DNA of 64,000 nucleotides from Stutzerimonas stutzeri (GTDB lineage Bacteria > Pseudomonadota > Gammaproteobacteria > Pseudomonadales > Pseudomonadaceae), in assembly GCF_019090095.1 (NCBI RefSeq), contig NZ_JAGQFP010000001.1:930001-994000 (forward strand), in the 5' to 3' direction. Shown here piece by piece: positions 1 through 64,000 of the stretch. The notes beneath the pieces are model-generated. The model had not been told where the DNA came from and made no database searches. It saw only the letters and a list, made by a program, of their open reading frames with translations. Within the stretch, counting starts at the first letter, position 1; the number at the start of each line of letters is the position of its first letter. A program made the translations under genes and the position numbers.

Positions 1-1
1 C

Positions 2-718
2 TTAGCGTGCCCGGACTACGTAGTTGGTGAGCATATTATTCGTGCGCAGCCACTCAATAACTTCCTGAGTCAGAAAGTCGAGATCCGCTCCACTCCCCGA
101 TGATGTTGCGTTAAAGAAATCCCTTACACATTTTGGAACGTCGTCATTCTCAAGAAACCGAATAGTGGCCAACTCATCAGAGTGCGCGTGAACCTCCCTC
201 AGAACTTCAATAGTACTAGGGATGTTGCTACGGTATTGATTAAAACGCTGATACAAGTTTGCATAGCGCTCTAGAAGTTTCCGGTTTTCCGGCAGAGACT
301 GCACGATAGTCTGCTTACGTTGTTCAGGAGGGACTCCAGCAAACAACTTGCTACTGAAGTAGACCTTCCAATCCTGTTTCTGTAAGGCCTCTGCCGAGGC
401 GGTGAACTCGGTGAGCGTCGATACCAGTTTGCTCCAGCGTTGTTTTTCTACCAAAGTGGCAGCCTTCGGCGACTCGGCAAAGCGAGCACTGATCTGGTTG
501 ATCACTTGCTTTGCCTTGTCAACACCAGGAACCGGAGTAAGCAGCACGCTCATTTCCCGGAGCATGGCATTACGACGCGCTAAGGCTAAGATTCGATCTG
601 CCAGCGCCTGTAGTTCACTTCGCTTGGCCCTCAAAGCCTCAGCTTCCTCAATGCCGCTGCTGGCAGCCTCAGCACGCATCAAACGCTCGCGAACACTCCG
701 TGCATCCTTTAAGAGCAT
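2..718 (-). CDS. Small last gene of the Dpd-like operon, possibly DpdI
   Basis: A 238-aa protein ending in a TAA at the extreme left edge, so the gene is just complete. Its ATG lies 10 bases inside the end of the upstream dpdH-like gene, so the two are probably translationally coupled. The N-terminal third is rich in Ala, Glu, Arg and Leu and looks helical or coiled-coil. No enzymatic motif, signal peptide or membrane segment is visible. I do not recognise the family directly. In known Dpd clusters the E, F, G and H proteins are accompanied by further genes (D, I, J, K) needed for restriction of DNA lacking the 7-deazaguanine mark, so position alone makes DpdI the best guess. It could equally be an unrelated accessory protein. 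The call as a real gene is firm; the name is not. Confidence 0.6.
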   Translation of the reverse strand: MLLKDARSVRERLMRAEAASSGIEEAEALRAKRSELQALADRILALARRNAMLREMSVLLTPVPGVDKAKQVINQISARFAESPKAATLVEKQRWSKLVSTLTEFTASAEALQKQDWKVYFSSKLFAGVPPEQRKQTIVQSLPENRKLLERYANLYQRFNQYRSNIPSTIEVLREVHAHSDELATIRFLENDDVPKCVRDFFNATSSGSGADLDFLTQEVIEWLRTNNMLTNYVVRAR

Positions 719-3700
719 GCAGTTTCTCCCTCCACTACCAGTGAATCTATTTCATTCGCTAGGCTTTCAAATAAGCTTAGAATCTCACTGGTCTGCTCCT
801 GCGGGTCCACACCCTGAAACTGCACTTCCAACCCTCTGGCGCGCTTATCTGAGGCCCGCACCACTTTTCGCGCCGCTTCAGCAAACCGCGACGCCACGAT
901 GAGTGGATGAATATCAAATCGCCCCATGCGACTGACTAACTGGTCATCGCTCTGCCCTTCGTCCCCTTCTACCGAATTAGCAAGCATAGAAAGTGCTTCT
1001 CGCAAAGCTCCGCTGCGGAACTCCTCGCACAAACTTTTGAAAGCCGGATGGCTAATACCAATCTCGTCCGAATTCCATACACCAGACGCCCTCAACTGCT
1101 CTGCGAGTGCCCTGAGTTCTTCTGCAACCTCTTGTTTATCGAAGTTTTCACCTAACTCTGCGACTAATCTGGTTCGGATATTACTTGCACCCTGCAATAC
1201 TTTGCGTGCCTGGGCCTTTACACGCGCTTCGCTCATGATCGCCAATGCTTGCTTCAGTTCGACAGTGATCAAGTCGAGCGAATTCGGATTGATCATTTCG
1301 CCATCTGACAATAAGCTCTCGGATACCCTCACCATATCCATGGCATAGGGAATCTTACCAGTAGTGCCCTGGAAACTGCCGCAGTAGGATGCAACAAGTT
1401 GGATCAAGTCAGGGCGTATACGTAATGCCTGCTCCTGCAAGGCACGCCACTCACTAAATTCAGCAGATGCCGATTCGGGCGGGCGCTCGGAAATATTTTG
1501 AGATCCGAATAGAAATGCAGCAAGGCTGGCCGGTGTACGGTAACGTTCTATAAGGCCGAGAATTCGGCTATTTGTGGATAGCAATCGTACTGCCAAGCCG
1601 AGTTTCTGCCGCATGCTAGCGCGTACGAGCGCTAACGCCTGTGGCATCAATCGATCCGTAAGATTGCCGATCCAGACCAAATCATCATCGCTACCTACAT
1701 AATTTACTTTGCCGCCATTTAGGTGAATTAAACGGACCACAGCTGCCAGTTCAGAGCGCAATTGCCCGGACGGGTCGGAATGATCATCTGCCACCTTGAT
1801 TGGGTCAGAATCAAGGTTGCCCTCCCCACCAGCATTCGGAATTGATATCTGTTTGGGCTTGATTGGCGACTTGATAGTGCGCTCAGCCGACCAGTCAATT
1901 CGCTCAGTGATAGCTGACGCGATCGATTGTCGAATTTGATTAGCCACCGTCTGGTTAAGGCGCTCCCCATTCTGCACCCACCTCTCTAGGGCCTCGATCA
2001 AGGAGGCGTCATCGGGTCTGGGCGGTGAGTCAGTAGGTAACTGACTGGGCTTCTCTGTCGGAATCTGTTGAGGAATGGGTTTAGGGGTAAATTGGATGTT
2101 CGGCCGATCCAACTTAAAGGCATCAAATACCTCCTTCGGAATATGGCCAATATCCGCTGGTGTACGCGGAGCATTGCCCCAGATCGCCACAACGCGCCGG
2201 TACCGCTCTCGAATTTCTTCCGAGACTGGAAGCGAAGACAACCATTGTGAGACTTCCGCATTCGTCCCCGGCACCTCAATATCTGGCGACGGAAATTGGC
2301 CACGCTCAAAAGCGGGGCGACCAGGCAAAAGTACGCTACGTAGAACATTATCAATAATGAAGCGCGGCGTAAAAACCAGGTTATTATTTCTAGTTAGCGC
2401 GGACCGAGTTAATTGCTCGATAGCTTGCTCAGTATATGGAAACAGCGGAATCTCATCTTTCTTCCCGAAAGCAGCCAATACTGAGACATCGTTGGCATCA
2501 TCAGTGGCGACATACGGATCGATCCATGCACCATGCCTGTCACTTACACCACCGTTCATTTCAAAGTGACGCACCAAATTTCGGTAGCCCCAGCGCGCAG
2601 CGTTTAAGTATGAGGCGACCAGTGCTTTGGATCGCCGGAAGACCTCTTCCGGACTGGATAAAAGACTTTCCACAATCCACTCACGTTTTGCACGTGTAGC
2701 GATCGTGTCTTGGCCGGCTAAGTAACCGTCAGTGACGGCTATAACTGAGCGCATCGTCGCGAGCTCCTTGACACCGCCCCGCACGCCCTCCTGGATTAGT
2801 ACATTGAGCAGCGTGTCTTGAATGCCGGTCAGCGCCTTAAAGTCCTCCACAAAAATCACCAACTCACGCTCTTGTTGGAGCAGCAGACGGCGAATCTCAA
2901 GGATGACCTCTTGCAATGTCATACCACCTAGAGATTGGTGCAGGCTAAATAACTGGCTAATAGCTTGGTCGACAACCTTGCTCTCATTGAGTAGTCGTGC
3001 AGCATTGCGCCTACCCTCGCCTTCGCGCAACTGAAGGGTACGTACATAGTACGATTGAGTCTTTGACGCAGCCTTAGTGATATCGATTGAGTCCGGCAGA
3101 AGGAAGTCGTCAGCCTGAAAATCCTCAACTTGCCCTTCCTGATCGGCCTGACTTTGTCCAGCGATGGCGCGCTTGACGATTTTTGGGAATACATTGCTGC
3201 GAAAATGGTCGACTAACTCGGGATCCCCCATAAACTTAGGCAACTCACTTGCGTGTCCGACACGCTCCTTCAGCAGCATATTACTAGGATTAGCTTTAAG
3301 CTGAGTAAAAAGCTCTTTCGCCAATTCGCCCAGCGCAATATCTAGCTGCCCTTGAAATCTAACAACTGCAGCTTCAATATTAATTTCTTCTGTAAACGCC
3401 TTAGCAAACTCATCCTTAACTGATGCGTACGTTTCATCCGGCAATTCTGCCAGGATCAACTCAATCACTCTTCGCAGACTGGCGCTCTTTGGGATGCGAA
3501 TGGTGACGTAGCGACCATATTCATTCGCGTTCTGTAGACGAGCAGCCAACATACGCACCATATGAGACTTACCAACTCCAGATGCACCAGTGATGGGTAC
3601 CACATGAGATCCGGATGGCACGTCTTTTGTCATCAGGTACTTGAAGAGTTCATCCTCACTCGCCTCAAAAATCTTTCCTGAAGAAATTAGCCGATAACTT

Positions 3701-3813
3701 AGAGGCGAAGGTTGGTGTACCGCCAGCAGGACAGCATCATGCGCACCTTCCGCTTCGTGGTTGATGCAGAGATTAATCTCTTCATGGGTAGGCCAATAAT
3801 CCAACAGACTCAT
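709..3813 (-). CDS. dpdH: DpdH-like P-loop ATPase
   Basis: A 1034-aa protein from the ATG at 3813. The open frame extends upstream, but that part overlaps dpdG in another frame, whereas the ATG at 3813 overlaps the dpdG stop as ATGA. A Walker A motif (GASGVGKS, about residues 76-83) follows a conserved-looking N-terminus, LLAVHQPSPLSYR. A Walker B-like strand, LVIFVEDF, lies near residue 370. The rest is long, mostly helical and lacks recognisable motifs apart from a Pro-rich linker near residue 610. From family knowledge, DpdH belongs to the set of Dpd proteins that act with the helicases in restricting DNA lacking the dADG/dPreQ0 modification. It is cytoplasmic, with no signal or membrane segment. 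I recognised the N-terminal region by memory of the family; an HMM search would settle the name. Confidence 0.8.
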   Translation of the reverse strand: MSLLDYWPTHEEINLCINHEAEGAHDAVLLAVHQPSPLSYRLISSGKIFEASEDELFKYLMTKDVPSGSHVVPITGASGVGKSHMVRMLAARLQNANEYGRYVTIRIPKSASLRRVIELILAELPDETYASVKDEFAKAFTEEINIEAAVVRFQGQLDIALGELAKELFTQLKANPSNMLLKERVGHASELPKFMGDPELVDHFRSNVFPKIVKRAIAGQSQADQEGQVEDFQADDFLLPDSIDITKAASKTQSYYVRTLQLREGEGRRNAARLLNESKVVDQAISQLFSLHQSLGGMTLQEVILEIRRLLLQQERELVIFVEDFKALTGIQDTLLNVLIQEGVRGGVKELATMRSVIAVTDGYLAGQDTIATRAKREWIVESLLSSPEEVFRRSKALVASYLNAARWGYRNLVRHFEMNGGVSDRHGAWIDPYVATDDANDVSVLAAFGKKDEIPLFPYTEQAIEQLTRSALTRNNNLVFTPRFIIDNVLRSVLLPGRPAFERGQFPSPDIEVPGTNAEVSQWLSSLPVSEEIRERYRRVVAIWGNAPRTPADIGHIPKEVFDAFKLDRPNIQFTPKPIPQQIPTEKPSQLPTDSPPRPDDASLIEALERWVQNGERLNQTVANQIRQSIASAITERIDWSAERTIKSPIKPKQISIPNAGGEGNLDSDPIKVADDHSDPSGQLRSELAAVVRLIHLNGGKVNYVGSDDDLVWIGNLTDRLMPQALALVRASMRQKLGLAVRLLSTNSRILGLIERYRTPASLAAFLFGSQNISERPPESASAEFSEWRALQEQALRIRPDLIQLVASYCGSFQGTTGKIPYAMDMVRVSESLLSDGEMINPNSLDLITVELKQALAIMSEARVKAQARKVLQGASNIRTRLVAELGENFDKQEVAEELRALAEQLRASGVWNSDEIGISHPAFKSLCEEFRSGALREALSMLANSVEGDEGQSDDQLVSRMGRFDIHPLIVASRFAEAARKVVRASDKRARGLEVQFQGVDPQEQTSEILSLFESLANEIDSLVVEGETACS

Positions 3814-4760
3814 GATATGTCCCTCAGTAGACGAACATGGGTAAAGCTTTCCCAGGCACGTCCACCTCGACCAACAAGTGTGAGTTTTGAACCAGCATCG
3901 GCCAATGTCACTAGGCTGATCACTCCCTGTAACTGTAAACGCCGCAAGGCAAATGACAGCGCAGTTGACAAGTGACCGGTTGCGGGTGCAACCCATGTTT
4001 CAGGCTTCAGCACCTTTTCTACCTCGAGACGATAATCACCAAAATCCAACACCGGTAGCCGTTCAGCCAGGCGCGAAACGAACTCAACTGCGAGCACCGT
4101 CTCGTCCTTTTGAATCACCTCTTTCAACTCTGCGCGCACTGCAACTGTTGGATCGCAGAAAAAACTGGAGTCGTCTCCAGTGGCAAAGCCAAGGAATCTC
4201 GCCCAAGACCGGAACCCTGTCCAACGCGTGTCGTTCAGAAAAATGAATCGCCCTACTTGCACCTGGGACTTGATCAGACTCTCGATTTCACCATGCGTAC
4301 TTGGTAGCGCATAGATATCCTGAGCCAAGCACCAAGCCAAACCTCGGCAAAAATCGGCAGTGCGTCCAACTGCCTCTTCCGAGATACTGCCATCTGAGGG
4401 CCAGAGCGGTAGTGCATGCATATGCTGCAACGCAAGCCTGCGGCAAATCGTAGGCAGGCGTTCGGTAAACACATCAACAGACTCTCCGCGCGCCAGGTCG
4501 ACGCCCATGCGAACTTGGTCATCGCTCTCGATGAATAGCCCCAGTGCAACCCAGCGAGCCAACGTAGCACGGGCCCGAGAGGCCAATCCCTTGACCTTCC
4601 CCTTATCAGAATCTTTTTCGGTTTCCATTTCGGAACTGGCATGCGGGACACAAATGCTGATCAACTCGTCGCGAGAAATAACTTTTTCTCGGGCGACTAG
4701 TCCGGCCAAAGTCAGCACTATCGGGTGTAGGCCATCATTTTCGCGATTGAGAATGCTCAT
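3810..4760 (-). CDS. dpdG: DpdG-like protein
   Basis: A 316-aa protein between the dpdF-like and dpdH-like genes, sharing ATGA overlaps at both ends (4757-4760 and 3810-3813). This implies ribosome re-initiation and fixed stoichiometry. The first 90 residues look like a winged-helix or other small helical domain (regular Leu/Ile spacing, then ARATLARWVALGLF). The remainder has no catalytic motif I recognise. DpdG is a protein of unknown biochemical role that accompanies DpdE, DpdF and DpdH in Dpd clusters. The assignment rests on gene order, size and the absence of other known domains. It could serve as a DNA-binding or scaffold subunit, which is inference only. Confidence 0.72.
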   Translation of the reverse strand: MSILNRENDGLHPIVLTLAGLVAREKVISRDELISICVPHASSEMETEKDSDKGKVKGLASRARATLARWVALGLFIESDDQVRMGVDLARGESVDVFTERLPTICRRLALQHMHALPLWPSDGSISEEAVGRTADFCRGLAWCLAQDIYALPSTHGEIESLIKSQVQVGRFIFLNDTRWTGFRSWARFLGFATGDDSSFFCDPTVAVRAELKEVIQKDETVLAVEFVSRLAERLPVLDFGDYRLEVEKVLKPETWVAPATGHLSTALSFALRRLQLQGVISLVTLADAGSKLTLVGRGGRAWESFTHVRLLRDIS

Positions 4761-7351
4761 TGACTTATCACTTGAGTGAGGTTGCCCAAATGCAAAGCAT
4801 TCGGGCTTACATCGGCGAGACGACGTGTAGGGTTAACAGGATCCAACATACCAAATGGCAAGAGCACGATATGGAAAGGTCTTTGTAGCATCTGGATATC
4901 CCGGAGAGTTTCCGGGCGTGAGTCAGGCTCCAGCACTGTTAATCGTGCCAGAGGGGAGTAGGGTTCCAGATCGCACTCCTGAAGGGATCGCTGTAGCAAC
5001 ACCCGATCTCGCGTACGCTGGTATAGCCGCCCCCACTCAGGCTGACTCACTAAAGCAGTCAAGGGATGAGTTGCTAACTCGCGTACGCCGCACGACTGCA
5101 CCAACCATCCTGCAAATTGCAGGATTGACTGTTGGATCTGTTGCCTAGACTGGCTTTCGTCATAGAAGACATAAGCAAAGGTGGGGTCCACCCAAGGAAA
5201 TTTATCCAGCCAGGAGCTCATTGTTGATGGCAAAACGCGATTCACCGGCACTACCATGGGCTCGCTATAGTGCCTGCTGTTCTCAGTGCCGAAGCGATCT
5301 CTCGGACAGCCCCCGCAAACCTGCGAAACCTGGACCGGCCAGCGCGGCGACCGAATACGATACAACTGCGCAAGAGTGGCGCCCACCTCTTGGCCGATCT
5401 GCTGATCCAACCCACTGGACTGCGGCAGCAGTTGCCGCATCATTTGCAAGTTCCGCTCAGCCGCCACTAGCGTATTGTTGCGCGAGGCAGTGACCAAGCT
5501 TTCCCAAACCTCAGGAATCTGATGGCCGTCGTTGAGGATGCGCACGCGCACATTCGCCATGGCCGCTAGCATCGACGAAGCATCCTCGCCCGGGTCGGCG
5601 CCCTGCTCGTCACACTTGACCTCAAGGTCGAGGGCTATGAGGCCAGCACGCGCCATTAGGATGAGGGTGCGCATGTTCCAGTTAACGTTGTATTCGCTCC
5701 CCCCCGGCAACCCTTCGCGCACGGCGTCGATATTGATTTCCCACAACGCCTCATCACCGGTTGGTTGGCGCGACTGGTACATCGCCTTCCAACGACTGAA
5801 GCCGAGTTCATCGGAAATAATCCTGGGTCTTGCGAGTCGTTCGGGAAGAATCCAGTCGCTATCGTCGAATAAAAGCAAGCTAACCGAGGACTTGCCATCA
5901 CGACCACCGCGACCCACCTCTTGATAATAACGGTCCAGGGTCTCCGGAATCGTCGCATGGATTACCGTGCGCACATCACTTTTATCGAGGCCGACACCAA
6001 AAGCAGAGGTCGCGACGATACCGTCGAGGCGATTTGCAGACCACTCCTCAATGATGCGCTTCCGCTCGCGGTCAGGCGTTCCGCCGTCGAATGTAGCAAT
6101 GCGGTGCAGGCCACCACTGCAACGAAGCGTGGTGTTCCACTGCGCGACTTCCTCACGTTTCGTAACGTAAAGAATAAATGGCCGCGGCGCATAGCGCAGC
6201 GATTCCAGTACGCGGTTTTGTTTTTCCTGCGGCGAAGAAGCCTTATAGAACCAATACTGCGGCTCTGGGCGAAGATGCACCGCCGATACCATTTGCACCC
6301 GCTCAGATGGGCCGAATAGGCTCGCCAAAGTGTCCACTGTTTCCTCCGTGAAAGTGGCACTCATTAGCAAGGTACGAAAACCACGCGGCGACAACCGAAG
6401 CAGGCTGTGGCGCAGCCCTGCCAAGGCCTGAAAGGACGGGCGGAACTCGTCGCCCCACTGGGTGACGAGGTGGGCTTCATCAATCACGAAATAGCGCAGC
6501 ATGCCTGCTGTAGCAGCATCCGAAACGGCACGTAGCAAGGAGGTAGTGAGCGCCTCTGGTGAGGTGAAAAGAATGCGCTGCGTACCATTACGCAAGCGCT
6601 GCCTAATCGCGGCACGCTGTTCTTGCGATAAGCCACCGTGCCAGGCCAATGGCCAATCTGGTCGGGAAAGACCATTACTCTGGAATAGTTTTCCCATAGC
6701 ACGAGCTTGATCGAGGGCAAGGGCGACTGTGGGCACGACGAAAATCGTCAGATGACCATCCTCTTTATTAACTAAGGCTGGTGCTTGCCCAACCAGACTT
6801 TTTCCAGAGCCCGTAGGCAAGTTGACTATCAGGGTATCGCCTTCGGGTATCAAGAAGGCCGCGCGGACCGCCTCTCGTTGTCCAGGGGAAGAATAGTTGG
6901 TGAAGCCCGTGGAATCACGAATGAAAGGGTCGGCCTCGCATTTCATATCCTGGCGCACTCTCACATCGGAAAATGCATCCGCGAAGACACCACGCTCCCC
7001 ACTACCAAGCCACTCTGGATGCCACTCGCGAGCTGCCAGCAGATAGGCAGAGGACCCGGCCTCTGTCGCATCCATCCCATGGTTGGCCCAACTCGCTCGA
7101 TCGGGCCACCCCTTACCGGCAGGCACACGCAGCCTCATACCTTTGCCCACGCCGTTGCTGGTTCGGAGCAAAAGTTGCCGTAACAAAGGCTGCAAGTCAG
7201 CATGCCATGCTGTATTACCGCGCTGGGCTTGCGCCGTATCCAGTACTTGGCAGATCCGGTCCAGCAGACTGTCATCTACCTTCTCCGGCCAAACATCAAC
7301 AATCGGCCAGGCCGCGAGGACAGCCTGCAACTCATCGAAACCGAAACTCAT
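4757..7351 (-). CDS. dpdF: DpdF-like RecQ-family helicase
   Basis: An 864-aa superfamily 2 helicase. An N-terminal region of about 150 residues precedes the Q-motif-like YSSPGQREAV. Motif I is LPTGSGKS (about 179-186) and motif II is DEAH (about 291-294), followed by the RecQ-like context LVTQWGDEFRPSF. Motif III is SATF, and motif VI is YYQEVGRGGRDG. The Cys pair in CGGCPRD (about residue 660) may be part of a metal site. RecQ-type proteins translocate 3'-5' and unwind DNA; in the Dpd setting DpdF is thought to contribute to restricting unmodified DNA. The start overlaps the dpdE stop as ATGA. The main alternative is an unrelated RecQ-like defence helicase, but the adjacent DpdE-, G- and H-like genes argue for DpdF. 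Confidence 0.82.
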   Translation of the reverse strand: MSFGFDELQAVLAAWPIVDVWPEKVDDSLLDRICQVLDTAQAQRGNTAWHADLQPLLRQLLLRTSNGVGKGMRLRVPAGKGWPDRASWANHGMDATEAGSSAYLLAAREWHPEWLGSGERGVFADAFSDVRVRQDMKCEADPFIRDSTGFTNYSSPGQREAVRAAFLIPEGDTLIVNLPTGSGKSLVGQAPALVNKEDGHLTIFVVPTVALALDQARAMGKLFQSNGLSRPDWPLAWHGGLSQEQRAAIRQRLRNGTQRILFTSPEALTTSLLRAVSDAATAGMLRYFVIDEAHLVTQWGDEFRPSFQALAGLRHSLLRLSPRGFRTLLMSATFTEETVDTLASLFGPSERVQMVSAVHLRPEPQYWFYKASSPQEKQNRVLESLRYAPRPFILYVTKREEVAQWNTTLRCSGGLHRIATFDGGTPDRERKRIIEEWSANRLDGIVATSAFGVGLDKSDVRTVIHATIPETLDRYYQEVGRGGRDGKSSVSLLLFDDSDWILPERLARPRIISDELGFSRWKAMYQSRQPTGDEALWEINIDAVREGLPGGSEYNVNWNMRTLILMARAGLIALDLEVKCDEQGADPGEDASSMLAAMANVRVRILNDGHQIPEVWESLVTASRNNTLVAAERNLQMMRQLLPQSSGLDQQIGQEVGATLAQLYRIRSPRWPVQVSQVCGGCPRDRFGTENSRHYSEPMVVPVNRVLPSTMSSWLDKFPWVDPTFAYVFYDESQSRQQIQQSILQFAGWLVQSCGVRELATHPLTALVSQPEWGRLYQRTRDRVLLQRSLQECDLEPYSPLARLTVLEPDSRPETLRDIQMLQRPFHIVLLPFGMLDPVNPTRRLADVSPNALHLGNLTQVISQ

Positions 7352-10300
7352 GCGTCTTCCTGAACGTGGCGCTGGATGATTGATACAGGTTCGCTGGTCA
7401 GGAAAACCACGCCTGCAACGTCGACCTTCACCGAAGGTGACGTTATGCCGCGGTGAACCGCTTCGTTAAGCGCCTGCTCGAGTTTGAGTTGGCGAGCCTC
7501 AGCTTCCGCCTCCCTCCCCTGCAAAGACTGGATACGAGCCTGCAACTGGGCGTAACGAACTTCATCTTCGGCCAGTGCCCGATCCAGCGCGCTCCGCTGC
7601 CGCTCCTTCAATTCTGGCTTAGCCCTCATGATGGCCAGCGCACGGTCACGCATCCGTTCGCAGCGCTCCTTCCAATTAGTGAAAGTATCCGGCGCCATCC
7701 TACGAAAAGCACGGAAGTAAGGTGTCTCAAGATTCTTGTCGATATAGCCATTTCCGCCCCGCTTTGCGTACTCAGGCATCAAAAAGCGCTCAATAAAATC
7801 CTCCGACAGTTCATCTCCGTCCTCGTCCACCCAGACTTGCATCACCGTTGGACCAAACAAGGAATCTCCGCGTCTTGCCAGAACTGCTCTTGCTGCTTCG
7901 CTCGACTGTTTTTGGTTGGCAGTCAGAACTGCAACTGCTGCGTCCAGGCAAGATTCGATCACAAAGTCAAAACGGAAGCAGAGTCGAATTTCTGAAGACG
8001 GGAAATGGTCGAACACTTGCCGCCACATTGCATAACTGCGACCTCGGTCGTCCGCTTCAGAAAACGATTTGATGGCCTCAATGAACTCTGTACCGTAACG
8101 TAGCGGGCGAACCTTGCGCCTAACGGCAGTGGGACGGTGTACAACGTATGGATATGATTGCGGCCGAGTCGAACGACTGCCAGGTGCATCAAAGTCAATG
8201 GCACCTAAAAAGTCTCCGATGAACCCTGACGAAGAGATGAGGGTTGGCGGTTTTTTGTCACCATCCGGCGAGAAGTAATGAAATCGGAATGGTTCGTCTA
8301 CAAGTTGGGTACCGGGACGAATCTGTTCGACTACCTTGCGGAACAGAAGGGTGTGCTCAATCCAATACATCATTGTGTCCCGTATGGTCCTCCAGTCCGA
8401 GTCGACTTCGAACAGTTCGTCCAACTCCGCTTCAGGCACAGGTGACAACTGATCCAGTGCGTCTTGCTGGTCAATCAGTTTGAGTTCGCGGGCAACTAGG
8501 CCAGTGGGGCCAGCCAATCGTTCACGAAGCGCGCCAAGTGCCTCTGCGCCGCCATGAATCATTGCCTCCTTCAAATCACCTAACTCTGCCTCAACCAAAT
8601 ACTGCAGGCTAGAAATAGACTGGTTGAAGATGCCCCATCCCTGATCGAGAATGCCAAACCATGCTGTTTGCATAGGAGCACATTCATTGAGCAGAACGTA
8701 GGACTGAATCGAACTGCCAGCGCCATAGCGGTCAACACGACCCATACGCTGCTCGATTCGATTGGGCTGTAGTGGGAGGTCAAAATGCACCAAGACCTTG
8801 TTCCCGCCCTGCAGGTTGATGCCCTCTTCAGCATTGTGGTCGCAGACGATGACTCGAATCGAGGAATCAGTTAGAAAATCTCGCCAACTAGCCTCAGTAG
8901 ATTCATCAATATTAATATTGTGTCGGACCGTGTAGATTCCGTTGCTTTTTAGGTAAGCAAAGACCTTATCTGTTACGGTTTCATTGCTGCAGAAAACCAC
9001 CACCTTAGTCGACTCCGGCAGCAATCGTATCCCCCTATACAATTGATCGAGTCGTGTCGCCATCCACTCATCGTTGTCAATCGCACAAATGACCGCCTCG
9101 AGAAACTCCTCCTCTCCAATAAAAGACGAGATCGAATCGCTCCCGATACCACGTTGGCGTTCCAAACAAAGCTGACGAAGGCCAATTAGATCCTCAAAAA
9201 GAGCGCAAACCGCGCTCCAGTAGAATGCTCCCAACTCCTGTGCGGCAACGTTACCTTCTTGATAGATCGACAATGAGGCACTAACACGCCAGTCCTCTAG
9301 AACTGATTCGAGCCGCGCCATGGCAGAATCTCCAACCTTCCAGACTTGTACTCCTTTGCGTTCGGGAGTTAGCCCTCCAACTTGGCTACGTCGATTGCGC
9401 AGAATGCGACGATTAAGACGATAAGTCTCGGAGATATGAGCTCTCAGTTGCCGTACAGATGCGCAAAATTCCGGATCATCCTCATCTGGCAACTCTAGTA
9501 ATTTCTCCTTGAGTGCCCCTGCTAATTGCACCAAGCGCGAGTCATTCGGAATTCTCTCGCTCAAATCTTCAAGCACACTATCCATGAAAAATGAATTACT
9601 TGGATCTAAGGCAGCAACCGCTTCAGCGAGAGCCTGCCGATTGACGATTTTGGCATGAAAACTCTCTAGGTCATCTAGCGGGTAAACCACCGGATCCAAG
9701 AGATGCAACATACGGAGGAAGCCAGGCTCGTTGCGCAAAATGGGAGTCGCCGATAGAAGTAGCAAACGATCGATATGCTGCGCCACGTCGCTAATTACAC
9801 GGTATAAGTCTTGCGTAGCTTCGCCGGCAAGAGGATCGGCCAAGTGATGCGCTTCGTCGATGACAAGCATAGATAGGTTGGGCAGCACCTCGCGCAATTG
9901 CTCGTTATCTTCCTGCGCCAATACCAACACTGATTCGCCGATGAATTCACTAAGCCCAAAGCGAACGATCAACTCATTCTGCCATTGGGTAACCAGCGCA
10001 GGCGGGACCAGCACGAGTACTCGATGGTTACGTAAATCGTCGAGCACAGCTTGACGGATGATGACGCCTGCCTCGATGGTCTTTCCGAGGCCAACCTCGT
10101 CCGCAAGCAAATAGCGCTGGGAGTGATCGGTCAGAACACGTCGAATAACATCGACTTGGTGCGACTCCAACTCAATGGAAGACGAAAGCAGGGCAGAAAT
10201 GCCAAACGCACTCCCTCGCTGCTCAAGATAATTCCTTAAGAACCCTGAACGTGCCTCGGCGAAAAGTGGTGTTTCGGTAACGAAGTTGCTTAGGAAGTCG

Positions 10301-10629
10301 ACTGGATCCTGAATCGGATGCTTCCATCGGACGAACACCTGGTCGTAGTCGAGATAGACATCAACCTTGTCAGCTAGTCGGACCTCGACGCCCTCCCCAT
10401 CATCCTCGCGCACCCGCCCGATGCGCCACTGATCGCTCAGTTCGTCGTAAGTGAAGACTCGGGTGTTACGTCCCAATCGCTTGGGCATGACTGAAGAAAA
10501 CGGGACCTCCGTACGGCGCCGGCCATCGCTCGCTGGGTAATCGAAATATTCAACCAAGGCGCGCGTGCCCTCACGGTGCACAAGCTTGCACAGGCCATCT
10601 CTTTCGGAATCCTTCACTAAACAGAACAT
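7348..10629 (-). CDS. dpdE: DpdE-like SNF2/RapA-type helicase
   Basis: A 1093-aa SNF2-family ATPase and first gene of the operon. I chose the ATG at 10629 because AGAGG sits about six bases upstream; an in-frame GTG at 10677 has no such site. Helicase motifs: I, DEVGLGKT (about 177-184); II, DEAH (about 258-261); III, LLLSATP; V-VI, EEGINLQGGNKVLVHFDLP and NRIEQRMGRVDRYG. The layout is that of RapA/HepA-like swivelling ATPases with a small beta-rich N-terminal part. The C-terminal 90 residues are a charged, Glu/Arg/Ala-rich probable coiled coil. DpdE is a core member of the restriction half of Dpd islands. The gene uses many more AT-ending codons than the catabolic genes to the right, consistent with horizontal origin. 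Confidence 0.82.
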   Translation of the reverse strand: MFCLVKDSERDGLCKLVHREGTRALVEYFDYPASDGRRRTEVPFSSVMPKRLGRNTRVFTYDELSDQWRIGRVREDDGEGVEVRLADKVDVYLDYDQVFVRWKHPIQDPVDFLSNFVTETPLFAEARSGFLRNYLEQRGSAFGISALLSSSIELESHQVDVIRRVLTDHSQRYLLADEVGLGKTIEAGVIIRQAVLDDLRNHRVLVLVPPALVTQWQNELIVRFGLSEFIGESVLVLAQEDNEQLREVLPNLSMLVIDEAHHLADPLAGEATQDLYRVISDVAQHIDRLLLLSATPILRNEPGFLRMLHLLDPVVYPLDDLESFHAKIVNRQALAEAVAALDPSNSFFMDSVLEDLSERIPNDSRLVQLAGALKEKLLELPDEDDPEFCASVRQLRAHISETYRLNRRILRNRRSQVGGLTPERKGVQVWKVGDSAMARLESVLEDWRVSASLSIYQEGNVAAQELGAFYWSAVCALFEDLIGLRQLCLERQRGIGSDSISSFIGEEEFLEAVICAIDNDEWMATRLDQLYRGIRLLPESTKVVVFCSNETVTDKVFAYLKSNGIYTVRHNINIDESTEASWRDFLTDSSIRVIVCDHNAEEGINLQGGNKVLVHFDLPLQPNRIEQRMGRVDRYGAGSSIQSYVLLNECAPMQTAWFGILDQGWGIFNQSISSLQYLVEAELGDLKEAMIHGGAEALGALRERLAGPTGLVARELKLIDQQDALDQLSPVPEAELDELFEVDSDWRTIRDTMMYWIEHTLLFRKVVEQIRPGTQLVDEPFRFHYFSPDGDKKPPTLISSSGFIGDFLGAIDFDAPGSRSTRPQSYPYVVHRPTAVRRKVRPLRYGTEFIEAIKSFSEADDRGRSYAMWRQVFDHFPSSEIRLCFRFDFVIESCLDAAVAVLTANQKQSSEAARAVLARRGDSLFGPTVMQVWVDEDGDELSEDFIERFLMPEYAKRGGNGYIDKNLETPYFRAFRRMAPDTFTNWKERCERMRDRALAIMRAKPELKERQRSALDRALAEDEVRYAQLQARIQSLQGREAEAEARQLKLEQALNEAVHRGITSPSVKVDVAGVVFLTSEPVSIIQRHVQEDA

Positions 10630-11179
10630 GATGCCTCTTGCGTCTGTAAACCAGAGCGGGAGAAGTAGCTTTGGCACTTCCCTAGCTGCCGATGTTTCCC
10701 TGACAGTCGCCTATGAGTTGCTGCTCTGCAATCGGAGCGGATATTCAACAAGCCCCATGCCACTCACGGGACAGTGCAGGATCAAATCTTATCCACTGAT
10801 CAACCTAAAAAAGCTGCAGGCGATGTTTTTCTGCCAGTATGGTTGGAACCTATCCTGATCGTCTACCTCGACCACTCCCCCCCCAACTACGCCACAGTAG
10901 GTTGCCATCCTAAAACCCCCGGGCTAGAGTGCTCCCGTCGTGGTCAATCCCACGACCGGGCGTGAGAACCCAGACGTTGTCCAAGGCGCGGTAGCGCCAT
11001 AGTGCAAAGCCAATGGTTATCCGTTGTGCTACTGCATATCTATGGCGGGCCGTGTGAGGCAGGCTTTTGCCTGGCCGGTTCCCTTGGACGCCGGTTTCTC
11101 ACCCTTGCACGGTCCGCCTCCTATGCTCGTGAGAAGGCTGGTAGGCGGCTCCTTAACCCGTCCAAGGAGCATAAGGAAA
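10630..11179. other. Divergent intergenic region between Dpd operon and island module
   Basis: About 550 bases without a convincing gene, between dpdE (leftward) and the small island ORFs (rightward). It must hold the Dpd operon promoter, but no clear -35/-10 pair stands out. A hairpin with arms GTCGTGG (10937-10943) and CCACGAC (10950-10956) lies mid-region without a T-tract. The stretch 11040-11150 has several short inverted repeats, including CAGGC-tttt-GCCTG near 11060, and could be a structured leader for the island genes. Confidence 0.5.
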
Positions 11180-11266
11180 ATGCGCTACCCCTTTTTTACC
11201 CGAGAGCTCCGCCTTGGGCTTCAGGTCTTGCTGTCCACCTCTGAGCAGGAGGTGCGCCATGGCTGA
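11180..11266 (+). CDS. Possible 28-aa leader peptide
   Basis: A 28-codon ORF with AAGGA-type sequence upstream (11164-11178) and a TGA overlapping the ATG of the next gene at 11259. The overlap and ribosome site suggest a translated leader or a small coupled protein. The product starts MRYPFFTRELRLGLQ and has no recognised motif. It may equally be an incidental ORF. Confidence 0.4.
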   Translation: MRYPFFTRELRLGLQVLLSTSEQEVRHG

Positions 11267-11528
11267 GTTCGAATCCTGCGTTGTACCTTTTCCGCTGCAG
11301 CGAAGCCCGCTGCATGAATCCGAACGCTCTCCCCTACCCTCTGAAGCGGCCGCTGAACTGCGCGGCGTCATGCTCGGCAATCTGCTCGATCAACTGGCTG
11401 AACCTGACGGCTTACAGCCGACAGACTTGCGCGTGCGGATCGCGGCTTATTCAGCTCTGGCTCTGCTCGATGAAATGGTCGTGCTCTATCGCCGCGCCCT
11501 CTCCGAAGTGCGAGGAGGTGCCAGATGA
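11259..11528 (+). CDS. Island hypothetical protein, 89 aa
   Basis: The ATG at 11259 follows GCAGGAGG with good spacing and overlaps the end of the 28-codon ORF. The stop overlaps the next start as ATGA. The C-terminal half (about residues 45-85, LQPTDLRVRIAAYSALALLD) looks helical and amphipathic. I do not recognise the family. Its neighbours (QslA-like protein and RadC) are typical of Pseudomonas integrative elements, so it is probably an island housekeeping or regulatory protein. Confidence 0.65.
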   Translation: MAEFESCVVPFPLQRSPLHESERSPLPSEAAAELRGVMLGNLLDQLAEPDGLQPTDLRVRIAAYSALALLDEMVVLYRRALSEVRGGAR

Positions 11529-11872
11529 GCAAGGGTGTGATGACCTGCCTTCCACCTAACGACGGCCATCCTGGTATAGAGATCACCTGGGCTACCGACT
11601 GCAGAGAGGCATTCGACCAGGGCGTGAAACTGGCACAGACCTGGCTCGATAATGCTCGCAGCGGATGGCTCTGGGCAGTGATGATCGCGGAGCGCGATCT
11701 GCTGCCCTGCGCTATTGAGAGGCGAGCTTTTGAAGTGGGTTTCCTGAGCCGTATCCACCAGCGCATGTACTCGCATCTTCGCTGCGGTGAGCAGGCCGAG
11801 ATCTATACCGCGGGTGATTGCTTTGGCCACAGAAAGACCCTGACGCTCACAGGAGCGAGCTGTCAGGGCTGA
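11525..11872 (+). CDS. QslA-family protein (LasR anti-activator-like)
   Basis: A 115-aa protein whose central block (WLDNARSGWLWAVMIAERD, then AFEVGFLSRIHQRM) matches my memory of the QslA family. QslA (PA1244 in P. aeruginosa) binds LasR and stops it from dimerising and binding DNA, raising the quorum threshold. The length fits QslA closely. It is translationally coupled to the 89-aa gene by an ATGA overlap. QslA-domain proteins are also found on Pseudomonas genomic islands beside RadC genes, where their partner is unknown; this copy is likely of that type rather than the core-genome QslA. The domain call is fairly good; the LasR role is inference. Confidence 0.68.
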   Translation: MSKGVMTCLPPNDGHPGIEITWATDCREAFDQGVKLAQTWLDNARSGWLWAVMIAERDLLPCAIERRAFEVGFLSRIHQRMYSHLRCGEQAEIYTAGDCFGHRKTLTLTGASCQG

Positions 11873-11880
11873 CCTGAGCC

Positions 11881-12048
11881 ATGGCAAATGCCAAGAAGTG
11901 GTCTGTTAAAACAGACCAGGAAGGAAGGTTCTGAGCTAACGGAGTGCAGGGTCAGCGTACTGACTATTTGCACTTCGTTAGCCCAGAGACCGGAGAATAT
12001 TTCGGTAGCGGCCATCAGCCAAACGTTTTGATGGGGCACTGGCTTTAA
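11881..12048 (+). pseudogene. Small ORF interrupted by an in-frame TGA
   Basis: An ATG at 11881 opens 17 codons (MANAKKWSVKTDQEGRF) and hits TGA at 11932-11934. The same frame then continues without interruption for 37 codons to TAA at 12046-12048, with protein-like composition (DYLHFVSPETGEYFGSG). This looks like one 55-residue island protein broken by a nonsense mutation. The direct repeat begins inside it at 11995, so the second copy at 58695 keeps only the tail of the frame. Product unknown. Confidence 0.45.
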
Positions 12049-12361
12049 GTGGCTACCAGCCTCGTTCCTGTTCCGTTGCTGGTGCAGGCCATGGCTGCAT
12101 TTCTGCTGCTCGCCAACAACGCCTCTGGGCGTTTTAGGCTGTACCGATAGAGCCTGCGCGCTTCGCTTGCTGGTGGCGCCTGTGAGATCGTTGTAATGGC
12201 GGTCTTGCTGTTTCCTCTCACCCTATCACGGCGTTCTCGCCGTCAAGGGCTGCACGCGCTTCGCGCGCTTGCGGCAGGGCCGGCTATCGCCCCCTGACTG
12301 CTGCGCTGCGTCGTGCTGGGCCGGTTCCGGGCAATTCCGCCCGAGCAACTGGAGCATGATC

Positions 12362-12868
12362 ATGTCGCAGCTTTCTCTAGCCTTTGACGCTTCGCTGATG
12401 ATTCGCGACGAGCAAGGTCGCTATCTGCCTGCCACTGCAGAACAGATCCTGGACGCTGCTCGCAAGGTGATCGATCAGAAGGTTCAGCGAGGCGCAGCCT
12501 TCACGTCTTCGGAGCTGGTCAAGGAGTACTTGATCGCGAAGCTGGGTGGCTTTGAGCACGAGGTTTTCTCAACACTGTTTCTGGATGCCAAGCATCGCCT
12601 CATACAGTACGTCGAGATGTTTCGCGGCACCATCGACAGTGCGTCTGTGTACCCACGCGAGGTGGTCAAGGAAGCACTGCGCCTGAATGCAGCTGCAGTG
12701 ATCTTCGCGCACAACCATCCAAGCGGAAATCCAGAGCCAAGCCAGGCTGACAAGGTACTCACACAACGTTTGAAAGAAGCCTTGGCGCTGGTAGATGTCC
12801 GCTCGCTGGATCACATCATCGTGGCAGGCCAACGCACCGCATCTTTCGCTGAGCTTGGGTTGCTATGA
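12362..12868 (+). CDS. radC: RadC-family JAB/MPN protein, copy 1
   Basis: 168 aa from the ATG at 12362, with GGAG at 12351-12354; an ATG two codons earlier is too close to that site. The C-terminal JAB/MPN domain carries the metalloprotease-like motif HNHPSGNPEPSQAD (about residues 117-130). The usual N-terminal helix-hairpin-helix of chromosomal RadC (about 220 aa) is missing, as is normal for the short RadC proteins of integrative elements. Despite the name, a role in DNA repair is not established for this family. Eight residues differ from copy 2 at 59062. The gene ends just before a strong hairpin terminator. Confidence 0.88.
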   Translation: MSQLSLAFDASLMIRDEQGRYLPATAEQILDAARKVIDQKVQRGAAFTSSELVKEYLIAKLGGFEHEVFSTLFLDAKHRLIQYVEMFRGTIDSASVYPREVVKEALRLNAAAVIFAHNHPSGNPEPSQADKVLTQRLKEALALVDVRSLDHIIVAGQRTASFAELGLL

Positions 12869-12871
12869 ACC

Positions 12872-12893
12872 AAGGGGGCTGAGCCCCCTTTTT
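12872..12893. terminator. Intrinsic terminator after radC copy 1
   Basis: Arms AAGGGGGC and GCCCCCTT around a TGA loop, followed by further T residues on the plus strand. The hairpin is A/T-flanked on both sides, so it could serve both radC and the converging minus-strand ORF. Confidence 0.85.
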
Positions 12894-12904
12894 GCTGCGC
12901 CCTT

Positions 12905-13016
12905 TCAGGCATGCCCAGTGTGTATAGCCGGCCCATCTGCCCTCGCTGCCAGCCCCACCGTCCAGTGGCCGCCGCTCTCATGGATCAGGTGCAGCAGGTC
13001 GTAAGATCTGATCTCA
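12905..13016 (-). pseudogene. C-terminal fragment of an island ORF, copy 1
   Basis: A minus-strand frame ending at 12905 encodes a conserved-looking tail, IRSYDLLHLIHESGGHWTVGLAA. The same tail occurs in copy 2, with conservative changes and mostly silent or conservative codon changes, so it was under protein-level selection. No start is present in frame within the repeat here; the frame simply runs out at the repeat edge. It is probably the 3' end of a gene cut off by the rearrangement. Family unknown. Confidence 0.45.
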
Positions 13017-13020
13017 TCAT

Positions 13021-13077
13021 AATTAAAATAACAGTCGTTGTTTTAATTTGGCTTAGCTGATAGCTTGCCTATCAGCT
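13021..13077. repeat. Two adjacent palindromes at the cargo edge
   Basis: Eight bases after the repeat ends there is an imperfect palindrome with arms AATTAAAA (13021-13028) and TTTTAATT (13041-13048). A perfect 9-bp-arm hairpin follows: AGCTGATAG (13055-13063), loop CTTGC, CTATCAGCT (13069-13077). They are AT-rich relative to the surroundings. They could be operator sites, a transposon-end relic or a structured leader; nothing in the sequence decides. Confidence 0.6.
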
Positions 13078-13425
13078 CAGTGATATTCCGAGGAGTAAGC
13101 GTCATACACAATTCTCTGGGAAGGGCGCTCCCTCTGATCAAGGGCCTTCTGAGCGAAGAGTAACGGGCCCGGTTTCGAGAGACGCACAACTGCAGGTGGT
13201 CAGCCATGCCCCTCTTCAACCGCTCGATAGGACACCCGTTTAGTCAAATCGTCGCCCCTCTACCCTTCGCACAGCCTTTTGCCAACCTCTGGGGCTAGAA
13301 GAGCGCACTGAGCAGGTACCCCTCAAAACTGGTGACCGTGGGGCAAATGCGCTCAGGCGCCAGAATATGCCCTGGTTGATTGCACTCCCCGTATCACAAT
13401 AAACATCAGTCACAAGGAACCATCC

Positions 13426-13722
13426 ATGGCCACCCTGATCGTGAGCTACCCCCTGGCCAGAGGCTCTTTCTTCGACCGCAAGTACTACATGTCTACACAC
13501 ATCCCACTTGCTCAAGCTGCGTGGAACGAGCTCGGACTGCAATCAGCCGAAGTCCTCGCCCCGGCTGCTGGCCTGCAGCCGCTCGCGGGAATGATCATTC
13601 TGCGTTTCAAGGATCAGGCCAGCATTGATGCTGCGCTCGAATCACCTGCAACGGCCAGAGTCATCAGCGATGTGGCGAACTTCAGTAACATCCGCCCTTC
13701 GTTCTTCCGCGCCAACGACTGA
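13426..13722 (+). CDS. EthD-domain protein
   Basis: A 98-aa protein with AAGGA seven bases before its ATG. The pattern LIVSYPLARGSFFDRKYYMSTHIPLAQ is the EthD/dimeric alpha-beta barrel signature, and the length is the family norm (about 100 aa). EthD proteins are small ferredoxin-fold dimers found beside catabolic operons; EthD itself is needed for ethyl tert-butyl ether degradation by an unknown mechanism. Here it precedes a TetR regulator and stands at the left end of a catabolic region. Role in this pathway unknown. Confidence 0.75.
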   Translation: MATLIVSYPLARGSFFDRKYYMSTHIPLAQAAWNELGLQSAEVLAPAAGLQPLAGMIILRFKDQASIDAALESPATARVISDVANFSNIRPSFFRAND

Positions 13723-13959
13723 CCCACACCCGGCAATTTTCCCAATCCGCGGCGTTGTTTCTGCTAAGGCAAGACCTGGCATGGTCCCGCATCAGGTCGT
13801 CAACCAAAGCCGGACTGTCCAGCGATCGTTCACTCGGATCTTCCTCCTAGCCAGTCCAGAGAGCGACAGGGTGCGTTCAACTGATAATTTCCATATGCTG
13901 TCGGCCGTGTCAGTACTCCCATCGAAGATTGGTGATCCAACCCGGTCCGCTTCCCACCT

Positions 13960-14670
13960 ATGTCCGACTCACAATCCACGCCCGTTCCGAATAGCACAAG
14001 GAAAGCGCAGAAAAGCGCAGCAGAGTCCTCGACACGCCGTGGACGCCCGACAGGGGATCACAATGCGAAACGGGCCGAGCTGCTCTCTGCTGCCATTATG
14101 GTCATCGCGCAAGAGGGCTATGCAGGCGCCTCGTTGCGGAGAGTGGCGCGACAGGCCGGCTGCACGACTGGAACCGTGACCTATTACTTCGCCAATAAAG
14201 AGGAAATGGTTGCTGCCGTCGCTCAGAATCTGTTCGATGAGATCGACACGCTGCGGGAGATCAACCAGACGCGGATAGACCTCAAGGCAATAGTCGGCCA
14301 ATGGCTGGATTCAATGAACGGCGATGAGCCAAACAGTTGGCTCGCCTGGCTACAGTTGCTAGCCCACGCACGACATGAACCCGCCTTCGCCAACGTCATA
14401 AAGCAGCGCTACGCACGTTTCCGCGAGGGATTTACAGCTGTATTGAAGGAAGGCCAGAGCCTTGGCCTGATTCGCAATGATATAGCGGCCGATATGCTTG
14501 CCGACCAAATCAGTGCGATGAGCGATGGCTGGATGATGATGATGCCGATCGAGCCCGAGCGATTTAGCACAGAGCGTCGTCAGTCGCTACTCAATGCCCT
14601 CGTCACAATGATCGCACCGCCTAAGCCTGCCCCCAGCAAAGCCCCCAAGAAGAAGGCGTCGGACAATTGA
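13960..14670 (+). CDS. TetR/AcrR-family transcriptional regulator
   Basis: 236 aa. After a polar, Ser/Lys-rich N-terminal tail of about 35 residues comes the TetR DNA-binding domain (about 36-90), with the HTH ASLRRVARQAGCTTGTVTYYFANKEEMV. The C-terminal ligand domain contains an unusual Met run (GWMMMMP), and the protein ends in a Pro/Lys tail (about 215-236). It lies 237 bases downstream of the EthD gene on the same strand and may regulate it or the amine cluster to the right. No classical ribosome site is seen before the ATG. The next upstream in-frame starts are not better. Confidence 0.82.
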   Translation: MSDSQSTPVPNSTRKAQKSAAESSTRRGRPTGDHNAKRAELLSAAIMVIAQEGYAGASLRRVARQAGCTTGTVTYYFANKEEMVAAVAQNLFDEIDTLREINQTRIDLKAIVGQWLDSMNGDEPNSWLAWLQLLAHARHEPAFANVIKQRYARFREGFTAVLKEGQSLGLIRNDIAADMLADQISAMSDGWMMMMPIEPERFSTERRQSLLNALVTMIAPPKPAPSKAPKKKASDN

Positions 14671-14771
14671 GGTCATAAGGTTGTCCCCGCGACAGCCGCT
14701 CAACAGGTGTGACTCACAACGACTCACGGTACCTGGACTGTTTAATGCCCTGTCCGGAAGCACTGTTGCTA

Positions 14772-14918
14772 CTAGTGGTGCCGGAAGACATCACTAAAGC
14801 TGACTATGGGGTAGCCGACCCGAGAGTGGGCTGCGGAGTTCGTGTTCTTGGGCTTCAGGATGTATACGGTGCTCAAGACCATGACTAGGACAAGACAAAA
14901 CAGCACGACACGGCGCAT
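14772..14918 (-). CDS. Small single-span membrane protein, 48 aa
   Basis: The ATG at 14918 is preceded by GGAGGT at optimal spacing, which decides this start over an upstream in-frame GTG. The product begins MRRVVLFCLVLVMVLSTVYIL, a basic start followed by one hydrophobic helix, then a short polar tail. It could be a membrane peptide or a secreted peptide with an uncleaved signal. No family recognised and no obvious partner. Confidence 0.45.
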   Translation of the reverse strand: MRRVVLFCLVLVMVLSTVYILKPKNTNSAAHSRVGYPIVSFSDVFRHH

Positions 14919-15135
14919 GACGTACCTCCAGTGTTGGTGTTTTTTGTTATTGGAGGTTTGAGTCTGCTTCTGCGCACCAGTTAAAAGCTTGACACGCCGC
15001 GCCATAAAATTAGCAATTCATGCCTGGTTACAGAGAGACGATGCGAAGCAACCTCTGGCTCGCTCTCAAGGGCATGGGTATTACCGCCGGCAAGTGCTCA
15101 CTGTAGTGAGCAGCGCGACCTTACCTCTCGAAAAC

Positions 15136-15162
15136 GCAAAAAAAAACGCCCCTTGAGGGGCG
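15136..15162 (-). terminator. Intrinsic terminator, leftward
   Basis: Hairpin arms CGCCCC (15147-15152) and GGGGCG (15157-15162) around TTGA. A run of A residues at 15137-15146 gives a U-tract only on the leftward transcript, so it serves the minus-strand membrane protein/FAD oxidase group. About 170 bases separate it from the last stop; nothing else is seen in that gap. Confidence 0.8.
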
Positions 15163-15335
15163 AAAAAGAGCAGGCTTTCAGCCTACTATGGAGTATTCAT
15201 CTACTGTCGAAACTTACGCTACACCTCCCGCCCGCAAGTTCTCCGTTCAATAAGAGCAGAACGCGCTTGGACTCGACGTAGACATATGCCAAACCAATCA
15301 ATCGAAAGTGGAGTTTCCCACTACTTGGCAGCTGG

Positions 15336-15998
15336 CTAGCGAATCGACACCAGCAATTGAGCATGAACACCCTTTGCGCGCTCAAGCGCAACGTAGGCGT
15401 AATACAACTGAATCCCTGTATAACACCAGGTGATGAAAGCCCAGGTCATGAAAATCATCTGTGTGTCGTCCCCCGGGATCGGGAAAAAGTCGTAAGTGAT
15501 TGCCACCGCCAGGCTTAGGATGGCCCCAAGGGCTGTGGCAGCGGCGTGCAGGCCTTCACCAACTCGCGCCAGCCGCAAGGCGAAATAGGAAAGATACATC
15601 GAATAGATCACCCACATGACCACGTAGAAATACGGGCGCACAGCGTCGAAGAAGTCAGCCATGTACACCACAAAAGTCCCTGCAAACGCAGCCGCGAATA
15701 GCATGACCTCCTTGAAGGCGGACGGCTTGTAATTATGGGTCAGCGCCATGAGACCCAGCGTGGCAATGATTGGCATGCCAAAGCTGCGAGAGAACGAGTC
15801 CAGAAAAAGCGTAATGGCATAGTTGATTTCCGAACTGGTCAACATGGCAAGAGCAAAGTTGGTGGCCGAAAAGGCAACGATCCACCACTCCAGACCGAGT
15901 AGATAATTGTTCTTCTTCATGAACTTGACGCCATAGACCCAACCGGAAATGGCTAGGACAAGGCAACTAACAAACCCGACGGCATATAAAGGTTCCAC
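15336..15998 (-). CDS. Multi-pass membrane protein of unknown function
   Basis: About 220 aa with roughly six to seven hydrophobic segments (for example PLYAVGFVSCLVLAISGWVYG, then VMLFAAAFAGTFVVYMADFF). I place the start at GTG 15998 because GAGGG lies seven bases upstream; an earlier in-frame TTG has no such site. Pairs of aromatic residues line several helices. No transporter motif is recognised. It is the last gene of the amine-metabolism group and lies downstream of the FAD oxidoreductase, so it could carry or sense the substrate. Function not assignable from sequence. Confidence 0.7.
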   Translation of the reverse strand: MEPLYAVGFVSCLVLAISGWVYGVKFMKKNNYLLGLEWWIVAFSATNFALAMLTSSEINYAITLFLDSFSRSFGMPIIATLGLMALTHNYKPSAFKEVMLFAAAFAGTFVVYMADFFDAVRPYFYVVMWVIYSMYLSYFALRLARVGEGLHAAATALGAILSLAVAITYDFFPIPGDDTQMIFMTWAFITWCYTGIQLYYAYVALERAKGVHAQLLVSIR

Positions 15999-16119
15999 AA
16001 GAGCGCCCTCTATCAAACATTGATTTACTTCATCGCCTGACTAATAAGGTTGGCGATGCAGGTTGGATCGGTGGCAGACGTATAGCCCGAGAAACGCCCC
16101 AGCCACGGCTATCACCGAG

Positions 16120-17505
16120 TCAGAAGGACCCTTGCATCTCCTCACTAGCCGCAGCGTTCTTACGAACCTTACGGTCGGTCCATTTGTCGTACTGCCCAAC
16201 CGCCATGAACGCAGTCTTGAGGGCACACCACTGCAATGGCTCAGGCAGAGTTGAAGGTGTCTTGTGCTGCAGCGCTGTCAGAAGAGCGCTCTCCGCACCG
16301 TTGATTCTCTCGGCGAGCAGTTGCCCGATAAACGAATGGGTGGCGAGTCCATGCCCCGAGCAGCCGGCGATATGGAAGATGTTCTGCTGCTTCCCCGTCG
16401 CACCAATTACAGGCAGCGCGTCATAGGCCACGCTGACATAGCCGCTCCAGCAGTGCTGGATACCGAGGTCGCGCAACGTGGGATGGCGCTCGCGCAGCAC
16501 CTGCGCCAATGCGCTGTAGGCACCGTCATCCGGTACGTTGGGGGTTTTTGAGCCATAGACGTAGTTCAGTTTCTTGACGGTCAGGACCATGGTGTTGTGT
16601 GCCGTCAGGCGGTGACTTTCCATGGTCAGGTGCGGCGTAATGATTCCCTCACGGCCACGCCAATCAAGTGAAGCCAGTTGCTTCGGTGACAGCGGTTGGG
16701 TTTCGATTGCCGAGACCCGTATGGGCGCAACCTTGTCACGCAGCAGACCCAACTGCGGCGTGTAGGCATTGGTCGCCAGCACCATGACTGGAGCACTTGC
16801 ACTTCCACGGGCGGTCTTGCAGGTGATGGTCGGCCCCTCGCTGAAGGAAAGTAGCGGGGTTCTTTCGTAGAGTTTCACCCCGGCCTTGATCGCCTCAACG
16901 CGCAGTCCGCTCACGTACTTACCCGGGTTCAACGTGCCACCGCGTTGCTCGCAGCCGAACAGGAAAGCCGGCGGAATACCCCGCCCACGCATCTCGGCCT
17001 GATCCACGAAGCGAGTAACGGAACCCAGCTCGAGACCGAGCTCCATGCTGCGACGTAGCCACTTTTCCTGGGAAGGATGCACCGCCGCCCGGATGACGCC
17101 GGAAGGGGTGTAGTCGCAGTCGATGCCCAGTTCGATCAGCCTTCTTTCCACATAACACACCGCCTCGTCGTAGAAACGGATGAAGGATCTCGCCTTTTCG
17201 AGACCGACGCGTTTGACGAAGAGTTCGAACTCGATTCCCATACTGCCCAGCAGATAGCCGGCATTGCGCCCACTGGAACCGAAGCCGCCGAATTCCTGCT
17301 CCAGCACGATGACCTTTGCGCCGCGAGCGGTCAGTTCGAGCGCCGTAGACAGTCCAGCAAAGCCGGCCCCGACCACTATTACATCAGCGCTGACGTGGCC
17401 CTCCAGTTCCGGCTGCAGGTTACGAGGCCGCTCTACCCAGCCTCCGATGTTGCGAAAGCGCATCGAGCCTGAATCGTTGCTGGCCATTTCATCTCTACGA
17501 CTCAT
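16120..17505 (-). CDS. FAD-dependent amine oxidase-like protein (DAO family)
   Basis: 461 aa from ATG 17505 (AGGAG eight bases upstream); a GTG three codons earlier is less likely. The N-terminal Rossmann motif VIVVGAGFAGLSTALELTARG and the FGGFGSSGRNAGYLLG block are those of DadA/PuuB-type FAD enzymes. The C-terminus has the FAD-closing segment AGCSGHGLATHSF. Such enzymes oxidise secondary amines or amino acids to imines, often gamma-glutamyl-amines or N-alkyl amino acids. Neighbours are an amine transaminase and an imine reductase-like protein, which fits amine/imine chemistry. The substrate cannot be told. A 255-base gap upstream may hold a separate promoter. Confidence 0.82.
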   Translation of the reverse strand: MSRRDEMASNDSGSMRFRNIGGWVERPRNLQPELEGHVSADVIVVGAGFAGLSTALELTARGAKVIVLEQEFGGFGSSGRNAGYLLGSMGIEFELFVKRVGLEKARSFIRFYDEAVCYVERRLIELGIDCDYTPSGVIRAAVHPSQEKWLRRSMELGLELGSVTRFVDQAEMRGRGIPPAFLFGCEQRGGTLNPGKYVSGLRVEAIKAGVKLYERTPLLSFSEGPTITCKTARGSASAPVMVLATNAYTPQLGLLRDKVAPIRVSAIETQPLSPKQLASLDWRGREGIITPHLTMESHRLTAHNTMVLTVKKLNYVYGSKTPNVPDDGAYSALAQVLRERHPTLRDLGIQHCWSGYVSVAYDALPVIGATGKQQNIFHIAGCSGHGLATHSFIGQLLAERINGAESALLTALQHKTPSTLPEPLQWCALKTAFMAVGQYDKWTDRKVRKNAAASEEMQGSF

Positions 17506-17544
17506 GCACTGCACTCCTGGGCCGAGATTGAGTTGTTGTTAATG

Positions 17545-17563
17545 AGCGCAGTGAAAATGCGCT
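17545..17563. promoter_or_regulatory. Inverted repeat upstream of FAD oxidase gene
   Basis: Arms AGCGCA (17545-17550) and TGCGCT (17558-17563) lie about 40 bases before the oxidase start, in the 264-base gap behind the transaminase gene. The position suits an operator. No other copy was noticed. Confidence 0.3.
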
Positions 17564-17769
17564 TCGCACGTAACATTGGTGACTCAAAGGCAGAGCCATA
17601 GCAGGCCGAATGATCGTGGTGCCCGCACCTAGGGAGCAGGCGCGGGGACAGACCGGATTGATCTGCCAGCGGCGAGCTAGGACAAGGCGGCCTGAGCGAC
17701 CAGCGCCCCCGCTGCCACTGAAGCGTCACGCAGAGGATCGACCACAGTGCAGCGACGGCATGCCGCCCC

Positions 17770-18759
17770 TCAGGCGATTTCTATATTCGCCGGCTCGCGA
17801 TAGTTGACCGGTGTGCCCAGCCAGCCAGCCCAGCGTTTTTCCCAGTACAGGTTGTGCAACTGGGTCACCTTTTCTCCAGGACCGGCCACGCCGCCCAGCA
17901 GGATTCCATCGACGCTGTTGATCGGCATGATTCCGCCGGCAGTCGAGGTCAGGAAGGCTTCATCGGCTTCGCGCAGTTGGTTGACGTGCACTCGCTCGAC
18001 ACGGGTCGGCATGCCGATTTCCCGGGCCAGTTCCAGAGCGGTCTTGCGGGTGATTCCCTCCAGACAGCCACTGTCCGGAGTGAACAGCGTGCCGTCCTTG
18101 ATCAAGAAGATATTGGAACCGGGAGCCTCGGTCAGGTAACCCTCGGCATCGCACAGCACGGACCAATCACAACCATTCTGCATTGCCTCGACCAGGGACA
18201 GCTTCATGTCCATCCAGTGGAAGTTCTTGGCCGTCGGATCCACTGCCTTGGGCGGAATGCGAATGTATTTCTGGCTGACCATCAGGTCGATACCGCGGGA
18301 GCGCATCTCGTCATTCGCGATGTAGGAGTAGGGAACCACAAAGGCGTAGAAGCAGTTCTGGTAGGCGCTGAGGTCACCACGATTCTCTGGCGTCTGACCG
18401 CGCGTCACACACCACCAGATATAGGCCTCTTTGGTGCCGGCCAACTTGACCAGGTTGGTGAGAATTTCCGCTGTCTGAGACTGGCTGTAGGGGTTGCTCA
18501 GGAGAAACTTCTCGCAAGCCTTTTCGAACCGATTGAGGTGATCCTCGAGTCGAAAAATCATGCCCTTGCTGGCACTGACGACATCATAGGCGGCGTCGGC
18601 GTGAATAAAGCCGGTATCGGTGATCGGAATCGCCGCTTCGTGTAGACCACAGTAGACACCGTTGATAAAGGCCGATCCATACGCGTACTTGGGATCGTGA
18701 TCCAGCCGTATATGGGCTGGATCGTTATGCATGATGTGCTCAGCTTGAATAATTGTCAT
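17770..18759 (-). CDS. Fold-type IV PLP transaminase, (R)-amine transaminase-like
   Basis: 329 aa; GAGGG precedes the ATG at 18759. The protein follows the class IV aminotransferase plan: ITDTGFIHADAAYDV near residue 50, the PLP-binding Lys in VDPTAKNFHWMD (about residue 178), the cofactor Glu in YLTEAPGSNIFLI, and GITRKTALELA. The layout DPxxKNFxW plus GxLxEAxGxN resembles the (R)-selective amine:pyruvate transaminases more than IlvE or D-alanine transaminase. It would interconvert a primary amine and a ketone/aldehyde with an amino acceptor. It lies between the imine reductase-like gene and the FAD oxidase, all on one strand. BcaT- or Dat-type activity remains possible. Confidence 0.78.
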   Translation of the reverse strand: MTIIQAEHIMHNDPAHIRLDHDPKYAYGSAFINGVYCGLHEAAIPITDTGFIHADAAYDVVSASKGMIFRLEDHLNRFEKACEKFLLSNPYSQSQTAEILTNLVKLAGTKEAYIWWCVTRGQTPENRGDLSAYQNCFYAFVVPYSYIANDEMRSRGIDLMVSQKYIRIPPKAVDPTAKNFHWMDMKLSLVEAMQNGCDWSVLCDAEGYLTEAPGSNIFLIKDGTLFTPDSGCLEGITRKTALELAREIGMPTRVERVHVNQLREADEAFLTSTAGGIMPINSVDGILLGGVAGPGEKVTQLHNLYWEKRWAGWLGTPVNYREPANIEIA

Positions 18760-18887
18760 GACGAACCCTCACTGTTTGTTTTCAGTTAATACTTGGGGCG
18801 GCGCGACGCCCCTCGCGGCCGTGTCGACCGGGAGATGCAAACTTCTACGGGCTGGACGGCTAGCAATCTCCATCACTGCCCTGCCCT

Positions 18888-19814
18888 CTAAAGTGCGCCA
18901 AGCGAGTCCAGACTGTCGGCAGCCTCGGGCGCGAATGACTTGGTGGCGGCCGCGATGTCCTGCTCGCCATAGCCCATCGACTGCGCGCGCTGCAGCACTT
19001 GGCATACCGCGTCGAAGACCGGGGTCCGCGCACCGCATGCATGCATGGATTCCGCGATGTAGTTGAAGGCGCTTGCATGCACATCGAGCCGTGCCTGATC
19101 TCCAGAGAAGTCGCGCGCCTCGAAGCGGCGCCCGGCATCCTCTAGTGCATCGGAGATAAAAAAACGCGAGGCGTCAGCGAGCAGCCGGGCCGTCTTTGAA
19201 ATGGGCATGCCAAAGTTTTGGCTCGCCCCCGCAACTTCGTAAAAGGCAACCATCGCGGCGAAGGAATAAGCGTGGAGCATGGTCGCAAACGCCAGCGCTT
19301 CTTCCCGAGGCAGGAATAGCGCATGCCCGGCGAGCGCTTCGAGTAGCGCCCGATGCCGCTCGAAGGATTCATGCTCACCGGTGTAGAGGCAATAACTTTC
19401 GGGATGGCCGACATTACGCGGATAGGCCACGATCATCCCTTTGAGATAATGGCCCCCGGCAGCACTGACCAGAGCCTGAATCGCCAGGTTCTGCTCTGCC
19501 GAGCCCGTGGAGAAATTGACTATCGTGCAATTGGCGAGGGCAGGTGTCATGCCGTCTGCACCGAGCAGCTCCTGAACTGCGGTGTCGTCCAGAAGTACGA
19601 GGATCGCCACCGGGCTCGCTGCCAAGGCCGCTTGCGCGGATTCGCAGAGTTGGGCGCCGGCGTCGACGAGCGCCTGAGCCTTTTCAGGCGATCGATTCCA
19701 GACCGCCACGCGCTTCCCTTGCTTGAGGAACGCCTGGGCCATGATCGTGCCCATGGCCCCGAGCCCCAGCACCGACACATCAAAGCCGGATCGGCAGTCG
19801 TCGTTCTCGCGCAC
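18888..19814 (-). CDS. Imine reductase-like NADP(H) dehydrogenase
   Basis: 308 aa from a GTG with GAGG nine bases upstream. The N-terminal Rossmann fold has LGLGAMGTIMAQAFL and WNRSPEK; the Arg after WN favours NADPH. The all-helical C-terminal half and the motif MIVAYPRNVGHPESYCLYTG are characteristic of imine reductases within the 3-hydroxyisobutyrate/6-phosphogluconate dehydrogenase superfamily. Such enzymes reduce cyclic or acyclic imines to amines, or work in reverse. Within this group it could reduce the imine produced by the FAD oxidase, or act on the ketone of the transaminase. It is probably cotranscribed with the transaminase (128-base gap). Confidence 0.75.
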   Translation of the reverse strand: MRENDDCRSGFDVSVLGLGAMGTIMAQAFLKQGKRVAVWNRSPEKAQALVDAGAQLCESAQAALAASPVAILVLLDDTAVQELLGADGMTPALANCTIVNFSTGSAEQNLAIQALVSAAGGHYLKGMIVAYPRNVGHPESYCLYTGEHESFERHRALLEALAGHALFLPREEALAFATMLHAYSFAAMVAFYEVAGASQNFGMPISKTARLLADASRFFISDALEDAGRRFEARDFSGDQARLDVHASAFNYIAESMHACGARTPVFDAVCQVLQRAQSMGYGEQDIAAATKSFAPEAADSLDSLGAL

Positions 19815-19894
19815 AATTCAATCCTCTTCGTTTACGCCTTTGCGGCTTGGGCCTGAGCCCGACGGAACACGCGCCGCATTCGTTGCGGGCTTGC

Positions 19895-20782
19895 CTAGAA
19901 GCCTTTGCCGACTTCGGTGAATGAGGTCATACCCAGCAGGTCATGCGGGTCGCGCATCTGACCGTCGATCTCCACCCAGCCCAACAAGGTTTTGCTGGCA
20001 CTCCAACCGAGCAGACGCTGCATCTCTTCGGGCAACTGGCGGACGCGCTCAAGGGGGATGGAGAGGAAGTGATTTTCTTCCAGTCGCAAGAAGGCCAAGT
20101 CATAGGCCATGGTGAGGCCGGTGCGCGGTTGATCGGACTGGTTGGCGCCGCCACCGTGGTACACCGAGCCCATCCAGAAAAGTGCCGAGCCGGCCGGCAT
20201 TTCTGCCGCGACTGTTTCTTCTTGAGTGGGCATGCGCTCATCGTCCCAGGTGTGGCTGCCGGGAATGACGCGTGTGGCTCCGTTCTCTTCGGTGAAGTCG
20301 GAAATGGCCAGCATCATCTGCAGCCGTGCTTCACGACCGTACTGCGGATGGCGCCAGAGCGACGTGGAATCGTCGCGATGCAAAGGCTGCAAACCTTGGC
20401 CCGGCCCGATCTGGATAGCCTGGGTAATGCTGAGTTGAATATCCGGCTCGATCTCGACGCGATCAGTGCCCACCCATACATGAGTCGGGGTTTGCAGAAT
20501 CGCCTTCGCCGACTCGAGAAACAGCGGGTTCAGCGCTATCTTTACGGCGGTATCGCTGCGCCCGATTATGCGGGCAACACGCCGTGTTTGAGCGCCAGCG
20601 AAATAGGCGTCGACCCCACAAGGGGTTTCGTTGAGATAGCTATCGAGTTCCTCACGCAGAGCACTCAACGCTTGCTCTGAAACAAAATTGGAGATGATCA
20701 CACCACCATCACGCTTAATGACTTCGACCACTCGCTCGACTGAGTCATTAGCGCTTAGCGTCACCAATTTCTTTGCATTCAT
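19895..20782 (-). CDS. Phytanoyl-CoA dioxygenase (PhyH) family protein
   Basis: 295 aa from ATG 20782, favoured over a GTG two codons earlier because GAGG sits seven bases before the ATG. The Fe(II)/2-oxoglutarate facial triad is visible: LHRDD (His and Asp near residues 135-137) and the distal His in VYHGGGANQS. An Arg for 2-oxoglutarate lies in QPRTGL. The family hydroxylates a wide range of substrates, including aliphatic carbons and N-alkyl groups. It is first in the leftward amine group, with the imine reductase-like gene 80 bases downstream. It may hydroxylate the amine substrate before oxidation; this is inference. Confidence 0.8.
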   Translation of the reverse strand: MNAKKLVTLSANDSVERVVEVIKRDGGVIISNFVSEQALSALREELDSYLNETPCGVDAYFAGAQTRRVARIIGRSDTAVKIALNPLFLESAKAILQTPTHVWVGTDRVEIEPDIQLSITQAIQIGPGQGLQPLHRDDSTSLWRHPQYGREARLQMMLAISDFTEENGATRVIPGSHTWDDERMPTQEETVAAEMPAGSALFWMGSVYHGGGANQSDQPRTGLTMAYDLAFLRLEENHFLSIPLERVRQLPEEMQRLLGWSASKTLLGWVEIDGQMRDPHDLLGMTSFTEVGKGF

Positions 20783-21243
20783 CTGCACGCCTCATTTGCC
20801 TGATTCAGGTTTCTGTCACTGGAATTACTGGTGACGAAACTATTAAAAAACGCAAAGGGACGCTTGCCCGGTCATGCCAGATCATTGACAGCAGATGCCT
20901 AATTGAACGCGAGGAAAAATCCGGCCTATCAGTCACTGCCGGCCAATGGGTGATCGGATCATTTCCGCCTGCACTGGCTCAGATATGCATCGCTGGGGAC
21001 CCGTTGCGAGTGTTCATGAACCAGCCCGGAAACCTTGCTTTGGGCTTGCTGCTGCGCAGCCTGATCGTTCAGCGCGGAATCCCCTACTCGCCTCGACAGA
21101 TGCCGCCATGCGCCCAAACAGACAAACGGCCTGAGCGAAAATGGACAAGCCCGAAGCCAGCCCCCTGTCGGGCCGCCTCGAAAGTCATGCCTACCTCCCC
21201 AGCCCGTCTGGAAGAAAAGAGCAGGCTATGTCAGACTCTCCAA
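20783..21243. other. Divergent intergenic region
   Basis: About 460 bases between the PhyH-type gene and the TetR operator. A 163-codon frame crosses it but lacks a ribosome site and protein-like composition. It should hold the promoter of the leftward amine operon. No clear -35/-10 pair or repeat was picked out. Confidence 0.5.
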
Positions 21244-21271
21244 TCAAATGACCCAATCAAATGAACAAGTC
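21244..21271. promoter_or_regulatory. Operator-like motif upstream of TetR gene
   Basis: TCAAATGAC (21244-21252), three bases, then ATCAAATGA followed by ACAAGTC. The site is about 30 bases before the TetR start. The 28-base block is nearly the same as 50792-50819 upstream of the DUF1329 gene, where the central part is a perfect inverted repeat. This suggests a shared binding site, probably for this TetR protein. Confidence 0.6.
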
Positions 21272-21302
21272 AGCAGAATCACCAAACCAATGGAGATGAT
21301 TT

Positions 21303-21884
21303 ATGGCCAGAATAGGCGCTGATCTGCGCAGACAGGACTTCATAGAGGCCACACTGAAGGTGATTGCGGAGCATGGCGTCCCCAATGCAACTACTCGACG
21401 TATTGCCGCAGCTGCGAACTCTCCCCTCGCCTCCCTGCACTACGTATTCCACACCAAGGACGAACTCTTCTACGCGGTCTACGAGTCCCTGATCAACATG
21501 CCTCAGCAAGCTCTGGAGCATGTGCCGGCCGGCGCCACCACGGCGGAATGCATCGCGGAGACGCTGCGTCAACTGGTCAGATGGTTCGCCGCCCATCCAG
21601 AAAGAGCCACTGCACAGTCCGAGCTGTTCTTCTGGATCCTGCGCAACAACCCGGAAATGGCCAACAAGATCTACGCGATGGCCGGCGAGGCAACGGAGCG
21701 GACGATCGAACGGATCACGCAATCCCGGCTGGACAAGGCCGCGTTGATCGCCTTGAGCCGCCTGCTGGTAAACCTGTTCGATGGTCTGATGCTGGCCTGG
21801 TCGGCACATGGCGATATGGAGCGACTGGAAGCGGAAACCGACACCGCCTGCCAAGCAGTCCGTCTGCTGGCGGCCAGCTACTGA
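21303..21884 (+). CDS. TetR-family transcriptional regulator
   Basis: 193 aa with GGAG seven bases before the ATG. The TetR HTH occupies about residues 8-55 (FIEATLKVIAEHGVPNATTRRIAAAANSPLASLHYVFHTKDELF). The C-terminal part is a helical ligand domain of the TetR_C type. It is followed after 23 bases by the MalT-like regulator gene and then by the beta-oxidation genes. An operator-like motif directly upstream suggests autoregulation, and the matching motif at 50792 suggests that it also controls the DUF1329-DUF1302-RND operon. The ligand may be a fatty acyl-CoA or pathway substrate, which is inference. Confidence 0.85.
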   Translation: MARIGADLRRQDFIEATLKVIAEHGVPNATTRRIAAAANSPLASLHYVFHTKDELFYAVYESLINMPQQALEHVPAGATTAECIAETLRQLVRWFAAHPERATAQSELFFWILRNNPEMANKIYAMAGEATERTIERITQSRLDKAALIALSRLLVNLFDGLMLAWSAHGDMERLEAETDTACQAVRLLAASY

Positions 21885-21907
21885 GCTGGCCGGCATTCCG
21901 CCCCGCG

Positions 21908-24565
21908 ATGAAACAGCCCTCGCCAAAGCGCAACAAGCTCCGCCCACCGCAGCTACCTGCAATGGGTCTGGCGCGGCCGGCACTGCTGAAATGCCTGGAC
22001 GAGGCGGCCCACAACGGTGTGCTGCTGAGCCTGATCCGCACGCCGGTTGGCTACGGCAAGAGCACCCTGCTCGCGCAGTATGCGCTCAACCTAAGCGACT
22101 CCAACCTGCCCTGGGCCTGGTACCGGCTGGACGACAGCGACAATCAACCCTGCGAACTGCTGGTGCAGCTGTGCCATGCGCTGGAACTGTCGCCCTGCGC
22201 AACACCGGGCCGAGCCAATGAAGCCAGCTTGTGGACCGGCATCCTCAACCACCTGGAGAGCCGCGACGATCGCTTCACCCTGATCCTCGACGATCTCCAC
22301 CTGCTGCGCTCTGGTACAGCCTGTCGCTACCTTGAACAATTGCTGCGCAACCCGCCGAAGCATCTCCATCTACTGGCCGCCTGCGAAGGCGAGCCCGCCA
22401 TCGCGCTAAGCCATCTGCAGCGCGATCAGCGCGTGCAGATACTGGGAGTCAGTGACCTCACTCTGGACAGTGGCGAAATCCGCGAGCTGGCCCGCTCACG
22501 CGGGCAAAGTCTGAACAACGACCTGGTGTATCTGCTGCGCGCCGATAGCGAAGGCTGGATCAGCGGAGTGCTGTTCGGTCTCGGCAACTACGTCGGCGCG
22601 AAATTGTCCGACTGCGGTCCGGCCGATGCCCCGCAGTTCCTCTCGCGAAAGGCCTTTGAGCAGATTTCCCGATTTTTCCACGAAGAGCTCCTGCAGCGAC
22701 TAATGCCACCGCTGCTGCGTTTCCTATCCCGCCTCTCGGCGGTGAGTGCATTCGACGCAGAGTTGGCCGCTCATATCGGCGGACAGGACAACGCCAAGCA
22801 ACTGATCCATCAGCTGCAGCGCCAAGACCTGTTCATCCAGCAGCGCAAGGGCGAACGGCTGCCGCTGCGCCTTCACCCGCTGCTACGCCGCACGCTTTAC
22901 CAGTCGCTGCTCCGGCAGGATGCGAGCCTGCTCAACCAGCTGCATCTGCAGGCTGCCGACTGGCTGCTCAATCAACGCTGTTACGCCGAGGCTGTCTATC
23001 AGCTCGGCCGTGCCCGCGACTTCAACCGCCTCCTCGCCACTCTGGAACAACACTGTTTCGACCTGCTGCGCGAGGGAGCGGTGAACCGTATCGTCGACTT
23101 TCTCGCCCATGTACCAGGGGAGAATTCGCCCGAGCACTTCACCCTGGCCGTGACCGAGGCGAGCACGGTGATAGTCACCAACGACATCAGCCATGCGAGC
23201 GCCTGCCTGCAACGTCTGCAGCGGCTGATCCGCCGTCACGAAGTCCCCGAGCGGCGCCCGGAGCGGGTTCACCAGACCCTGGCCTTCCTGCGCAGCCGGC
23301 TGGCCGCGCTGGGCGGCAACTTCAACCATGGCTTGCGTCTGGTAGAGCGCGCCTTGAGCCAATACCCCAGCCCTAGCGCAGCCACCGCTGTTCTGCTGTT
23401 CAACCGCGCGATCTGCCTGTTTTGCCTGGGCCGCGCACGCCAGGCCAAATCCGCAGCAAACCAGGCCCTGGCCGAACTGCAGGCACTGGGATTCAGTGGC
23501 TACACCAACATGCTGCAACTGCTGCTCGGCCAGATCGAAGTGGCCCAGGGGGACGTCGAGCAGGCCGACGTTCGCTTCCTGGCTGCCGATCTATCCGGCT
23601 CCTTCTATGACCTGTTCCAGCAACTGGGCCGGGGCATGGTGCTGCTCGAGCAGAACCACCTGGAGCAAGCCGCCCTGCACCTGAGCCAGGCCGAAGCCAT
23701 TGCCTTGGCCTTCCCACACAGCGCCGGCCTGCCCTGGGTGATCCACCACCAGGCCTGTCGTCTGCTGGCCCAGGGCGAGGCGGCGCAGGCTCGCTCACGC
23801 TGGGACGAAGCCAGCCGGCTGGCTCGGCAGTTCAAGCTGTTCACCCTGTACCGACAGATCGGCGCTTACCGGGCCCGGCTGGCCGGCTGCGAACACGACC
23901 AGGACTACATCCTCGCCTGGCTCGAGGAGTGGCACCGCTGCCGCCGCCTCTATGGAGCCGAACTGATGCCCGAGGAGTGGCTGGCCTATGCCTGGGTCCA
24001 GCGCCATCTCGGCCAGCATGCCAGCGCGCGGCAGATCGCCGACAACCTGCACGAACTGGCCGAGGCTGAGCAGCTTCAGCGCCTGCGTCTGGACTTGCTG
24101 CTGCTCGACGCCACGCTGCAGCGCGACAGCGGCCAGCAGGAAGCGGCACTTAGAAGCCTGGAGCAGGCACTGCAATTGGCGGCGCGCCATGGCTATGGGC
24201 AGTTGATGCAGCTCGAGGGCCGCCAACTCGAGGAGCTGCTGCGTCAGTTGCTCGACCCGCAGACTCGCCGCCAACTCGGACTGGAACAGCCGCTACCTGC
24301 GCCCGAGCGCCTGGCGCGCCTGCTGCCCGGCCTGCGCCGTGGCGTCGACGCCGTCCAGCAGCCGCTGGTCGAGCCGCTCACCCGCCGCGAACAGGACGTG
24401 CTGCGGCGCATGGCCCGCGGTCAGGGCAACCCGCAAATCGCTGATAGCCTGTACATCAGCCTGAGCACGGTAAAGACCCATATCAACAACCTGTTCCGCA
24501 AGCTCGATGTCAGCGACCGCGACAGCGCCCTGCAGGCCGCCCGCGCCCTGAAGCTGGTCGACTGA
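21908..24565 (+). CDS. MalT-like LuxR-family regulator (LAL/STAND type)
   Basis: 885 aa from ATG 21908. The open frame extends back into the TetR gene, but that part is a frame shadow. Domains: N-terminal NTPase with Walker A RTPVGYGKSTLL (about 42-53) and Walker B-like LILDDLHLL; a long TPR-like helical repeat region (about 350-780); and a C-terminal LuxR HTH, LTRREQDVLRRMARGQGNPQIADSLYISLSTVKTHINNLFRKL. MalT-like STAND regulators bind ATP and an inducer and activate target operons. It lies upstream of the acyl-CoA dehydrogenase and beta-oxidation genes and most probably activates them. The gene shows the strong GC-rich codon bias of this block. Confidence 0.88.
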   Translation: MKQPSPKRNKLRPPQLPAMGLARPALLKCLDEAAHNGVLLSLIRTPVGYGKSTLLAQYALNLSDSNLPWAWYRLDDSDNQPCELLVQLCHALELSPCATPGRANEASLWTGILNHLESRDDRFTLILDDLHLLRSGTACRYLEQLLRNPPKHLHLLAACEGEPAIALSHLQRDQRVQILGVSDLTLDSGEIRELARSRGQSLNNDLVYLLRADSEGWISGVLFGLGNYVGAKLSDCGPADAPQFLSRKAFEQISRFFHEELLQRLMPPLLRFLSRLSAVSAFDAELAAHIGGQDNAKQLIHQLQRQDLFIQQRKGERLPLRLHPLLRRTLYQSLLRQDASLLNQLHLQAADWLLNQRCYAEAVYQLGRARDFNRLLATLEQHCFDLLREGAVNRIVDFLAHVPGENSPEHFTLAVTEASTVIVTNDISHASACLQRLQRLIRRHEVPERRPERVHQTLAFLRSRLAALGGNFNHGLRLVERALSQYPSPSAATAVLLFNRAICLFCLGRARQAKSAANQALAELQALGFSGYTNMLQLLLGQIEVAQGDVEQADVRFLAADLSGSFYDLFQQLGRGMVLLEQNHLEQAALHLSQAEAIALAFPHSAGLPWVIHHQACRLLAQGEAAQARSRWDEASRLARQFKLFTLYRQIGAYRARLAGCEHDQDYILAWLEEWHRCRRLYGAELMPEEWLAYAWVQRHLGQHASARQIADNLHELAEAEQLQRLRLDLLLLDATLQRDSGQQEAALRSLEQALQLAARHGYGQLMQLEGRQLEELLRQLLDPQTRRQLGLEQPLPAPERLARLLPGLRRGVDAVQQPLVEPLTRREQDVLRRMARGQGNPQIADSLYISLSTVKTHINNLFRKLDVSDRDSALQAARALKLVD

Positions 24566-24700
24566 AGCGGGTCGCTCGGCACACCCCGCTCCACCCGCCT
24601 CCCTGCAAATTCCACCCGAATTTCCACCCTCGGTTCGACGCGTCGGCACCAGGCTGTTTGCTACAAAACAGGCCTGCTTTCCCTGCCGGACGAGAATGCC

Positions 24701-26503
24701 ATGACCGACAAGCTGCTCAACGAGCGCGAGCTGAACTTCCAGCTCTACGAGATGCTCGACACCGAAGCGCTGCTGCAGCGCCCCCGCTATGCCGAGCACG
24801 ACCGTGCCGTGTTCGACGCCACCCTGGCCACCGCACGCAGCATCGCCGCCGAATACCTCGCCCCGCACAACCACAAGGGCGACGCCAACGAGCCGACCTT
24901 CGACGGCGAGAAGGTCAGCCTGATTCCCGAAACCAAGGCCGCCTGGGACGCCCTGGCCGAAGCCGGATTCCACGCCGCGCACCACGATGCCGAGGATGGG
25001 GGCCTGCAGCTGCCTGAGGTGGTGCTGCGCGCCTGCATGGCCTATTTCAATGCCGCCAACGTCGCCAGCGCCGGCTACTCCTTCCTGACCATTGGCGCAG
25101 CCAACCTGGTTCGGAGCTTCGCCGAGGACGCGCTGCGCCAGCGCTTCCTCGCGCCGATGCTCGACGGTCGCTACAGCGGCACCATGGCCCTGACCGAACC
25201 AGGCCAGGGCTCGGCGCTCGGCGATATCCGCACAACCGCGCGGCCGGCTGGCGACGGCAGCTACCGGGTATTCGGCCAGAAGATGTTCATCTCCGGCGGC
25301 GACCACGAGCTGACCGACAACATCGTGCATATGGTGCTGGCCCGCATTGAGGGCGCACCGGCCGGGGTCAAGGGCATCTCGTTGTTCCTTGTGCCGAAGT
25401 TCCTGGTCGATGAGGACGGCAACCTGGGCACGCGCAACGACGTGGCGCTGGCCGGCCTGCTGCACAAGATGGGTTACCGCAACACCACCTCCACCGTGCT
25501 CAGCTTCGGCGAGCGGGACGGCGCAGTCGCCTACTTGGTGGGCGATGCCAACAAAGGCCTGGCCTACATGTTCCAGATGATGAACGAGGCGCGCATCGGC
25601 GTAGCCTTGGGCGCCTCGGCGCTGGCCTACCAGAGCTACATCCATGCACTCGACTATGCCCGCGAAAGGCCTCAGGGCCGACTGCCGGGTAGCAAGGATC
25701 CGCACTCGCCCCAGGTGCGAATCGTCGAGCACGCGGATGTACGTCGCATGCTGCTGCAGCAGAAGGTCTATGCCGAAGGCAGCCTGGCGCTGTGCCTGTA
25801 CGCCAGCAGCCTGTTCGAGGACGCCCACACCGCGCCCGAGCAGAGCGCGCGCGAGGACGCCGCGGAACTGCTCGACCTACTGATCCCCATGGTCAAGTCC
25901 TACCCCTCGAAGTACGGCGTGATCGCCTCCGATCTCGGCATCCAGGTGCTCGGCGGCTCCGGCTATATTCGCGAGTACCCGCTGGAGCAGTACTACCGCG
26001 ACAACCGCCTGAATCCCATCCACGAAGGCACCGAGGGCATCCATGGCCTCGACCTTCTCGGCCGCAAGCTCGGCTACCACGGCGGCAAGGGCTACCGGCT
26101 GTTCCTTGCCGAGGCTCGCAGCAGCCTCGAGCAGGCCGCCGGCGATAGCGCCTGTGCGCCCCTGGCCACCGCCCTGGGCGACGCGCTGGAGATCCTCGAA
26201 CGCGTGACGCCCGAACTCCAGACGCAGGTCGCTGCCGACGCCGATGTCGGCCTCTCCAACGCCACCGCCTACCTCGACCTGTTCGGCCGCGTCCTGGTCG
26301 GCTGGATCTGGCTGCGCCAGGCGCTGGTCGCCAGCCGCGCGCTGAGCGCCGGAGCCGCCGGCAGCGAGGCCGACTTCTACCGGGGCAAGCTGCACGCCGC
26401 TCGCTACTTCATGGACTGGGAGCTGGCCGCGGTGGAAAGCCAGGCGCACCTGCTCGGCGCCGGCAACCGGGTCTGCTACGACATGCAGGACGCCTGGTTC
26501 TGA
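24701..26503 (+). CDS. Acyl-CoA dehydrogenase
   Basis: 600 aa, typical of the long bacterial acyl-CoA dehydrogenases that have an extra C-terminal domain (usual length about 590-600). Signature blocks: GTMALTEPGQGSALGDIRT, GQKMFISGGDHE, and IQVLGGSGYIREYPLEQYYRDNR, the last including the FAD-binding region. A catalytic Glu is expected in the HEGTEGIHGLDLLGRK segment. It introduces the alpha-beta double bond into a CoA thioester using FAD, passing electrons to ETF. It begins a beta-oxidation set with the two following genes. It starts 135 bases after the LuxR gene, a gap that probably holds a regulated promoter. Chain specificity cannot be told. Confidence 0.9.
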   Translation: MTDKLLNERELNFQLYEMLDTEALLQRPRYAEHDRAVFDATLATARSIAAEYLAPHNHKGDANEPTFDGEKVSLIPETKAAWDALAEAGFHAAHHDAEDGGLQLPEVVLRACMAYFNAANVASAGYSFLTIGAANLVRSFAEDALRQRFLAPMLDGRYSGTMALTEPGQGSALGDIRTTARPAGDGSYRVFGQKMFISGGDHELTDNIVHMVLARIEGAPAGVKGISLFLVPKFLVDEDGNLGTRNDVALAGLLHKMGYRNTTSTVLSFGERDGAVAYLVGDANKGLAYMFQMMNEARIGVALGASALAYQSYIHALDYARERPQGRLPGSKDPHSPQVRIVEHADVRRMLLQQKVYAEGSLALCLYASSLFEDAHTAPEQSAREDAAELLDLLIPMVKSYPSKYGVIASDLGIQVLGGSGYIREYPLEQYYRDNRLNPIHEGTEGIHGLDLLGRKLGYHGGKGYRLFLAEARSSLEQAAGDSACAPLATALGDALEILERVTPELQTQVAADADVGLSNATAYLDLFGRVLVGWIWLRQALVASRALSAGAAGSEADFYRGKLHAARYFMDWELAAVESQAHLLGAGNRVCYDMQDAWF

Positions 26504-26588
26504 CCCTGTTCTTCTTCCTCCAGGGCAGGACCGTATGAGGCGCCGGCACCACGCTGCCCACCCTCACCCGCCTTTCCCTGGAGGAAGA

Positions 26589-26604
26589 GGGGCGCCATCG
26601 CCCC
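26589..26604 (+). terminator. Terminator-like hairpin between ACAD and FadB-like genes
   Basis: Arms GGGGCG and CGCCCC around CCAT, extended by flanking AGAG/CTCT-type pairing, with GCATTTTTATT starting a few bases later. It could end or attenuate transcripts from the acyl-CoA dehydrogenase gene. Confidence 0.5.
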
Positions 26605-26638
26605 ACCTCTGCATTTTTATTGATTAGCGAGATCTGAC

Positions 26639-28750
<2,112 letters not shown>

Positions 28751-28757
28751 GCCTTCC

Positions 28758-28776
28758 GGGCCCGGGCAACGGGCCC
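28758..28776. other. Intergenic hairpin before thiolase
   Basis: Perfect 7-bp arms GGGCCCG (28758-28764) and CGGGCCC (28770-28776) with loop GGCAA, in the 48-base gap between the FadB-like and thiolase genes. There is no T-tract, so it is more likely an mRNA stabiliser or processing site than a terminator. Confidence 0.4.
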
Positions 28777-28798
28777 ATCCATACAGGACACCCGCATC

Positions 28799-29983
28799 AT
28801 GAAAGAAGCCGTCATCCTATCCACCGCCCGTACGCCGATCGGCAAGGCGTTCCGCGGCGCCTTCAACAACCTCAAGTCGCCGAGCATGGCCAGCTTCGCG
28901 ATCCGTGCGGCGGTCGAGCGCGCCGGCGTCGAGGCCGCCGAGATCGAAGACCTGGTCATGGGTACTGCGATGCCCGGCGGCACCGCCGGCTGGAACCTCG
29001 GCCGCATGGCCGCGCTGGCCTCCGGCCTGCCGCTGTCGGTCAGCGGCCAGACCCTCGACCGCCAGTGCGCCTCAGGCCTTATGGCCATCGCCACCGCCGC
29101 CAAGCAGATCCTGGTTGACGGCATGCAGGTCACCATCGGCGCCGGCCAGGAGCAGATCAGCCTGGTGCAAAACCGCCATATGGAATGGTCGTTCGCCGAG
29201 CGCGACGAGTTGGTGATGCGCCACGCCGAGCATGCCTATATGCCCATGCTGCACACGGCCGAGCTGGTGGCCCAGCGCTACGGCATCAGTCGCGAAGCCC
29301 AGGACGCCTACTCACTGCAATCCCAGCAGCGCACGGCAGCGGCCCAGGCCGCTGGCCTGTTCGACGGCGAGATCGTCCCGGTCACCGCCACCAAGCAGGT
29401 GGTCGACAAGGCCAGCGGCGCGGTCAGCTTCGAGGAGGTCACCCTGCGTCTCGACGAAGGCAACCGGGCGCAGACCGTGCTCGACGACCTGACCCGGCTC
29501 AAGCCGGTCGTCGAAGACGGCTGCATCACCGCCGGCAACGCCAGCCAGCTGTCCGACGGCGCCAGCGCCTGCGTGCTGATGGACGGCCGCCTGGCCGAAC
29601 AACGTAATCTGGAACCGCTGGGCGCCTATCGCGGCATCGCCGTCGCCGGCCTGGCCCCGGAAGAAATGGGCATCGGCCCGGTGCTCGCGGTGCCCAAACT
29701 GCTCAAGCAGCACGGCCTGAAGATCGACGACATCGGCCTGTGGGAACTCAACGAAGCCTTCGCCTGCCAGGCCATCTACTGCCGCGACAAGCTGGGCATC
29801 GACAACGACCGCTACAACGTAAACGGCGGCGCCATCGCCATCGGCCACCCCTACGGCATGAGTGGCGCGCGCATGATCGGCCACGCCCTGCTGGAAGGTA
29901 AGCGCCGTGGCGTGAAGTTCGTCGTGGTGACCATGTGCGTCGGCGGCGGCATGGGCGCTGCCGGCCTGTTCGAGGTGTTCTGA
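28799..29983 (+). CDS. Thiolase (acetyl-CoA C-acyltransferase)
   Basis: 394 aa. Active-site residues are visible: the nucleophilic Cys in LDRQCASGL (about residue 89), the His in [17 protein letters not shown], and the C-terminal Cys in [13 protein letters not shown]. It cleaves 3-ketoacyl-CoA with CoA in degradation. It follows the FadB-like gene in the same operon, and its TGA overlaps the ATG of the next SDR gene as TGATG, so the SDR is coupled. The [10 protein letters not shown] variant replaces the more usual GHPxGxSG(A/C)R with Tyr, still within family range. Confidence 0.9.
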
Positions 29984-30765
29984 TGAAAGCCGAATTCGCT
30001 GAACAGTTCTCCCTGGCCGGCCGCACCGTGCTGGTCACCGGTGCCTCCAGTGGCATCGGCGCACACCTGGCCCGCGTGGCAGGCCTCGCCGGCGCAAGAG
30101 TGGTACTCGCCGCCCGCCGCGTCGAGCGGCTCGAGCAAGTCGCCAAGGACATCGCCTGGGAGGGGGGCCAAGCGTTCGCCGTGGCTCTCGACGTCACCGA
30201 CAGGGCCAGCGTCGAGGCAGCCTTCGATGCTGCCGAGGCGCATTTCGGCGTGATTGACGTGGTGCTCAACAACGCCGGCATCGGTAGCGGCCAACGCCCG
30301 CTGGAGATCAGCGAGGAGGACTGGCGCACCATGCTCTCGACCAACCTCGATGGTGTCTGGCGCATCGCTCAGGTGGCTGCCCAGCGCTTGGCCAAGACCA
30401 GACGTGGCGGCAGCATCGTCAATATCGCCTCGATCCTCGGCCTACGCGTCGGTACCGGCTACAGCCACTACTGCGCAGCCAAGGCCGGCGTGGTGCAGTT
30501 GACCAAATCGCTGGCACTGGAGCTGGCGCGCTATCACATCCGCGTCAATGCCATCGCACCGGGCTACTTCAAGACAGAGATGAACGACACCTACTTCAAC
30601 AGCGACCAGGGCCGGGACTATATCCGCGGCGCCGTGCCCATGCGCCGCCTGGGCCGGCTCGAGGAACTGGACGGACCCTTCCTGCTGCTGGCCAGCGACG
30701 CCGGAGCCTACATGTCCGGCGCCGTGCTGGCCGTCGATGGTGGCCACCTGGTGGGCAGCCTCTGA
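29983..30765 (+). CDS. Short-chain dehydrogenase/reductase
   Basis: 260 aa, starting within the thiolase stop. The cofactor motif [10 protein letters not shown] is at about 19-28, followed by NNAGIGSG. The catalytic Ser is in NIASILGL and the YxxxK motif is HYCAAKAG. It is a classical SDR with a C-terminal [17 protein letters not shown]. It probably interconverts a hydroxyl and ketone on the pathway substrate or a hydroxyacyl intermediate. A decayed relative of this gene's 3' end lies at 55655-55888 on the other strand. Confidence 0.87.
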
Positions 30766-30842
30766 GCACTCAGGTGCATGGGCTGGACATCGCCGGCCCC
30801 TGCACCACCCGAGCGTTCGTTCCATCAAGAGGAACTGAATCC

Positions 30843-32462
30843 ATGTTCAAAGCCCTATCGCTGACCCTGAAACTATCCCTGCCCCCTGCAGTGGCACTGA
30901 TTGGCCTGGTGCTGTTCGTGGCTTACACGGCGCTGCAGCTGGAGGGCAACGACACTCGCTTGGTGATCCTCGAGCAGCAGAGCTACCCGACGCTGGAAAC
31001 CGCTGACAAGGCGATCTTCCAGTTCTCGCGCATTCCCGGCCTGCTCAACAGCGCAGTCGCTGCCGGCGAACGGGAGACCCTGGAGGAGGCACGCAAGGTC
31101 CTGGCTGGCGTTAGCGCCAGCCTGAGTGATCTGGAGTCGCTGACGGACGTGCGAAGCGACAGGGCGCAGGAGCTGCAGGCTTGGTCGGCGGCCATCCGGC
31201 GCTACGCCGACAATGCCTTCGCCTCCTCGGAGCAACTGCTCGAGGGCGCCGCCTTCGAGGATCTGCGGCCGAGTCTCGATCGCATGGCCAGTGACCTCCA
31301 GCAAGCACGCGATGCCGGCGAGCGTTTGCGCAGCCATGCCTACGCCGACTTCCAGAGCAGCCTGAGGCAGGTCAGGAGCGACAACGCCACCACCACCCAA
31401 GCCGGCTATCTGCTCAGCGGCATCCTGCTGTTGGTGGTCAGCCTCGGTTCGGTGCTGGTGATCCGCCAGGTCATGAACAACATCCGGGGCGTTATCACCT
31501 CGCTCAGGGCTATTGCCAGCGGCGACGGCGACCTGACTCGTCATGTCAATGTCCAGTCCGAAGACGAGATCGGCGAGATGATCGGCCTGTTCAACGGCCT
31601 GCTCGACAGGCTGCAGGGCACCATCCGCCAGGTCATCTCAACGGCCGGCCCCCTCGAGCAGATGTCCCGCGACCTGCATCGTTTGACCCGGGGCGCGGAA
31701 CAGAGCGCGCACTCCCAGCAGGAGCGTACGGAATCGATCAGCCGCGACATCGACACCATGAGCAGCAGCATCCAAGAAGTGGCGCAACGCTCGCGCCAGG
31801 CTTCGGAAGAGGCCAGCGCCGCCACCCGCCAAGCCGACGAGGCGCGGCAGAACATCGACAGCCTGTCCTCCGGCATCGACGACCTGGGCAGTAGCGTGCT
31901 CAGCTCGGTGCAGGCCATGCAACAGCTGGAGGAAGAGACCCAGCAAGTCGGTTCCGTGCTGACGGTCATCCGCAGCATCGCCGAACAGACCAACCTGCTC
32001 GCCCTCAACGCCGCCATCGAAGCCGCGCGGGCCGGCGAGCAGGGTCGCGGCTTCGCCGTGGTGGCCGACGAAGTGCGCAACCTGGCGCAGAAGACCGCCG
32101 CCTCCACCGCGGAGATCCAGAGCATCATCCAGCGCCTGCAAAGCAGCGCCAACGACGTGTTGCACGCCATGACCCTGAATGGCGCCAAGGCCAGGGCCAG
32201 CATCGAACGCTCCGAGCAGGCCACCCAGACCCTCGAGGCGATCGCCCGGGCCGTGCGCCAGATCGATGAATTGAACGCCGGGATCGCCCTTTTCACCCAG
32301 GAGCAGATCGGCCTTTCCCGTTCGATCCAGCAGGACACCGAGATGCTGCAGCAGGACACCCAGGCCACGACGCAAGGCGCCGACGCCACCGCGCGCCTCG
32401 GCGAACAGCTGGTCAGCACCGGGGACCAGCTGCGCAGCGCCACCGCCCAGTTCCGCATCTGA
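30843..32462 (+). CDS. Methyl-accepting chemotaxis protein
   Basis: 539 aa from ATG 30843 (AGAGGAA upstream). One N-terminal membrane segment (about 10-32) and a second (about 195-215) frame a helical periplasmic domain of about 160 residues, a four-helix-bundle size. A HAMP domain and the signalling hairpin ([33 protein letters not shown]) follow. There is no C-terminal CheR-binding pentapeptide. It is placed between the beta-oxidation genes and an outer-membrane protein, so it probably directs taxis to the pathway substrate. Ligand unknown. Confidence 0.9.
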
Positions 32463-32491
32463 CCCTTCCCAACCACAAGAGCAGTAGACGC

Positions 32492-33652
32492 ATGCAAAGC
32501 ATCAGAGCACTCGGTCTCGCCAGTCTTCTCGCGAGTATTCCGGCCATGGCCCTGGAACAAGGCGAATATCGATTCAACGGCTTCGGCACCGCCGGCATCA
32601 CCCACCTGGGTGGCGAGGATGACGGACGCAGCTTCGGCATCAACGGCCAAACCACCGATAGCTGGCGCGGCGACCAGTTGTCCAAGCTGGGCGGCCAGAT
32701 CCAGTACGGGCTCACCGACAGGCTGGGCCTGACAGTGCAGGCCACCCTCAAGCCGGAGCAGGACAGCTGGAAGGGCAACCTGGAATGGTCCTACCTCTCC
32801 TGGGCCGCAGCCGATGGCCTGACCTTACGTGCCGGCCGCCTGCGCACACCGATCTACATGTACTCGGAAACCCTCAATGTCGGCTTCGCCCAGCCCTGGC
32901 TGCGCCTACCGGATGAGGTCTACAGCCAGGTCCAGTTGAGCAACTACGAAGGCGGCGACATTCTCTACAGCCTGCCTGTCGACATCGGCTCTTTAGCTTT
33001 CCAATTGGCGGGTGGCCAGGCGCTCAAGCGCAACCTGTTCGCCATGGATGAACTGCACGACATCGACTACAAGAAGATCTTCGCCGCCAACGTCAGCCTG
33101 GCAACCAACGACTTCGGCACCCTGCGCCTGGGCTACGCCGAAGCGGATATCGATACCGACCTGAGCGCGTCGGTCATTGCACCCGGCGGTGTACCCGCGA
33201 ACATCGACTTCCTGAGCCTGGACCGACGCAAGGGCCGCTTCACCTCCATCGGCTACCAGTACGACGACGGTACCTGGCTGTCGTCCAATGAGTGGACCCG
33301 CAATAACACCGAAGGCGACCAGCAAGGCAACATCGATGCCTTCTACCTCATGGCCGGCCGGCGCTTCGGCGATCTGCTGGTGCACCTCACCTACGCCCAG
33401 CTCGACGAAGACAACGGCCGCCAGAGCTCTTGGACCTATGGTGCGAACTACAACCTGGCGCCGACCGTCGTCCTCAAGGGCGAATACAAGCGGGTCGACA
33501 CCCGCGGCAACGGCTATCGCGGCACCTTTGTGGAAAGCGCCCAGGAAACCTTCGACCACGCAGTCTTCGCGGCCAGCAACGGTGCGGCTGGCGTGCCCTC
33601 ACGCAACTACGACGGCGACATCGTCAGCGTCGGCGTCGACTTCGTGTTCTAA
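32492..33652 (+). CDS. Outer-membrane beta-barrel protein (porin-like)
   Basis: 386 aa with a cleavable signal peptide (MQSIRALGLASLLASIPAMA). The mature part alternates hydrophobic and polar residues with aromatic girdle patterns, contains repeated LTDRLGLTVQATL-like strands, and ends in Phe (GVDFVF), the usual outer-membrane insertion signal. It is a family of porin-like proteins often seen near PstS-like small proteins and chemoreceptors. It probably admits the substrate or a co-solute. It lies 29 bases after the MCP gene and 11 bases before the next gene, so the three are likely cotranscribed. Confidence 0.75.
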   Translation: MQSIRALGLASLLASIPAMALEQGEYRFNGFGTAGITHLGGEDDGRSFGINGQTTDSWRGDQLSKLGGQIQYGLTDRLGLTVQATLKPEQDSWKGNLEWSYLSWAAADGLTLRAGRLRTPIYMYSETLNVGFAQPWLRLPDEVYSQVQLSNYEGGDILYSLPVDIGSLAFQLAGGQALKRNLFAMDELHDIDYKKIFAANVSLATNDFGTLRLGYAEADIDTDLSASVIAPGGVPANIDFLSLDRRKGRFTSIGYQYDDGTWLSSNEWTRNNTEGDQQGNIDAFYLMAGRRFGDLLVHLTYAQLDEDNGRQSSWTYGANYNLAPTVVLKGEYKRVDTRGNGYRGTFVESAQETFDHAVFAASNGAAGVPSRNYDGDIVSVGVDFVF

Positions 33653-33663
33653 GGAGTGAACAG

Positions 33664-34068
33664 ATGAACCCTCTCATCAGCGCAATCATCGCCGCCGCCC
33701 TGGCGACGGCAGCCACCCTCGCCCAAGCCGAGGTTGTGGTGATCGTCAACGCCGAAGCCAGCGCCGCGCCCAGCCAGGCCGAGGTGTCGAACATCTTCTT
33801 GGGCAAGAACAATAGCCTCAAGGGCATCGACCAGAAAGGCTGGAACCCGACCAAGGAGAAGTTCTACAGCGTAGTCACCAACAAGAACGAAACTCAGCTC
33901 AAGTCGTATTGGTCCGGACTGATATTCACCGGCAAGGGCCAGCCGCTGCAAAGCGCCACCGATGACGCCTCGGTGGTGGCGATAGTGGGCAGCGAGGTGA
34001 ATGCCGTCGGCTATGTCGACAAGGGCGCCATCGACGACAAGGTGAAGGTGCTTTTCGCCCTGCCCTGA
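33664..34068 (+). CDS. PstS-like periplasmic protein, small form
   Basis: 134 aa with a signal peptide ending near AQA (about residue 22). The mature domain (VVVIVNAEASAAPSQAEVSNIFLGKNNSL, then AIVGSEVNAVGYVDKGAI) matches the small phosphate/PBP-like substrate-binding proteins, a truncated relative of PstS containing one lobe. The usual PstS is about 320 aa. No ABC transporter genes follow. It lies 11 bases after the outer-membrane protein gene and is probably its partner. Real phosphate binding is doubtful. Confidence 0.72.
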   Translation: MNPLISAIIAAALATAATLAQAEVVVIVNAEASAAPSQAEVSNIFLGKNNSLKGIDQKGWNPTKEKFYSVVTNKNETQLKSYWSGLIFTGKGQPLQSATDDASVVAIVGSEVNAVGYVDKGAIDDKVKVLFALP

Positions 34069-34090
34069 TACGAACCTCGCTGACTCACCT

Positions 34091-34117
34091 GCCAGGCTCC
34101 GCCCCCTGGAGCCTGGC
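34091..34117 (+). terminator. Strong hairpin after PstS-like gene
   Basis: Perfect 10-bp arms GCCAGGCTCC (34091-34100) and GGAGCCTGGC (34108-34117) with a 7-base loop. The trailing sequence TGTCACTC is only mildly T-rich, so termination may be partial, separating the aldehyde dehydrogenase from the upstream genes. Confidence 0.6.
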
Positions 34118-34149
34118 TGTCACTCTCGCAATCCTCGGAGTTTCTCCCC

Positions 34150-35574
34150 ATGTCGATCGAGCAAGTCGGGCCGGCCGTCGAACAGATGCGCCAGCTCTTC
34201 GCCAGGCAGCGCGCGGCCTTCGCAGCTGAACGCTATCCGTCCTATCAGGTGCGCCGCGCCAACCTATTGGCTCTCAAGGCGCTGGTACTGGATAACGCCG
34301 ATGGGATTGCCGCCGCCATATCGGCCGATTTCGGCCACCGCTCCGTGCACGAGAGCAAGCTGCTGGACATCTTTGGCCTGGTCAGCGAAATCAATCACGC
34401 GCTCAAGTACCTAAAGCGCTGGATGAAGCCACAACAGCGTGGCGTCGGGATCTGGTTCCAGCCCGGGCGCGCGGCGCTGCTCGCACAGCCGCTCGGAGTG
34501 ATTGGTATTGCTGCGCCCTGGAACTATCCGCTTTACCTGACGCTGGGGCCGCTGTGCGGCGCCCTGGCCGCCGGCAACCGTGCCATGATCAAGATCGCCA
34601 GCGACTCCAGCCACTATGGGGAGTTGCTGGCGCGCCTGCTTGGCCAGCGTTTCAACCAAGACCTGGTAGCGGTGATCCAGCCCGGGCCAGGGATCAATGA
34701 CCAGTTCTCACGCCTGCCTTTCGATCACCTGATCTTCACCGGCTCGCCGGCGGTCGGCCGGCAGATTATGCGCAATTGCAGCGAGAACCTGACGCCGGTG
34801 ACCCTGGAGCTGGGCGGCAAGTCGCCGACCCTGGTGGCCCCCGGGTATTCCCTACAACGAGCCGCCGAGACGATCCTCTGGGGCAAGTGCCTGAACTCCG
34901 GGCAGACCTGCGTGGCGCCCGACTACCTGTTCCTGCCCGCAGGCAGCGAAACCGAATTCATCGAACACGCCATGGCTGCCGTAGCCCGCAACTACCCGCA
35001 GCCGCTGGGGGCCAACCCGGACTACAGCTGCATGATCAACGCCCGCCAGTTGGCACGGGTCGAGGCCCTGCTGGCCGACGCCCGCGACAAGGGCGCCCTG
35101 GTAGTGGCGTTGGCCGATGCCGAGGAGGCCCGCCGGGCCGGCAAGCTGGCACCGCATCTGCTGTTCAACGTGCGCGACGACATGCAGATCATGCAGGAGG
35201 AGATCTTCGGCCCCTTGTTGCCGGTGCTCATCTACCAGCAACTGGAAGAAGCCGTGGACTACATCAACGCCCATGAACGGCCCCTGGCGCTGTACCTGTT
35301 CGACGAGGAACCGGGGCGAGTCCAGCAAGTGCTGCGCCAGACGCTTTCCGGTGGCGTCTCGGTCAACAGCGTGATGCTGCATGTGCTGCAGGAGAACCTA
35401 CCATTCGGCGGGGTCGGCAATTCCGGGCTGGGTCACTATCACGCGGAAGAAGGCTTCCAGACCTTCAGCAAGATGCGGCCGGTCTTCTACCAGGCGCGCT
35501 TCAACGGCAGCTTCCTGCTCAAGCCGCCCTATGGCCGGCTGACCCAGGGGCTGCTGCGGCTGCTGCTGCGCTGA
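34150..35574 (+). CDS. Aldehyde dehydrogenase, coniferyl-aldehyde dehydrogenase type
   Basis: 474 aa. The general-base Glu lies in TLELGGKSPTLV and the nucleophilic Cys in CLNSGQTCVAPDY. The cofactor segment is FTGSPAVGRQIM. A C-terminal hydrophobic stretch (LLKPPYGRLTQGLLRLLLR) resembles the tails of class 3 fatty-aldehyde and coniferyl-aldehyde dehydrogenases. It oxidises an aldehyde to the acid with NAD(P). It faces the minus-strand BVMO operon and could oxidise the aldehyde made by the GMC oxidoreductase. Length is typical for this class. Confidence 0.88.
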   Translation: MSIEQVGPAVEQMRQLFARQRAAFAAERYPSYQVRRANLLALKALVLDNADGIAAAISADFGHRSVHESKLLDIFGLVSEINHALKYLKRWMKPQQRGVGIWFQPGRAALLAQPLGVIGIAAPWNYPLYLTLGPLCGALAAGNRAMIKIASDSSHYGELLARLLGQRFNQDLVAVIQPGPGINDQFSRLPFDHLIFTGSPAVGRQIMRNCSENLTPVTLELGGKSPTLVAPGYSLQRAAETILWGKCLNSGQTCVAPDYLFLPAGSETEFIEHAMAAVARNYPQPLGANPDYSCMINARQLARVEALLADARDKGALVVALADAEEARRAGKLAPHLLFNVRDDMQIMQEEIFGPLLPVLIYQQLEEAVDYINAHERPLALYLFDEEPGRVQQVLRQTLSGGVSVNSVMLHVLQENLPFGGVGNSGLGHYHAEEGFQTFSKMRPVFYQARFNGSFLLKPPYGRLTQGLLRLLLR

Positions 35575-35596
35575 CTGCCATCTCTGCTCCTTGTGG

Positions 35597-35619
35597 CGCC
35601 CTTCGGGGCGTCTTTTTTT
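35597..35619 (+). terminator. Intrinsic terminator after aldehyde dehydrogenase
   Basis: Arms CGCCC and GGGCG around TTCG, followed by a seven-base T run at 35612-35618. The tetraloop and T-tract make this a strong rightward terminator between convergent operons. No further gene lies in 35620-35729. Confidence 0.88.
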
Positions 35620-35729
35620 GATGCAGAGTGGGCATGAGTGGCTGCATCGCTCAGCCTTGCGCTGCGTGACGCAGCCACCATTGTCACCAGCACTTAGCCG
35701 GTTCAATGCAGGCCGTCGGAAGTCCTTGC

Positions 35730-37391
35730 CTAGACGGGCTGGCCCGCGCTGACTTGGTACTCGTGCAGGCGCATGGCGGCCACGCCAGGGTCACGTCCGT
35801 GCTGCTGTTCACTCGCCATGGCGACCCACTCGGCGCCGCGCTCAGCAATCATGATGGAGGCGGCGTTGGTATTGCCGCCGACCAGGGTCGGCATGATCGA
35901 CGCATCGATCACGCGCAGCCCTTCGACTCCATGGACGCGCAACTGGCTGTCGACTACGGCCATCTCATCCTGGCCCATCTTGCAGGTGCCGACTGGGTGG
36001 TAGATGGAATCGGTGCGCTGGCGCAACAGGTCGATCAATTGCTCGTCGCTGTGCAGGTCCTTGCTGTAGAGGTCGCGCAGACCGAAGCGCGCCATCGGCG
36101 CCTGGCCGATGATCTCGCGGGTCATGCGATAGCCCTTGAGCAGGGTCTGTACATCGTCGTCGTGACCGAGAAAGTTTGGGTCAATACGCGGCGCCGTACT
36201 TGGGTTGGCGGAGGACAGGCCGACACTGCCAATGCTTTTCGGCCTCAGCACGCACACATGGCAGCTGAAGCCATGACCCCAGTGCAGTTTGCGGTTATGG
36301 TCGTCTACCGTGCCGATCACCGCGTGCAGCTGGATATCCGGGCGCGCCAGGCTCACGTCGGTCTTGAGGAAACCGCCGGACTCGGCGCAGTTGCTACCCA
36401 GTGGGCCGCGCCGGTGGCGCAGGTAATCGACCAGGGCCTTACTCATCTTCAGGCTGCCGCCGAGCGATATGCCGAGCAGGGACGTGTCGCGGCTCTTGTA
36501 GCAGAGCACCGCATCCGGGTGATCCTGCAGGTTCTGGCCGACACCCGGCAGCTCGTGCCGAACGGCGATACCCTGGGGTTTCAGTTCGGCTTCCGGACCT
36601 ATGCCGGACAGCATCAGCAGGTGCGGGCTGCCGAAGGCCCCAGCGGCCAGCAGGACTTCCTTGCGGGCTTTCAACTGCTGGCGCTCGCCTTTGACTAGGA
36701 CCTGCACGCCAACGGCCTGCTTGCCGTCGAGCAGCACGCGCTCGGCGTGGGCGCCGGTCAGCACGGTGAGGTTGCTGCGCTCTCGCACCGGCTTGAGGAA
36801 GGCCGTGGCCGTGCTCCAACGACGACCGTCATGGATGGTGACATCGTAATAGCCGATGCCCTCCTGCTGGGCGCCGTTGAAGTCTGAGTTATAGCGGTGA
36901 CCCGCCTGCATCGCCGCTTCGACAAAGGCCTCGGTAACGCTGTGGCGATGGGCAGGGTTGACGCGCAGCTCGCCATCGCCACCGTGATATTCGTTGCTGC
37001 CTTTGTGGTACCGCTCGCTCTTGCGGAAATGGGGCAGCACATCGGCGAAGGACCAGCCGTCGTTGCCCAGTGCCTGCCAATCATCGAAGTCGCTCTGGTG
37101 GCCACGGATATAGATCATGCCGTTGATCGAGCTGCTGCCACCGAGCACCTTGCCGCGGGGCTGATAGCCGAGGCGCCCGCTCAACCCCGGCTGTGGCACG
37201 GTATGGAAAGCCCAGTTGACGTGGCGGGTCGGCACGATGGCGGCCACGCCAAGCGGCGTGTGGATAAGCGGCGATGTGTCTTCCGGGCCGGCTTCCAGCA
37301 GGCACACGCGGGTACTCGGATCGGCACTCAGGCGGTTCGCCAGAACGCAACCGGCAGAGCCGGCACCGACGATGATGTAGTCGAATTCCAT
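35730..37391 (-). CDS. GMC-family FAD oxidoreductase (alcohol/choline dehydrogenase type)
   Basis: 553 aa from ATG 37391; the longer open frame upstream is a shadow without coding character. The N-terminal FAD motif is DYIIVGAGSAGCVLANRLS and the GMC signature is GKVLGGSSSINGMIYIRG. The catalytic His is in DSIYHPVGTCKMG. The C-terminal FAD segment is VIDASIMPTLVGGNTNAASIMIAERGAEW. Family members oxidise primary or secondary alcohols, including alkanols and polyethylene glycol, passing electrons to quinone or a cytochrome. It is last in the BVMO operon and may oxidise the alcohol released by the esterase upstream. Confidence 0.9.
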   Translation of the reverse strand: MEFDYIIVGAGSAGCVLANRLSADPSTRVCLLEAGPEDTSPLIHTPLGVAAIVPTRHVNWAFHTVPQPGLSGRLGYQPRGKVLGGSSSINGMIYIRGHQSDFDDWQALGNDGWSFADVLPHFRKSERYHKGSNEYHGGDGELRVNPAHRHSVTEAFVEAAMQAGHRYNSDFNGAQQEGIGYYDVTIHDGRRWSTATAFLKPVRERSNLTVLTGAHAERVLLDGKQAVGVQVLVKGERQQLKARKEVLLAAGAFGSPHLLMLSGIGPEAELKPQGIAVRHELPGVGQNLQDHPDAVLCYKSRDTSLLGISLGGSLKMSKALVDYLRHRRGPLGSNCAESGGFLKTDVSLARPDIQLHAVIGTVDDHNRKLHWGHGFSCHVCVLRPKSIGSVGLSSANPSTAPRIDPNFLGHDDDVQTLLKGYRMTREIIGQAPMARFGLRDLYSKDLHSDEQLIDLLRQRTDSIYHPVGTCKMGQDEMAVVDSQLRVHGVEGLRVIDASIMPTLVGGNTNAASIMIAERGAEWVAMASEQQHGRDPGVAAMRLHEYQVSAGQPV

Positions 37392-37462
37392 TTTTGCGGC
37401 TCTCGAATAGGAGGCTGGAAGTGAGCGGTCAGGGTAGGTGTCGGGGCAGGACTTGCGGCGTA

Positions 37463-38425
37463 CTAGCCACCCCAATCCGTGTATCGATGGATGAAGGCGC
37501 GGATACGCTGCTCCGCTTCCCGGGTCTGCGGCAGTGCCGGAATCAGCTGGAACACATGCGCCATGCGCTGCCATATCTCCAGCTGCACCGGCACGCCGGC
37601 GGCATCAGCCCTGGCCGCGGCGCGCACCGAGTCGTCCAGCAGCATTTCCGTGCTGCCCACCTGGAACAATAAGGGCGGCAGGCCCGCGAAATCGCCGAGC
37701 AGTGGCGATACCGAGGCGTGCGAGTAGATCTCGGGGGGCGCGTAGAAATCCCGCACGCCGACGGCGAAGGGCAGCGTGAAGATCGGGTCGTGAGGAGCGT
37801 TGCTGCGTGCACTTTCGCCGCTTAGGGTGAGGTCCAGAAAGGGGGAAAGCAGCACCGCACAGCTCGGCAACGGCTGCTGGTCGGCCTTGAGGCGTTGCAG
37901 CGTGGCCAGGACCAGATTGCCGCCAGCGGAGTCACCGGCGATGACGATGTCCCTGGCCTCGAACCCTTGGCCCAGCAGCCAGCGATAGGCAGCCAGGCAT
38001 TCCTCCAGCGCAGTGGGGTATGGATGTTCCGGGGCCAGGCTGTAGTCCACCAGCAGCGCGCGGGTTTTCAGGTTCTGGCACCAGGACGCCACCATGGCGG
38101 CATACACATCGGGGGTATAGGCCACGAATGCGCCGCCGTGGATATATAGCAGCACCCGCTCCGGCCGATGGCCTACAGGCGACAGCCACTGGGCGGCCAC
38201 ACCATCGCAGTCGACGCTCTGTCGTTGCACGCTGGCCAGGAGCGAGGGGGAAGCCTGGCGATTGAGCTGGCTGAATTGTTTACGCAGCTTGGGAATGTCG
38301 ATGTGCAAGCCAAGCCTGGACTTGACCGTGAGACGCAGCAGCAGATTGAGCGCCTCGCTCTTCCAGCGCCCCTGACCGGGATGGATAACCTGAGTGAAGG
38401 TGTTCGCGTACTGGCGTTTGCTCAT
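37463..38425 (-). CDS. Alpha/beta hydrolase, HSL-type esterase
   Basis: 320 aa. The hormone-sensitive-lipase oxyanion motif is IHGGAF, and the nucleophile elbow is GDSAGGNL. The acid and base are likely in STEMLLDDS and WQRMAHVFQLI. Such enzymes hydrolyse short to medium acyl esters. It lies eight bases after the acyl-CoA synthetase stop and 71 bases before GMC. Paired with a BVMO, it would hydrolyse the ester or lactone made from a ketone. The cellular location looks cytoplasmic because there is no signal peptide. Confidence 0.88.
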   Translation of the reverse strand: MSKRQYANTFTQVIHPGQGRWKSEALNLLLRLTVKSRLGLHIDIPKLRKQFSQLNRQASPSLLASVQRQSVDCDGVAAQWLSPVGHRPERVLLYIHGGAFVAYTPDVYAAMVASWCQNLKTRALLVDYSLAPEHPYPTALEECLAAYRWLLGQGFEARDIVIAGDSAGGNLVLATLQRLKADQQPLPSCAVLLSPFLDLTLSGESARSNAPHDPIFTLPFAVGVRDFYAPPEIYSHASVSPLLGDFAGLPPLLFQVGSTEMLLDDSVRAAARADAAGVPVQLEIWQRMAHVFQLIPALPQTREAEQRIRAFIHRYTDWGG

Positions 38426-38433
38426 GGGTCACC

Positions 38434-40071
38434 TCAGGCGCTTGCGCGGTCGGCGCTGGGCCAGCGGTACTCGCGCAGTTGCTCACGCAACTGCAGCTTG
38501 CTGATCTTGCCGGTAGCGGTATGGGGAATTTCCTCGACGAACACCACGTCATCAGGAATGCAGAACTTGGCGACCTTGCCCTGATACTGGGCCAGGATCT
38601 CTTCGCGGCTCACGCCCTGCCCCGCCTTTCTCACAACCACCAGCAAAGGCCGCTCATCCCATTTCGGATGGGCGATGCCCACAGCCGCAGCCTCGGAGAC
38701 AGCCGGATGGCCCATGGCGATGTTTTCCAACTCGATGGAGCTGATCCACTCGCCACCGGACTTGATTACGTCCTTGGCACGGTCGGTGATCTGCATGAAG
38801 CCGTCGCGGTCCAGGGTGGCCACGTCGCCTGTCGGGAACCAACCGTCCAACAGCGGGCTGTCGCTGTTGCGGAAGTACTGGTCAAGAACCCAATGGCCAC
38901 GCACCATCAGCGCACCCGAGGTCTTGCCGTCGCGCGGCAAGGCATTGCCCTCCTCGTCGACTATCTTCAGGTCAATGCCGAAGGGAGGCCGGCCCTGCTT
39001 GACCTCGATGGCAAAGCGCTGCTGCTCGTCCAGCTTGAGCTGCGAGGCCTTGGGGGCATTGATCGTGCCGATCGGCGACATTTCCGTCATGCCCCAGGCG
39101 TGCTGAATCTTGATGCCGAACTCGTTCTCGAAGCTCTTCATCAGGGCCGGCGGGCAAGCCGCGCCACCGACGACCATGCGCTTGACACTCGACAGTGCCC
39201 TGCCCTTTTGCTGCATGTGCTGCAGCAGGCTGAGCCACACGGTGGGAACGCCGGCGGAGCAGGTGACGCCCTCGCTCTCGAACAGTTCGAAGACGCTCTC
39301 GCCGTCCAGGGCGGCCCCGGGAAACACCAGTTTGGCGCCGGCCAGGGGCGCCGAGTATGGAAGGCCCCAGGCGTTGACGTGAAACATGGGTACCACGGGG
39401 GCGATCACGTCGCGGCTGGAGAGAGCCAGTGCGTCCGGCAGCGCACTGGAGATGGCGTGCAACAGGGTCGAACGGTGCGAGTAGAGCACACCCTTGGGGT
39501 TGCCCGTGGTTCCCGAGGTGTAGCACAGGGCTGCCGCCGAGCGCTCATCGAGCTGTGGCCAGGCGAAATCCGCGCACTCTTCGGCCAGCAACTCCTCGTA
39601 GCACAGCAAGTTGGGGATATTCAGGGTCGGCATCAGCGCCCGCTCGCTAAGGGCGACCCAGTGCTTGACGTTCGGGCAGTGCGCCGCGATGGACTCGACC
39701 AGCGCGGCGAAACTCAGGTCGAAGCAGACGATGCAGTCCTCGGCGTCGTTCACTATCCAGCCGATCTGCTCAGGAAAAAGACGGGGATTGATGGTATGGG
39801 TAATGGCCCCCATACCGGAGATCGCGTAGTACAGCTCGAAATGGCGATAACCATTCCACGCCAAGGTGCCGATTCGATCACCGGGTTGAATACCGAGCTT
39901 GGTCAGGGCATTCGCGGCTTTCTTCGCACGCAGGTGCGCGTCGGCATAGGTGTAGCGGTGCAGGGTACCTTCGTCCGTGCGGGAAACGATCTCGGTATCG
40001 CCATGATAGCGCTCGGCATGTTCCAGCAAGGAAGAGACGATCAGCGGCAGCGTCATCATTTGACCGTGCAT
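38434..40071 (-). CDS. Fatty acyl-CoA synthetase (AMP-forming)
   Basis: 545 aa. The P-loop-like motif [18 protein letters not shown] and the hinge region [35 protein letters not shown] are typical of long- and medium-chain acyl-CoA ligases. The catalytic Lys is in [10 protein letters not shown] near the C-terminus. It activates a carboxylic acid with ATP and CoA, supplying the beta-oxidation genes encoded on the opposite strand. It lies between the BVMO and esterase genes in one leftward operon. Chain length cannot be told. Confidence 0.9.
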
Positions 40072-40166
40072 AGTGTTCTCGCTTTTTTATTTTCTTGGGT
40101 ACTGATTGACCAGGCGTGCCCCGTTTCGGGCTGGCAGTTAATGGCCTGGCGGCAATCGCCGGTTTT

Positions 40167-41663
40167 CTAACCGGCGACTCGCGAAACTTGCGCGTTGTAT
40201 GCGTCTCGCCTGGTGGAAAGAAACTCCAGACGGCTGTCTTCGACGGGGTGGCGCAGGAGTATCTTCTTGTCGCGCCCGTAATGGTGAAGCACTTTCCAGG
40301 GGTAGGCCTTGCCCTGGCGCGGCAGCAAGTGCTGGTCACGTTGGATATATCCGGAGCTCAAGCCCAGGATGCCTTGATTGGTGGCGTTATCTTCATTGTC
40401 GAATGGCGTCACGACTTCAAGGTTGTACGTCTCCATATGTTTGAGCAGGCGGCACAGATACTCGGCAGCAATGGTGGACTTCAGCGTCCAGGAGATATTG
40501 GTGTAACCGATGATCCAGGCGAAGTTGGGCACGTTCTCTAGCAGCACGCCTTTGTAGGTCATCCGTTCGCCGACCGGACAGGCCTTGCCATCGATGGACA
40601 TGGACATGCCGCCCAGCATCTGCAGCTTGAGGCCGGTCGCCGCAATGATGATGTCGGCCTGCAGTTCCTTGCCAGACTTCAGCAGAATGCCGTTCTCGGT
40701 AAAGCGCTCGATGTGGTCGGTTTCAACCGAAGCCTTGCCACTGCGCACCGTCTTGAACAGATCGCCATTGGGTACGGCGCAGAGTCGCTCGTCCCAAGGC
40801 ATGTACTTGGGAGTGAAATGGCGCATGTCGACATCCGGGCCGACATTCTTGCGGACATGGGAGAGCAAAAACGCGCGCATCAGCTTCGGCCAGCGTCGGC
40901 ACGCCAGATAGACGCCCCGGTAAAGCAAGATATTGCGCGTACGACCGAGACGCCTCGCCCAGCTTGCCGGCATGATGCATGACAATGCGGCAGTCAGCTT
41001 GTCGTCCGATGGCAGTGAATAGATATACGATGGAGAACGCTGCAGCATGGTGATATGTCCAGCCCGGCCAGCCATGGCCGGGATCAGGGTGGCCGCCGTT
41101 GCACCACTGCCGATCACCACCACGTGCTTGCCCCGGTAGTCCAGGTCGTCAGGCCAGTGCTGCGGATGCACCCGAGTACCTTTGAAGTTCTCTTCACCGG
41201 GGAACTTGGGAAGGAAGCCATCGTCGTGATCGTAGTAACCGGTACAGCACACGAGGAACTTGCAGCTGTAGTGCCGGATTTCACCGCTCGACTCGTGCAG
41301 GGCTGTCAGGTTCCACAGCCGCTGCTGGCTGGACCAGTCTGCACTGATGATTTTGATCCCATACTGGATCTTTTTGGTAATGCCATATTCCGTCGCGGTG
41401 TCTTCGATGTATTGACGGATTTCAGGACCATCGGCCAATACCTTGCGCTTGCTCCACGGTCGAAACTTGTAGCTAAAGCTGAGCATGTCCGAATCCGAGC
41501 GAATACCCGGATAGCGGAAGAGATCCCATGTGCCACCAATGCGCTCACGGCGCTCCAAGATTGCCAGGGATTTCCCCGGAAACTCCTTGGTGAAATGGCA
41601 CGCCGTACCTATGCCCGACAGGCCCGCACCGATGATCAATATATCGTGATGTTGGTTGCTCAT
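40167..41663 (-). CDS. Baeyer-Villiger flavin monooxygenase
   Basis: 498 aa with GGAG nine bases before the ATG. The FAD motif GAGLSGIGTACHF is at about 12-24, and the type I BVMO fingerprint FKGTRVHPQHWP is at about 160-171. A second Rossmann motif, GSGATAATLIPA, binds NADPH (about 185-196). It would insert oxygen next to a carbonyl, making an ester or lactone. The operon continues with acyl-CoA synthetase, esterase and GMC oxidoreductase, a coherent ketone-degradation set. The family also includes EtaA-type monooxygenases. The start lies before a 668-base regulatory gap. Confidence 0.9.
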   Translation of the reverse strand: MSNQHHDILIIGAGLSGIGTACHFTKEFPGKSLAILERRERIGGTWDLFRYPGIRSDSDMLSFSYKFRPWSKRKVLADGPEIRQYIEDTATEYGITKKIQYGIKIISADWSSQQRLWNLTALHESSGEIRHYSCKFLVCCTGYYDHDDGFLPKFPGEENFKGTRVHPQHWPDDLDYRGKHVVVIGSGATAATLIPAMAGRAGHITMLQRSPSYIYSLPSDDKLTAALSCIMPASWARRLGRTRNILLYRGVYLACRRWPKLMRAFLLSHVRKNVGPDVDMRHFTPKYMPWDERLCAVPNGDLFKTVRSGKASVETDHIERFTENGILLKSGKELQADIIIAATGLKLQMLGGMSMSIDGKACPVGERMTYKGVLLENVPNFAWIIGYTNISWTLKSTIAAEYLCRLLKHMETYNLEVVTPFDNEDNATNQGILGLSSGYIQRDQHLLPRQGKAYPWKVLHHYGRDKKILLRHPVEDSRLEFLSTRRDAYNAQVSRVAG

Positions 41664-42331
41664 GGGGTCTCCACGCTTACGAAGTAACTAGGGCAATCGA
41701 TTATTGGAGTAACTGGGTGAGCGACAGGTCCGCTTTTACACGCCTCCGACAAGCCAGGCCGGTAATAACTTCAGGGCAAGCTACGGCGGAGTTCTTCACC
41801 GAATATATTTCGTTTTCCCCCGATAGTCTTGTCGCGCTTGCCTGTCAGCATTTACGCAAGCCTCGAAATAAACAACAGGCCGTACACAGTAAATGCCACC
41901 TGCTTATTACAGATTGACCACAACCCATAAGGGTGAAAACAAGGCCACCATCAAGCAAGCAACCCAACCACGCCGAAGGCAGCTAAGGACAGGCTAAGAG
42001 ATCAATCAGGCAACCCACTGACAACAACAATATAAAGAAATAAAGACCAGCGCTTGCCTGCTCGTGACACATCCTTGACAACTGACGCCAACTGACACAA
42101 CCCAAACCAGGATCAATAGTCCTGTGCTGACGATTTAAAAGAGTCGCAGGTAAGAACTCGATCAATAAGCCAATAAGGGAATTCAACGCCTAGGCACGAA
42201 ACATCAGGCCAAGGAAGCAGGTTATTTTTAAACCCGCCCCTAGGAGGATTTTAGAAAATTAAATCATCAATGATTGAGCAAATGCACTTGCCGCATCATG
42301 CCCCACTAATAATGGTGGCCACGACAGGCAA
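41664..42331. other. Intergenic region upstream of BVMO operon
   Basis: 668 bases between the BVMO start and the end of the AraC gene. It is visibly more AT-rich than the genes, especially at 41985-42300. It probably contains the BVMO promoter and AraC-type binding sites. I see no convincing gene; the short frames here lack ribosome sites. No sigma-54 type promoter was found on reading. Confidence 0.5.
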
Positions 42332-43336
42332 TCAAGAGCGGGCACGACGGCGATACTCCAGAGGAGTGAGCTGAGTCCACCGGCGAAAAGCACGACTAAA
42401 AGAACTGGCCTCTGAATACCCGAGCAACAAGGCAATATTAGTGAAACTGTAATCAGATCTCGCTATGTACTCTTCGGCCAAAGAGCGACGCACATCTTCA
42501 ACGACTTGGGTAAAGTCCAGTCCCTGCTCGGAGAGTCGGCGCTGCAAGGTACGTACCCCCATATTCATGCCACTGGCAACGAGCTCAATGCTTACCCCGC
42601 CACTGCCCAGGCCGCTGGCAATATGTGCCCCCATTCGGCTAAGAAGCTCTGACTCAGAACGAGCAGAATGCTGTCGCTGTAAGAATGGCTCAAGCGCCTG
42701 ATATAACCGAGTATCAGCGGTTAGGATCGGCATCTCCAGCAGGCCAAGAGCAAACTCTATTCGATTATCGGGCCTATTGAAAAACAGCGGACAGCCAAAC
42801 ACCCCCTGGTAGACCGAATCATCGCTCAGCTTATTGTGCTCAAACTCCACCCGAAGGGGCTTAAGCGAGGAACACTTAGTTAGCTCACGCAGAATAGTGA
42901 GCGTAGCACTTATTGCATACTCGGCATCTTGACGCCGCTCAGTTACAAGTGGATCCACAACTTGGTAAATCAGCGTAACGGATTTTTCATCCACGCCAAC
43001 TTCGATTCGCATACCTTGCGCGATCACCGCATAAAAATGACTGACGCATCGAAGCGCCAGTTGCATTGATGGCGCGCTACGTACCGCGTGGCCATAGGCA
43101 CCCCAGTCGCTGCTTTGAGCTCGGGAGCCAATTTGCATGCCAATGCAGGGCGAAACCTCACGCCCTACTAACTCCCACAAGGCCATGTACTGCGACAATG
43201 GAATTTCTGCATCAGGAGACTTCAGAAACTCTTCATCAAGCCCGACAGCCGCCAAATATGGTGCGAAGAGCTCAGCGTTCCGCACAAATAAACTTTCACA
43301 AAAAACCGTGTAACAACGATCAGTCATAGTCAACAT
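42332..43336 (-). CDS. AraC-family regulator (OruR/ArgR-like)
   Basis: 334 aa. The N-terminal about 200 residues are an AraC-binding-like domain of the arabinose-independent type (DUF4880-free, OruR-like pattern LGLLEMPILTADTRLYQ). The C-terminal HTH_18 domain contains VSIELVASGMNMGVRTLQRRLSEQG and FTNIALLLGYSEASSFSRAFRRWTQLTPLEYRR. It is on the same strand as the BVMO operon and transcribed towards it; it is the obvious activator candidate. Alternative starts exist at 43336 and 43327; neither has a strong ribosome site. Confidence 0.85.
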   Translation of the reverse strand: MLTMTDRCYTVFCESLFVRNAELFAPYLAAVGLDEEFLKSPDAEIPLSQYMALWELVGREVSPCIGMQIGSRAQSSDWGAYGHAVRSAPSMQLALRCVSHFYAVIAQGMRIEVGVDEKSVTLIYQVVDPLVTERRQDAEYAISATLTILRELTKCSSLKPLRVEFEHNKLSDDSVYQGVFGCPLFFNRPDNRIEFALGLLEMPILTADTRLYQALEPFLQRQHSARSESELLSRMGAHIASGLGSGGVSIELVASGMNMGVRTLQRRLSEQGLDFTQVVEDVRRSLAEEYIARSDYSFTNIALLLGYSEASSFSRAFRRWTQLTPLEYRRRARS

Positions 43337-43474
43337 TCACCAAAGACACGGCAAGAACAAATATTCCGGCACGTCCACACCAGATATTACTCCATATACA
43401 GAATCCCTAGAGTCATTAAGCATATTCAGCTCCTGATAGCTGCAGCAAGTGAACAACACCAAGATTACTCTGCC

Positions 43475-43894
43475 TTATCGTGCGAGTTCTGACACACGAA
43501 TGGCCTCATCACAGGCTGAGGAGTCTTCTGCCCATCGACGCTGCATGTATTTCATTGCCCTATCGTTGCCCCCACCCTGTGCACAGGCGTACGCATAGCT
43601 CTTGACGTTTACCAGAGACTGACGGCAGGCATGGTATGAAGTAAGAGCCTGCTTCTTCTGATAATGGTCTGGCCAACCGTCAAGCTTTCTCACGACGTCC
43701 TCTGCGACTTCATAGAGAAGGCCAGTGGCAGAGGGATTACGACAGGCCTCGTCCACCTTGATATACAAGGCCCGGGCTTCCCCGACCAGCACCTTGGCCT
43801 TACTCGCCGCTTCTGCATCAACATATCGGTCTTCAGCTTGTGCCCACGCACAAGCTGGCCATGCCATAGCCAGGATTAAGTGAAAAGTTTTCAT
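43475..43894 (-). CDS. Secreted hypothetical protein, 139 aa
   Basis: From ATG 43894, chosen because the first 19 residues form a signal peptide (MKTFHLILAMAWPACAWAQ). An earlier in-frame start would extend into a noncoding stretch. The mature part has four Cys and a helical, Lys/Ala-rich composition (ALYIKVDEACR, ACRQSLVNVKSYAYACAQ). I do not recognise a family; it may be a small periplasmic protein. It stands alone on the minus strand, between the AraC gene and the RND module, with a 310-base gap to the latter. Confidence 0.6.
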   Translation of the reverse strand: MKTFHLILAMAWPACAWAQAEDRYVDAEAASKAKVLVGEARALYIKVDEACRNPSATGLLYEVAEDVVRKLDGWPDHYQKKQALTSYHACRQSLVNVKSYAYACAQGGGNDRAMKYMQRRWAEDSSACDEAIRVSELAR

Positions 43895-44204
43895 CTCTTG
43901 GCATCCTCTTGCGTAGCCCCAATCCCTGCGCCGGGCAGAGCGTGGATATCGTTTGCGCTGGACGTTTCCCGCTGAGAGCCGCGACATAAAATGACCGGAA
44001 CAGTCCGATGTCGTTGCGAGAGGAATCGAGACATCCACATCCCTTCGCATACCCTCAATAGTCATCCAGCGCCTCTTCACCGTCGCCGCGCCGCCGAGAT
44101 CAACGACGAAGGGGCTCTGACCCGCGGCGCCCTCTTCGACGGATGGAGGCCACAATCTGCCGGCAACGACTCGCGGTTTCAGCGCGAGTCGAACTGGACT
44201 GTCC
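43895..44204. other. Intergenic region, no gene seen
   Basis: About 310 bases downstream of the YCF48-like gene and upstream of the secreted protein gene. No terminator hairpin with a T-tract and no ribosome-site-supported ORF were seen. A short frame on both strands has no protein-like features. Confidence 0.4.
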
Positions 44205-45164
44205 TCAATCTTTTAATGGGACTACACCGCGACGTGAAAACAGCACAGGACGATCACCGTCGGCGAGTAACACTGCAGTCAGCGAGGCGCCCTCCGCGTC
44301 CTGCTGCTGAAACGAATGCCCTCCGTTGCGGCTACGCACAAGCAAGCCGTCAAGACCGGCGACCAGCACCTGGCGCCCCCCGGCGACTATCGCGGTGACC
44401 GAACTCTTGCTCTGCAGCGGCACCCTCCGCCAGTCGCTCCCATCTGCCGGGCCGTGCAATAAGGTGCCGCGCTGGCCACCAACCAGCAGCGAGCCATCGG
44501 CCAGCACAGCGCCCGCCCAAAGGGTGCCCTCGTAGCCGGTGTCCAGGTAGCGCCAGCTCTTGCCGAAATCAACGGAGTGCAGTAGTTGGCCACGCTCGGC
44601 GGTGGCGTACAGGCCGCCTTTGGCGTCGGCGAACAACCCCATCAGGTTGAGGTCGGCCCGCCCATAGCCCGGCGGCGCGTCCAGGGTCTGTTCGCGCCAG
44701 GTCTGGCCGCCATCGTCGGTGGTCAGCACCAGCGACCAAAGGCCGACTGCCACGCCCTGCCGGGCGTTGAAGAAATGCACGGCGAATAGCGGACGGTCCT
44801 CTTTGGTCGACAAGCGCTGGATCTGCCAGGAATCACCGCTGTCGGTGCTGGCCAGGATCGCCCCCCAGTGACCAACCGCCCAGCCATGCTGCGCGTCGGC
44901 GAAGCTGACTCCGGTCAGCGGTGTGGATACTGGCACCGCGCGGGCCTGGCGAAAGCTCTGGCCCAGGTCATCGGACAGCAGCACCACGCCATGGTCGCCC
45001 ACGGCCACCATGCGCTCGCCCGCCCACTCGGCATCGAGCATGGTCGCCGCACTGGCATGGCTCACCGGCAGGGCTCGCTCGGCGCGCAGCGGCTGCGCCT
45101 GCAGGATGGTGATAGGCAGCGCTGCGGCGAGCAGCGCGCTCAGTATGAAAAACGCGTATCGCAT
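44205..45164 (-). CDS. YCF48/BNR-repeat beta-propeller protein
   Basis: 319 aa from ATG 45164 with GAGGAGAG upstream; the longer frame is a shadow of the RND gene. It has an N-terminal signal peptide (RYAFFILSALLAAALPITILQAQ). About seven BNR-type repeats carry DSGDSWQ, DGGQTW and DFGKSW motifs. It resembles the photosystem II assembly factor YCF48 family, which in bacteria often accompanies DUF1302/DUF1329 and RND transporters. It is periplasmic, possibly a cofactor or assembly protein of the transporter. It lies 11 bases after the RND stop. Confidence 0.8.
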   Translation of the reverse strand: MRYAFFILSALLAAALPITILQAQPLRAERALPVSHASAATMLDAEWAGERMVAVGDHGVVLLSDDLGQSFRQARAVPVSTPLTGVSFADAQHGWAVGHWGAILASTDSGDSWQIQRLSTKEDRPLFAVHFFNARQGVAVGLWSLVLTTDDGGQTWREQTLDAPPGYGRADLNLMGLFADAKGGLYATAERGQLLHSVDFGKSWRYLDTGYEGTLWAGAVLADGSLLVGGQRGTLLHGPADGSDWRRVPLQSKSSVTAIVAGGRQVLVAGLDGLLVRSRNGGHSFQQQDAEGASLTAVLLADGDRPVLFSRRGVVPLKD

Positions 45165-45175
45165 CTGCTCTCTCC

Positions 45176-47602
45176 TCAATGCGCCAGGGCGCCGATCATG
45201 CGCACCGGGCGCTTGCGCGGGAACACCCGCTCCAGCCAGACGGCAAAGGCCGGCAGCACGGTCATGGCCATGACCATGTTGACCATGAACATGAAGGCCA
45301 GCAGCTTGCCCATGTCGGCCTGGAACTTGAGCTCGGAAAACGCCCAGGTGGCCACACCGATGGCCAGGGTGATGGCAGTGAAAATGGTCGCCACGCCGAC
45401 CTCGAGCAGCGCGTGCTCGACGGCCTTGACGATCGGCTGGCCATTGGCTTGGTGCAGTTGCAGGCGGTTGTAGATGTAGAAGGCGTAATCCACACCGATG
45501 CCCACCGCCAGCACCATCACCGGCAGGGTGGCGATGGTCAGGCCGATCTGCAGCTCCTTCATGAACCAGTAGCCGATGAAGGTGCCGATGGTCAGCGGCA
45601 GACAGCACACCAGCACGGCGCGCAGGTCGCGGTAGACGGCGAACACCAGCAAGGCGATAGCGGCGTAGACGTACAGCAGCATCGGCGTCTCACTCTTCTC
45701 CACCTCCTCGTTGATGGCTGCCAGCACCCCGGCATTGCCCGAGGCCAGGCGAATCGATACACCCTCCATCGGGAACTCGCTACGAAACGCCTTGGCCGCA
45801 TCGAGCACCCGGTTGATGGTGGTCGCCTTATGGTCGGCCAGGTACAGGTGTACAGCGGTCATGCTGCAGTCGCCGCGCATGATCCCCGAGAGGCGCGCCA
45901 CCTCGGTGACAAGCGAGGAGTAGTTCATAGCGTCTATCGGCACCGCGTTCATCTTCGGGTTGCCCTCGTTGTAGCCCTCGTTGAACTGGCGCATCGCACT
46001 GGAGAACGAGGCCACCGAGAGCACGCCGGGAACACCCTGCATGGCCCAGACGAAACGATCCTGGTACTGCCCCAGGGCCACGTTCTCGCAGGCGCCATTG
46101 ACCTCGCCGGATTCGTCCGACTGGACCTCGAAGACCACGCTGAGCCAGTCCAGGCCGATGTCGTAGCTGCCGGCGATGGACACTGCGTCGCGATTGAAAC
46201 GGGCGTCCTCACGCAGCTCCGGCGCACCGGCCTGCAGCGTACCGACGACCCGGTCGTGGCTCTGCCAGACAGCCACAACGAACACCAGCAGAGCGACACC
46301 GAGCACCAGCTGGGCGTTGCGCCATTCGGCCAGGCGCGCCAGGCCGTGCAGCCAACGCGCACGGCGCTCGCGGGAGACTTCCTCGGCAGCAGCGTAGCTG
46401 CCGTCGACCTTGAGCATCGAGGCCACCAGTGGCAGCATCACCAGGTTGGTGATGATCTTGAAGGCCACGCCAAGCGAGGCAGTGATGGCCAGCTCGCGCA
46501 CCATCGGAATCGGGATCAGCAGCAGCGTGACGAAGGACACCAAGGCCGTCACCAGCGCCAGGGTGCCCGGAATCAGCAGGCCGCTGAAGCTGGAACGAGC
46601 CGCCTGCTCGGCGCTCTTACCACAGGCGATCTCCCGCACGATGTAGTTGATCTGCTGCACGCCGTGGGACACGCCAATGGCGAACACCAAAAAGGGCACC
46701 AGCACAGCCAGCGGATCGAGGCCGTAGCCGAGCAGGCGCAGGCTGCCGAACTGCCAGACCAGCGAGGTCAGCGAGCAGCCCAGCGCCAGCAGGGTGAAGC
46801 GCACGGAATGGCAGTACCAGTAGACCGCCGCAGCGGTCAGCAGTAGCGCCAGCAGGCAGAACTCCAGAACCGCGGAGGCGCCGTCGGCAATATCGCCGAT
46901 CTGCTTGGCGAAGCCGATGATCTGGATCTCGAACGCCTCGTCCTCGAACTGGGCGCGGATCTGCTGCTCTAGCACTTGGTTGTAGGCCACATAGTCCAGC
47001 TGCTGGCCGTTCTCGTCGAGTTCGTTGAGTTCGGCGGTGATCATCGCGCTGCTCTGATCACGCGCCACCAGCGTGCCGGTAAAGCCGCCCTGGGCGGTGG
47101 AGCTGGCGATTCTGTCGACTATCCCCTGGTCGAGACGCTCGGGCGTCACAGTGCCGGGGATCAAGGGGTCTGCACGAAAGCCTTCCTCGGTAATCTCGTT
47201 GACGAAGGAGTTGGGCGTCCACAGTGACTGCACGCTGCTGCGCGATATCCCGGGCAGGAAAGTCACAGCCTGGGTCACCTCGTACAGCCGCTTGAGCCCG
47301 GCTACATTCCAGATTGAGCCATCGCGGGCCTTGACCACGATGGTCAGGCGGTTCGCCCCGATAAGGTCGCTGCGGTAGGCCTGGAAGGTCTCGACGTACT
47401 CGTGGCCAAGGGGCAGCTGCTTCTCGAAGCCGGCATCCATGCGCAGCTGTACGGCGAACCAGGACATACCCAGGGTGAACAGGGCAAGCATCGCCAGCAC
47501 CAGGCGGCGCCGACGGAACAGCCAGTCCTCCAGGCGTGGCAGCACGCCACGCCCCCTTTCGTCGGACTTATCTACAACAGGAGTATTCACAGCGTGCCTC
47601 AC
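45176..47602 (-). CDS. MMPL/RND-family transporter
   Basis: 808 aa from a GTG that overlaps the stop of the DUF1302 gene (GTGA, 47599-47602). A first membrane span (about 25-45) is followed by a large periplasmic loop, then five to six spans, a second loop and another set of spans: the classical two-repeat MMPL/SSD plan without the drug-efflux length (about 1030). GVDYAFYIYNRL marks the second repeat. MMPL proteins move lipids, hopanoids or sterols. With DUF1302 and DUF1329 it forms a recurring Pseudomonas module next to lipid or sterol catabolism. Direction of transport is uncertain. Confidence 0.85.
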   Translation of the reverse strand: MRHAVNTPVVDKSDERGRGVLPRLEDWLFRRRRLVLAMLALFTLGMSWFAVQLRMDAGFEKQLPLGHEYVETFQAYRSDLIGANRLTIVVKARDGSIWNVAGLKRLYEVTQAVTFLPGISRSSVQSLWTPNSFVNEITEEGFRADPLIPGTVTPERLDQGIVDRIASSTAQGGFTGTLVARDQSSAMITAELNELDENGQQLDYVAYNQVLEQQIRAQFEDEAFEIQIIGFAKQIGDIADGASAVLEFCLLALLLTAAAVYWYCHSVRFTLLALGCSLTSLVWQFGSLRLLGYGLDPLAVLVPFLVFAIGVSHGVQQINYIVREIACGKSAEQAARSSFSGLLIPGTLALVTALVSFVTLLLIPIPMVRELAITASLGVAFKIITNLVMLPLVASMLKVDGSYAAAEEVSRERRARWLHGLARLAEWRNAQLVLGVALLVFVVAVWQSHDRVVGTLQAGAPELREDARFNRDAVSIAGSYDIGLDWLSVVFEVQSDESGEVNGACENVALGQYQDRFVWAMQGVPGVLSVASFSSAMRQFNEGYNEGNPKMNAVPIDAMNYSSLVTEVARLSGIMRGDCSMTAVHLYLADHKATTINRVLDAAKAFRSEFPMEGVSIRLASGNAGVLAAINEEVEKSETPMLLYVYAAIALLVFAVYRDLRAVLVCCLPLTIGTFIGYWFMKELQIGLTIATLPVMVLAVGIGVDYAFYIYNRLQLHQANGQPIVKAVEHALLEVGVATIFTAITLAIGVATWAFSELKFQADMGKLLAFMFMVNMVMAMTVLPAFAVWLERVFPRKRPVRMIGALAH

Positions 47603-49272
47603 ATCGAGTGCGAAACGGACAAGCCCACGTAATCGCGATCACGCAGCGGCTGGTCGTAAGGGGTGTCGGCGTCGTTGAACTTGGCGTAGTTCAGGCTGAC
47701 CTGCCAGTTACCCGGGTTGCGCACGAAGTTCAGGTACAGGTTCATCGCGCTGGCATCACGGGTGTAGGTCGAGTACACCGAAGGCGTGCGTCCGTTGCCG
47801 AGCGCCTGCTGATAGTAGATACCGGGGGTCACGGTCCAGCCGGGGATCAGTGTGCTGTCATAGGTCAGGCTGAAGTCCAGGTGAATGCCCGAGGAGGTCG
47901 CATCGCCACGCGACTTGGGCGGGAACTGCGACATGTCCTCGACCCAGCTGTTGGCGCCCGGTGCGAGCAGCTCGCCGTCGTAACTGTCGTGCAGTCCCGG
48001 ATACTTCACCAGCACCAGCTCCGTCAGCAAGGTCCCGGTGCTGGCCCCGGTGAACTCGAGAAAGTCCGGAGAGTTGGCGTTGGTCAGGCTGTAGATGCCG
48101 GTCAGGTGCCACTGGAACTTCTTGGTGTCTTTCCAGCACTCCCCGTCCCGCCCCGAGCAAGGCGCTGGGCCGAATGCGAGGCCCGGCAACGGGTTGAGCG
48201 GCACCGCTTCCTTGGGGCGGTAGGACAGCTCAGTGCCCACGGCCCAGTCGCCGACCGGCAGGTTGGCGCTGATGCCGTAAAGCATGCGGTCCTCCGGGTA
48301 GATCCAAGTGGGTGCGAAGCTGGCCTGGTCGTAGCGCAGCTGCGGCAGCTTGTCGTGATAACGCATCACGTAGAAACCGTAGTTGACGTCACTGTCCTCC
48401 GGCTGCCAGCGTACCGAGAGGCCCCACTGGCCACTGTCACGGGCGTCTTTGTCGTCGAAGCCGTACTCCTGCATGCCCTCGCCGATCACGTTGTAGGTCG
48501 ACCAGTAGCTGCCCACCGGCGGCAACTCGCTCTTATTCCAGGCAAACTGATAGTAGAGCTCGACGTTCACACCATAGCCCAGGCCGCTGGCGACGCTGAG
48601 CATCGGTGCCGGCAGCAAGGCCTCCTTGAGCTGCACCCCTGGGCTCGATAGCGCCTGGATATCGTAAGCGTTGGTAGCGTTGATGCCGCCCACCGCGAAC
48701 AGACTCTCGCCCCAGTTGATCACCTGGTTGCCCAGGCGCGCCCGCGCCCGGTGCTCCCCCACGTCGAAGCCCTTGCTCACCCACAGGTCGAGCAAGCGCG
48801 CCTTGAACTTCAGATCGTCACGCGCGTCATCGGTCAGCCCATCGCTGCCGATATCCGAGCCCATGGCCTGCCAGAACTGGGTTTCGGCACCCAGCGCCCC
48901 GGTGGTATGAGTGGCGGCGAAGTCGCGCTTCCAGCTGCCGCGCGCCATGAACGTAAAGTCCTCGGGGAACTTCAGCAGCAGCTCGTGAACGCCCTTGAGG
49001 TAGTGGGTGAACAGGTCGCCCTTGTCATAGTTGAGGTTGCCCTGATCGCCAATACCGGAAACGGTCGAATCCAGACAGGCAGGGGCGCCGCTGCCAGCAG
49101 CACCGGCGTTGACCAGATCGCAGCCCTGCGACTGGGTGCGCACGCCCATGCCCCAGCCGATGGTGGAATCGAACGAGCCACGGACATTCTCTGTCTCGAA
49201 GGTGAAGCCCATGGCCAGAGGCGTTGTGCAGGCAATGACCAGCCCCGATGCTTTAGCAATTATTTTATTCAT
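47599..49272 (-). CDS. DUF1302 outer-membrane protein
   Basis: 557 aa with a signal peptide (MNKIIAKASGLVIACTTPLAMG) and the DUF1302 N-terminal pattern ETENVRGSFDSTIGWGMGVR. The rest is a long beta-rich barrel (WQPEDSDVNYGFYVMRY, LSLNYAKFNDADTPYDQPLRDRDYVGLSVSHSM, ending in an aromatic-rich strand). Function is unproven; the family is an outer-membrane channel or export partner found with DUF1329 and RND genes. It starts 22 bases after the DUF1329 stop and overlaps the next RND gene by GTGA, so it is cotranscribed with both. Confidence 0.85.
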   Translation of the reverse strand: MNKIIAKASGLVIACTTPLAMGFTFETENVRGSFDSTIGWGMGVRTQSQGCDLVNAGAAGSGAPACLDSTVSGIGDQGNLNYDKGDLFTHYLKGVHELLLKFPEDFTFMARGSWKRDFAATHTTGALGAETQFWQAMGSDIGSDGLTDDARDDLKFKARLLDLWVSKGFDVGEHRARARLGNQVINWGESLFAVGGINATNAYDIQALSSPGVQLKEALLPAPMLSVASGLGYGVNVELYYQFAWNKSELPPVGSYWSTYNVIGEGMQEYGFDDKDARDSGQWGLSVRWQPEDSDVNYGFYVMRYHDKLPQLRYDQASFAPTWIYPEDRMLYGISANLPVGDWAVGTELSYRPKEAVPLNPLPGLAFGPAPCSGRDGECWKDTKKFQWHLTGIYSLTNANSPDFLEFTGASTGTLLTELVLVKYPGLHDSYDGELLAPGANSWVEDMSQFPPKSRGDATSSGIHLDFSLTYDSTLIPGWTVTPGIYYQQALGNGRTPSVYSTYTRDASAMNLYLNFVRNPGNWQVSLNYAKFNDADTPYDQPLRDRDYVGLSVSHSM

Positions 49273-49293
49273 ATCGGATCCCTAGAGTCGCGA

Positions 49294-50715
49294 TTAGCGT
49301 TCGCTGATGGCGCGCAGGTTGTCGGAGGTGTAGAAACCGCGCTTATGCCGCGGATTGCCTTCGCTCTCGGTCAGCCAGCGGAGATCCTTGCTGGCGCCGA
49401 TGGTGCTCAAGTCGAAGAGGTAACGGCCGTCCGCCAGGTTGTACTGCACCAAAGCCTGCGTATCGCAAGCACCGGTCTCGTACACAGGAATCGTGAAGCC
49501 TTCGCGCACCTTCCAGATCTGCCCTTGCTTGTCGTAGTCGACGGCCATCACGGCGTTCCAGCTGTCTTCATCGATGTAGAACAGACGCTTCGGCGCCTGG
49601 TGGCGCATGCCCTGGCGGACATTGGCCTCGACGACCCACACTCGATGCAGTTCATAGCGGCGCGACTCGGGCGCGATCGAATCGTCCTGGGCAACCTCTT
49701 CGACCTTGGCGGACGTGTCGTAGGCGCCAAAAGCGTTGTAGGACACGATCAACTCCTGCTTGCCGACCAGTTTCCAGTCGAAGCGATCCAGGGGACCGAA
49801 GAAGATGTTCGCTTCATCGACGCTGTACTGGTTATCCATACCGATCTGCGGCGCGTCATAGGAGTAAGCGGGCATGCGCCTTACGCGCCGCTGGCCGGGA
49901 AAGTAATAGAAAGTAGTTGCCTGCTCACCAGCCACAGCGCTCTGCACGGCAGCCTGACCCGCCAGGGCAGCCGGCTCCAGGAAAGAAAAGTAGGTGGCGT
50001 TTTCTATCCGGCCGACGGAAGAGAACAGCGCACTCCCCTTCTCCCCCCAAGGGGTAAAGAAGGACACATCATTCGAAACACGCAGCCAATCCCCTCCCGC
50101 CTTACGTGGGGAGATCCCGGCGATGGTCTTGGGAATGTCGAGGCCGACGCCACGGTAGCGCATCTTCATGTTCCACATGACCTCGGCGCCGGTCGTAGGC
50201 ATCGGGAACGGAACGCCAGGAACATAGGCTTCCTTCAGCGCAAGACCATCACTATCGAGGGTAGCGAAGCCGACGTTTTTCCTGGTGTTCTGGGCAACGA
50301 AGTCCGGCACGCCGCAGCTGCGACGGGTGGGGTACACATTCATTCGATAGCCCGGGATCTTCTTGAACAGCTCAAGCTGGCCCGGCGACAGCTTGCTCGC
50401 GTGCTGCGAGACATTACTCGCGTCGATACTGTAGAGCGGCTTGTCGTCCTTGAACTTCCAGTGCTGGCCACGCACCTCACCGTAAGTCCAGTCACCACCC
50501 TGAGGGCCGGGCTGCGTCCAGGCCGGAATCACCCCATCAGCACTTGCCGCTACCTCCCCTCCCAGCGGCGTCAATGCCGTCCCCAGCAAAGCAGGATCCT
50601 GCTTCGCAGCCTGAACAGAACCCATTGCAGTCGACGCTACAACGGCCACGAGCAGATGCCTGACGCCACGGCGGTTAACAACGCCGACTTCTGGGCGCTC
50701 AATCACTTCTTTCAT
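49294..50715 (-). CDS. DUF1329 protein, probably outer-membrane lipid-binding
   Basis: 473 aa with an N-terminal signal (RHLLVAVVASTAMGSVQA). DUF1329 features: GTALTPLGGEVAASADGVIPAWT near the mature start, and a beta-rich domain with YSYDAPQIGMDNQYSVDEANIFFGPLDRFDWKLVGK. The family is related to LolB-like lipid carriers and always travels with DUF1302. It is the first gene of the RND module. An inverted repeat at 50792, about 80 bases upstream of the start, matches the TetR-linked motif at 21244, suggesting regulation by that repressor. Confidence 0.85.
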   Translation of the reverse strand: MKEVIERPEVGVVNRRGVRHLLVAVVASTAMGSVQAAKQDPALLGTALTPLGGEVAASADGVIPAWTQPGPQGGDWTYGEVRGQHWKFKDDKPLYSIDASNVSQHASKLSPGQLELFKKIPGYRMNVYPTRRSCGVPDFVAQNTRKNVGFATLDSDGLALKEAYVPGVPFPMPTTGAEVMWNMKMRYRGVGLDIPKTIAGISPRKAGGDWLRVSNDVSFFTPWGEKGSALFSSVGRIENATYFSFLEPAALAGQAAVQSAVAGEQATTFYYFPGQRRVRRMPAYSYDAPQIGMDNQYSVDEANIFFGPLDRFDWKLVGKQELIVSYNAFGAYDTSAKVEEVAQDDSIAPESRRYELHRVWVVEANVRQGMRHQAPKRLFYIDEDSWNAVMAVDYDKQGQIWKVREGFTIPVYETGACDTQALVQYNLADGRYLFDLSTIGASKDLRWLTESEGNPRHKRGFYTSDNLRAISER

Positions 50716-50791
50716 TGGGGTGTCCTCACGGGGCTTTGACTGGCGGCACTACCTTCCCGACAGGGAAATCGGCTTGCGCCTAGATTACTAA

Positions 50792-50812
50792 TCAAATGAC
50801 ATAGTCATTTGA
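50792..50812. promoter_or_regulatory. Perfect inverted repeat upstream of DUF1329 operon
   Basis: TCAAATGAC (50792-50800), spacer ATA, GTCATTTGA (50804-50812), then ACAAGTCC. The 9-bp arms are perfect. The site is about 77 bases before the DUF1329 start. It matches the motif before the TetR gene at 21244 over roughly 28 positions, including the trailing TGAACAAGTC. Confidence 0.65.
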
Positions 50813-51452
50813 ACAAGTCCTTTGACCAGAAAAAGCAATCCACATGCCAAACCCTAAAGCCCAGTTAAAATCATTATTTATCAGTAGCTTATAGATACCA
50901 GTGAGGAGTCATGCGGTAGCCTCTTGTCCTCGACTGCACCAGCATGTAGCAGTACGCCGCACCATTTTGAGAATTATTGGAACACCTGTTACGAAGATAT
51001 ACGGGCGTAAAAGGGTACGAGCGACTGTCATTCGCAGAACCCGCTCGTGAGCTACGGATACTCGAAGCAATCCCACGCAGCGACCGCATGGCGGCAAAGA
51101 GAGTCCCCGCCGGGGGAGATTCATAGGCGCGATTGAGCCGCGAAGTAAGTGGCAGAGGCTGTAGGCGTTGTGACTGCCTGGAGAGATCCGGGAGCTAAGC
51201 TCGGCTCCTTCCACATATCCGCGCGCAGCTGCTGCCACGCTGACGTGCAGAACGCATCACCGGCCTCATCGGTAGCAGGAGCCAGGCCAGATTCGGAAGG
51301 ACGCCAGAGAATTGGTTGATCCCGGCCACGACGCTCAGACCAGGGAAATGTGAACAGCGCACAACTCTTCTGCCCGCACGAAGACTCATGCCGAGCCGGC
51401 GAGATCTGGTGACCGTGTCATCTGCGGCGGCTTGTGGAATGGACCCAGGATC
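50813..51452. other. Gap between DUF1329 promoter and RND pump terminator
   Basis: 640 bases without a supported gene. Frames on the minus strand (about 50909-51238) contain no start with ribosome site and read as random sequence. There may be remnants of older genes, but none that I can name. Confidence 0.4.
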
Positions 51453-51474
51453 GGGGCGGCTCTCAAGCCGCCCC
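51453..51474 (-). terminator. Hairpin after the AcrB-type pump
   Basis: Perfect 9-bp arms GGGGCGGCT (51453-51461) and AGCCGCCCC (51466-51474), loop CTCA, ten bases beyond the pump stop. The GC-rich stem lacks a T-tract on the leftward strand, so it is terminator-like rather than proven. Confidence 0.6.
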
Positions 51475-51484
51475 AACGGAGGCT

Positions 51485-54400
51485 TTACGGCGCGCGGTAG
51501 ATCAATGCGTAGAACACCGGCAGCACGACCATGGTAAGAACGGTGGCGAACAGAAGCCCGCCGATGATGGTGATGGCCATGGAGACGAAGAAGGCGTCGA
51601 ACACCAGCGGGATCATGCCTAGCGCCGTGGTCAGCGCGGCCATGGCCACCGGGCGCAGGCGGCTCGCCCCAGCATCGACTATCGCCGGCAGCAGCGCCTT
51701 GCCCTCCTCGCACTCCAGATCGATCTGCTCGATCAGCACGATGGCGTTCTTGATCAGCATGCCGATCAGGCTGAGGAAGCCGAGCAAGGCCATAAAGCCG
51801 AAGGGCTGTCCGCTGACCAGCAGGCCGGCGGTTACCCCGATCAAGGCCAGCGGCACGCAGAGCCAGATCACCAACGGCTGTCGCAGCGTGTTGAACAGCA
51901 TGATGGTGATCAGGACCATGACCACGATGAACACCGGGATGCTCGCGGCCAGCCCGGCCTGGGCCTTGCCGGCGTCCTCGTACTCGCCGCCCCACTCCAG
52001 GCTGTAGCCGGGCGGCAGCGGCAAGGCCTCGACCTGCGGGCGCAGCCGCGCAAACAGCTCGCTAGCATTACCTTGCCTGGGGTCGGCGTAGACGGTGAGC
52101 GTACGCTTGCGGTCTCGACGGTGGATCATCTCGTCCTCGAACACGGTATCGAACGAACGCACCACCTGCTGTAGCGGGATCATCTTCTGCGCCACCGGGC
52201 TCCATATCTGCAGATTGGCCAGGTCGTCGATGGCGTTACGTGCTGCGTCATCGACGCGCACTATAATCGGCAGCAGTAGATCAGCCTCGCGATGAACGCC
52301 CGCGGTCACGCCCTGGAAGCCCTCGCGAATCGCCGCTGCCACCATGGCACGGGTGATGCCATTGACGTTGGCCTGTTCGTCGGCCAGGGTCGCTCGTACC
52401 AGCTTTACACGTTGCCGCCAGTCGGTACGCACCGCCTTGGCATCGGGATCACTCTGGTAGATCTGCTGCACCTGATCGCCAAGCCGGCGCAATTCATCCG
52501 GGTCAGGACCGCTCAGGCGGGCCTGGATCTTGCCGCTCACCCCGGTGCCCAGCTCGAACGGCGAGGCATAACTCAGTGCATCCGGGAAACGGCTGGCGAG
52601 TTCGTCTTCGACCTTCGCCATCAGTTGGGGGATCAGACGGTAGTCGTCCACACCAACCAGAAACTGTGCATAGGCCGGGTTGGGCTGTTGTGGCTGGTAG
52701 GTAAGCAGGAAACGCAGCGAGCCTTCGCCGAGGGTGGTGGTGACGTGCGTCACGCCCCCCTGCTCCAGCAGAAAGCGCTCGATCTCTTCGGCATCGGCGC
52801 GCGTAGCATCTATGTGAGCGCCCTGGGGTAACCAGTAATCCACCATAAACTGGGGTCGGGTCGAGCTGGGGAAGAAGCTCTGCTCGACCATGCTGAAGCC
52901 CCACAGGGCGACGGCGAACAGGCCGGCCACGCTGGCAGTACTCAAGTAGCGGCGACGGATGCAGATACGCAGCAACTCCTTGTAACGCCGATAGAAACCA
53001 CCGCCGTAAGGGTCTGCAGTCGCCTGGTCGGGCGCCGGAGCCTTAAGAAACATCACGCACAGCAGCGGCGTCACCGTCACCGCGGTCACCCAGCTCAGCA
53101 ACAGCGAAACCATTACCACCTGAAACAGCGAGCGGCAGTACTCGCCGGTCTCGTCGTTCGAAGTGCCGATCGCCGCAAAGGCCAGAATGGCGATCAGGGT
53201 GGCGCCGAGCAGCGGCCAAGCCGACTGTTTGACGACGATTGAGGCGGCCTGCTCGGCACGCTCGCCGCGCTGTAGACGGACGAGCACGCCGTCGACCACG
53301 ACGATAGCGTTGTCCACCAGCATACCCAGGGCGATGATCAAGGCCCCCAGAGAGATGCGCTCGAGTGCCACGCCCATGGGATCTAGAAAAAGGAAGGATC
53401 CCGCTATGGTCAACAGCAGAACGAAGCCAATCAGCAGCCCGCTGCGCAGGCCCATGAACAGCAGCAGCACCGCCACGACGATGGCCACGGCCTGTAGCAG
53501 ACTCTCGACGAAACCCGAGATTGCTGTGGTGACGGACTCCGACTGCTGGGAGACGATGCCGAACTCCATGCCGACCGGACGCTGCCCCTCCAGCTCGGCC
53601 ATGCGTGCCTGCAGCGCCTCGCCCATGGTCACCACGTTGCCACCGGAAACGGTAGAAATGCCCAGGCCGATACCGGCCCGGCCGTCAAAGCGGATCTCGG
53701 CGGCGGTAGGTTCTACATAACCGCGCCGGATCCGTGCGAGATCACCAAGCTGGAACTGCCGTCCGTCGCCACCATGAATCAGCAAGGCCTGAAAGTCGCC
53801 GATCGAACTGAGGCCACCCGAAGGCGCCAGAGTGACGAAAGCTTTCCCTACCCGCGCTCGCCCGGCATCCGTCGCCAAGCCTTTCTGGCGTAGCTCCTCG
53901 ATGATGGACGCGGGCGCGATACCCAATTGCGACAGGCGGTCACTATTGAATTCGACAAATATGGCTTCCTGGCGCTCGCCGAAAGTGGTGATCTTGCCAA
54001 CATCTCGTACCAGCAGCAGCTCACGACGTAGCTGATCGACATAGTTCTTGAGTTCGGCGTAGCTATAGCCGTCGCCGGTGACCACCAGGAACGCGCTATA
54101 GACGTCTCCATAGTCGTCAAGCACGATCGACGGCCCAGCACCCGGCGGCAGCTCGCGCTGCACGTCGTCGACCTTGCGCCGCAATTCGTCCCAGACCTGG
54201 GGCAGACTTTCGCGGTCGTAGTTGTCCTTGACGGTAACGGTCAGGGTCGACAGGCCCCGCTCGGACTTCGAGCTCACGCGCTCCAGTTGGCCGAGCTGTT
54301 GCACGGCCTTCTCCAGGCGGTCGCTGACCTCCTGCTCCACCTCCAGGGCTGAGGCGCCCGCATAAGGCGTGACGACAAGTGCCTCCTTGATAGTGAATTC

Positions 54401-54514
54401 CGGATCCTCCAGACGGCTCATGTCCTGATAGGTCCACAACCCTGCAACGAGCATCGCTGCAGTGAGCACCAGGGTGACCAGGCGTTTCTTGATGGCAATG
54501 GCGGCGATATCCAT
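51485..54514 (-). CDS. AcrB-type RND efflux permease
   Basis: 1009 aa from ATG 54514; an upstream in-frame extension overlaps the adaptor gene and is not supported. N-terminal span LVTLVLTAAMLVAGLWTY, then periplasmic porter domains, and conserved RND blocks RISLGALIIALGMLVDNAIVVVDGVLV and the second-half LLGFLSLIGMLIKNAIVLIEQIDLE. It is a proton-driven pump, probably for drugs or amphiphiles, forming a complex with the adaptor and an outer-membrane TolC-type channel encoded elsewhere. Length and motif set are typical. It is coupled with the adaptor gene by a four-base gap. Confidence 0.93.
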   Translation of the reverse strand: MDIAAIAIKKRLVTLVLTAAMLVAGLWTYQDMSRLEDPEFTIKEALVVTPYAGASALEVEQEVSDRLEKAVQQLGQLERVSSKSERGLSTLTVTVKDNYDRESLPQVWDELRRKVDDVQRELPPGAGPSIVLDDYGDVYSAFLVVTGDGYSYAELKNYVDQLRRELLLVRDVGKITTFGERQEAIFVEFNSDRLSQLGIAPASIIEELRQKGLATDAGRARVGKAFVTLAPSGGLSSIGDFQALLIHGGDGRQFQLGDLARIRRGYVEPTAAEIRFDGRAGIGLGISTVSGGNVVTMGEALQARMAELEGQRPVGMEFGIVSQQSESVTTAISGFVESLLQAVAIVVAVLLLFMGLRSGLLIGFVLLLTIAGSFLFLDPMGVALERISLGALIIALGMLVDNAIVVVDGVLVRLQRGERAEQAASIVVKQSAWPLLGATLIAILAFAAIGTSNDETGEYCRSLFQVVMVSLLLSWVTAVTVTPLLCVMFLKAPAPDQATADPYGGGFYRRYKELLRICIRRRYLSTASVAGLFAVALWGFSMVEQSFFPSSTRPQFMVDYWLPQGAHIDATRADAEEIERFLLEQGGVTHVTTTLGEGSLRFLLTYQPQQPNPAYAQFLVGVDDYRLIPQLMAKVEDELASRFPDALSYASPFELGTGVSGKIQARLSGPDPDELRRLGDQVQQIYQSDPDAKAVRTDWRQRVKLVRATLADEQANVNGITRAMVAAAIREGFQGVTAGVHREADLLLPIIVRVDDAARNAIDDLANLQIWSPVAQKMIPLQQVVRSFDTVFEDEMIHRRDRKRTLTVYADPRQGNASELFARLRPQVEALPLPPGYSLEWGGEYEDAGKAQAGLAASIPVFIVVMVLITIMLFNTLRQPLVIWLCVPLALIGVTAGLLVSGQPFGFMALLGFLSLIGMLIKNAIVLIEQIDLECEEGKALLPAIVDAGASRLRPVAMAALTTALGMIPLVFDAFFVSMAITIIGGLLFATVLTMVVLPVFYALIYRAP

Positions 54515-54518
54515 CGAC

Positions 54519-55610
54519 TCAATTCTCCAAGGCGTGCACGGGGAAGCCGTCGCTGAGCGTATGCACGCCCGATACCGCAATGCGATCACCCACCTGCAAG
54601 CCGGAGGTCACGAGCACGCTGTCGCCGCTCAGTTCTCCCAGGGTCACGGGGCTACGCTGCACCGTGCCGCTCTGCGCATCGAAACGCCAGACCTGAGGAC
54701 TATTGTCGGGAGCGGCGAATACCGCATCGGCGGGAATGTACAAGCCAACTGCGGCATCCCCTGCTGGCAGATCGTAGGCGACGTGTCCAGTCATCCCGGG
54801 GCTAACGCTAAAGCCAGGCGGCGGCTCGAAGCCGACGGTAACGCGGAAGGTGCGCGTCACCGGGTCGGCCATGCTGGCGAAGGCAGTGATTTTTGCCGCA
54901 ATCGGTTGTTCGGGCAGCGAGCTCAACACCACGCGGATCTGCGAATTGAGGTCCTCGATGTGTGCCGCCGAGTCGACCTGCGGCGAGCGAGCCCAGAGCA
55001 CCTCGGGAACTTGAACGCGCATTTCCATGCCACCCTCGCTTTGCAGTATCAGCACCGGCTGCTTGGCCTGCACATTGGCGTAGTCCTCCACCAGTTTGCG
55101 CGCTACACGTCCGGCGAAGGGCGCACGCAGCACCGTGTCCTCAATAGCCTTGTTGGCCTGACGCAGGCTGGCATTGGCAACCGCCAAGTTGCGGCGGGTA
55201 CGATCGACCTCCTGCGCGGCGACAGCCCTGGCCTTGAACGCCGCCTCGTATCGATTGAACTCCAGCTGAGCGGCGTTGCGTTCAGCCGTCGCCCTGTCCC
55301 TTTCGGCCTCATAGTCACGAGGGTCGAGCCGTGCCAGCACAGTACCGGCATTAACTAGCTGTCCCTCGGTGACCGGAATATCAATGATCCGCCCAGGGAC
55401 TTCGAACGCCATGTCCGATTGCTTGACCGCCGAGACACTGCCGGGAAACCGCAGCGTTCGAACAGCCTCAGCTTGCCCTAGCGTGAACAGTTTTACCGGT
55501 CGCGACACCGGTTGGGCCGCTTCCTGCTGCGGGTCGTTGCAGGCAGTAAGTGCCAAGACTATGGCCAGGCACAACGTGGCCGACCGGATGATTCGATTGT
55601 TCAGCTTCAT
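54519..55610 (-). CDS. RND periplasmic adaptor lipoprotein
   Basis: 363 aa with a lipoprotein signal (LCLAIVLALTACNDPQQ; lipobox with Cys near residue 24). It contains the HlyD/MFP plan: biotinyl-lipoyl halves (DMAFEVPGRIIDIPVTEGQLVNAGTVLARLDPRDY), a helical hairpin (residues about 95-165), and the beta-barrel and membrane-proximal parts (PADAVFAAPDNSPQVWRFD). It anchors at the inner membrane and links the permease with an outer-membrane factor. No such channel gene lies nearby. It is the first gene of a two-gene operon. Regulator unknown. Confidence 0.9.
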   Translation of the reverse strand: MKLNNRIIRSATLCLAIVLALTACNDPQQEAAQPVSRPVKLFTLGQAEAVRTLRFPGSVSAVKQSDMAFEVPGRIIDIPVTEGQLVNAGTVLARLDPRDYEAERDRATAERNAAQLEFNRYEAAFKARAVAAQEVDRTRRNLAVANASLRQANKAIEDTVLRAPFAGRVARKLVEDYANVQAKQPVLILQSEGGMEMRVQVPEVLWARSPQVDSAAHIEDLNSQIRVVLSSLPEQPIAAKITAFASMADPVTRTFRVTVGFEPPPGFSVSPGMTGHVAYDLPAGDAAVGLYIPADAVFAAPDNSPQVWRFDAQSGTVQRSPVTLGELSGDSVLVTSGLQVGDRIAVSGVHTLSDGFPVHALEN

Positions 55611-55654
55611 GTTCGTCCCCTTCGACGATTCAATGTAAGAAGACTAGTCCCGGC

Positions 55655-55888
55655 TTAGCTGCTGCACGCCCGATGACCACCCTCGGTCGCCAGCAAGTTA
55701 TTGCTCATGAAGGCACCGACATCGCTGGTCAGAAGGGACGGCCCCGACCAGCGCATCGGCGCCACAGCGCGGACATAGCTGTAGTCCTGATCTCGGTTGA
55801 AGAAGGCCTGGTTCATACCGGATTTGAAGTCGCCCGGGCCCGTGGCGTTGACCCGGATACTGACTCGCGCCAGCGAGTTGCTCAGTAG
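55655..55888 (-). pseudogene. Decayed 3' end of an SDR gene
   Basis: The minus-strand frame ending at 55655 contains SLARVSIRVNATGPGDFKSGMNQ, then RAVAPMRW and LLTSDVGAFMSNN and a final ATEGGH. These are the C-terminal landmarks of SDR enzymes, in order. They closely parallel the intact SDR at 29983-30765 ([33 protein letters not shown]). The segment between PMR and GPSLL is shortened. The N-terminal two thirds, with the cofactor motif and the YxxxK pair, are missing. It is a gene remnant. Confidence 0.7.
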
Positions 55889-56555
55889 CACCACGTGACA
55901 GACAAGGCAGAGGTTCTGGACGTAATCAGGACTCATGGAAAACCTCGGACAGCAGTGAAACACCTCGCCCTTGAAGCTCAGCGTATCTACTGGCTCGGGA
56001 TGGGTAGGCCGATTGGCGTAATGGGGCTCCAACTGGCATGACCAAGAGAGGCCGGATGCCACGCATAGGGAGCAAATTTTTCAGCGCACGCGCTGCGAAA
56101 GCCTCTGGCTTGTCCCAGCTTTCAAAACCGAGACTTGCTCGATTCGCGTGCTACAGACGGAGGCAGCATTTGGCCCGCCAACAAGGTCGGAAGAAGTCTC
56201 CGAAGCTGCCGAACGGATACGCCGGCTGCGGCTGTTTGACGGTAACGATCCTGAGCGAGAACAAGATGGAGGTAGATACCTACAGGGCCGAGCTCATACA
56301 GGCGCAGAAAATCGACGCACGGCAAACCTCCATCATTCGGCCGCAGCCAAATGCAGTGTCTTTTATTCTTGGAAGATAGAATTCTGCGCGGCCCTCAGGT
56401 CTGTCGCTTTGCATATCACGCCATAAAATATCCAAATAATGTCACCTACCAGCCGCCTAAGCTGTTCTGGAAAATTCGTCGAACGTCCACGGGAGCACGA
56501 CAATGGACACTCACCGGCCAGCGGTCTTATTCAATCGAACGTTCGAGCATTCGCG
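55889..56555. other. Intergenic region before the AraC pair
   Basis: About 670 bases with no complete gene. Short frames do not have ribosome sites. The 3' end (56400-56555) is AT-rich and probably carries the promoter of the tandem AraC genes. No repeat or operator of note was seen. Confidence 0.4.
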
Positions 56556-57572
56556 ATGAATACCTTTGTAAATGGCATCGCTCTGTTAGGCTTCGAAGAC
56601 TTCGCGCTCGACCAAGGCCTGAATCCATCCGCTGTACTGACCGAGATCGGACTACCCGTCGACGCCAGACTTAGTGTGATAGGGGGCGCCCAATTCAACT
56701 CCTTGCTCGAGCTTTGCGCACAGCGATCAGCCGCCCCACTGTTCGGCCTGCAATTTGGTTTACGGCAGGGGGCTCAGGCACTGGGCAATCTGCTGTACCC
56801 GATTCAGAATGCCGGTTCGGTGGGCGAAGCACTGCAGGCGCTACAGCGCTACTTTCACGTTCACAGCAACGGCGCCGAGCTGCGCCTCGAGCGCCACGGC
56901 AGGTACGCTCGGCTGGTGTATGAAGTGACGGATGGCGGTGCCTATTCAGTCCGCCAGACCGTAGAGCTGGCCATAGGGATAAGTGCCCATTTGCTGCGCA
57001 GCCTGCTACAGCACGCCTGGAAGCCGCGAGGCCTGCTGCTTAGACACGCCCCCGGCGCCGAGCTAAGCGCATACCGCCACCTGCTGGGCATTACGCCCCG
57101 CTTCGACAGCCCGGACAATGCCTGGGTGTTCGACGAGGCGCTGCTGGATATTTCGCTTAGCACTGCAGACGAGCGGCTCTGCCAGCTGGCCAGGGAGCAT
57201 CTCGATGTACTGGCACGAATTACCCTGCGGGAATTGCCCGATTACGTGCAGAAGCTTCTTCGCACTTGGCTGCCCGCTGGCCAGGTCACCATCGAGCGGG
57301 TCGCCGAGCATCTGCAGGTCAGCCCACGCACCCTGCAGCGCTATCTGCAGACAGAGGACACGAGCTTTCAGGCCTTGCTGGACGACACGCGACAGGCCCT
57401 GGCGACGCGCTACCTGCGTGACTCATCGCTGAACCTGACTCAGTTGGCCGCGCTTCTGGGCTATGCAGATCTCAGCACCTTCTCACGCGCCTTCAGGCGC
57501 TGGAACGGCATCAGCCCACAACAGTGGCAGCGCTCATTGCTATCCGTGCCAGCCGCCGACTCGTCCACCTAA
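56556..57572 (+). CDS. AraC-family regulator, tandem copy 1
   Basis: 338 aa from ATG 56556; the open frame reaches further upstream into AT-rich noncoding sequence. The N-terminal domain (about 1-220) begins MNTFVNGIALLGFEDFALDQGLNPSAVL, an OruR/ArgR-like arabinose-independent sensor. The C-terminal HTH_18 has TIERVAEHLQVSPRTLQRYLQTE and LTQLAALLGYADLSTFSRAFRRWNGISPQQWQ. It is followed after 13 bases by a paralogue of similar design. The pair may form heterodimers or sense related ligands; targets unknown. Confidence 0.85.
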   Translation: MNTFVNGIALLGFEDFALDQGLNPSAVLTEIGLPVDARLSVIGGAQFNSLLELCAQRSAAPLFGLQFGLRQGAQALGNLLYPIQNAGSVGEALQALQRYFHVHSNGAELRLERHGRYARLVYEVTDGGAYSVRQTVELAIGISAHLLRSLLQHAWKPRGLLLRHAPGAELSAYRHLLGITPRFDSPDNAWVFDEALLDISLSTADERLCQLAREHLDVLARITLRELPDYVQKLLRTWLPAGQVTIERVAEHLQVSPRTLQRYLQTEDTSFQALLDDTRQALATRYLRDSSLNLTQLAALLGYADLSTFSRAFRRWNGISPQQWQRSLLSVPAADSST

Positions 57573-57585
57573 GGGGCGTATAACC

Positions 57586-58665
57586 ATGTCCGTTAATCCC
57601 TTCGTCCGCGCGCTAGGACTTATTGGCTTTGCCGAGTTCGCCATAATGCAGGGGCTCAATCCAGTGCAGATGCTGCGACTTGCAGAACTGCCCCAAGACA
57701 GCCTGCAGCACCCCGAAGGCATCTTTGCCTTCCGTCGCTACTGCGCGCTCCTGGATATCTGTCAACGCCATTCAGGCAACCCTTTATTCGGCCTGCAGTT
57801 CGGGGGCTTTCAGGGGCTCGATGTATTTGGCGAGCTGCTCTATCTGATTCGCAACGCGCGTACGGTAGGTGACGCCCTCGGCGAGTTGCGCGGCAACTAC
57901 GCGCTGTACGATGGCGCGGCAGATATAGGTCTCGACAGCGACGGAGACACTACAATCCTCAGCTACCGGGTCGGAGAACTAGACCTGCCGGGCCTGGCGC
58001 AAGTCGAGGAATTGGTCTGCTCCGTGGGGGTGCAATTACTGCGTGCCCTTCTAGGCGATACCTGGCGCCCTTCGGCCGTCCTACTGCGGCACCGTGCGCT
58101 TGGTGATGAGGCAAGCTATCGGAGGGTACTCGGCTCCCAACCCCGCTTCTCGGCCCATTGCTGCGGCATCGAACTGGCGACCTCCGCGCTTTCAAAGCCG
58201 CTGAGTACCGCCGATAAAGGACTGCACCAGTTGATCGTTGAACACATGCAGAAGATGGAGCGCCTATCTGCCGACGACCTGCCTGGCTACGTCCGGCAAC
58301 TGCTCCGCCACCTTCTACCCAGCGGCCGCGCCACCGTTGAGAAGGTCGCCGACAGCATGGCACTCAACAGCCGTACCCTGCAGCGTCGCCTGAGTCAGGA
58401 AGGCACATCCTTCCAACGGCTGCTCGATGAAACGCGCCAGGACCTGGCCAGCCGTTACCTCGCAGACCCGTTCATTAGCATGATGCAAATATCGGGGCTG
58501 CTGGGTTACTCCAATCAGAGCGGGTTCTGTCGGGCGTTCAGTCGCTGGTTTCAAATCACACCATTGGAATGGCAAAAGCAACATTGTTCCAATCGGCAGC
58601 CCCGCCTGCTGCGCGCCTCCCGCTTGAACGCACTGCATAGGCGAATCGAAAGCAAGAGCTTATAG
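57586..58665 (+). CDS. AraC-family regulator, tandem copy 2
   Basis: 359 aa with AAGGGG nine bases before the ATG. It shares its plan with the preceding gene: N-terminal GLIGFAEFAIMQGLNPVQML and HTH_18 ATVEKVADSMALNSRTLQRRLSQEGTSFQRLLDETRQ with GYSNQSGFCRAFSRWFQITPLEWQ. The C-terminus has an added basic tail. The two genes are clearly paralogues by position-by-position similarity of these blocks. The gene ends 29 bases before the second direct repeat starts. Confidence 0.85.
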   Translation: MSVNPFVRALGLIGFAEFAIMQGLNPVQMLRLAELPQDSLQHPEGIFAFRRYCALLDICQRHSGNPLFGLQFGGFQGLDVFGELLYLIRNARTVGDALGELRGNYALYDGAADIGLDSDGDTTILSYRVGELDLPGLAQVEELVCSVGVQLLRALLGDTWRPSAVLLRHRALGDEASYRRVLGSQPRFSAHCCGIELATSALSKPLSTADKGLHQLIVEHMQKMERLSADDLPGYVRQLLRHLLPSGRATVEKVADSMALNSRTLQRRLSQEGTSFQRLLDETRQDLASRYLADPFISMMQISGLLGYSNQSGFCRAFSRWFQITPLEWQKQHCSNRQPRLLRASRLNALHRRIESKSL

Positions 58666-59061
58666 GTGCTCGGCCTTCTAGGACTCTATAGCGCGAATAT
58701 TTCGGTAGCGGCCGTCTGCCAATCGTTTTGATAGGGCACAGGCTACAAGTGGCGACCAGCGTCGTTCCTTTCTCGTTGTTGGTGCAGGCCACATCTGCAG
58801 TTCTACTGCTCGCCAACAACGCCTCAGGGCGTTTTAGTCCGTACCGATAGAGCCTGCGCGCTGCGCTTGCTGACGGCGCCTGTGAGATCGGTGGAATGGC
58901 GGTCTTGCTGTTTCCTCTCACCCTATCACGGCGTTCTCGCCGTCAAGGGCTGCACGCGCTTCGCGCGCTTGCGGCGGGGCCGGCTATCGCCCCCTGACTG
59001 CTGCGCTGCGCCGTGCTGAGCCGGTTCCGGGCAATTCCGCCCGAGCAACTGGAGCATGATC

Positions 59062-59568
59062 ATGTCGCAGCTTTCTCTCGCCTTTGACGCTTCCCTGATG
59101 ATTCGCGACGAGCAAGGTCGTTATTTGCCTGCTACTGCGGAGCAGATCCTGAACGCTGCTCGCAGGGTGATCGATCAGAAGGTTCAGCGAGGTGCAGCCT
59201 TCACGTCTTCGGAGCTGGTCAAGGACTACCTGATCGCGAAGCTGGGTGGCTTTGAGCACGAGGTTTTCGCAGCGCTGTTTCTGGATGCCAAGCATCGCCT
59301 GATCCAGTACGTCGAGATGTTCCGCGGCACCATCGACAGTGCGTCTGTGTACCCGCGCGAGATAGTCAAGGAAGCGCTGCGCCTGAATGCAGCTGCTGTG
59401 ATATTCGCGCACAACCATCCAAGCGGAATTCCAGAGCCAAGCCAAGCTGACAAGGTGCTCACACAACGTTTGAAAGAAGCCTTGGCGCTAGTAGATGTCC
59501 GCTCGCTGGATCACATCATCGTGGCAGGCCAACGCACCGTATCTTTCGCTGAGCTTGGGTTGCTATGA
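59062..59568 (+). CDS. radC: RadC-family JAB/MPN protein, copy 2
   Basis: 168 aa, same plan as the copy at 12362; the motif HNHPSGIPEPSQAD is intact. Eight substitutions separate the two products, mostly conservative (D/N, K/R, E/D, V/I). GGAG precedes the ATG at 59062. It carries the same downstream hairpin. The chemistry of these short RadC proteins is unproven. Presence of a second copy is explained by the long direct repeat, either two related elements or an old duplication. Confidence 0.88.
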   Translation: MSQLSLAFDASLMIRDEQGRYLPATAEQILNAARRVIDQKVQRGAAFTSSELVKDYLIAKLGGFEHEVFAALFLDAKHRLIQYVEMFRGTIDSASVYPREIVKEALRLNAAAVIFAHNHPSGIPEPSQADKVLTQRLKEALALVDVRSLDHIIVAGQRTVSFAELGLL

Positions 59569-59571
59569 ACC

Positions 59572-59593
59572 AAGGGGGCTGAGCCCCCTTTTT
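59572..59593. terminator. Intrinsic terminator after radC copy 2
   Basis: Identical to the hairpin at 12872: arms AAGGGGGC/GCCCCCTT followed by Ts. Confidence 0.85.
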
Positions 59594-59604
59594 GCTGCGC
59601 CCTT

Positions 59605-59808
59605 TCAGGCATGCGCAGCGTGTTCAGCCGATTCCTCTTCCTTCGCTGCCAGCCCCACCGTCCAATGCCCACCGTTCTCTTGGATCAGGTGCAGCAGGTC
59701 GTAGGTTCTGATCATGTCGAGCAGACCAGAATGGCCATAAGCAGCACTCTCAAAGGCCGACTTTTTCAACAGAATCGACCTGAAGCTGCCAGTCGCGACG
59801 GGCAACAA
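59605..59808 (-). pseudogene. Island ORF tail, copy 2
   Basis: 67-codon minus-strand frame (59605-59808) ending in the tail MIRTYDLLHLIQENGGHWTVGLAAKEEE, matching the fragment in copy 1. Two possible ATGs exist but neither has a ribosome site. The upstream half (MLPVATGSFRSILLKKSAFESAAYG) lies outside the repeat, in sequence containing a motif (GACTTTTTCAACAGAATCG) that I associate with noncoding repeats in Pseudomonas genomes. It is probably a gene fragment. Confidence 0.45.
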
Positions 59809-59871
59809 CCGGCCAGAAGGAGACGTTCAGATACGCCTACCTCCTGAAACACCCTAGAGTGCTTTGTAGCA

Positions 59872-61698
59872 TCACTTGGGTGGGTGCTCGTGATCGCAAG
59901 CGGTCAACTGGTCGACCAGCGCTTTCAGTTCGCCGAGGTGGTTCTCATAGAGGCCGCGCGGCGATGATTTGTGCTGGTTGCACAGGAACGCAGCAGCACC
60001 GGTAGCAATGCCGTGCTGCGATCCGTTGCCCATGGTTTTGGTTGATGAGCCAGCGACGTGGGTGACGCTGATGTGCTTACCAGCCATCAGCAGGTTGTCG
60101 ATGTTGGCGGAGTACAGGCAGCGGTATGGGATCCCATAGGCCTGTTTGTCGCGCATGTCCCAGATCCAATCCTTTAGGCGGAAGTCGTACTTACCTTCGC
60201 CTGGCTCCCACGCACAGTGGATGCAGAAGGCCCCATCGTTGGGCACCAACGCATCGGGGAAACTGGTGTGGTTGCGGATGTCATTTTCCGACAGCACATA
60301 GTCGCCGCGATAGCGCCGGAACTCGCCCTGCGCCGCGACAAAGGCCATCCATTCGAACTCCAGGTTGGCATAGTTTTCCGGTTCGAGTTTTTTGACGTTC
60401 GAGAACGTGCCGTAGAGCGCACGCATCAGGTAGTCGCGAATCAACTCACCATTGGTGTATGGGTCGAGCCATTGGCCGTATTCCCAGAAGTGAGTGGCAG
60501 GAAACACGTCGGCTTTGCTGCCGAATCTGAACTCAGGTGTGCTCGGATTGGCCCCTGCCTGTGGCCCAGGAGCATTTTCGACGCCGGCCTCCAGTAATTG
60601 ACCGCTCAGGTTGGCGTAGTCCTTGGATACTTCGGTTGCCCATGGCACCTCGGGAAATGAAACCGGGTGTTCTGCCATGCGAGTGCGGAAGAACAGCGTA
60701 TTGCCGTGGTGCATGTCATCGCCCACTTCCGGCGCATAAGGCTCGTTGAACTCAGCGCGAGCCTCCCGCCCGAACAACGTTTCGGCACCGGCAAGCACGC
60801 CAATAATGGCCGTGCCACTGGCGTCGATGAACACCGAGCCGGTAATGCGGCGCTCGTGGCCGCCACGTGCCTGAATCGCCTGAACCGCAGTGATTTTAGA
60901 GTCCTGCTTTTCGACGCTGATGATGCGGTGTCCGAGAAAAACCTTGGCGGTTGGTTCAGCCTCCAGCAGTGATAGTGCAGCCAGATCACCGTTCGCTGAA
61001 CGCTGGGCCAGCTCGTTGAGCAGAGCGCCCTGTGAGCCTCTCGGCATCAGACCGATTTCATTGCTGGCATTGCCACCAAGCACCGGACGGTCATGGATCA
61101 AAGCGACGCTCTGCCCCAAACGAGCAGCGGTCAACGCAGCAGCGCATCCCGAGATACCTCCGCCGACCACAACCACATCGTAATGGCCGGCATCGAGCGG
61201 CTTATCTGGCAGGCCGCGTAGTGCTTTACGCCAGGCTTGGCTGGTGGCATTCACCTCATTGGGTGGGGCTACGTCATCGGTTGACAGGTAGATTGCATCG
61301 CAGCGGCCATCGAAGCCGGTCAGATCATGAAGCACCACGGTAGTGGCGCCTGGTTCCAGCGAAATCTTGCCCGCTGGCTGCCACGACCAATCCTCGCTAT
61401 TCGCACCAAATACCGTGTCGAGAACCACTCCATTAATCGATACGGTGAAGCGCCCAGGATGATGCGATGGCACCCAGTCCTTCGCTCGCACCCAGACGTG
61501 GTACGCACCTTGGCGCTCAAGATTAATCGTTGTAGAGGCATCGCTAACAGGGCGCCCCAGGCCGTGGGCAAGCAGATAGGGCGACCCCATGACGGTCTCG
61601 AATTGGGAGTCGAGAACCCAGCCCCCATAGCTATCAAAATCCTCGGCCTCGATCAGGATGTTTGCTGGAGACTCGCTCATGTTGGCTGGGTTGATCAC
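59872..61698 (-). CDS. FAD-dependent oxidoreductase with N-terminal beta-sandwich domain
   Basis: 608 aa from a GTG at 61698 with GGAG eight bases upstream; an ATG six codons later has none. The N-terminal 140 residues (ILIEAEDFDSYGGWVLDSQFE, then INGVVLDTVFG) look like a carbohydrate-binding-type beta-sandwich. The FAD motif YDVVVVGGGISGCAAALTAARLG is at about 170-192. This arrangement matches the FAD-dependent oxidoreductase (FAD_oxidored) family, whose substrates are unknown. It is last in a leftward group with a hydrolase and SDR. The C-terminal HVAGSSTKTMGNGSQHGIATGAAAFLC is the FAD-closing motif. Confidence 0.8.
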   Translation of the reverse strand: MINPANMSESPANILIEAEDFDSYGGWVLDSQFETVMGSPYLLAHGLGRPVSDASTTINLERQGAYHVWVRAKDWVPSHHPGRFTVSINGVVLDTVFGANSEDWSWQPAGKISLEPGATTVVLHDLTGFDGRCDAIYLSTDDVAPPNEVNATSQAWRKALRGLPDKPLDAGHYDVVVVGGGISGCAAALTAARLGQSVALIHDRPVLGGNASNEIGLMPRGSQGALLNELAQRSANGDLAALSLLEAEPTAKVFLGHRIISVEKQDSKITAVQAIQARGGHERRITGSVFIDASGTAIIGVLAGAETLFGREARAEFNEPYAPEVGDDMHHGNTLFFRTRMAEHPVSFPEVPWATEVSKDYANLSGQLLEAGVENAPGPQAGANPSTPEFRFGSKADVFPATHFWEYGQWLDPYTNGELIRDYLMRALYGTFSNVKKLEPENYANLEFEWMAFVAAQGEFRRYRGDYVLSENDIRNHTSFPDALVPNDGAFCIHCAWEPGEGKYDFRLKDWIWDMRDKQAYGIPYRCLYSANIDNLLMAGKHISVTHVAGSSTKTMGNGSQHGIATGAAAFLCNQHKSSPRGLYENHLGELKALVDQLTACDHEHPPK

Positions 61699-61748
61699 TT
61701 CTCTTACTCCATTACTTGTACAGAATCACCGCTGTGGCTTGGTTCGAC

Positions 61749-61940
61749 TCAACGCACGCCCGCTAGGCGTAATGCCGCTGGGGTGTAATCGCTTTCCGAG
61801 GCGGTGTAACTGAAGTCGTAGGCCTGCTTCTCTTCGTTCTTCATCCCCATCGCCAGATACCGGCCAGCTTGCAGGTCAGCAATGGTTTCCAGGGTGTACC
61901 AGGGCACTTGCGTGTTGTAGTAGAACTGGGAGTGGGCCTC
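61749..61940 (-). pseudogene. C-terminal fragment of a DUF1329-type gene
   Basis: A minus-strand frame, not preceded by a start, encodes AHSQFYYNTQVPWYTLETI, then DLQAGRYLAMGMKNEEK and YDFSYTASESDYTPAALRLAGVR before TGA. This resembles the C-termini of DUF1329 proteins (the intact one at 49294 has DGRYLFDLSTIG). It follows directly in frame after the SDR stop at 61956 with only a few codons between. It is a remnant of a gene whose 5' part has been deleted. Confidence 0.6.
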
Positions 61941-61955
61941 CGCTAAGGAAATGCT

Positions 61956-62792
61956 CTATTTGGCTGGAGCGGGCTTGGCGGCCTCGACCATTGCTGCGAC
62001 TTCACTGTCCTTGAACTCAACCGCTTCAAGGATCTTGCGGAACAGACGTGGCAGGTGTGCGACGAAGGAGTTTTCCTTGGGCACGAACATCATGTCGAAG
62101 CGGTTCTCGATGCCCTTCACGATGCTCTTCACCACATCTTCCAGGGCCACCATTTTGAAGAGTCCTGAATTGTTTCCTTTCCAGATCTTGCTGCCCGCAG
62201 CGCTCTTGAAGGTCTGATCCATTAGCGGTGTATGGAAGAACGTGGGATGCACGCTACCGACGCCGACACCCGTGTGGCGAAGCTCCAGGCGAATGCTGTT
62301 GCACATGGCCCATACGCCGGCCTTGCTTGAGGTATACGAGGCCTGCAACGGTGAATGGCTGAAAGCAGCCAATGACGAGATCGCCATCAGGTAGCCCTGA
62401 CGCTTCTGCACATGACCTACGGCGGCACGGAAGGTGCGCCATACCCCGAGTAGGTTCACGTCGATCACCCGCTCGAAGACCTTGGGATCACCCGTCACCA
62501 GGGGCTCGAATGCAGTAATGCCGGCATTCGCAATCACCACATCGATGCCGCCAAAGTGCGCTGCTGCTTCTTCCATTGCAGTGTCGATGCTTTCCATCGA
62601 GCAGACATTCACCTGCCAGGCGCGGGTGTTGGCGCCGAGGGCTGTTGCTTGAGCCTCAACCGCCGCACCATCCATGTCGAATAATGCGAGCTTGGCACCT
62701 TTGTCGAGCAGTGCCTGGCAAACGGCTGAGCCCAGCCCACCTGTCGAACCGGTGATCGCAATAACGCGCCCATCAAGATTGTAAAAAGCCAT
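61956..62792 (-). CDS. Short-chain dehydrogenase/reductase
   Basis: 278 aa; GAGG lies 8-10 bases before the ATG. Cofactor motif GSTGGLGSAV at about 15-24, followed by DMDG (Asp favours NAD) and NAGI. The catalytic Ser is in AISSLAAF and the YxxxK motif is ASYTSSKAG. It has a C-terminal extension (FVAHLPRLFRKILEAVEFKDSEV) beyond the classical 250 residues. It would oxidise or reduce a hydroxyl/keto group, perhaps the product of the hydrolase upstream, whose gene ends 10 bases before. Confidence 0.87.
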   Translation of the reverse strand: MAFYNLDGRVIAITGSTGGLGSAVCQALLDKGAKLALFDMDGAAVEAQATALGANTRAWQVNVCSMESIDTAMEEAAAHFGGIDVVIANAGITAFEPLVTGDPKVFERVIDVNLLGVWRTFRAAVGHVQKRQGYLMAISSLAAFSHSPLQASYTSSKAGVWAMCNSIRLELRHTGVGVGSVHPTFFHTPLMDQTFKSAAGSKIWKGNNSGLFKMVALEDVVKSIVKGIENRFDMMFVPKENSFVAHLPRLFRKILEAVEFKDSEVAAMVEAAKPAPAK

Positions 62793-62802
62793 TATTGGAT
62801 CC

Positions 62803-63702
62803 TCAGTTCAGGGGAACGGTGCGTTGGAGAAAGTCGATTTGGTCGCCGATGGTTCTCTCGAAGGAGTCGCCGAGATAGATATCGAAATGCCCCTCCTTGT
62901 AGATCTTGATCTGGCCACGGGGAGCACGACGGGCATGGCGAAGGGTGGCTTTTGCCGGAGCTACCGTGTCGGTTTCACAGACGCAGAAAAGCGTCGGGCA
63001 ATTCAGCTGCGGTGTTTTCCGACCAGGAAAGTAGGTAAGGATTTGCAGTGCGATGCGGGCAGCGACGTAGTTGGGGAACTGCTTGGCTGCGGCATCAGGA
63101 ACCAGCTGGAGATAGCCCTGTTCGCAGTCTGCCGCCGACATCATTGCGGTTGAGCCAGGCTTGCCCGCCAGGGCAATCGTTACTGGCGCAGCACCAAACC
63201 AGGAACCCAGTTTGTCTGTCAGGGCGCGGATGGTGACCTTGATCGAGGTCAGGGGCGGGACAGCCATGCTGGAGGCCATGCCGTCGGTGAAGGGGCACTG
63301 GGAGATCACCGCAGCGACTCTCTGATCATCGGCGGCAGTCGCGATGACATGACCTCCACTGAAGGATGTGCCCCAGAGGACGACTTTGTCTGTATCCACA
63401 TCAGTGCGCGTCCGTGCGAAGGCGATGGCAGCCTTCCAATCCTGCAACTGCTTGTTCACATCCAGCAGCTGACGCGGTTCACCCTCGCTATCACCAAAAT
63501 GCCGGTAATCAAAAACCAGACAGGCATAGCCGAGGTCTCTAAAGCGCTCGGCATAGGCACCGAGTCGCATCACACGCGTGCTCCCCAGGCCATGAGCCAT
63601 GACGATGACTGGAGCAGGTTTCTTGGTTTTCGGCAGATAGAGCCAAGCCTTACAGCGGCTGCCCTCAGCCAGGAACTCAACATCGAGACGGTTCATGGTC
63701 AT
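62803..63702 (-). CDS. Alpha/beta hydrolase (BAAT/acyl-esterase-like fold)
   Basis: 299 aa with AGGA upstream of the ATG. Oxyanion motif HGLGSTR, the block FDYRHFGDSEGEPRQLL and the nucleophile elbow LWGTSFSGGHVI (Ser near residue 118) are those of the DUF1100/dienelactone-like hydrolase group. A catalytic Asp (CVCETDTVAP) and His (KEGHFDIY) are also visible. It first opens the leftward group of three genes and lies divergent to a TetR gene. It probably cleaves an ester or lactone; substrate unknown. Confidence 0.85.
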   Translation of the reverse strand: MTMNRLDVEFLAEGSRCKAWLYLPKTKKPAPVIVMAHGLGSTRVMRLGAYAERFRDLGYACLVFDYRHFGDSEGEPRQLLDVNKQLQDWKAAIAFARTRTDVDTDKVVLWGTSFSGGHVIATAADDQRVAAVISQCPFTDGMASSMAVPPLTSIKVTIRALTDKLGSWFGAAPVTIALAGKPGSTAMMSAADCEQGYLQLVPDAAAKQFPNYVAARIALQILTYFPGRKTPQLNCPTLFCVCETDTVAPAKATLRHARRAPRGQIKIYKEGHFDIYLGDSFERTIGDQIDFLQRTVPLN

Positions 63703-63803
63703 GATCCTGGAGTCGTGTATTGAAATTGTTTTAACTCAAACGTTGGAGTCTATTACAACGTTGGATATGACTCTATCCATTGAGTGTGATACCGTCAACC
63801 GCC
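63703..63803. promoter_or_regulatory. Divergent promoter with repeated motif
   Basis: 101 bases between the hydrolase and TetR starts. AACGTTGGA occurs twice as a direct repeat (63739-63747 and 63757-63765), and GAGTC/GACTC bracket the second. The positions fit a TetR operator shared by both promoters. Confidence 0.5.
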
Positions 63804-64000
63804 ATGACGACCGTGAATTTGACCCGCACCCAACGCCGCGCAGCTGACATGCGCCAGAACCTGGTAGAGATTGCCGAGACCTTGCTGATTGAGGGGGGGA
63901 TGGCGGCTGTATCAGCCGATGAGGTTGCACGTCGGGCCGACGTGTCCCTGCAAACGGTCTACAACCGGGTGGGTGGGAAGCCCGCGCTGCTCATCGCTAT
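63804..64000 (+). CDS. TetR-family regulator, cut by the window edge
   Basis: 65 codons of the N-terminal part are present (MTTVNLTRTQRRAADMRQN, then VSADEVARRADVSLQTVYNRVGGKPALLIA), containing the TetR HTH. The rest lies to the right. It is divergent from the hydrolase-SDR-FAD group and probably represses it. The extent and the ligand domain cannot be seen. Confidence 0.85.
   Translation, partial: MTTVNLTRTQRRAADMRQNLVEIAETLLIEGGMAAVSADEVARRADVSLQTVYNRVGGKPALLIA

Follow-up and report, generated by a model that had tools for sequence, protein, structure and literature searches.

At the left edge of a 64,000-nucleotide stretch of Stutzerimonas stutzeri DNA (the window) lie five leftward genes that an earlier note had read as the restriction half of a Dpd system, raising the question of whether they belong to a complete island for 7-deazapurine modification of DNA and of how closely the two halves of such an island are tied to one another. 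The open reading frames are indeed present as that note described them:

2..718, minus strand: dpdI (NCBIfam DpdI, 201.7 bits, cut-off 150)
709..3813, minus strand: dpdH, P-loop ATPase with GASGVGKS (NCBIfam DpdH, 847.4 bits, cut-off 450; scored from 3810, one Met short of the ATG start)
3810..4760, minus strand: dpdG (NCBIfam DpdG, 291.9 bits, cut-off 80)
4757..7351, minus strand: dpdF, RecQ-like helicase with DEAD and Helicase_C domains (NCBIfam DpdF, 928.3 bits, cut-off 550)
7348..10629, minus strand: dpdE, SNF2/RapA-like helicase, with which the restriction operon begins (NCBIfam DpdE, 1025.5 bits, cut-off 500)

Measured against these cut-offs, the five scores are far beyond chance. The proposed E, F, G and H identities hold for all four products, and the small last gene, which had been noticed and left unnamed, is DpdI. 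The claimed coupling was likewise recovered, with four-base overlaps at E/F (7348-7351), F/G (4757-4760) and G/H (3810-3813), the last read directly as ATGA with the dpdH ATG at 3813-3811, and a 10-base overlap between dpdH and dpdI (709-718). The SNF2 helicase DrmD of DISARM was also considered and rejected (153.8 and 91.9 bits against cut-offs of 610 and 950).

The operon runs on past the window edge with dpdJ, dpdK and dpdD, on the same strand as dpdE-I. Since only 15 bases separate the dpdI stop from the first possible dpdJ start (TTG), and the J/K and K/D overlaps are of four bases each, E-F-G-H-I-J-K-D form a single eight-gene run, and all eight restriction genes dpdD-dpdK pass their NCBIfam cut-offs (DpdJ scored on its first 662 residues). 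On the same contig, dpdC-dpdB1-dpdA-dpdB2-queC-queE-queD converges on dpdJ-K-D, and a third dpdB (dpdB3) is divergent from dpdC. The parts of the island left of the window extend from dpdJ to an integrase, and an extra gene, orf152, is found in the island. Thus dpdA, dpdB (three times) and dpdC lie where they had been predicted, and dpdD, dpdJ and dpdK, for which a leftward search had been advised, are there too. DpdA, encoded 10.3-11.6 kb left of base 1, scores 554.8 bits (cut-off 200); the three DpdB score 362.9, 459.4 and 378.6 bits (cut-off 300); DpdC, whose activity is predicted only, is a PADLOC match (305.4 bits) and gave no match in NCBIfam or Pfam; DpdD, DpdJ, DpdK, QueC and QueE are above their cut-offs, and QueD matches PTPS. 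Genes for preQ0 supply had been expected on the same side: queC, queE and queD are in the island, but folE, which makes up the supply set with them, is at another chromosomal site (C1:110301-110834). DpdA and the Tgt of the same cell have the SFDSTSP/MFDCVMP and GGL positions in common, and DpdA carries a CxCxxC cluster; the roles of these residues are presumed here.

Judged by its sequence, the island is a further member of an already known kind of antiviral system, in which the cell's own DNA is marked with a 7-deazaguanine base; it is complete, with its motifs intact. By analogy with published work on these families, QueD, QueE and QueC would make preQ0 together with the FolE encoded elsewhere in the genome; DpdA with DpdB would put this preQ0 in place of guanine in the cell's DNA, and DpdC would turn it into the amide dADG; a DpdD-K complex, with helicases DpdE, DpdF and DpdJ, ATPase DpdH and DpdK as PLD-type nuclease candidate, would then act on unmarked DNA. 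Our own observations are of gene content and order, intact motifs, three DpdB in fixed places and an exchanged restriction operon. We put at roughly 0.93 the probability that the window genes are the first five of an eight-gene restriction operon in a complete Dpd island, working in the steps proposed and with the operon exchanged as a unit.

The S. stutzeri island departs from a single-dpdB layout in having three dpdB, and the three paralogues occupy fixed positions in all nine Pseudomonas-type islands compared. At somewhat less than even odds, there is redundancy among the three, or else one serves purely in regulation, with DpdB3 acting on the dpdB3-dpdC inverted repeat to control the modification operon. 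The model for such a regulator is DndB, which has a regulatory role in the phosphorothioate system. DpdB belongs to the DndB family, and dpdB3 is divergent and adjoins the repeat, which is recognisable in 9/9 islands. However, DpdB3 retains VDGQQR and every column that does not vary among the 36 DpdB, as expected for an active enzyme, and the putative operator is a 9-nt repeat of a kind that also arose in 28 of 1000 shuffled versions of the region. Additional copies of dpdB have been published before, in the form of counts (PMC11888242).

The two halves of the island have separate histories. In the nine islands compared, of which four (ICMP22404, P. salomonii, P. viridiflava and G848) share a nearly identical modification cassette and are not independent, 11 island pairs have modification proteins at least 90% identical, while in nine of those 11 the restriction proteins are only 27-30% identical. 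The S. stutzeri and P. argentinensis islands are 93% identical in modification and 29% in restriction, and ICMP22404 and P. salomonii 98% and 30%; for S. stutzeri and P. salomonii the values are 71% and 79%. In AU tests, each module's data reject the other module's tree (p = 7e-61 and 0.0027). Furthermore, identities correlate at 0.94-0.99 inside the restriction operon and at -0.26 to 0.11 between modules, correlations that rest on few pairs because identities of about 27-30% are near saturation. DpdI falls below its cut-off of 150 in the three foreign lineages tested (28, 76 and 107 bits). The break point between modules is the queE/queD-dpdD junction, and the other boundary lies inside the window:

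10630..10887, no strand: right-hand limit of the exchanged block; from 10887 the sequence is again homologous to the P. argentinensis island

From there on the two islands match by blastn at 90.2% over 877 nt, whereas across the restriction operon their sole match longer than 150 nt is one of 194 nt at 69%, in dpdJ. By these comparisons, the eight restriction genes are exchanged together as a block, next to a modification cassette that is conserved; the accessible parts of the literature searched gave no description of such behaviour in Dpd systems.

It is possible, if rather doubtful, that the modification cassette moved instead, a recent sweep or gene conversion having homogenised dpdC-queE across species while the restriction operons are old residents. 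Consistent with this, the cassettes of P. salomonii and ICMP22404 are 95.4% identical in nucleotides against 89.8% for the chromosomal flank, and S. stutzeri and G598 are 92-95% identical in queC-queE-queD and 75-81% in dpdA and dpdB, which indicates that parts of the modification half are mobile too. Against it, the likeness of S. stutzeri and P. argentinensis to the right of the operon (90% over 877 nt) is what would be expected had the operon alone been replaced between two common flanks. Whichever half moved, the pairing of modules changes. That the operon is instead a mark-independent SNF2/RecQ/YprA-helicase defence like DISARM or Druantia, with the modification genes as mere defence-island neighbours, is highly improbable: DpdE is related to DrmD (153.8 bits) and RapA and the modules vary independently, but that score is far under 610, both modules occur in one genome in 9/9 islands and on the same contig and convergent in 8/9 (the P. 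viridiflava halves are on different contigs), and published Dpd islands reduce transformation by unmodified DNA, according to the available text of PMC12707154.

Classical restriction-modification requires matched specificity of its two halves, so free exchange of the restriction operon sets limits on how Dpd can distinguish self from non-self and on how its mark is read. It suggests, though exchange by itself would not demonstrate, that the mark itself is read by the restriction machinery: the complex may recognise a state of the DNA and would not have to be adapted for contact with the writer proteins, an idea that is directly testable. A bolder form, which we consider unlikely, is that the complex would be a generic 7-deazaguanine reader, having no specificity that needs to match the writer and with all targeting in DpdA/DpdB, the three DpdB answering to three target classes, and that Pseudomonas would swap at least four operon lineages (27-35% alike) behind one writer, probably escaping phage inhibitors directed at the restriction proteins. 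The Pseudomonas relatives are in effect a natural experiment, in which a near-constant writer (up to 98% protein identity) is joined to restriction operons from different lineages; together with natural readers at 27-35% identity from one lineage to another, this writer offers a ready set for locating the restriction parts that contact the mark.

The block exchange is what may be new here; the island as such adds a further example to the Dpd systems. In Salmonella enterica Montevideo and relatives, the accessible text of PMC11888242 assigns dpdA-C to synthesis and dpdD-K to restriction, and the S. stutzeri island shares with such islands all eleven dpd families, adjacent synthesis and restriction operons and preQ0 genes alongside. 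It differs from that type, known to us by description, in its three dpdB, orf152 and external folE. A single dpdB was seen on the Enterobacter cloacae plasmid pPOL9A, annotated with dpdA, dpdB, D, K, J, H, G, F and E, where a dpdC-position gene, dpdA and dpdB converge on D-K-J-(unnamed gene in the dpdI place)-H-G-F-E in identical order; its DpdA is 40% identical to that of S. stutzeri, its dpdB lies downstream of dpdA, and que genes are absent from the listing of that stretch.

In Dnd/Ssp, too, the modification module is often not tied to a single restriction module, and DndB is a relative of DpdB; there, as far as the available part of PMC10853773 describes, the chemistry differs and other effectors replace DndFGH, whereas Dpd swaps operons homologous in all eight genes. 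Closer in layout are alphaproteobacterial plasmid islands (Sinorhizobium, Methylobacterium, Caulobacter, Agrobacterium, Bradyrhizobium and Skermanella), which share the order (dpdC-position gene)-dpdB-dpdA-dpdB-queE but have two dpdB, plasmid counts being from 7 of 17 records, all picked from rows annotated with both dpdA and dpdB. DpdB1 and DpdB2 from three of these islands group with their S. stutzeri counterparts, and two islands examined further encode F-G-H-I relatives below cut-off together with an AAA protein, of about 2,170 aa in Methylobacterium.

The island of this strain is a complete Dpd system of an already known kind, and the earlier note's reading of its restriction half is right. 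The five leftward, overlap-coupled open reading frames that the note described were confirmed in position and coupling, and their products exceed the curated NCBIfam cut-offs for DpdE, DpdF, DpdG, DpdH and DpdI, with PADLOC returning the same five names. The modification genes predicted left of the window (dpdA/B/C and preQ0 supply) were found, with dpdB in three copies, on L001, its left neighbour (C1:910001-930000, the window being C1:930001-994000; window position = L001 position - 20000):

L001:2623-3873, +, tyrosine integrase, left end of island
L001:4643-5101, -, orf152, adjoins dpdB3
L001:5107-6183, -, dpdB3, divergent from dpdC (362.9 bits, cut-off 300)
L001:6277-7287, +, dpdC (PADLOC 305.4)
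L001:7284-8411, +, dpdB1 (459.4 bits, cut-off 300)
L001:8408-9718, +, dpdA (554.8 bits, cut-off 200)
L001:9702-10775, +, dpdB2 (378.6 bits, cut-off 300)
L001:10775-11491, +, queC (207.6 bits, cut-off 150.3)
L001:11488-12120, +, queE (348.2 bits, cut-off 240)
L001:12075-12569, +, queD (PTPS 87.4)
L001:12624-14891, -, dpdD (595.8 bits, cut-off 300)
L001:14888-15421, -, dpdK (212.9 bits, cut-off 100)
L001:15418-19986, -, dpdJ (945.3 bits on the first 662 residues, cut-off 800)

All parts are present with open reading frames; queD and dpdD converge with 55 bases between their stops, and folE lies outside the island at C1:110301. The dpdC start is probably at residue 26 (L001:6352), because the alignment of relatives begins about there. 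GxGK[ST] and DExH motifs were found in DpdE, DpdF and DpdJ, Walker A in DpdH and HxK...GSMN in DpdK, and DpdA retains SFDSTSP, a TGT-like stretch, together with a CxCxxC cluster. In published work on these families, DpdA and the ATPase DpdB put preQ0 into DNA, DpdC makes dADG, and dpdD-K restrict DNA without dADG, an activity so far little studied (PMC12839542, PMC12707154, PMC6884629, PMC11888242); DpdJ is placed in the YprA helicase family, with an associated PLD-type nuclease (PMC12458937). By these family roles, our island would mark DNA with preQ0 via DpdA/DpdB and convert it to dADG via DpdC, and dpdD-K would restrict unmarked DNA.

DpdA exceeded its cut-off in 4/398 genomes of the family (ours included), 5/398 of the genus of genome G735 and 2/56 of our genus, these being overlapping samples, and DpdB did so in 2/369 genomes of the class. 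Near-misses for DpdA in the family sample scored about 32 bits or below and look like ordinary Tgt. A contig scan with our DpdA gave six loci, all Pseudomonas by name, which together with genomes G598 and G848 and our own make nine Pseudomonas-type islands; a tenth, more distant, is in G323, from another family of the same class, where dpdE lies in two pieces about 2.5 kb apart (L066 = G323:C1:46001-66000).

Comparison of these islands indicates that the restriction operon is exchanged as a block between them, which is a new observation; no description was found in the literature searched, which did not reach the key Dpd papers. The order D-K-J-I-H-G-F-E is constant in all nine, the P. viridiflava copy being on a separate 18.7-kb contig. 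Pairwise identities were computed for seven modification and eight restriction proteins across 36 island pairs. Among the 11 pairs with modification identity of at least 90%, restriction identity is 27.4-29.7% in nine, 50.4% in one and 78.7% in one; conversely, our island and P. salomonii share 71% in modification and 79% in restriction, and P. argentinensis and P. duriflava 74% and 95%. A Mantel test shows no correlation between modification and restriction identities (r = -0.12, permutation p 0.74). For single genes, correlations of the identity vectors are 0.94-0.99 inside the restriction operon and 0.82-0.98 among dpdB3, C, B1, A, B2 and queC (queE only 0.34-0.78 with these), against -0.26 to 0.11 across modules. 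In AU tests, which took in G323 with part of its modification genes missing, modification data rejected the restriction tree (p = 7e-61) and restriction data the modification tree (p = 0.0027), the latter tree having several weak nodes (support 45-60).

Four restriction lineages can be told apart: I (ours, P. salomonii, P. viridiflava and G323), II (P. argentinensis, P. duriflava, P. taeanensis, G848), III (G598) and IV (ICMP22404). The exchanged operons look functional from their sequences: in those lineages that were checked the restriction proteins carry their motifs, and DpdD, K, H, G, F and E of ICMP22404 exceed NCBIfam cut-offs. DpdI falls below its cut-off of 150 in ICMP22404 (28.1 bits), P. 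argentinensis (107.3) and G598 (75.8), and is assigned there by weak match and position.

Between our island and P. argentinensis, identity is 86-99% per 100-column block across queC-queE (excluding the first block, where starts are unequal) and 67-79% in queD, beyond which there is no alignment until homology, at 90%, returns at window 10887, upstream of dpdE and 258 bases from its start. P. salomonii, ICMP22404 and G848 are alike up to mid-queE, about 61-77% identical in its last part, and then do not align. Their right flank is a chromosomal region, which we take from its sequences to be pheT-pheS-infC, present in 59/59 sampled genomes of their genus; a tRNA-Pro(GGG) gene beside pheT is the shared site (L055:14084-14160, L056:8300-8376, L070:15652-15728), and the right end is therefore the attachment site. 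Each of the three may have been inserted there independently, a possibility that weakens the case for replacement within one resident locus and leaves the change of partner unaffected. No tRNA gene was found near our island in L001 or the window. Smaller pieces also move, since our queC-queE-queD is 92-95% identical to that of G598 and dpdA and dpdB only 75-81%.

P. salomonii (L057/L056) carries 2.6 kb of extra DNA between queE and dpdD, an interval of 5-166 bases in seven other islands. Just right of our restriction operon, window 11525-11872 matches QslA in full (142.9 bits; annotation: LasR-specific antiactivator) in a region partly common to P. argentinensis and G598, and window 12269-12868, right of the island, encodes a RadC-like JAB domain protein (153.8 bits) whose surrounding DNA also occurs in both.

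Directly before dpdC, an inverted repeat, TGCAGTTATT-N24-AATAACTGCA (L001:6278-6321), is a candidate operator. The looser CAGTTA-N20-32-TAA[AC]TG occurs solely at this position in 9/9 island stretches, both strands searched. This reading is suggestive only, because 28/1000 shuffles of our region contain a repeat of at least 9 with 10-40 between, and because four islands nearly duplicate one another.

Outside Pseudomonas, Methylobacterium and Caulobacter plasmids carry a two-DpdB writer (modification cassette) adjoining a giant AAA protein and relatives of F, G, H and I below cut-off (for example, DpdH at 285-303 of 450). These alphaproteobacterial writers with diverged DpdF-G-H-I and the giant AAA protein lie at:

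L077:17447-25266
L078:17100-25263
L088:3649-10170

The sets could possibly be a separate Dpd restriction type, and they appear as a further sign of one writer kind paired with different restriction sets.

The fixed three-DpdB writer is also new here; dpdB copy number as such is already known, since PMC11888242 counts 801 additional copies in 2,335 unique windows and names Pseudomonas as one of the main genera. In 9/9 Pseudomonas-type islands dpdA is flanked by dpdB1 on its upstream side and dpdB2 on its downstream side, and dpdB3 lies divergent beside orf152; identity to our three is 72-97% for orthologues and about 30-54% for paralogues. DGQQR is kept in 36/36 DpdB, whose tree splits B1 from B2/B3 (support 100); it includes three alphaproteobacterial plasmids, and their B1 and B2 are placed on the corresponding sides. 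Pseudomonas-island B2 and B3 each form a clade (support 100); B3 is likely a Pseudomonas duplication of B2, the sister grouping of the two having support of only 60. Of 17 plasmid records, seven were inspected for copy number: one Enterobacter record has one dpdB and six alphaproteobacterial records two each, and the Agrobacterium plasmid (two dpdB) has an extra unnamed DGQHR-domain gene 6 kb off. The helical protein orf152, beside dpdB3 in all nine islands, has 43 homologues; those with taxon names are from Pseudomonas, Stutzerimonas and Ectopseudomonas, and one occurs in 212 contigs (P. aeruginosa name).
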